IMG/VR virus record: IMGVR_UViG_3300001720_000025
Span: 980 to 24,872 of that record
Length of the DNA: 23,893 nucleotides
Reading direction: 5' to 3' (one strand)
Origin: a virus
This document shows positions 1-23,893 of the stretch, piece after piece; position 1 is the stretch's first letter; each line of letters starts with the position of its first letter. The position numbers and the translations under genes are program-made. The notes beneath the pieces were generated by a model, which saw nothing but the letters and a program-made list of their open reading frames with translations, did no database searches and was not told the DNA's origin.

Positions 1-41
1 GCTGTAGGCACAGGCGCTGTAGGCACAGGGGTAGGCACTGG
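1..41 (-). repeat. Tandem 15-bp repeats encoding a Pro-Thr/Val/Ala linker
   Basis: The + strand carries gctgtaggcacagg at 1-14 and again at 16-29, followed by gtaggcactgg at 31-41. On the coding strand these give alternating Pro with Val, Thr and Ala. The 14-mer recurs exactly at 5275-5288, inside the gene for the 1604-residue tail protein. The 11-mer recurs exactly at 4775-4785, inside the 219-residue gene. The repeat continues past the window edge. Confidence 0.8.
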
Positions 42-593
42 ACCTAAACATACGTTATTACCAGCACAATCAAATTTATCTGTTACCGTACCGTCATTAG
101 CTATTAAAAATGTAGCCTCTCCTGTTGCCGGTGAAACTCCAGGTACAGCGTTATAATATTGGTTACTACCTATAAAAGGTAATGTGAGATTTGAGTCTAG
201 CCAAAAATGCTTTGTTCCACAAACTATAGCACTTTCAGTTTGAACATCTGACCATACAGTTACTGGACAGTTTACACAAGAGGTTGGTTTAACTTGTGAG
301 CCGTTTCCTTGTACAGCATTAAATTGCCATGAATAAGAAGTAGGAGGGGTGGCTGAAGGTGCTGGGGTAGGAGCATTACAACTTGAACATCCGTTTAGTC
401 CATAATCTGCTGCGGGATAAACAAACTGTCCGCTATTAGCAGTTCCATATACTCTCCAACAATTACCTACACCTTGACCAGGCGCAAGACCATATATTAA
501 AAAAACATAATTAAATGTTTGCTGTGCCTGAAATTGTGCATCGACAATAACACTTGCGTTATCACAACTTTGTAATTGATAATAAAAAGCCAT
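1..593 (-). CDS. Modular tail/adhesin-like protein with Pro-rich linkers (partial, 3' end outside window)
   Basis: An ATG at 593-591 opens a frame that stays open to the window edge, giving 197 residues and no stop. It begins MAFYYQLQSCDNASV. The layout is beads on a string: a first domain of about 68 residues ending in a CSSC pair, a short Pro/Thr/Ala linker (about 69-83), a second domain (about 84-183, with VNCPVTVW, HFWLDSNLTLPF and FDCAGNNVC), then a second linker with the PVPTPVPTAPVPT pattern that runs off the window. The second domain has the same 'Y/W-x-D-x-x-L/M-T, x-F-x-G-x-N-x-Y-Y' pattern as the C-terminus of the 1604-residue tail protein (4971-9785), and the linker DNA is shared with two upstream genes. 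It follows the modification-enzyme cassette and may have its own promoter in the 47-base gap. Likely a virion surface or receptor-contact protein; exact role unknown. Confidence 0.75.
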   Translation of the reverse strand, partial: MAFYYQLQSCDNASVIVDAQFQAQQTFNYVFLIYGLAPGQGVGNCWRVYGTANSGQFVYPAADYGLNGCSSCNAPTPAPSATPPTSYSWQFNAVQGNGSQVKPTSCVNCPVTVWSDVQTESAIVCGTKHFWLDSNLTLPFIGSNQYYNAVPGVSPATGEATFLIANDGTVTDKFDCAGNNVCLGPVPTPVPTAPVPT

Positions 594-604
594 ACGGATT
601 TATT

Positions 605-640
605 TAACTACAAATTTACAAATTTAATTGCTTGCATCTT
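605..640 (-). promoter_or_regulatory. Candidate Bacteroidetes-type promoter (tandem TAAATTTG)
   Basis: Read on the minus strand, the gap between the dioxygenase stop (641) and the next start (593) contains two copies of TAAATTTG, matching the Bacteroidetes -7 consensus TAnnTTTG. A TTG lies 20 bases upstream of the first copy, at the usual -33 distance. The two copies also form a small dyad of the form AAATTT-GT-AAATTT. In AT-rich DNA this can arise by chance, so support is moderate. Confidence 0.35.
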
Positions 641-1183
641 TTAGAGCAAGAAGCCTGATATCTGAAGAGTATACTTATCTTTCATGCCTGCATTTGCTGA
701 TAAATGAAGTGGTTTAGAATCCCATATGTATCCGTCTCCAGCAGTCCAGTTATCGGATGTTTTCCAAATATTATCTTCTTCAGATTTGTATTGCAACATA
801 TGTCCAACTTTCCAGGGCTCAAGATATATATTAGCTCTTACCTTTGTTCTTTTGTCATCAGGAAACCTTTTGTTTATTTGAAAAAAAGTATCTCTATGTA
901 AAGCAATGGTATTTCCTGGAGGCTGTAATATGCTAGATATAGTTATAACTTCCATTCCAGTTTGTTTTCCTAAGTCTTTAAAATCTACCTGTTTGTCTGT
1001 GTACCATAGCTGTTGAATTACAGTATTATCTTTAGTATATGTTTCTCCTAAACCATATTCTTCGTGTATGTCTGTTAGCTCATCAAGCTGATGCGCCAAA
1101 CAAGTTCCTTTATGAACTGAATAGTCTTGCATTGGAGGTAAAAAATAACTCCAATCATAATCTAATTTTATTTTCTTTAACAT
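641..1183 (-). CDS. 2OG-Fe(II) dioxygenase, Asp/Asn-hydroxylase-like
   Basis: A 180-residue protein in the cupin/double-stranded beta-helix dioxygenase class, which hydroxylates substrates using Fe(II), 2-oxoglutarate and O2. The iron-binding facial triad is visible as H96-x-D98 (ALHRDTFF) and a distal H160 (KPLHLSANAG). Lys170, ten residues after the distal His, is where the 2-oxoglutarate carboxylate is usually held. The sequence between them (VRANIYLEPW, then NWTAGDGYIWD) and the H-x(3)-N after the distal His resemble the aspartyl/asparaginyl beta-hydroxylase-like group rather than the P4H-like enzyme at 3684-4283. Its ATG overlaps the carbamoyltransferase stop by one base (TAATG), so translation is coupled. 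It is the last of four linked modification genes. The substrate is not known; a virion protein side chain or a sugar are both possible. Confidence 0.75.
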   Translation of the reverse strand: MLKKIKLDYDWSYFLPPMQDYSVHKGTCLAHQLDELTDIHEEYGLGETYTKDNTVIQQLWYTDKQVDFKDLGKQTGMEVITISSILQPPGNTIALHRDTFFQINKRFPDDKRTKVRANIYLEPWKVGHMLQYKSEEDNIWKTSDNWTAGDGYIWDSKPLHLSANAGMKDKYTLQISGFLL

Positions 1184-2643
1184 TATAATATATATTTATT
1201 GGTTATTACTTCATCTACTCCTGTGTTTTCTTTCATCCACATAGCCTCTTTATAAGTGTTTAATATTGGTTTACCTTGAATATTAAAAGAGGTATTTAAT
1301 AATACAGGGTGATACTCTAGCAGGTCATATATAAATTTATTTTGTTTTTCAGTAACTGTTTGAAGCCTACAAGTTTTATCTACATGGGTTATTCCAGGAA
1401 ACTGACCGTCTTTTACTTTTACATTGTGAGTCATCCACCTGTGCCTGCCATAAGACTTAAAATATTTATGGGCATCTTCTTCTCTACACACTCCAGCAAA
1501 AGGTCTAAACCACTCTCTGTTTTTTACCTCTGAGTTTAATCTTTCTTTTACTCCTTGTTTGGGCGTACAAAGTATAGAGCGATTGCCTAAAGCTCTAGCA
1601 CCGTGTTCTGCTCGTCCTTGTACTAATCCTATTATCTTACCCTGTAATAGCATTTGAGACACTTCACTTGTGCTTATATCTTTACCCTTAGGCATATCAT
1701 CGTATGGTTCAGAGCCTAGGTAAGCACTGTCTAAGGGCACAGAAGGTTTAATTAAACTCAACAAACATCCTAATGCTATACCTCTATCATCTGAATTGGG
1801 AGAAACAAAAGCTTTGTATGTGGTGTTGTTTAATATATTCATAGCGCCACCACCAGCAAATTGTATTTCTCTATCTGGATATTTAAATATAAATGGCAAT
1901 ACAATATCGGCAAAGTTTTTTTCAAACATATACTGATTAGCATAGGCAAGGTCTTTAGATTTTTCATCTTTTTGATGACAACCACAAAACATTTCTGACC
2001 AATTTTGATGAGCTTTATCTACCTCGTTGCTGTTACTCATGTCATATAAACGAGTTACATATCCAAACATTTCATCATCTCTTTTTCCATATGATGATAG
2101 CCCCATAGCTTTTCCGGCATAAGTTAAATTACCAAACCACCAATCTCTTTCTCTTACTATGTCGCCCATATAATGACCTAGAGCTGCATAGGGAACACAT
2201 AAATCTTTTTCTGATTGATGTATAAGTTGAGGCTCTTGTCCTTTACTTCCTAAATAAATATTAAAATGCCCATTGTCAGAACCGCCATCAAAAGAAACAA
2301 TTAACGACTCCTGCACTACACTATGATACATTACATTACAAGCGTGCGCCACATGATGTGGAACATAAACAATATTGTTAGCTCTAAGGTGTTGAGTTTG
2401 GTCTTGAGGCCAAGAGTTTATCATAGCAAAATCATACTCTTTTGCACCGTGCTTAAATTCAAAGTAATCTAATATTTCATTTAAAACTTCAATAGGATTT
2501 AGTATAGGATGATAAAAGAAAAAAGCTGCATTTTTTATTTGCACCCATCTTTCTAGCTCAACCACCTCAAGTATATCTCCGCCATAAGATATTGCCACTG
2601 CTGCATTATGCGACCCGTGTATGCCTAAATTAAATTTTGCCAT
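1183..2643 (-). CDS. NodU/CmcH/TobZ-family O-carbamoyltransferase
   Basis: A 486-residue protein, somewhat shorter than TobZ. The family makes carbamoyl-adenylate from carbamoyl phosphate and ATP, then transfers the carbamoyl group to a hydroxyl, usually on a sugar or antibiotic. Hallmarks are in order: the N-terminal Kae1-like motif LGIHGSHNAAVAI; the metal-binding HHVAH (about 96-100); DGGSDNGH (119-126); AGGGAMN (263-269); DDRGIALG (about 285-292); the C-terminal YrdC-like/Carbam_trans_C signature GRAEHGARALGNRSIL (343-358); FRPF (379-382); and LLNTSFN (448-454). I chose the ATG at 2643 because MAKFNLGIHGSHN is the natural family N-terminus; an ATG at 2727 would add 28 unrelated residues and lie deep in the upstream gene. 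It overlaps the glycosyltransferase by 14 bases and the next dioxygenase by one. All catalytic blocks seem intact. Confidence 0.92.
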   Translation of the reverse strand: MAKFNLGIHGSHNAAVAISYGGDILEVVELERWVQIKNAAFFFYHPILNPIEVLNEILDYFEFKHGAKEYDFAMINSWPQDQTQHLRANNIVYVPHHVAHACNVMYHSVVQESLIVSFDGGSDNGHFNIYLGSKGQEPQLIHQSEKDLCVPYAALGHYMGDIVRERDWWFGNLTYAGKAMGLSSYGKRDDEMFGYVTRLYDMSNSNEVDKAHQNWSEMFCGCHQKDEKSKDLAYANQYMFEKNFADIVLPFIFKYPDREIQFAGGGAMNILNNTTYKAFVSPNSDDRGIALGCLLSLIKPSVPLDSAYLGSEPYDDMPKGKDISTSEVSQMLLQGKIIGLVQGRAEHGARALGNRSILCTPKQGVKERLNSEVKNREWFRPFAGVCREEDAHKYFKSYGRHRWMTHNVKVKDGQFPGITHVDKTCRLQTVTEKQNKFIYDLLEYHPVLLNTSFNIQGKPILNTYKEAMWMKENTGVDEVITNKYIL

Positions 2644-3694
2644 AATATAATTCACCCCAAAGGTCTTGCCAGTTGTAAGGTTCTGACTCCCAAGGGTATT
2701 TATTGTACTTAATTTCTTTTCTGTCAAAGTTTAAAGACTTTCTGTGATGGTCTATTTTACCATTGTAGCCTCTAACTATATTTATGTAGTCACTATATGT
2801 GGACATCCTAGAACCATAAAAGTTTTTAGCATTTGCACATATAATAGTGTCTAAAACTAACTCATGGCTTTTGCTAGACTGTGTTAAGTCTTTTAAGAAA
2901 ATAGTATTATATTTTTCTTTTAAAAAATCAAACATTGATAAGTCAGGTTCATCAGTGGCTATGTATAAAGGTACTGATTTTCTGACAGTTCCATCTAATA
3001 ATGTTTCAAGATTCTTATAAAGGTCTTCTGTCCATTGTGTCTGTGTATATTTAAAATCTCCTCTTCTTATATGCACAGCGTCATAATCACCGGGCATAAG
3101 TTTGTTTGACTCTACAAAAAACTCTTCTCTAAACCTTATACCATCTTTTACTTTTTGCTGTATTATTTTTCTTGCTTTATCGTTAGGAGGATATACATGG
3201 TATCCAAAATGTCCTAATAAATTTCTAGGAAAATGTATGATTTTATCTTTACACATAATATCATATAAAAATTCTCTGCTGTCACAATTAAATTCGTTAA
3301 AGTGATTTATATCTTCTATACCATGATATATAAGACCTTTACCTATAAACTTTTGAGGCCCCCAGTTTATGTCTGTATCGTTAAACATAACACATTTTAT
3401 ATCTTTACATATACCATCATAGTTTTGTATGTCGGAAGAATAGTTTACAAGGTCAGTATCTTTATAATCGATACAATCAAAATTATCTGTAAAAGCTTTT
3501 TTATCTAGTATTTCCCAGATATCCCAAAAAGTTTTTTTGTCGTGATGCTCTGCTAAAAATAAACAATACCCTGGAGGAGGTAATATAATTTTTCTTCCTG
3601 AAACATATGACATAGCGCCAACCATCTCATAGCACATCCGAATATTATTAAAACCACCCCACCACCAATCAAAAGATATATACCTATCCTTCAT
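2630..3694 (-). CDS. O-fucosyltransferase-like glycosyltransferase
   Basis: A 354-residue protein with three signatures of the GDP-fucose protein O-fucosyltransferase / NodZ / FUT8 superfamily: an N-terminal WWGGFNNIRM with a following GRKIILPPPG (about residues 11-42); the donor-binding motif VHIRRGDF (207-214); and a C-terminal ANAKNFYGSRMSTYSDYI with VRG close behind (about 287-308). These are the blocks that contact GDP-sugar in the family. I chose the ATG at 3694, which overlaps the upstream dioxygenase stop by 11 bases. An ATG at 3796 would add 34 residues read only from inside that gene. No signal peptide or membrane segment, so a cytoplasmic enzyme acting before virion assembly or on a soluble acceptor. 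Whether the donor is GDP-fucose and whether the acceptor is Ser, Thr, hydroxyproline or a glycan cannot be read from the sequence. Confidence 0.8.
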   Translation of the reverse strand: MKDRYISFDWWWGGFNNIRMCYEMVGAMSYVSGRKIILPPPGYCLFLAEHHDKKTFWDIWEILDKKAFTDNFDCIDYKDTDLVNYSSDIQNYDGICKDIKCVMFNDTDINWGPQKFIGKGLIYHGIEDINHFNEFNCDSREFLYDIMCKDKIIHFPRNLLGHFGYHVYPPNDKARKIIQQKVKDGIRFREEFFVESNKLMPGDYDAVHIRRGDFKYTQTQWTEDLYKNLETLLDGTVRKSVPLYIATDEPDLSMFDFLKEKYNTIFLKDLTQSSKSHELVLDTIICANAKNFYGSRMSTYSDYINIVRGYNGKIDHHRKSLNFDRKEIKYNKYPWESEPYNWQDLWGELYYGKI

Positions 3695-4283
3695 AAGGAG
3701 TAAAGGGTTCTGCGTAAGTAAAGTGCGTGTATATATTGTCAAAGTAAGTTCCTTGATATTCATCAAGTCTTCCGTGCATACAACATCCAGATTCAAACAT
3801 CATCATTTGACCAGGTTCTACGTCTACACCCCACCACTGTTTGTCGTGGTCTTGAATGTTTAAATTCCAAGGAGCATCTTTTCCAAGAGTAATACTTGAA
3901 GCCACATGATGCGTATCTTGTCTGTCAAAATGTGCATCAAAAATAGTATTTGCACTATAGCTTCTTACTCCATATACCACCGCTGGTTTTAAGATTCTGC
4001 CGCACCACTCTTCATGTAGGTCTAACATTGTGGCTTTTATAAAATCAACTTTATCTTTATATTGATTTATGTCTTGTAAAAAACTTACTTGTTTTGAATA
4101 TGTTCCTTTGCCAGGATAATTTTCTTCTTTAAATTTAGCCCTATCATAAAAATCAACAAGTATGCTATATACCGCTGGAGGGACATCTAATACTTGAAAA
4201 CCTTTTTTAGTTGCTCTTGTTATTGGCTCTAATGGATTAGGGTCATATGGTATATACTCCCTTTCTTCTTTTATTAGTATCAT
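3684..4283 (-). CDS. Prolyl-4-hydroxylase-like 2OG-Fe(II) dioxygenase
   Basis: A 199-residue protein with the P4H-type core: YGVRSYSANTIFDAHFD gives H118-x-D120, VEPGQMMMFESG is the strand and turn before the distal His, and CCMHGR gives H170. Downstream, GTYFDNIYTHF matches the ending of P4H-like enzymes that carry H-G-R. The position ten residues after the distal His, a Lys in animal P4H, is a Tyr here; Arg172 in HGR is a possible replacement for 2-oxoglutarate binding. Prolyl hydroxylases act on Pro in Pro-rich peptides. Notably, the gene directly upstream, 19 bases away, encodes a protein with about 100 residues of X-Pro dipeptides. It is the first gene of the coupled four-gene cassette. 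The function call rests on motifs; the substrate is inferred. Confidence 0.78.
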   Translation of the reverse strand: MILIKEEREYIPYDPNPLEPITRATKKGFQVLDVPPAVYSILVDFYDRAKFKEENYPGKGTYSKQVSFLQDINQYKDKVDFIKATMLDLHEEWCGRILKPAVVYGVRSYSANTIFDAHFDRQDTHHVASSITLGKDAPWNLNIQDHDKQWWGVDVEPGQMMMFESGCCMHGRLDEYQGTYFDNIYTHFTYAEPFTPYEG

Positions 4284-4302
4284 GATTATATTTAATTAAA
4301 TT

Positions 4303-4962
4303 TTAATAACAGATTGAAGTTGGTGAGCCAATGTTTCCGGTGCTTGGACTCATGGTTACTGTATTAACTTGAGCGCAAATTGTTTGAGCTGGCTGACCTT
4401 GAGGAATGGTTCTACTTGCTGAGGAACCATTACACGCTGTGTAATAGAAAAAAACTGTGTTAGAGCTACTATTACTTATTTGATAGTTATAGCAAGTAGC
4501 AGTTGGAGCTGGCGCAGGAACTGGTACAGGCACAGGCTCAGGAGCTGGTTCAGGCACAGGTACATAAACAGGCACTGTTACTGGCGCTGGAACTGGAGTC
4601 GGTATGGGCACAGGTGAAATAGGCACTGGACTAGGCGCTACTGGCGCAACTGGACTAGGACTAGGACTAGGAGTAGGGCTCGGTGCTACTGGTGCTACTG
4701 GACTAGGCACTGGACTCGGTGCTACTGGCGCTGGTGCAGGAGCTGGTACAGGCACGGGTATAGGTGCTGTAGGCGTAGGCACTGGTGTAGGCACAGAGCA
4801 AGACTGCCCTGCAAATAATACACCAGATACTTGTTGTCTTACAATAGTGTCGTCAGAATAAAATCCATTTGCAGAAACAGTAGACAAAGCAGCGTCATCA
4901 TAAACTGTTGTTGCGTTTGTAAAACTTGCTGTGTCAAAATAATATGTTCCTAATGATGCCAT
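4303..4962 (-). CDS. Proline-rich (X-Pro repeat) tail/adhesin-like protein
   Basis: A 219-residue protein in three parts. Residues 1-54 are a small domain (YDDAALSTVSANGFYSDD) similar to modules in the 1604-residue tail protein (4971-9785) and in the partial gene at 1-593. Residues about 56-154 are nearly unbroken X-Pro dipeptides where X is Ala, Val, Ser, Thr, Ile or Glu. Residues about 155-219 form a Cys-containing beta-type domain (CYNYQISN, YYTACNG, QTICAQVN) of a kind seen in surface proteins of Bacteroidetes and their phages. The start lies eight bases after the stop of the 1604-residue tail protein, so it is probably part of the tail. The Pro tract should be an extended stalk. It is immediately followed by the prolyl-hydroxylase-like gene, which makes it the first candidate substrate. 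Function otherwise unknown. Confidence 0.85.
   Translation of the reverse strand: MASLGTYYFDTASFTNATTVYDDAALSTVSANGFYSDDTIVRQQVSGVLFAGQSCSVPTPVPTPTAPIPVPVPAPAPAPVAPSPVPSPVAPVAPSPTPSPSPSPVAPVAPSPVPISPVPIPTPVPAPVTVPVYVPVPEPAPEPVPVPVPAPAPTATCYNYQISNSSSNTVFFYYTACNGSSASRTIPQGQPAQTICAQVNTVTMSPSTGNIGSPTSICY
4503..4797 (-). repeat. Low-complexity X-Pro coding repeat
   Basis: About 295 bases of degenerate 6-bp units on the + strand (ggcact, ggtgct, ggagct, ggacta), encoding alternating Pro and Ala/Val/Ser/Thr. Some blocks recur, for example actggactaggc- and ggtgctactgg-type strings. Such arrays can expand or contract by slippage or recombination, so stalk length may vary between relatives. Confidence 0.85.
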
Positions 4963-4970
4963 TTTTTAAT

Positions 4971-7900
4971 TTAATTGCAGACACCTGCGGTGTCTATATT
5001 TGATGCTGTTCCTAAATCTGTCATTCTGAAAATTCCTTGTGACTGTCCATAACCTTGATTTGGTTGTCTTATACCAAAGTAATTATTTGCACCTTGGAAT
5101 AGTTGAGTCATTGCTTGGTCTGTATAAAATTGCGTATTGTTTGCAAATGTTGTAGTAAACGAACTAGAACTACTATACAGTGCATTTGAAGAAAACGGAC
5201 AAGTTGAAGGGCTAGTAGCTGTTCCTGTTCCGGGCTCTATAAGCCATGTATAAACAGACACAACTGGCGCTGGTGCTGTAGGCACAGGTGTAGGACTAAA
5301 GCTACATCCAGTGCACGCATCACTACTACTTGTGTTTGAGTAACATAATTCAGCAGATGTAGAGTTTCTATAATCCCATATTAAATACAAGAAATTACCA
5401 CCTACTGGCAATGTAAAGTCAGCTAAGTATTGAGTAGGGTTAGTAGAACTTACAATAGGAGTAGCTTCTGTAGATGTAGATAATAAATTATTTATATCTG
5501 TTGCATTATTGCCGTAGTATGTACTTGTTCTTAAATATCTAAACTCATTATTTGCGGAGTTGAACACAAAATTATCAAAGTTCTGTTTTCTACTTATAAT
5601 AGAAACTGTAGCTCCATCTCCAGGAATTTTCCCTGCTCCTTGAGGCCCTGATACTTCTGAAAAATTAGACACTATAGGATTTGTTGTACTTGATGAAAAC
5701 TCTATTTGTGTAGGATGCGGAGGTGAATTAAATGTTCCATCTGTCCATCTGTAGTCATTTGTTATAAATAGTCCTGCATCTGCATTACTTGTAACTGTAA
5801 CATTAAATACAGTCATGTTTACAGCTTGAGGACAGCCTGTAGTTATTTCTATAGTATCGGGCAATAAACTGTCTTGTGTTACTGTTAGAGATACTGTGCT
5901 AGAAGTAACACTGTTTTTATTAAAAGTAAGTTTCCCACTTTGGTATACCGTACCCGTAGTATGAGAAACACCATCGTAGACTGCTGTAATTGTATATCCT
6001 GTTCCTGTCAATGGCATTTCAGTAACTATATCATCACTGTTTAATTCTGTAACTGTATTCTGACTTACCTCGGTAACTATATTATCAAAACCTTCAAATG
6101 GTATAATGTAATCTATATCAACAAGACCTAACAAATTACCTACGTCAACGCAATAAGTAAAACTTACAGACGGCATAATAGTTAAGTTCCTCGTGGTATC
6201 ACAAGGGAAACATTCTGTGCTTACCGGAGGCAAAAGAATATTAGAGTGTAATACATATTCATTCATGTATGGGTCAAATCCCCCTAGCTTTTGAGTTGTA
6301 AATGCTTGTATAAATAAATCTCTAAACCATGAGCGCATACCTAGCTCTGATATAACCTGAAGCTGCTCATCTCTACCGCCTATCCCCACTAAATTTATTA
6401 CTGCTCCTCTTTTAGAATCAGTAAAATATTTGTTAGGACCCCATACCGAAAAGCTTTCAGGGTTTTCACTAATACCATACTCTTCTATTCTAGCAATTTG
6501 TTTTCCTAATACTTCAGGAACTGCCGTAACAACACCTCCGCCAACAGCATCACTTAATAGGTTTACTCCAGCCAACACATAAGAAATTTTGTCTTCTTGC
6601 AGAGTTAGTATGTCGGTTTTTCTTCCATACAATAATTGAATAGGACCAAATGAATCCTCTAACGGTTTAAAGTTTAATAATCCAAGATTAAACTCATTAA
6701 ACTTGTTTACATTTGTTTCATCATTATATACGCCACTATAAGTTAAATCTGCAAATCTGTGCGCTTGTTTATAATCTACGTTTGAAGTAGAGGTGACTCT
6801 TTCTCCTATGTTTAAAGTTTTTCCTGTAATAGAATCTAAAACCTTATAACTTTCTACTCCATTTCCAAAAGTAAAACAATCATAAAACTCTGTATCAACT
6901 ATAGCTGATTGACTAGATGTTTGTGTTTGTACATTTCCAGTATGCATTCCGTCTGCACTTATAGAAAAAGATAAATGGTTTTCATACCATACATCTGGAA
7001 GAGCATCTGTAGGTGGTGTTTCAAAAACAACAATTGAATCGGCTCTATAAACCTGTATGTCTGCTGTAACTGTAGAGCGTCTTTTAGCTCTTGACAATGT
7101 GCCTCCGCATCTTACTGTACCAGTAATTAATAATGTTAACTGATTAGTTGATGAGTCTCTGTAAAATTTATAATAATTAGTGCCTTCAGCAGTAGAAATA
7201 TTTGTAGGAGAACTAGCTGTGCCAGACTCATAAGTATTTGTTATGCTACCTGTATTACCTCCAACCTCCGTAACTGCATTATTTAACACTACCTCCGCAT
7301 TATCTCCATTCCACCAGTCTTGCATATTTGCATAAGTAGTTGAAGATATAAGCTCTACGTTTAATTCGCTTATTCTGCGCTCGCATTTAGCGTTTCCTTG
7401 ACCTACTCCAAGTCTTTCTTGTCTAATAGACAATACAATCCTACTCCCTGACGGAACAGTATAATCTACATACTGACCTCCTGGAGTAGCAGGGTCTGAG
7501 TTCATTGGATAGGATAAAATAGGATATTGATTAGCGCTATTTTCAATAGCTGTTAATGAGCCTGGAGTTATTATATCATCATCTCCCCTAACTGTAGAAA
7601 AATTATTAGGATTTATCTTCATGTAAGTGCCGGCAGGTGATATAATGTCAGCACCCGCTGCATCTTTTAAAAAGTCTGCTGACTTAGCTTCTTTTTCTAA
7701 TACAGTTGCTTCAACACACCTTAATATAGGACCATTACTATCTGACTTTACAAAATACCTGTCTCCGGTTTCTACTTTATTCGCATTCTCTCCTTCTAAT
7801 AAAAAATAGGTAGCATTACTTAAAGGGTCTTGATAAAAAATATTTGAGTATATAGTATCGTATGTAGATTCAGAAGGATTAAGAACAAACTTATACCTTG

Positions 7901-9785
7901 TAGCCCAGCTTGGAGCTATTTGCTGAGTAGGTATAGAAACTTGAATTGTGTTTTTTGATATAGAAGCAGAACACGGTACTTGAACTGTATTATTTGGACT
8001 AACAAGCGCTGTAGATGAGCGATTAAAACTGTCCATATATACTATACCTATTTCGTATCCACGATTGCTATGTAAACTTCTTGTAGTGTCGGTAGTTCTA
8101 AAATTAGCTGTAGCAGCGTTAACCTCATAAAACTCATAAGCATTGTTAGCACCATCTACATAATTCATTGCTATTAACTGTAAACCTATAGTATTACTAG
8201 CCGGAGTTGCAACAATATTAATAGGCTGTCCAGCACCTGATATACCACTTGCTGTTTTAGTGTAAGTACTTAAAGATGATGGTAACGCACAATTTACCTG
8301 GTCAGTTAAAGTAGCCCCATTACAAGCATTAGGAACTGTTTGAATGTTAGAAGATGTTCCTATTTTTTCTATAAAATCCGTGCTTGTAGCTAATGCATAT
8401 ACATTAACAAAAGTAGTTGGCAAAACATATTCAAAAACTATCTCAGTATTTGCTGTAGTTCCTCCAGGAGTAGTTCCTGTAAATTGACTATGTGTAAGAG
8501 TAAAATCTAAAGTTATACTTGCTCCTGCTGTTAAATCAAGAGTGCTTCCGTTTTGTTTAGATAAATCAAAATAAACGATAGAGCTATTTATAGTAACAGG
8601 CGTAGGGCCATAAGTATAACTACCGCTTCCTGTTGAGTCTAAAATTTCAGTAGTTGCTATTTCTGAGCTAATTAATGAAGCGCTATATTCTAACTTTATA
8701 TCTTCATCAAATTTATCTTTTAAATTATATCCTTCTGTATAGTTACCAAAAACCAATCGGTTTCCCATAACTGTTTGAGATTTTGCCAGCAAAGGAACAT
8801 TGTCATAAAGCCTTAGTATTTCAGAACTAGGAAGTAAAGTAAATATTTTACTGTTATCAAAGGTATAAGTATAAGTAGTATTATCAGCATACCCTAAGTT
8901 TTCTTTATCTAAATATTCAATTACTTTTATATTAGAGGTTGTAGACTCTTTAAATAAAAGTTCAATTCCCGTTACTAAGTTGCTCCCTGAATTAAAATTA
9001 ATAACAGCTGCATTTTTGGTATTTTTCATACCTTCATTTAAATAACTGTTATAGCTAAAATTAAAAGTAGAAGGTGTAAAAGCGGGGTCACTAAATTGTG
9101 ATGTAGCAGAATACTGATTGTCAGCATATTTATACCTATAAGCAAATGATATAAATCTTTCTTCTAAAAAATCATCTTGCTGCCCCGGAACATTTAATGT
9201 TTGAATAGTAGGAGACTCTATAGGAGGTCTTTTTATAACCAGTATAGACTCAGCACTGAAGCCATCTAACAAATTGTTAGGAGCATTATACCTTGTATTT
9301 ACATTTATAAATCTAGGAGGATTTAAATTATCTGTAAAAAATAATAAATTATCAACTAAATTAACCCCTGTAATTAAATTGTAAACACTAAAGTTTAAAG
9401 TTGTATTTAAATTCCCACCGTCATTTAAACTAATTAAGTGATAAGTAGTAGAATTATCTGTAATATTATAAGAAACTAAAAGGTCTATTTTTGAAGTAGC
9501 GCCTTGAGTATAAGCTGGGTCATGAACAAACCAATAAATAGTTTCATTAGCTCCATCTTCAAATGCGCCTATGCATCTAGCATTATTACTTAACTCTACA
9601 TCATTAAACATCAATGTTGTAAGTATGGTATTACCCTTAGAATTTTCAACAGAGCCTACCTCTGTGCTTTCTGTAGAGCCTAGTCTAACATTTAATGCAT
9701 CAACATATTCACCGTTTGGTAAAAGCCTTTCATCAAGGCTTTTATTCATACGGCCAGCTATAAAATTTCTTTGAATGTTTGCCAT
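4971..9785 (-). CDS. Large tail stabilization-like structural protein
   Basis: A 1604-residue protein whose N-terminus (FIAGRMNKSLDERLLPNGEY, then VDALNVRLGS) matches my recollection of the large tail 'stabilization' proteins (P22 gp10-like role) of podoviruses infecting Bacteroidetes, including crAss-like phages. The body is Ser/Thr/Asn-rich with little charge, typical of beta-rich tail proteins. At about residue 1495 a CTGC motif leads into a Pro-rich linker (SPTPVPTAPAP, DNA 5261-5300), followed by a C-terminal domain of about 95 residues that contains YTDQAMTQLFQGANNYFGI, similar to modules in the neighbouring genes. The gene starts one base after the upstream connector-like gene's stop. 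It may therefore combine a tail-hub function with an exposed adhesin tip. No frameshift seen. Naming is by family resemblance, not a search. Confidence 0.75.
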   Translation of the reverse strand: MANIQRNFIAGRMNKSLDERLLPNGEYVDALNVRLGSTESTEVGSVENSKGNTILTTLMFNDVELSNNARCIGAFEDGANETIYWFVHDPAYTQGATSKIDLLVSYNITDNSTTYHLISLNDGGNLNTTLNFSVYNLITGVNLVDNLLFFTDNLNPPRFINVNTRYNAPNNLLDGFSAESILVIKRPPIESPTIQTLNVPGQQDDFLEERFISFAYRYKYADNQYSATSQFSDPAFTPSTFNFSYNSYLNEGMKNTKNAAVINFNSGSNLVTGIELLFKESTTSNIKVIEYLDKENLGYADNTTYTYTFDNSKIFTLLPSSEILRLYDNVPLLAKSQTVMGNRLVFGNYTEGYNLKDKFDEDIKLEYSASLISSEIATTEILDSTGSGSYTYGPTPVTINSSIVYFDLSKQNGSTLDLTAGASITLDFTLTHSQFTGTTPGGTTANTEIVFEYVLPTTFVNVYALATSTDFIEKIGTSSNIQTVPNACNGATLTDQVNCALPSSLSTYTKTASGISGAGQPINIVATPASNTIGLQLIAMNYVDGANNAYEFYEVNAATANFRTTDTTRSLHSNRGYEIGIVYMDSFNRSSTALVSPNNTVQVPCSASISKNTIQVSIPTQQIAPSWATRYKFVLNPSESTYDTIYSNIFYQDPLSNATYFLLEGENANKVETGDRYFVKSDSNGPILRCVEATVLEKEAKSADFLKDAAGADIISPAGTYMKINPNNFSTVRGDDDIITPGSLTAIENSANQYPILSYPMNSDPATPGGQYVDYTVPSGSRIVLSIRQERLGVGQGNAKCERRISELNVELISSTTYANMQDWWNGDNAEVVLNNAVTEVGGNTGSITNTYESGTASSPTNISTAEGTNYYKFYRDSSTNQLTLLITGTVRCGGTLSRAKRRSTVTADIQVYRADSIVVFETPPTDALPDVWYENHLSFSISADGMHTGNVQTQTSSQSAIVDTEFYDCFTFGNGVESYKVLDSITGKTLNIGERVTSTSNVDYKQAHRFADLTYSGVYNDETNVNKFNEFNLGLLNFKPLEDSFGPIQLLYGRKTDILTLQEDKISYVLAGVNLLSDAVGGGVVTAVPEVLGKQIARIEEYGISENPESFSVWGPNKYFTDSKRGAVINLVGIGGRDEQLQVISELGMRSWFRDLFIQAFTTQKLGGFDPYMNEYVLHSNILLPPVSTECFPCDTTRNLTIMPSVSFTYCVDVGNLLGLVDIDYIIPFEGFDNIVTEVSQNTVTELNSDDIVTEMPLTGTGYTITAVYDGVSHTTGTVYQSGKLTFNKNSVTSSTVSLTVTQDSLLPDTIEITTGCPQAVNMTVFNVTVTSNADAGLFITNDYRWTDGTFNSPPHPTQIEFSSSTTNPIVSNFSEVSGPQGAGKIPGDGATVSIISRKQNFDNFVFNSANNEFRYLRTSTYYGNNATDINNLLSTSTEATPIVSSTNPTQYLADFTLPVGGNFLYLIWDYRNSTSAELCYSNTSSSDACTGCSFSPTPVPTAPAPVVSVYTWLIEPGTGTATSPSTCPFSSNALYSSSSSFTTTFANNTQFYTDQAMTQLFQGANNYFGIRQPNQGYGQSQGIFRMTDLGTASNIDTAGVCN
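5261..5300 (-). repeat. Pro-rich linker DNA shared with flanking tail genes
   Basis: The + strand 5275-5288 is gctgtaggcacagg, identical to the two copies at 1-14 and 16-29 and differing at two positions from 4766-4779 in the 219-residue gene. It encodes PTPVPTAPAP near the C-terminus of the 1604-residue protein. Confidence 0.75.
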
Positions 9786-9786
9786 C

Positions 9787-10704
9787 TTATTTAATCCACT
9801 TATTCTCTCCTCGTAAATTCATTAATAATCTACCTGGATGAATATTGCTTAATCTAATTTTTGCGTTTCTAAGTAAAGCTGTTTTTCTTTTTCTAGCTCT
9901 ATTAATAATGTATTCTTGAACATTGAACTTGCTATTTAAAATTGCATACTCAATATAAGCATAAACATAATCTTCAAAAAGTTTGTTAACCGATACTTGA
10001 GAATCATCTCCACCTTCCATTCCGTCAGAGATGTATTCTAATACACAGTTTTCATTAAGCATAGTGGAATCAAAATTAATAACCCCTGCTTTTTTATCTA
10101 TTCTAAATGTAGGGTTAAAGTTTGCCGTTTCTGTATTTAAACCATAACGAGCTCCAATGGTATAATCTGCATACCAGTTAGATTCAGAATCTAATGCTAC
10201 TTGGTCGGCTGCATTTTCTTGATTAAGATAAATACTGTTTTGTTGACCATTTTTTCTTTCTGTATCTAAAGTAGATTCATTAGTTATTACCGTGCCGTCA
10301 GCATTAAATGTTAATGTGCCTCCAGCTCCTTGTAAATATGACTGAGCAGAATTAACTTGAATGTTCTCATTTAAAGGTCTAAGCCATCCATCTTTGTATA
10401 ATGAAATACGAATCCAATTAATATAATCATTTGGTAAAACAAAAGTTAGATTATCATAAACTGTTAACTCTAATGCTTTTATCTCCATAAATGCATCGTA
10501 ATTTAATTCTTGTATACCACGCTTTGCATGAAACAATATTTTAAATCTTTCTTCGTTGTTAACTAAAGAATGATTTCCAGAATACATTAACTGAAAATTA
10601 TTTACTATATCTTCCAAGCTTACATATTGATACGACCCCCAATTTTTATTAGTAGGAGCTGTACCTGCGTTTTCGTAATATTGATATTGTGATAAATATG
10701 CCAT
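9787..10704 (-). CDS. Putative head-tail connector / tail tubular-like protein
   Basis: A 305-residue protein. Its central block (FHAKRGIQELNYDAFMEIKAL, then LPNDYINWIRISLYKDGWLRPL) resembles a structural protein regularly found before the stabilization-like gene in podovirus-type gene orders. The C-terminus is basic (INRARKRKTALLRNAKIRLS). It begins one base after the upstream stop and ends one base before the next start, so the two connector-like genes and the large tail gene are a tight unit. A tail tubular or adaptor role is inferred from position and size; the sequence has no catalytic motif. Confidence 0.6.
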   Translation of the reverse strand: MAYLSQYQYYENAGTAPTNKNWGSYQYVSLEDIVNNFQLMYSGNHSLVNNEERFKILFHAKRGIQELNYDAFMEIKALELTVYDNLTFVLPNDYINWIRISLYKDGWLRPLNENIQVNSAQSYLQGAGGTLTFNADGTVITNESTLDTERKNGQQNSIYLNQENAADQVALDSESNWYADYTIGARYGLNTETANFNPTFRIDKKAGVINFDSTMLNENCVLEYISDGMEGGDDSQVSVNKLFEDYVYAYIEYAILNSKFNVQEYIINRARKRKTALLRNAKIRLSNIHPGRLLMNLRGENKWIK

Positions 10705-10705
10705 C

Positions 10706-11665
10706 CTATTGTTCTTGGTTTTCTTGTTGTTCTATTGATTGCCCGAATTGCACTGTAGCTATTTCTCTTATAGACATTCCAGCGTATTGCAGTATTCTAG
10801 CAACTAAATTATTTACATCATCTGGAGGAAGTTCAAAGTCTTGATAGTCTGATTGAGACTGGTCAAAGATAGGCTCACCTGCTGTTAATGAAATATACGT
10901 CCACTTAGGGTCTTTAGGGTATCTTATATATTGACAAACCACTCTTCCTATAGTAGATACAGTGTCAGGGTGTAGTGTTAAAACTGAGCCTTCTTGTGTG
11001 TATGCAGGAAAAGTAATATTTGGAGCAGTCAGCATAGATTTATTGAGCATAGTAATTTTACTATGGTTTACCTGTTCTGCTTCATTTTTTAAATTTACTT
11101 TTTTATAAACTGCATACGGTAGATTTGTTGTTGTTAATGAAGCTACATTTACAACCAATGTAGTTTCATTAGTTACTGAAACCACATTTAAATTAGTTAC
11201 TACTGAATTAGCTAATATTACAGAGACAACATCTCCCGCAGTTACACCATCAGCTTGAAAAGTAGCAGTAGCGTCTATAAGGTTAGTATTACCACCTCCT
11301 GTTGCTGTAGTGTTTCCAGAGGATGTTACTGTGCTATATATTAAAACTTTGTTTAATAAATAATAATCTGAACCAGTTGTGGCTGGTGTAGGAACGCTAT
11401 ATTGACTTAACACACTATGAGATAAACTTGCTGTAACAGAAAAAGTGTCTATAACTTCTTCATATCCCTTATTAATATCAGCATATCCTGTCCCTGATAC
11501 TCTACCGTTTTCTTTATTAATCTGATTGTTATAAGCTATAAAATATTCATCAAAAATATCTAGCTGTGCTTGTTTGGCAAATAGATTATAATCTGATGGA
11601 GATATGTAACCGTAATTATTCTTGTTAAGGATAGCAAGAACTGTATTTCTAACAGCGTTTATCAT
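10706..11665 (-). CDS. Putative connector/neck structural protein
   Basis: A 319-residue protein. I chose the ATG at 11665 (MINAVRNTVLAILNKNNYGY) because the ATG at 11707 lies inside the terminator hairpin of the previous gene and would add a Lys/Phe-rich stretch. A promoter-like TATCTTTG sits 15 bases upstream of the chosen start. An alpha-helical N-terminus (about 1-60, with FAKQAQLDIFDEYF) is followed by a small Val/Thr-rich beta segment (about 110-170, DGVTAGDVVSV) and a C-terminal region with FELPPDDVNNLVARILQYAG. Position between capsid and tail genes suggests a head-completion or adaptor protein. It ends in a Gln/Glu-rich tail (FGQSIEQQENQEQ). Exact function not recognised. Confidence 0.6.
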   Translation of the reverse strand: MINAVRNTVLAILNKNNYGYISPSDYNLFAKQAQLDIFDEYFIAYNNQINKENGRVSGTGYADINKGYEEVIDTFSVTASLSHSVLSQYSVPTPATTGSDYYLLNKVLIYSTVTSSGNTTATGGGNTNLIDATATFQADGVTAGDVVSVILANSVVTNLNVVSVTNETTLVVNVASLTTTNLPYAVYKKVNLKNEAEQVNHSKITMLNKSMLTAPNITFPAYTQEGSVLTLHPDTVSTIGRVVCQYIRYPKDPKWTYISLTAGEPIFDQSQSDYQDFELPPDDVNNLVARILQYAGMSIREIATVQFGQSIEQQENQEQ

Positions 11666-11679
11666 CGCTTTCTTTTTTA

Positions 11680-11708
11680 CAAAGATAAACAAAAAAAAAG
11701 AGGTCAAT
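11680..11708 (-). promoter_or_regulatory. Promoter-like TTG-N17-TATCTTTG
   Basis: On the minus strand TATCTTTG (11687-11680) matches Bacteroidetes TAnnTTTG, with TTG 17 bases upstream inside the terminator hairpin's second arm. The following gene starts 15 bases downstream at 11665. The same octamer occurs ahead of the 95-residue gene. It would restart transcription just after the terminator. Confidence 0.55.
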
Positions 11709-11722
11709 TATTTTTGACCTCT
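11691..11722 (-). terminator. Rho-independent terminator after the 95-residue gene
   Basis: On the minus strand AGAGGTCAA (11722-11714) pairs perfectly with TTGACCTCT (11707-11699) across a six-base loop, followed directly by nine T. It begins 26 bases after the stop of the 95-residue gene. Confidence 0.9.
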
Positions 11723-11748
11723 CTCTAATACCTAATAAAAAGGTAAGA

Positions 11749-12036
11749 TTAAATAGTAGCTACAGCTACACTAGTAAATACCATATCTCCTCCTAATTTA
11801 CTTACAGGAATTACTGCATTTGTCCAAGATGTTTGTGCTGCTTCAACTAAAGCTGCATTTACCTCTGCTCCAAATCCAGCCGTTAGTCCAGTTCCAGTAA
11901 CAGTAAATTTGTGGCTTCCGCCTTTCAAAAAAATTGTTCCAGCAGTTGAACTTGTGGTTTCTGCATAAAGAATGCCATCTGTTGCAAGGTGAACATTTCC
12001 GTCACTTGCCGTATCGAATGTAATATATTTTGCCAT
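11749..12036 (-). CDS. Small virion-type protein, possible capsid decoration protein
   Basis: A 95-residue, Ala/Thr/Gly-rich, largely uncharged protein beginning MAKYITFDTASDGNVHL. I start it at ATG 12036 after an A/T-rich leader; a longer frame from 12099 would overlap the upstream gene and add a Cys/Phe-rich stretch of different composition. It has a TATCTTTG promoter-like element 30 bases upstream and a strong hairpin terminator 26 bases downstream, so it can be transcribed alone, which is unusual in this packed genome and fits a protein needed in many copies. Small proteins of this look and position in phages are often capsid decoration or cement proteins, but no diagnostic motif is present. 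Confidence 0.7.
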   Translation of the reverse strand: MAKYITFDTASDGNVHLATDGILYAETTSSTAGTIFLKGGSHKFTVTGTGLTAGFGAEVNAALVEAAQTSWTNAVIPVSKLGGDMVFTSVAVATI

Positions 12037-12065
12037 TTTAAAAAATTTATGGGTTAAACAAAAAA

Positions 12066-12099
12066 CAAAGATACAACTAATCTTCAAGTAGTTTTTCAA
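12066..12099 (-). promoter_or_regulatory. Promoter-like TTG-N23-TATCTTTG
   Basis: On the minus strand TATCTTTG at 12073-12066 matches TAnnTTTG. A TTG lies 23 bases upstream, at the long end of the usual spacing, inside the end of the 247-residue gene. The octamer is identical to the one before the gene starting at 11665. Confidence 0.5.
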
Positions 12100-12820
12100 G
12101 CATTTTTAATGCCTCTATACCATCATCGCTTTGCAAATAAGAAGACACAATAAACATAGGGTCTTCACCAAAAGGCACGGTTAACATCTTTTTTTTGTTG
12201 GTTGATGTATTATACCATACTTCTTTTTGTTTATTTCTAAATGATAACAATCCCTTGTCAAAAAACAAATGTACATTAGATTGTAGTTTTAACATAGGGT
12301 CGTTTACCTGTCTTAAAAAACCTTGAGGGTCTCGTTTTACTGCTACAAAAATGTCTCTTTTTAATTCAGCGGTGCTCATTTTAGATACGTCTGCTCCAAG
12401 TAAAACTCTAGCTACGTTTTCCATTTGCCCTATAGAAAGTTTATCAGCTTCAGTGTAAGCTTTAGCTTCCATACTAAGAAACTCTAATTCTTGTTGAGCG
12501 TCTTTTTCTTGATTTACTTCAACAAACTTTTTACCATTTAAAGGATGTAAATGCAAAAACTCTTGTAAAACTGGGTTGTTTTTTGGAACTGATAAAAACC
12601 CATCAATAAAATCAATATGCTCTCTACGAATCTGTCCATCTTGCTCGTCTTCAAAACAAGATTTTTGATTTGCTGAATATCTTAAAACTCTATTAATTCC
12701 TTTGTCATCATCAAACCATAGTAGTGGTTGTCTTGGTGAACCGCCCCCTGGTATAATAAGTGATAGTGGGGCATCGTTACGAGTCAATTTATAGACTCTG
12801 TCTTTTAATTCTTTTTTCAT
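12077..12820 (-). CDS. Conserved-looking hypothetical phage protein between capsid and connector genes
   Basis: A 247-residue mostly charged, soluble protein. An N-terminal part (to about residue 85) contains IIPGGGSPRQPLLWFDDDKG and RREHIDFIDGFLSVPKNNP. The middle (about 105-180) is predicted helical, with MSTAELKRDIFVAVKRDP. The C-terminal part ends in a helix rich in Leu and Glu (ALKMLEKLLED). No membrane segment, nuclease or ATPase motif is apparent. It lies directly after the major capsid gene and its terminator, and its own leader has no clear TAnnTTTG. Possibly a capsid-associated or regulatory morphogenesis protein; I do not recognise the family with confidence. Confidence 0.75.
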   Translation of the reverse strand: MKKELKDRVYKLTRNDAPLSLIIPGGGSPRQPLLWFDDDKGINRVLRYSANQKSCFEDEQDGQIRREHIDFIDGFLSVPKNNPVLQEFLHLHPLNGKKFVEVNQEKDAQQELEFLSMEAKAYTEADKLSIGQMENVARVLLGADVSKMSTAELKRDIFVAVKRDPQGFLRQVNDPMLKLQSNVHLFFDKGLLSFRNKQKEVWYNTSTNKKKMLTVPFGEDPMFIVSSYLQSDDGIEALKMLEKLLED

Positions 12821-12842
12821 TATATATAATTTAATTTGATTT

Positions 12843-12873
12843 AAAAAAAAAGGGAGGTGGTTAAACCTCCCTT
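12843..12873 (-). terminator. Rho-independent terminator after major capsid gene
   Basis: On the minus strand AAGGGAGGT (12873-12865) pairs perfectly with ACCTCCCTT (12858-12850) across a six-base loop, running into a tract of about nine T. It begins 11 bases after the capsid gene's stop. Confidence 0.92.
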
Positions 12874-12883
12874 AGTAAAAATA

Positions 12884-14308
12884 CTACTCTTGGAATAAGA
12901 AGAAGTTGTTTGCACCTAAAGTACATACAGCTCTCTCAGACAAAAAGTGAACTTCCATAGCATCTAAGCTTGAAGTTGCAGCACCGCCAGCAGAACCTGT
13001 AATCCAAGTTTTGTAACGTCTGTCTTCAGTCTCAGAAGCTCTGTATCGAACATGAAGGAATGGTCTCTTCGCATTCTTACCTAAAATCTGGTCGTATACT
13101 GTAGTAGAACCAGCTGGTACTAATAGTCCGTTGATACGGCCTGAGTTAGCTCCAGTAGGTAAACCACCACGCATAGTTGGGTCATTTAAGTATTTCCAGT
13201 CAGACTTATAAAAGTCATAACCTCTACGGAATCCTGTGAATCCTAAGTTCAACGCCATTTCTTTGTCGTTGTCAAATAATCCATAAGATGTACCTCCTGC
13301 TCCATAAGAGTTTTGAGTTGCTAACATATCATCTATGTCAAAACCAAACTGTCTGTCAACGAAGATTACATTCTCTTCAATTGAACCTTGCTTATCAAGT
13401 CTTGAAATAACTGCATCAAAGTCAGCTAATGTAGAAGGGTTTCCACCGCCCCAAACATTTCCTCTAGCGTTAACAACGTAGAAGATACCTTCAGAACCTT
13501 TGTTTCCTACATCTCCACCTGCTGCAATAGCTCCAGAAGCTACTTCAGCTGGTACTGCTTCAATCATAGAAGTTTCAAGATAGTCATCAAAACGTAATCT
13601 AGTTTCGTGCTCAGACTTTAAATACCATAAGTATCCAGAAGCTCCGTTTTCAGTAGTCACTTCTACCCATCCAATTTGTGCCATATCAGACCCGCTTACA
13701 GCGTATTTGTCTTTAATGATAATTGGTGAGTTGTCAAAGAATACATCATCAGCTTCTAGTGAGCCTACCATTCCGTTAGTTCCTTTTTTAAATTCAGAAC
13801 CATAAATAAATACAGTATAAGTAAAGCCACCTGCTCCACCTATTTGTCCACCAGCTTCATAATAAGCTACGTCAAAAGTACCTGCCCCTGTGTTTACAGA
13901 AGTGACAATACCTTTGTTTAATCCACCACCTGCGTTATCAGAAAGAACAATAGTTTGTCCAGCTCTAATAGCGATACTTCCAGTGTTAGGAACTAGCGTA
14001 TCATTTACAGTAATAGTTGCTGTATCAGCCGCTGCTGCCGCATTAGAAGCACAGTTAGTATATTTAGTGTGTAGTCTTCCTTGCTCTGCCCATTTGATAA
14101 GGTCAGAATTAGAAGGCATTTCAGCTCCTACTAAACGTAGAAACGATGCAACGGTACGATTACCGTATCTTTCAAACTCTTTCTCATAAGTATCAGGTAG
14201 ATACTGATTTAAAAAGTCGAAGTTAGTTATGTAATTGGTTGAGAGTGCTACTTGTTCTGCACTCGGTTGTAAAGCAAACCCTGGGGTTGCTTGAACTGCT
14301 CCAGCCAT
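12884..14308 (-). CDS. Major capsid protein
   Basis: A 474-residue protein placed after portal and scaffold-like genes and followed by a strong terminator, as expected for the most abundant structural protein. The N-terminus (PSAEQVALSTNYITNFDFLNQYLPDTY) and the C-terminal block with LPTGANSGRINGLLVPAGS, then a receptor-like RYRASETEDRRYKTW, fit HK97-fold capsid proteins of podoviruses of Bacteroidetes. Residues about 90-175 are Gly/Thr/Val-rich (GQTIVLSDNAGGG, GTFDVAYYEAGG) and may be an inserted beta domain on the capsid surface. Codon use is visibly different from neighbours, with more CGT arginine and C-ending codons, consistent with high expression. The identification rests on context, size and general resemblance. 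Confidence 0.85.
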   Translation of the reverse strand: MAGAVQATPGFALQPSAEQVALSTNYITNFDFLNQYLPDTYEKEFERYGNRTVASFLRLVGAEMPSNSDLIKWAEQGRLHTKYTNCASNAAAAADTATITVNDTLVPNTGSIAIRAGQTIVLSDNAGGGLNKGIVTSVNTGAGTFDVAYYEAGGQIGGAGGFTYTVFIYGSEFKKGTNGMVGSLEADDVFFDNSPIIIKDKYAVSGSDMAQIGWVEVTTENGASGYLWYLKSEHETRLRFDDYLETSMIEAVPAEVASGAIAAGGDVGNKGSEGIFYVVNARGNVWGGGNPSTLADFDAVISRLDKQGSIEENVIFVDRQFGFDIDDMLATQNSYGAGGTSYGLFDNDKEMALNLGFTGFRRGYDFYKSDWKYLNDPTMRGGLPTGANSGRINGLLVPAGSTTVYDQILGKNAKRPFLHVRYRASETEDRRYKTWITGSAGGAATSSLDAMEVHFLSERAVCTLGANNFFLFQE

Positions 14309-14327
14309 AATAATTAATTTTTAAAAT

Positions 14328-15485
14328 TTATTTTCGTTTAATACTTCTTATTTTTAAGCCTCGTCCCGAATCAGGGTTAACTGACTTAACTTGAAATCCT
14401 CCTTTATTAGTTATTTCAGGTGTTCTACGCTCAGTCATATTTATATTCTTAGTCTTTCGTATTACATCTTCCGTAGCTTCAGACTTGCCTTGTTCGTAAA
14501 AGAAGTTGGCAAATTTGTCAGGATTCATTGCTATTGATAAAGCTCTATGGTATCCGGCAGCGTCACTAATTAAACCTTTGTCATCCAAGTACTTATTAAT
14601 AAAGTTCATCGGAGTCTCTTGATTTTTCTTAATGGTCTGCGCATCACCGGGAGAGAAAGTTACTGTTTTGTCGTCAAGCACGAAATCAAAACCTTTGAAA
14701 TCATCAGTAAAAACTTTATCGGATTCTTTTAAAAACCAATTCCGTTTTGTCTCACTTTCCTGTTGTTGAGTTTTAGCAGATTCTAAATATTGCCTATACT
14801 CTTGAAGTTCTTCATTGTTGCTCTGAGAATCAGCAGCCGGTCTCGACTCAAGGGGCTGCTTGTATAATTCTTTTTGCTCATTAAAAAACTTCTTTGCTTT
14901 GGCAATAGTTTTCTTTTTTGCTAGTTTAGTTTTTTTAACTACAGATTCGTCATCTAGTTCTTCATCATAAGAAAAATCCTCCATTAGAGAATCTATATCT
15001 TCTGGGTCTAAACCTTCGCCTTCTGTAATTGTCAAATACTCTCTTAGCAAAGTATCAGGATTCATAGCACTAAAGTCTTTTTGTAATCTTACATAGTCTT
15101 CAATACCTCTTCCTGTTTCTTTTTTATACTTAAAGTAGGATGCAACATCTTCAGGAAGCTCTTCAGCTTCTTTTCTGGCTGCATTTAACTCATCTAATGA
15201 ATTAATTTCCCTACCATATCTTTTTCCAATATATGAAAGAACGTCTTCTTCAGATAATTCTGCCGGTTCTTGAACTGGCTCTGGTTTTTCTTCAGAAGTT
15301 TCTTTTGCTTCATTAGCAGTGTTATCACTACCATTTTCCGCAAAGTCCATTTTTACTTGAGGAGTTTCTTCTGATGATTTATCTTCCTCAATTAATTTTT
15401 CTTCATGCTTATCAAGAAGTTCTTTTTCAACTTCTTGCATTGATTTTTCTTCTACAGATTCTACTGCTTTTACTTTTAATTCCAT
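14328..15485 (-). CDS. Scaffold-like capsid assembly protein
   Basis: A 385-residue highly charged protein. The first 90 residues are dominated by Glu, Lys and Ser (SVEEKSMQEVEKELLDKHEE), suggesting a disordered or coiled-coil region. The middle (about 90-250) alternates acidic and basic helices, with KKTKLAKKKTIAKAKKF around 184-200. The C-terminus (GGFQVKSVNPDSGRGLKIRS) is basic, as in scaffolding proteins that bind the capsid shell through a positively charged tail. It lies between portal and major capsid genes, 19 bases before the latter, the standard place for scaffold. No protease catalytic residues are evident. Scaffold is the best reading; it is not proved by a motif. Confidence 0.7.
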   Translation of the reverse strand: MELKVKAVESVEEKSMQEVEKELLDKHEEKLIEEDKSSEETPQVKMDFAENGSDNTANEAKETSEEKPEPVQEPAELSEEDVLSYIGKRYGREINSLDELNAARKEAEELPEDVASYFKYKKETGRGIEDYVRLQKDFSAMNPDTLLREYLTITEGEGLDPEDIDSLMEDFSYDEELDDESVVKKTKLAKKKTIAKAKKFFNEQKELYKQPLESRPAADSQSNNEELQEYRQYLESAKTQQQESETKRNWFLKESDKVFTDDFKGFDFVLDDKTVTFSPGDAQTIKKNQETPMNFINKYLDDKGLISDAAGYHRALSIAMNPDKFANFFYEQGKSEATEDVIRKTKNINMTERRTPEITNKGGFQVKSVNPDSGRGLKIRSIKRK

Positions 15486-15503
15486 TTAATTTAATTTAAG
15501 TTA

Positions 15504-15511
15504 CAAAGTTA
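15504..15511 (-). promoter_or_regulatory. Promoter-like TAACTTTG before scaffold and capsid genes
   Basis: On the minus strand TAACTTTG matches TAnnTTTG, 19 bases ahead of the scaffold-like start in the 45-base gap after the portal gene. No clear TTG is seen at -33, so this is a weaker candidate. It could raise expression of scaffold and capsid, whose unit ends at the terminator at 12843-12873. Confidence 0.35.
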
Positions 15512-15530
15512 GTTAAAATAATAACGCTCA

Positions 15531-17966
15531 TTATCGAGGTGAAAACTCTGATAAATCAAAGCCATCAAGGCTGTCTTCATTAGACTCAAAGTTTTGAGGA
15601 GGTAAATTATTTTTACGTTGTGTAATTAATTTAGACTGCTCGCTATTTTGCTGACTAATTCTGTTGCTCTTGGCTTGTTCTCTTTCACCCTCTCTAAAAG
15701 CTAAGGCTTGTTCGCTTGTGTTTCGAAGCTGAATATTATAATCAAACTCCTGCTGCATTAATTGAGATTTAAGCTGTGCTTCAGCTTTTTGCTTTTCTAT
15801 TTCAAAAGCTATTTCAGCCTGCTTAACCTTCATTTTAGATTGAGTCTCTAACTCTATCTTTTGCATAGCCACTTGAGAAGCCATTTCTTGAGACTTGAGT
15901 TGCTGTTGAGCAATCATGGCTTGTTTTTGCATAGCCATTTTTTCATCACGCTCTTGTTTAGCAAGTCTTTTAACTTTTAATAATTGATTAGCTAGTTTAA
16001 GATTTCTAATTTCACGAATATCAATAGCATCTTCTAAATTTATATCACCTTTAGATAGTGCCATTTGAATGTTCTGCTCAAGCATAGCTTTTTGCTCTTC
16101 GTCTGGAGAAAGTTCTATAAATACTCCAAAGTCATATATGTATAATTCAGATATTTCGCCTAGTATACTTACATTGTACTTGCCAATTTTATTTATAAAG
16201 TCTTCTTTAAAATCTGAGTACTCTAAAATATCAGCCACTCTATAAGTTAAAGCCTCTGCTAATGAACGATATATATAAAGACTTCCATCTAATATATGTC
16301 TAGTAGCAGTATTTGAGTTTAGTGCTGCTAGTTTTTGTACCCCTACTAAAGCTTCAGGAGAAGGTGTAGAACCGTCTCTAGCCTCATTTAAGCCCGTTAC
16401 ACCACGAATCATGTCTAGGTAGTGGTTGTAGTTGGCTATAAGCATTTGCGTCTTAGAAGCGCCTGAATTGCTTGTGAGCTGCTGTATGGGTATTTTACCT
16501 TGATTGTACTCTCCTTCTTGGGTATAACTCCTACCGACTACACTACCTGTTTGAAAGTATAATCTTAATGCGTCAGATGGGTCATATGCCGCACCTGTTC
16601 CTAAGTCCACTTCATTAATACCATCTGCATCAATATAAACTCCATCAGGAACAACTCTAGCTATAACCTGTTGTAATTTTAAATGAGTCAGCTGTATTAA
16701 ATCAGCAAAAGGAATCATTCGTCTTACTAAAGACTCAATAACTCCTTTATACATTCTTGGTGCTACGGCAACATAATTTGGTAAAGCGTGCTGTGATGAT
16801 GACTTAGGTCTAACCATATTCTTAGCAAGTTCCCACTTGATAATAATATTAGTACCCATTACCATTACACCATCATACCATACGTCAATAGTTTTTTCTA
16901 TTTTTTCAAACTTTCCATCTTCCATCATTTCTTGTGGAGGATTAAAAGTGTCATCTTTTTCTATCATCTTAGAGCCACCGCCTTCAAGTATTCTTTTCTT
17001 ATAAACCATTTTTTTAGTGGTCTTATAATTAAAATACATTAGAGTACAAGTGTCTCTATAAAAAATATCATTCTCATAAAACTGAGCTACATTATAATAA
17101 TCATACCAGCTCTGACTATATTTAGATATTTCTTCTAAATCTTCACGAGTAAGACTAGGGTCTATTTTTAATAACTCGCCTATAGGCAATGTTTTAATTT
17201 CACCCCAATAAAAACAATCTTTAAAATGCGGGTCTTCAGTATAACTGTATACAACATTAGCTGGGTCTACATAAGATATTTGAACTCCAGCACCGGGTAA
17301 AAATTCGTGTTTAGCTACAGACATCCCTATAACTGTAGAGTCATAATCTATTTGTTTACGAATATCATCATAATGATTTTCTGAAAACATAGTATCTACA
17401 GCCTCTTCTTCTGCTATCTCTATTGCAGGTTTATAGTTGAGGTTCATATAAAGTGAAAGCTCCTCATCAGAAGAGGGCAAATCATCAGGGTCCATTATAA
17501 ACGGGTCTACCCCTGTCTGCTCCTGTATAGTAGTAAGAATATCTTTAGCGGCCATCTGACCCTCTATCATGTCTTGATACTTACTTCTTTTAGCTTGTGA
17601 TAATGCGTCTTGAGCATAAGCCTTAACCTTAAACTCTCTGTCTTGCATTCCATTGACCACAATGTCAACAAACTTTGGAAGTATAGGCACAGGTGTCCAA
17701 TCTAAATTTAGATAAGACAAGTCTCCATCAATTGCTAATTCGTTTTTGTATTTAGCTATGGACTGCTCGCCCCTAGCATATAATCGCAGTCTGTGAAAGT
17801 CCCGCCATTGATTATAATATCTACACTGGTTTCCATCTTTTTTAAACCATTCGTACTGAATAGCCTGTCCTATCTGTAAACCAAATTCGTCAGTAGCTTT
17901 TTCAGCGTCTGAGACAAATTGACTTGGAAAGCCTGTAGATGCAATGTCTATTGTAACATCCTTCAT
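15531..17966 (-). CDS. Portal protein
   Basis: An 811-residue portal, the dodecameric ring at the capsid vertex through which DNA is packaged. It starts immediately after the terminase stop (TAG then ATG). The N-terminal half has WRDFHRLRLYARGEQS, a conserved-looking PVPILPKFVDIVVNGM and DREFKVKAYAQD. The central part contains the long stem helix region (LVRRMIPFADLIQLTHLKLQQ). The last 160 residues form a Gln/Lys/Glu-rich coiled coil (about 645-790, AMQKQAMIAQQQLKSQEMAS and following), similar to the barrel or internal tail extensions of P22-type and crAss-like portals. Length is typical of those large podovirus portals. Motif-level support plus gene order make the call firm. Confidence 0.88.
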   Translation of the reverse strand: MKDVTIDIASTGFPSQFVSDAEKATDEFGLQIGQAIQYEWFKKDGNQCRYYNQWRDFHRLRLYARGEQSIAKYKNELAIDGDLSYLNLDWTPVPILPKFVDIVVNGMQDREFKVKAYAQDALSQAKRSKYQDMIEGQMAAKDILTTIQEQTGVDPFIMDPDDLPSSDEELSLYMNLNYKPAIEIAEEEAVDTMFSENHYDDIRKQIDYDSTVIGMSVAKHEFLPGAGVQISYVDPANVVYSYTEDPHFKDCFYWGEIKTLPIGELLKIDPSLTREDLEEISKYSQSWYDYYNVAQFYENDIFYRDTCTLMYFNYKTTKKMVYKKRILEGGGSKMIEKDDTFNPPQEMMEDGKFEKIEKTIDVWYDGVMVMGTNIIIKWELAKNMVRPKSSSQHALPNYVAVAPRMYKGVIESLVRRMIPFADLIQLTHLKLQQVIARVVPDGVYIDADGINEVDLGTGAAYDPSDALRLYFQTGSVVGRSYTQEGEYNQGKIPIQQLTSNSGASKTQMLIANYNHYLDMIRGVTGLNEARDGSTPSPEALVGVQKLAALNSNTATRHILDGSLYIYRSLAEALTYRVADILEYSDFKEDFINKIGKYNVSILGEISELYIYDFGVFIELSPDEEQKAMLEQNIQMALSKGDINLEDAIDIREIRNLKLANQLLKVKRLAKQERDEKMAMQKQAMIAQQQLKSQEMASQVAMQKIELETQSKMKVKQAEIAFEIEKQKAEAQLKSQLMQQEFDYNIQLRNTSEQALAFREGEREQAKSNRISQQNSEQSKLITQRKNNLPPQNFESNEDSLDGFDLSEFSPR

Positions 17967-20213
17967 CTATCTTATTAATTCACTTAAAGTTCCCTTATTT
18001 GTATACCTGGCAAAGTTAAGGTTTATTTTTGATTGTTTTTTCTCTACCTGGTACATATGCTTTTGTGTTGCCATAATTGCTAGTCCAGAACTAATACTGG
18101 CATCAAACTTAGTTCTGTTGTTTATATCAAACTTAGCCCAGTCCTCTAAGGTTCTGGTAAAGAGCATATTGCCCATTTCGTTTTGTTCTCTAAATGTGCC
18201 TTCTAAATCTAATCCTACATTTTTTTCTATGTATGATTCTATTGCAGCAGCGTGTGATTGTTTTACATCTTCAGAACTGTTTGGAATACCACCCAGCTCT
18301 TTTTCACTTTTAGAAAGTTTTGACTTATGTTTATCTGGTCTATCTATAGAAAAAGGTCTATAGCCTCTATTTTTAAAATGGTATAACAATCTAGGTTTAT
18401 TATTTTCTACAAGGATAGGCATTCCATAAAACACACAAGCCATAAGCACCTCTTCAAAAAATATCTCAGCTGTTTGTGGTCTAGCTACATACTGTAAAAA
18501 AAACTCATTTGCTGGAGCTTCTTCCATGCTAAAGGTTGTTATGCCGTGCAGCGCTCCATTAGAGCCGCCTCCACCTACAGTTCCTGATATATCATACGAG
18601 TCACATCCAAATGCTCCTATATGCTCGTTGCCTGGATAATGTAATCCGTTTCTTTTTATTACTCTATTTTGTAAGTTTTTTGAAGGAACCCATCCTATTA
18701 AAAACCTTCCTTTTTTATCAGGAGTAAAAATTACCTTAGTATCTTTTATACCATTCTCCCAATAAAACTTACCTCTTGTTAAATGGTGTTGCATAATAAG
18801 CGAGTCATTATAATCTATCTGCTGATATATTTTAGTAAGATTAAATAACGATGATTTACTTTCATCTCTAAATGCATGAGACTCTGTTCTAGGAAACTGG
18901 CGATAAAATTCATTAAGTGCGTCAGCATCGTGTTTCAAAGAATCTACTTCAGCCTCCCAATAGTTTATAGCTCCGTTTGTAATCCACTCACCGTCAACAC
19001 CTTTGCGTTTTTCTTTAGGAACCCTAAGAACGGGCTGTCCGTATATGTCTATGAATCCTTCCATGTTCATTTCCATAGGAATAAACAAAGAGTACATACC
19101 ACTTTTAGTTTGACCGTTGGCGTTTCTTTTGTTTACATCTGAATCTTCATAAAGCTTTTTAAAATTATTACCACCCTTGTCCAATGCGTTAGAGGTAGAA
19201 CCCATTAAACATTTGCCAATAATCCTACTACCTAATCTTAAACAAGTTTTAGTAACCCTCCAGTTGTTAAGAATATTATTTGGCTTTATCCATTTACCGC
19301 TTTCATCGTGAACAAGAAGCAAAAGCTTTTCACCATCGTAAGAGTTATCATCTGTATTTTTCCAGTCAATAGTAGTATCTAATCCTGTTAATTCATTATC
19401 CACTACTTCATACATATTTTTTTTAGTAATCTTAGAGGCTGGTATCCTAAAAGCAAGCTCGGTCTTTGGTTTGTCCATACCATCTTGAATAGGTTTAAAA
19501 AAGAACGGAAGTCTGTTAGAGATAGGCACTACTTTATCTGTAAACATTTTTTTAGAATCTGAACCTGTTTTAGAAAGAATCCCTACCCTTGAGTCTTTTG
19601 CTAGTGTTCCTGTGTTTACACACTCTGAAGAGCCCATAAAAGAAAATCCAGAACGTCTTATTTTTAAATAGACCATTCCAAAACTTCTTTTGTCTGCTCT
19701 GCTTGCTTCCCAAAAAATATAAAAAATTCTATTAGCCTCTCTATAGTCTGGATAGCCTACATCAATAGTAGACCACTGTAAATACATATAGTGAGCGCCA
19801 GTAATATAAGTAGGAGTACCGTTGTTTAAAAACCAATGTCCTTCTTCTCTTCTATCAAATTCAGACTCTATATAGTCTACCCATTTAGATTTAAAAACTG
19901 AAGGCATTTCATTCCATTGAAATATAGACTGTATTTTAAAAAGTTCTTTTGATAACTCTTCACGCTCCCAATATTGTTCCGACTTAGTTGTAGAACGGCT
20001 ATAAGGTTTTTTAGGAATTAATGGAAGTCCTATCCTTAGTCCTGATATTTCTACAACATCCCCTATTTTTCCGTTTTTAGAAATACATATAAAGTCATAC
20101 TTTTCATTATAACCATACTCCCAAGTTTTAGCCCTGTTTTTATTAGCTAAAACTCCTTTAGGTATGTATTCTTTTAATACCCTATATATATTATCTTGAG
20201 CGTCTTTCTGCAA
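17967..20213 (-). CDS. terL: Terminase large subunit (TTG start)
   Basis: A 748-residue packaging motor. The ATPase has an atypical Walker A (KIRRSGFSFMGSS, about 184-196), Walker B with catalytic acid LLLLVHDES (about 297-305), and a coupling motif GSTSN (338-342). The nuclease domain shows GAFGCDSYDIS with D537 and a second conserved block PILVENNK (599-606); a later Asp/Glu in the LEDWAKFD region may complete the RNase H-type site. The frame opens after a TAG and has no ATG before about codon 103, so the TTG at 20213, inside the end of the upstream gene, is the most plausible start. It overlaps that gene by 23 bases, implying coupling. Confidence 0.92.
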   Translation of the reverse strand: MQKDAQDNIYRVLKEYIPKGVLANKNRAKTWEYGYNEKYDFICISKNGKIGDVVEISGLRIGLPLIPKKPYSRSTTKSEQYWEREELSKELFKIQSIFQWNEMPSVFKSKWVDYIESEFDRREEGHWFLNNGTPTYITGAHYMYLQWSTIDVGYPDYREANRIFYIFWEASRADKRSFGMVYLKIRRSGFSFMGSSECVNTGTLAKDSRVGILSKTGSDSKKMFTDKVVPISNRLPFFFKPIQDGMDKPKTELAFRIPASKITKKNMYEVVDNELTGLDTTIDWKNTDDNSYDGEKLLLLVHDESGKWIKPNNILNNWRVTKTCLRLGSRIIGKCLMGSTSNALDKGGNNFKKLYEDSDVNKRNANGQTKSGMYSLFIPMEMNMEGFIDIYGQPVLRVPKEKRKGVDGEWITNGAINYWEAEVDSLKHDADALNEFYRQFPRTESHAFRDESKSSLFNLTKIYQQIDYNDSLIMQHHLTRGKFYWENGIKDTKVIFTPDKKGRFLIGWVPSKNLQNRVIKRNGLHYPGNEHIGAFGCDSYDISGTVGGGGSNGALHGITTFSMEEAPANEFFLQYVARPQTAEIFFEEVLMACVFYGMPILVENNKPRLLYHFKNRGYRPFSIDRPDKHKSKLSKSEKELGGIPNSSEDVKQSHAAAIESYIEKNVGLDLEGTFREQNEMGNMLFTRTLEDWAKFDINNRTKFDASISSGLAIMATQKHMYQVEKKQSKINLNFARYTNKGTLSELIR

Positions 20214-20472
20214 ATCCTTGTTTTGTTTCTACCTTTGATTCGGTACTGTTAGATATATTAATTTTTTCTTGTTCAGCATCTATTTTATTTAAAATATCAA
20301 AAGCATCAAAAACCGCTAGTTTTTTTGTGGCTGCTGCATTTTTTAATCTATCTGCTGCTAGCTCATCTTCAGGGTCGTGCTTAATAATATCTTCTTTAGC
20401 AACTTTAATAAGCTGCTCTACAGCTTTTCTTCCTGCTTCAATTATTTTTTTCTTTAATTCTTCTGAGCTCAT
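20191..20472 (-). CDS. Small protein upstream of terL, candidate small terminase subunit
   Basis: A 93-residue, mainly helical, charged protein (MSSEELKKKIIEAGRKAVEQ, then RLKNAAATKKLAVFDAFDI) with a basic end (GFAERRSR). It overlaps terL by 23 bases and the zinc-finger microprotein by 35 bases. Position and size suit a small terminase subunit or terminase accessory protein, but no helix-turn-helix is clear. The name is based on context only. Confidence 0.7.
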   Translation of the reverse strand: MSSEELKKKIIEAGRKAVEQLIKVAKEDIIKHDPEDELAADRLKNAAATKKLAVFDAFDILNKIDAEQEKINISNSTESKVETKQGFAERRSR

Positions 20473-20578
20473 TTTCTTTTAAAGCGTTTTTTAAATGATA
20501 TTTCTCCCAATGCATTCTATATTCAAATCCTTCAGCAAATGTTTCATCACATTGACTACACTTAATAGAGTGTTTCAC
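20438..20578 (-). CDS. C2H2 zinc-finger microprotein
   Basis: A 46-residue protein starting with GTG at 20578-20576, overlapping the GroES-like stop as GTGA, and ending with TGA at 20440-20438 inside the next gene. Residues 7-28 give Cys-x2-Cys-x12-His-x4-His, with Phe four residues after the second Cys (CSQCDETF) and a Tyr at the usual hydrophobic core position before the first His, exactly the spacing of a classical C2H2 finger. The rest is a basic helix (NALKENELRRIKEKNN). Tight overlaps on both sides and an intact motif argue for a real gene although it is very short. DNA, RNA or protein binding is possible; it sits in the packaging region. Confidence 0.75.
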   Translation of the reverse strand: MKHSIKCSQCDETFAEGFEYRMHWEKYHLKNALKENELRRIKEKNN

Positions 20579-21138
20579 AATACCATTGTAATGTGATGGT
20601 CAAACATTCTATATAATTTTTCACCCTCAACATTAAACTCATATTCAGTGTCTGGCTGAAAGGTAACTAAATCTCCTTCTTTTAATCCTTTACTTAACAA
20701 GTATTTATTTATATACCTAATCTTACCCATAAGCGGCTCTTCGGCAAAAGGCTTATGAATGTATGAATCAGTAACTGGTATTGGTTTTACAAAACAATAT
20801 TTATCATGACAGTGCCACTGATTGTTTTTGTTATACATATAAAATTGCATAGTGTCTACAAAAAACATATCGTCTTTAAAAAAACTTTTTCCGCTTTTTT
20901 GACGACCCTTCATGTCATTGTAAAACTTAAATACATTATGATGTACTAATAATATATCTCCAGGCTCTATCTCTCCCTGATATCCTAAAGGAGTAGAAAC
21001 AACTACTGCTTTTCTGTTTGATGCTAAGTGATTTTCTTCTGAAGTACTTGTTATAAAATCTATGCCCCCTATTTTTTTAGAATTATCATATCTTTTACCG
21101 GCTAGAGGTTTTACTATAAAATAAAATGGTGACCTCAT
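20575..21138 (-). CDS. GroES-like (Cpn10-type) tandem-domain protein
   Basis: A 187-residue protein with two similar halves. The first has FIVKPLAGKRYD, then EIEPGDILLVHHNV; the second has CFVKPIPVTDSY, then GLKEGDLVTFQPDTEYEF and GEKLYRMFDHHITMVL. The pattern 'V-K-P ... G/E-x-GD-x-V/L ... strand ... I' is that of chaperonin-10 beta-barrels, present twice. Phage co-chaperonins such as T4 Gp31 replace host GroES so that capsid proteins fold, which fits its place in the morphogenesis region. A GroEL-binding mobile loop is not obvious; the stretch after the first VKP (NSKKIGGIDFITSTSEEN) is the best candidate. It could instead be a structural protein with the same fold. Confidence 0.6.
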   Translation of the reverse strand: MRSPFYFIVKPLAGKRYDNSKKIGGIDFITSTSEENHLASNRKAVVVSTPLGYQGEIEPGDILLVHHNVFKFYNDMKGRQKSGKSFFKDDMFFVDTMQFYMYNKNNQWHCHDKYCFVKPIPVTDSYIHKPFAEEPLMGKIRYINKYLLSKGLKEGDLVTFQPDTEYEFNVEGEKLYRMFDHHITMVL

Positions 21139-21362
21139 TAAAAGCTTATATTGTATTCTATTGATATAGGCATAGTAGAATTAAATTCTTTCCATAAAAA
21201 TACTTCACTTCCTTTTTCAATCCAAACAATTATAGAGCCTGTTTCTTTTTTTTGTTGTATAAGATGTATTTTATGAGAGCCTCCTAAGATATCTTGCCCT
21301 ACCAGATAGTGCATTGCTCCTGACTTGTAATCAGGGCCTACTGAGATTTTTCTAATATTCAT
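21138..21362 (-). CDS. Small conserved-looking phage protein
   Basis: A 74-residue soluble protein (MNIRKISVGPDYKSGAMHYL, then KIHLIQQKKETGSIIVWIEK). Strand-rich, no membrane segment. It joins the next gene by a TAATG overlap, and a TATATTTG promoter-like octamer stands 20 bases upstream. I recall similar short proteins near terminase in marine phage contigs but cannot assign a function. Confidence 0.75.
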   Translation of the reverse strand: MNIRKISVGPDYKSGAMHYLVGQDILGGSHKIHLIQQKKETGSIIVWIEKGSEVFLWKEFNSTMPISIEYNISF

Positions 21363-21381
21363 TGCATTAAATTTATTAATA

Positions 21382-21389
21382 CAAATATA
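21382..21389 (-). promoter_or_regulatory. Promoter-like TATATTTG
   Basis: On the minus strand TATATTTG matches TAnnTTTG in the 31-base gap after the holin gene, 20 bases before the next ATG. No convincing TTG at -33. Weak on its own, but in line with the pattern at other gaps. Confidence 0.3.
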
Positions 21390-21393
21390 ATAA

Positions 21394-21816
21394 TTATTTG
21401 CCTGGAAATTTTACGCCTATCTTATCTGCCGTTCTCGCTCCGAAGTATCCGCACAGAACCCATGTGAGAAGTGAAGCTGTGTCGTCTGTCGGCAGTCCCA
21501 TATACCACCCACCAACATAAGAACAAACCAATACAGCAAGAGTAAGGGGGCGAACATTTCTTGCAAGCCAAGACTGGCTTCGAGAATCGGACACCCAACG
21601 CCTAGTTACCCCATCTATCTCAGCACGTTCAAGCTTTAATTTCTCAAGAGCTATTTCTTTGTCTGCCTCTGATAGCTGACTGTTTCCAGATATAAGTTCT
21701 GATATAACATTTCCCGGCAAGAAAGCATCGCCTACTATTCCAAGTATTGAAGGAGCTTTTTCAATAAGGAATTTTCCTACGCCCGTTTCTTTAAATGGTT
21801 TTTTAGTTTTGCTCAT
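21394..21816 (-). CDS. Holin of the three-transmembrane-type family
   Basis: A 140-residue protein. The core RRWVSDSRSQSWLARNVRPL (about 72-91) is the signature of the Holin_3TM family, with membrane segments at about 92-108 (TLAVLVCSYVGGWYMGL) and 113-128 (ASLLTWVLCGYFGART). An N-terminal amphipathic or hydrophobic stretch around 25-42 (ILGIVGDAFLPGNVISEL) may be the third. It opens the inner membrane to let the endolysin reach the peptidoglycan. The start overlaps the endolysin stop (ATGA), so the two are coupled. Confidence 0.82.
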   Translation of the reverse strand: MSKTKKPFKETGVGKFLIEKAPSILGIVGDAFLPGNVISELISGNSQLSEADKEIALEKLKLERAEIDGVTRRWVSDSRSQSWLARNVRPLTLAVLVCSYVGGWYMGLPTDDTASLLTWVLCGYFGARTADKIGVKFPGK

Positions 21817-22274
21817 GCCACTCTGTATAATGTTTTGCCATTAACTTTATCAGCTATTAAACATCTTTTTCTGTTTTCATCTTCTGAAATATAACTTACA
21901 TGAATCCAGTCTGGGTTAGTCTCATCTCCAAATTCCCATATAAGCTGGTCAAAATTTAAATTGTTTTTTATAAACTCATACATCTCGGCATTTGTTTTAT
22001 GCTCAAACGTATCATCCAGGTCCATCGCTCTACCCTGGCAATGCTGGCTTCGGGAACTTCCCCCCAAAACAGAGTTTAATTTTTCACAGCGGAACATACT
22101 TGTAATCTTTATAGGACCTCCTACATATTCTCTAAGAGGCTCGAAAACATTATGAGCAACCCCAACCATATTAGAAACTTGATAACCATCGGGTGTATTG
22201 TTTATATTTAACCTTGTCGCCGTGTGCGACTTAATACTTTCTTTATAAGAAATATGTTCACTTATTCTTTCCAT
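21813..22274 (-). CDS. M15-family peptidase endolysin
   Basis: A 153-residue zinc peptidase cleaving peptidoglycan peptides. The M15 metal site is clear: SRSQHCQGRAMDLDD gives H78 and D85 in the S-x-H-x2-G-x-A-x-D signature, and DWIHVSY gives H125; E114 in LIWEFGD is a likely catalytic base. No signal peptide, consistent with holin-dependent release. It sits between the 51-residue membrane protein, which overlaps its start by 17 bases, and the holin, which overlaps its end by four. Confidence 0.9.
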   Translation of the reverse strand: MERISEHISYKESIKSHTATRLNINNTPDGYQVSNMVGVAHNVFEPLREYVGGPIKITSMFRCEKLNSVLGGSSRSQHCQGRAMDLDDTFEHKTNAEMYEFIKNNLNFDQLIWEFGDETNPDWIHVSYISEDENRKRCLIADKVNGKTLYRVA

Positions 22275-22413
22275 ACATTAAGTACCACTTGTGTATTGTG
22301 TAACCAATTGATACTAAAAGTAATAAAATTTTTAAAATCACATCTATATGTGTCATAGAAATTCCTAAGACTAAACTATTTATTCCCAATATTTTTATAT
22401 CGTTAATTGACAT
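22258..22413 (-). CDS. Small single-span membrane protein in the lysis block
   Basis: A 51-residue protein (MSINDIKILGINSLVLGISM onward) starting at ATG 22413 and ending with TGA at 22260-22258, inside the endolysin gene. Residues about 24-40 (DVILKILLLLVSIGYTI) form one strong membrane helix, followed by a basic end (HKWYLMYGKNK) expected to face the cytoplasm. Overlap with the endolysin start indicates coupling. It may be a second holin, an antiholin or a spanin-like factor; sequence alone does not decide. Confidence 0.75.
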   Translation of the reverse strand: MSINDIKILGINSLVLGISMTHIDVILKILLLLVSIGYTIHKWYLMYGKNK

Positions 22414-22486
22414 TGCTGTTTGGTTTAACTATATGGTACACCACATTAATATCTAAAAGTGCGCTATTTGTTTGTGTATATTCCAT
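22403..22486 (-). CDS. Possible 27-residue leader-like peptide
   Basis: An ATG overlapping the fibre gene's stop (TAATG) opens a 27-residue frame (MEYTQTNSALLDINVVYHIV) that ends inside the first codons of the 51-residue gene. Spacing is typical of coupled genes in this genome, and without it the fibre-to-lysis gap would be 72 bases. No motif; it could be a translational bridge or a chance frame. Confidence 0.4.
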   Translation of the reverse strand: MEYTQTNSALLDINVVYHIVKPNSNVN

Positions 22487-23893
22487 TATGCTATTGCTAA
22501 ATACAGGTAATCATTACTACCATTAATATCACTATTAGAAGTTAATATTTCAAATGAAGTTGAATCAAAAATAATATCTAAAGTTCCATCTTCTGCAAAA
22601 ATACCATTTGCATAAAGCCGACCCTTCCCATTAGGTGCTGTGGTTCTCGCACTATCAAACATATTCCAATAATTACCATTACTTGTAGTACTTTTAATTA
22701 ATAAGAATCTTGGTTGAAATCCTGTAGTAACAACTTTACTACTTGAATTTGAACCTGTATAACTCCCTATCTTCTGATAACCTGCAATGTCTGCGAAACA
22801 GTAGGCAATATATTTGTCAGTGCTACCGTTTGTATGGGCATTAGCAATAGAGCCTAATTGAAAAGTTGTTGTATTGAATGCTTGTGGACTTCTGTTTAGT
22901 TCATTGTCTCTTGCTGCGGTAGTGTTTAAATATAAAGAATGTTGTTGATTAGAACTATTTAAATATCCTACCATCCAATTATAACCTCCTAACAACCTTT
23001 TAACTATAACTAAACGACATTGGATTCCTAGTCCGTGTGCCACAGTAGCATTTGCCGCACCATTTCCTGTATATTCTACAATACTAAATCCACTTGCTTG
23101 ATTTGCGCTGACTATACTTGTAATGTCCCCATCATTATTAATAGTAGGCAACCCTCCTGCTTTCCAGCTCCAGCCAACGTAAGTTCTTCCTGATGTATTA
23201 ACTTCACCTCCACCACCTGCACCATCTAAACTAAATCCATTTAAAGTTAATGCAACAAAACCATTATAAGTTGTGCTTGCAGCTGCCGTTGTATTTGAAG
23301 AAATCCTACTTGGTTCGCCTCTTACAGAGTCGTGTAACTCGTGACTTGTTGCGTTACTTATTGATTTTATCCAAGTAAAATCAGGAGCAAAAGGAGTATA
23401 TATATTCTGCGTTGCACCATTACCTGTATATAAAGTAGGGGTAAAGCTATTCGCTAGCGTAGGTACTGAACTGTCTTTGTCAGCAGCTATGGCTAGGTAG
23501 ATGTAATTTTCCGCACGATTACTATCTCCGTCTGTAGTTATAGGCTGAAAGCCATTTGTAAAAAATTCTATACTATTATTTGTTCCTTCTAGGTCACTAA
23601 GGTTAGCAAACAATGCTTTATTTCTTGGATTTGATGGGCTTCTCTTATTATCTATCATTAACCATTGAGTGGTTGATTGAGTTCCTTTTATTAATAAAAA
23701 TGCTGGTTCAAATCCTCCTGTTCCTGTGGCAGTGCCATCATCTGTAGTATACACAATAGGTCCGTTAGTAGAGTTTGTGCCCGTATAACTACCCACCTTC
23801 TGATAACCTGCGATGTCTGCAAAGCAATAAGCTATTTGTTGTGTATTACTTTGACTTGTGTAGCTACTTTGGAATATTGTATCATTAACGACT
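22486..23893 (-). CDS. Repeat-built fibre-like protein (partial, 5' end outside window)
   Basis: The frame is open to the window edge, reading VVNDTIFQSSYTSQSNTQQI upstream of the GTG at 23796, so that GTG is internal and the true start lies outside. At least 468 residues are present. A unit recurs: AYCFADIAGYQKVGSYTG near the upstream edge and AYCFADIAGYQKIGSYTG about 340 residues later, each followed by GFEPAFLLIK/GFQPRFLLIK and ending YIYLAIA/YLYLAIA, the second at the C-terminus. The part between (GWSWKAGG, FSIVEYTGNG, VAHGLG) resembles lectin-like repeat domains of phage tail-fibre or tail-spike proteins in marine phages. It is probably a receptor-contact or virion surface protein, placed just before the lysis genes. 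Confidence 0.75.
   Translation of the reverse strand, partial: VVNDTIFQSSYTSQSNTQQIAYCFADIAGYQKVGSYTGTNSTNGPIVYTTDDGTATGTGGFEPAFLLIKGTQSTTQWLMIDNKRSPSNPRNKALFANLSDLEGTNNSIEFFTNGFQPITTDGDSNRAENYIYLAIAADKDSSVPTLANSFTPTLYTGNGATQNIYTPFAPDFTWIKSISNATSHELHDSVRGEPSRISSNTTAAASTTYNGFVALTLNGFSLDGAGGGGEVNTSGRTYVGWSWKAGGLPTINNDGDITSIVSANQASGFSIVEYTGNGAANATVAHGLGIQCRLVIVKRLLGGYNWMVGYLNSSNQQHSLYLNTTAARDNELNRSPQAFNTTTFQLGSIANAHTNGSTDKYIAYCFADIAGYQKIGSYTGSNSSSKVVTTGFQPRFLLIKSTTSNGNYWNMFDSARTTAPNGKGRLYANGIFAEDGTLDIIFDSTSFEILTSNSDINGSNDYLYLAIA
22756..22807 (-). repeat. Second copy of a ~50-bp repeat within the fibre gene
   Basis: This stretch is a diverged copy of 23781-23832; both contain ataactnccc, then cttctgataacctgc and atgtctgc. 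They encode the same IAYCFADIAGYQK(V/I)GSYTG peptide about 1025 bases apart, a whole number of codons at protein-repeat scale. Confidence 0.75.

Follow-up and report, generated by a model that had tools for sequence, protein, structure and literature searches.

A four-gene cassette in an uncultured marine phage that probably hydroxylates, glycosylates and carbamoylates X-Pro stalks of the virion

In a 23,893-nt stretch of DNA (the window), which lies within a 24.9-kb viral contig, we found four tightly coupled minus-strand enzyme genes at positions 641-4283, placed in the virion module between two X-Pro-rich genes. We consider it probable (roughly 0.7) that the four genes form a cassette for the hydroxylation, glycosylation and carbamoylation of virion stalks. 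Since the enzyme sets and the proline repeats were gained and lost together in relatives, these viruses probably put a coat of sugars on their own stalks, in much the way that plants do with their cell-wall proteins. The features concerned are the following.

1-593, minus strand: first part of an X-Pro-linker protein with a virion C-domain, which runs on beyond the window to a length of at least 524 aa; second proposed substrate
641-1183, minus strand: oxB, second putative 2OG-Fe(II) dioxygenase; H96-x-D98 and H160; fold match only
1183-2643, minus strand (ORF open from 2727; likely ATG at 2643): NodU/TobZ-type O-carbamoyltransferase; PF16861, PF02543, phrog_1601
2630-3694, minus strand (ORF open from 3796; likely ATG at 3694): O-FucT-family glycosyltransferase; PF10250, 1.7e-11; HIRRGDF motif
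3684-4283, minus strand: oxA, putative 2OG-Fe(II) dioxygenase, OXA domain; H118-x-D120 and H170; predicted fold
4303-4962, minus strand: 219-aa protein with an X-Pro stalk, proposed substrate; 47 Pro, six X-Pro runs
4971-9785, minus strand: virion structural protein of 1604 aa whose C-terminal linker (SFSPTPVPTAPAPVV) is short and Pro-rich; lies next to the cassette on its upstream side; phrog_14478, 3.8e-228

The source is an uncultured marine bacterial virus with a Bacteroidota-type podovirus backbone, and its kin include Cellulophaga phi18:3, the Flavobacterium elemo phages and ctfjg026; the nearest cultured relatives infect marine Flavobacteriia. All large genes of the window are on the minus strand, in the order terminase, portal, head and other structural genes, the 1604-aa structural protein, the 219-aa X-Pro protein, the four enzymes and the X-Pro-linker protein of at least 524 aa. 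The cassette ORFs are open at 641-1183, 1183-2727, 2630-3796 and 3684-4283. The serial overlaps of 11, 14 and 1 bp reported in the first-pass annotation were reproduced exactly once internal ATGs were used (M35 of the O-FucT enzyme at nt 3694, M29 of the carbamoyltransferase at nt 2643). Its placement of the cassette between genes with X-Pro linkers was likewise correct, both flanks being X-Pro rich. Other contigs keep the gene order of the cassette and encode proteins 75-99% identical to those of the window, so the cassette is not an effect of assembly or chance. At 20575-21138 the window also carries a phage-encoded GroES-like co-chaperonin amid the structural genes (phrog_13932, 9.7e-18).

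Homology indicates that the proposed substrates are virion proteins. The 1604-aa protein is homologous to gp114 of Cellulophaga phi18:3, a structural protein annotated from MS/MS. The protein of at least 524 aa, when read past the window edge, has the linker PVPTPVPTAPVPTAPVPSP..., and the phi18:3 protein that matches its C-domain is 241 aa long, the length of gp115, which is structural by MS/MS.

The AlphaFold2 (AF2) model of oxA (pLDDT 89.7) matched the 2OG-Fe(II) dioxygenase fold, a double-stranded beta-helix (DSBH) with the iron triad (H118, D120, H170), at Z 13-14; the HxD motif and the distal His are conserved across homologues. Its best structural matches included the Pseudomonas putida prolyl hydroxylase (P4H; 4j25, VIA Z 13.7) and PHD2 (about 13), tied with BesD/HalB/SnoN, that is, with lysine halogenases/hydroxylases and SnoN. 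Counting against a role on stalks, these nearest folds include enzymes that act on free amino acids and natural products. oxA had no match in Pfam, and neither oxA alone nor its 55-row profile gave a P4H sequence match in Pfam, NCBIfam or PDB. The Lys that anchors the C5 of 2OG about 10 residues past the distal His is also absent, position +10 being Tyr180. Judged by its sequence, oxA is not a canonical P4H (PF13640/P4H alpha), and the earlier description of it as prolyl-hydroxylase-like holds at the level of the fold and fails at that of the canonical family. Because of this, and because the phage type of the window lacks the P4H domain in the contigs examined, we infer proline as the target of oxA; the predicted 2OG folds of oxA and oxB leave the substrate unfixed. 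Profile searches of PDB with the oxA and oxB sequences produced no genuine match. The PHROG families that match oxA (phrog_2954 and phrog_3531) carry the label ferrochelatase, which is almost certainly wrong for 2OG oxygenases.

The family assignments of the two transferases in the first-pass annotation stood up well. The O-fucosyltransferase-like enzyme scored 44.7 bits against PF10250 (curated cut-off 31.5), aligning residues 39-344 with profile positions 1-325 of 326, and its homologue in cyanophage S-SCSM1 has 32% identity. The carbamoyltransferase matched Carbam_trans_N (PF16861, 3.2e-47) and Carbam_trans_C (PF02543, 1.1e-9), both over cut-off, as well as phrog_1601 (1.8e-97); its PDB matches were novobiocin carbamoyltransferase, GdmN and TobZ, and it has the motifs PHHVAH, GARALGNRS and LLNTSFN. 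It reached 89.4 bits against the NCBIfam NodU equivalog, for which the cut-off is 1000. By sequence it is securely a member of the NodU/TobZ superfamily and not NodU itself. oxB had no match in Pfam. Its weaker model (pLDDT 67.5) resembled the 2OG-Fe(II) dioxygenase fold at Z about 10.8, in keeping with the earlier call of a second dioxygenase, and an oxB orthologue gave a sub-threshold PhyH match (0.0037). Over 12 loci oxB is 53-99% identical, and among the cassette loci compared it was never seen without the carbamoyltransferase and the O-FucT enzyme. Since oxB travels only with the carbamoyltransferase, a step on the glycan side is suggested for it.

The slot between two virion genes was common to contigs that carry the 1604-aa gene and to contigs found by means of a fused oxygenase. 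In most relatives the first enzyme of the slot is a protein of 380-440 aa in which a true P4H domain is fused N-terminal to OXA; in the window OXA stands alone. The P4H domain of the relatives belongs to PF13640, keeps H-x-D, H and K intact (the Lys lies in HEGMPVTSGKK), and matched in PDB the P4H of Bacillus anthracis (4.6e-25 to 1.1e-24), human C-P4H (1.1e-16) and Chlamydomonas P4H (2e-14); vCPH (5c5t), the P4H of PBCV-1, was among the fold and sequence matches. The genes that follow P4H-OXA are exchangeable. One set consists of the O-FucT enzyme, the carbamoyltransferase and oxB, and another of a radical SAM/SPASM enzyme and a PF11397 GlcNAc-transferase (1.2e-35), while a 276-aa family, DXD glycosyltransferases, dTDP-glucose-dehydratase-like enzymes and a DegT aminotransferase are further swappable members. 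In four contigs (L259-L261 and L268) P4H-OXA precedes the O-FucT enzyme, the carbamoyltransferase and oxB, which is the set of the window plus P4H. P4H and PF11397 occur in one locus in relatives such as L012 and L294; this pair, characteristic of the Skp1 type, is not in the window. No P4H domain was present in the examined contigs of the window's phage type, which reach 59 and 65 kb and are possibly incomplete.

Several of these families were also seen in other arrangements. The 276-aa family (FFQxQH start; L014:11311-12141), seen in 24 distinct P4H cassettes, matched nothing in Pfam or NCBIfam and is a candidate new glycosyltransferase or modifying enzyme. In ten distinct loci the radical SAM/SPASM enzyme (L012:18256-19164) accompanies the PF11397 enzyme within the cassette; the former is possibly an epimerase of stalk peptides or sugars. 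Many cassette phages have, after the second stalk gene, a 136-aa gene that is acetyltransferase-like (MxxNIRPLxESDYEQILVGWWKDW; L029:20245-20655 and equivalents), and in ctfjg026 a gene of similar size and place is annotated as an N-terminal acetyltransferase subunit. On a 65-kb viral contig of another backbone (L294:8382-17012), the gene of a fibre protein with TPAP and collagen-like GPP repeats precedes those for P4H-OXA, an O-FucT/PF11397 fusion, a further PF11397 enzyme, a carbamoyltransferase and oxB. Between two (TP)n-rich genes, a 229-kb viral contig (L160:1-9101) carries a glycosyltransferase gene of PF11397 (2.1e-67), with no PF13640 oxygenase found in that record. In L323, L333, L346 and L364, PF11397-type genes come directly after a Pro-rich gene without P4H or OXA, perhaps relying on a host hydroxylase or using a different acceptor.

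The presence of the cassette followed the presence of X-Pro linkers. Among 48 informative contigs, found only via the neighbouring structural gene, OXA and a Pro-rich linker were both present in 16 and both absent from 32 (16/16 versus 0/32). In 38 of 39 cassette phages the 219-aa protein has an orthologue with a Pro-rich linker; among 25 cassette-less phages none has the linker, and the N-terminal domain persists without it in all 25. Similarly, the downstream C-domain lies behind a long Pro-rich extension in 44 of 57 cassette phages and is a stand-alone protein of 178-288 aa without X-Pro in 28 cassette-less phages; L087 and L090, tallied as exceptions, are both cassette phages in which the big gene was matched. 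A Pro-rich gene was located within 4 kb of 48 of the 51 OXA loci and of 8 of the 30 loci with only the related glycosyltransferase; the loci from the fused-oxygenase query were selected for that gene and not for Pro. The p-values of these counts overstate independence because the phages are kin: the backbone tree needs only some three independent changes, a number that cannot by itself reach significance (the sign test is underpowered). The pairing recurred in seven of ten backbone groups (main, 68/68; L301-303; L242/245; L291; L294; L313; L321), and three OXA-bearing groups had no adjacent Pro-rich gene. The ten groups share few upstream proteins and were defined by strict clustering, since transitive clustering lumped everything. 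The strongest lines of evidence are the comparison of the 219-aa orthologues and C-domains and the recurrence over backbone groups; taken over these surveys, the association of the cassette with Pro-rich tail genes proposed in the first-pass annotation was borne out.

X-Pro runs are common in viruses without the cassette enzymes, as a random virome search showed, so X-Pro alone predicts nothing and the useful direction is that the cassette implies X-Pro. The composition of the runs differed. In cassette linkers X is Thr, Ser, Ala or Val in 92% of cases, which agrees with the plant-type residues noted earlier, and runs with any charged X made up 3 of 88, versus 42 of 63 among other viral X-Pro runs. 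In the window type X is Val-rich (37%) and Thr-poor (14%) and in P4H types Thr-rich (49%), these figures coming from few loci; OXA alone may use different sites. The idea of virion decoration was upheld by the co-variation, the recurrence and the X residues of the hydroxyproline-rich glycoprotein type, but had to be amended in that a canonical P4H is absent from the window cassette.

From these observations the likely targets of the enzymes are the linkers of the virion proteins encoded next to them. There oxA, oxB or both would hydroxylate residues of the polyproline-II-like X-Pro stretches of the stalks, with Pro the most likely site. The O-FucT-family enzyme would then place a sugar onto the hydroxylated linker or extend a glycan there, the carbamoyltransferase would cap a sugar hydroxyl with a carbamoyl group, and oxB could carry out a further oxidation coupled to the stalk glycan. 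The order of genes in the cassette says nothing on the order of action. Such a coat might stiffen the stalks and shield them from proteases and from recognition by hosts or competitors.

The same cassette could serve the same targets without hydroxyproline, with the O-FucT enzyme glycosylating Ser/Thr of the SP/TP repeats and oxA and oxB hydroxylating a sugar or another residue. The classical acceptors of O-FucT-family enzymes are Ser/Thr or glycans, contigs of the window type lack the P4H domain, and oxB occurs only with the carbamoyltransferase, all of which would suit such chemistry. We nevertheless regard it as possible rather than probable, since P4H-less cassettes keep oxA, whose closest folds include prolyl hydroxylases, and in most relatives a true P4H is joined to the oxA domain. 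X is also less often Thr when P4H is absent (14% versus 49%), which makes Ser/Thr ill-suited as the main site.

An action away from the virion is less probable still. It is unlikely that the cassette modifies a host surface polysaccharide or lipooligosaccharide, for superinfection exclusion or host masking, and came to lie among tail genes by chance insertion. Phage carbamoyltransferases are widespread, and in Synechococcus phage S-SCSM1 a group of O-FucT, 2OG and carbamoyltransferase genes lies beside sugar-nucleotide genes with no adjoining Pro-rich gene; the paper on that phage assigns similar genes to the host cell wall or to metabolism (PMC9602691). Against this stand the co-variation with linkers of the same orthologous virion proteins, repeated in several backbones, and the finding of peptidyl-prolyl hydroxylase domains, for which no part in making polysaccharides is known. 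A role as auxiliary metabolic genes with no bearing on the virion, reprogramming the 2-oxoglutarate or nitrogen metabolism of the host, would accord with the published reading of cyanophage 2OG oxygenases (PMC9602691); this explanation seems very improbable, as it leaves unaccounted for the glycosyltransferases, the position, the co-variation and the swapping of enzymes within one slot. Stand-alone P4H-like genes of cultured phages (Erwinia Y3, Salmonella Sen-NF, Microcystis Mel-JY01) were considered and set aside as not belonging to this system, their neighbours not being annotated as tail genes and the cassette enzymes being absent.

Hydroxyproline glycosylation of Skp1, the plant hydroxyproline-rich glycoproteins, the P4H of PBCV-1 and phage 2OG oxygenases and carbamoyltransferases are all known already, the last two having been read as metabolic genes (PMC9602691). 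In the open-access literature searched we found no paper on this cassette or on the combination tied to a phage's own stalk genes, and one may exist elsewhere. If modification of the stalks is correct, it would account for a class of phage 2OG oxygenases and glycosyltransferases usually filed under auxiliary metabolism and would add hydroxyproline-type glycosylation to bacterial viruses. Enzymes and likely substrates would lie side by side in one locus, together with natural presence/absence controls, and the role of a variable stalk glycan coat in virion protection or in the tuning of adsorption would become testable.

Among phages, the closest arrangement is the glycan region of S-SCSM1, where an O-FucT enzyme, an OXA-type 2OG oxygenase and a NodU-type carbamoyltransferase are close together. 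It differs in having no adjacent Pro-rich gene and no oxB match and in including sugar-nucleotide biosynthesis, and it was interpreted as cell-wall or metabolic genes (PMC9602691). As summarized in PMC9301287, which terms the viral use of P4H cryptic, Chlorella virus PBCV-1 encodes a P4H for which Pro-rich viral proteins are likely substrates (Eriksson 1999). The relatives of the window resemble it in both respects, a virus-encoded P4H domain and Pro-rich viral proteins as likely substrates, although PBCV-1 is a virus of a eukaryotic alga. We know of no PBCV-1 cassette with an O-FucT enzyme or a carbamoyltransferase.

In the Skp1 pathway of Dictyostelium and Toxoplasma a peptidyl P4H (PhyA) acts first, followed by Gnt1, the Skp1 hydroxyproline GlcNAc-transferase of the PF11397 family, and by the addition of further sugars including fucose. 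The hydroxylation step and the pentasaccharide of the pathway are described in PMC9485057. Like that pathway, relatives of the cassette carry P4H and PF11397, and there is even an O-FucT/PF11397 fusion among them. Unlike it, the proposed phage targets are virion linkers and not one Pro of a ubiquitin-ligase adaptor, and the window cassette lacks P4H and Gnt1-type genes and adds a predicted carbamoylation. Plant hydroxyproline-rich glycoproteins (arabinogalactan proteins and extensins) have X-Pro repeats in which X is Ala, Ser, Thr or Val, and the phage linkers share this pattern; moreover, the phage P4H domain has a match (2e-14) in Chlamydomonas P4H-1, whose structure was determined together with a (Ser-Pro)5 peptide (3gze). 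The phages differ from plants in their glycosyltransferases, with no arabinose or galactose machinery seen, and in having no secretory pathway. We give an even chance to the wider proposal that many uncultured bacterial viruses possess a modular hydroxyproline glycosylation, in which P4H and OXA, as a double 2OG oxygenase, together with exchangeable glycosyltransferases, carbamoyltransferases and sugar-nucleotide enzymes build strain-variable glycans on virion polyproline stalks. The window would then represent a variant whose hydroxylated acceptor is made by OXA without P4H, and the system as a whole would be what corresponds in bacterial viruses to the cell-wall glycoproteins of plants and to the Skp1 pathway.
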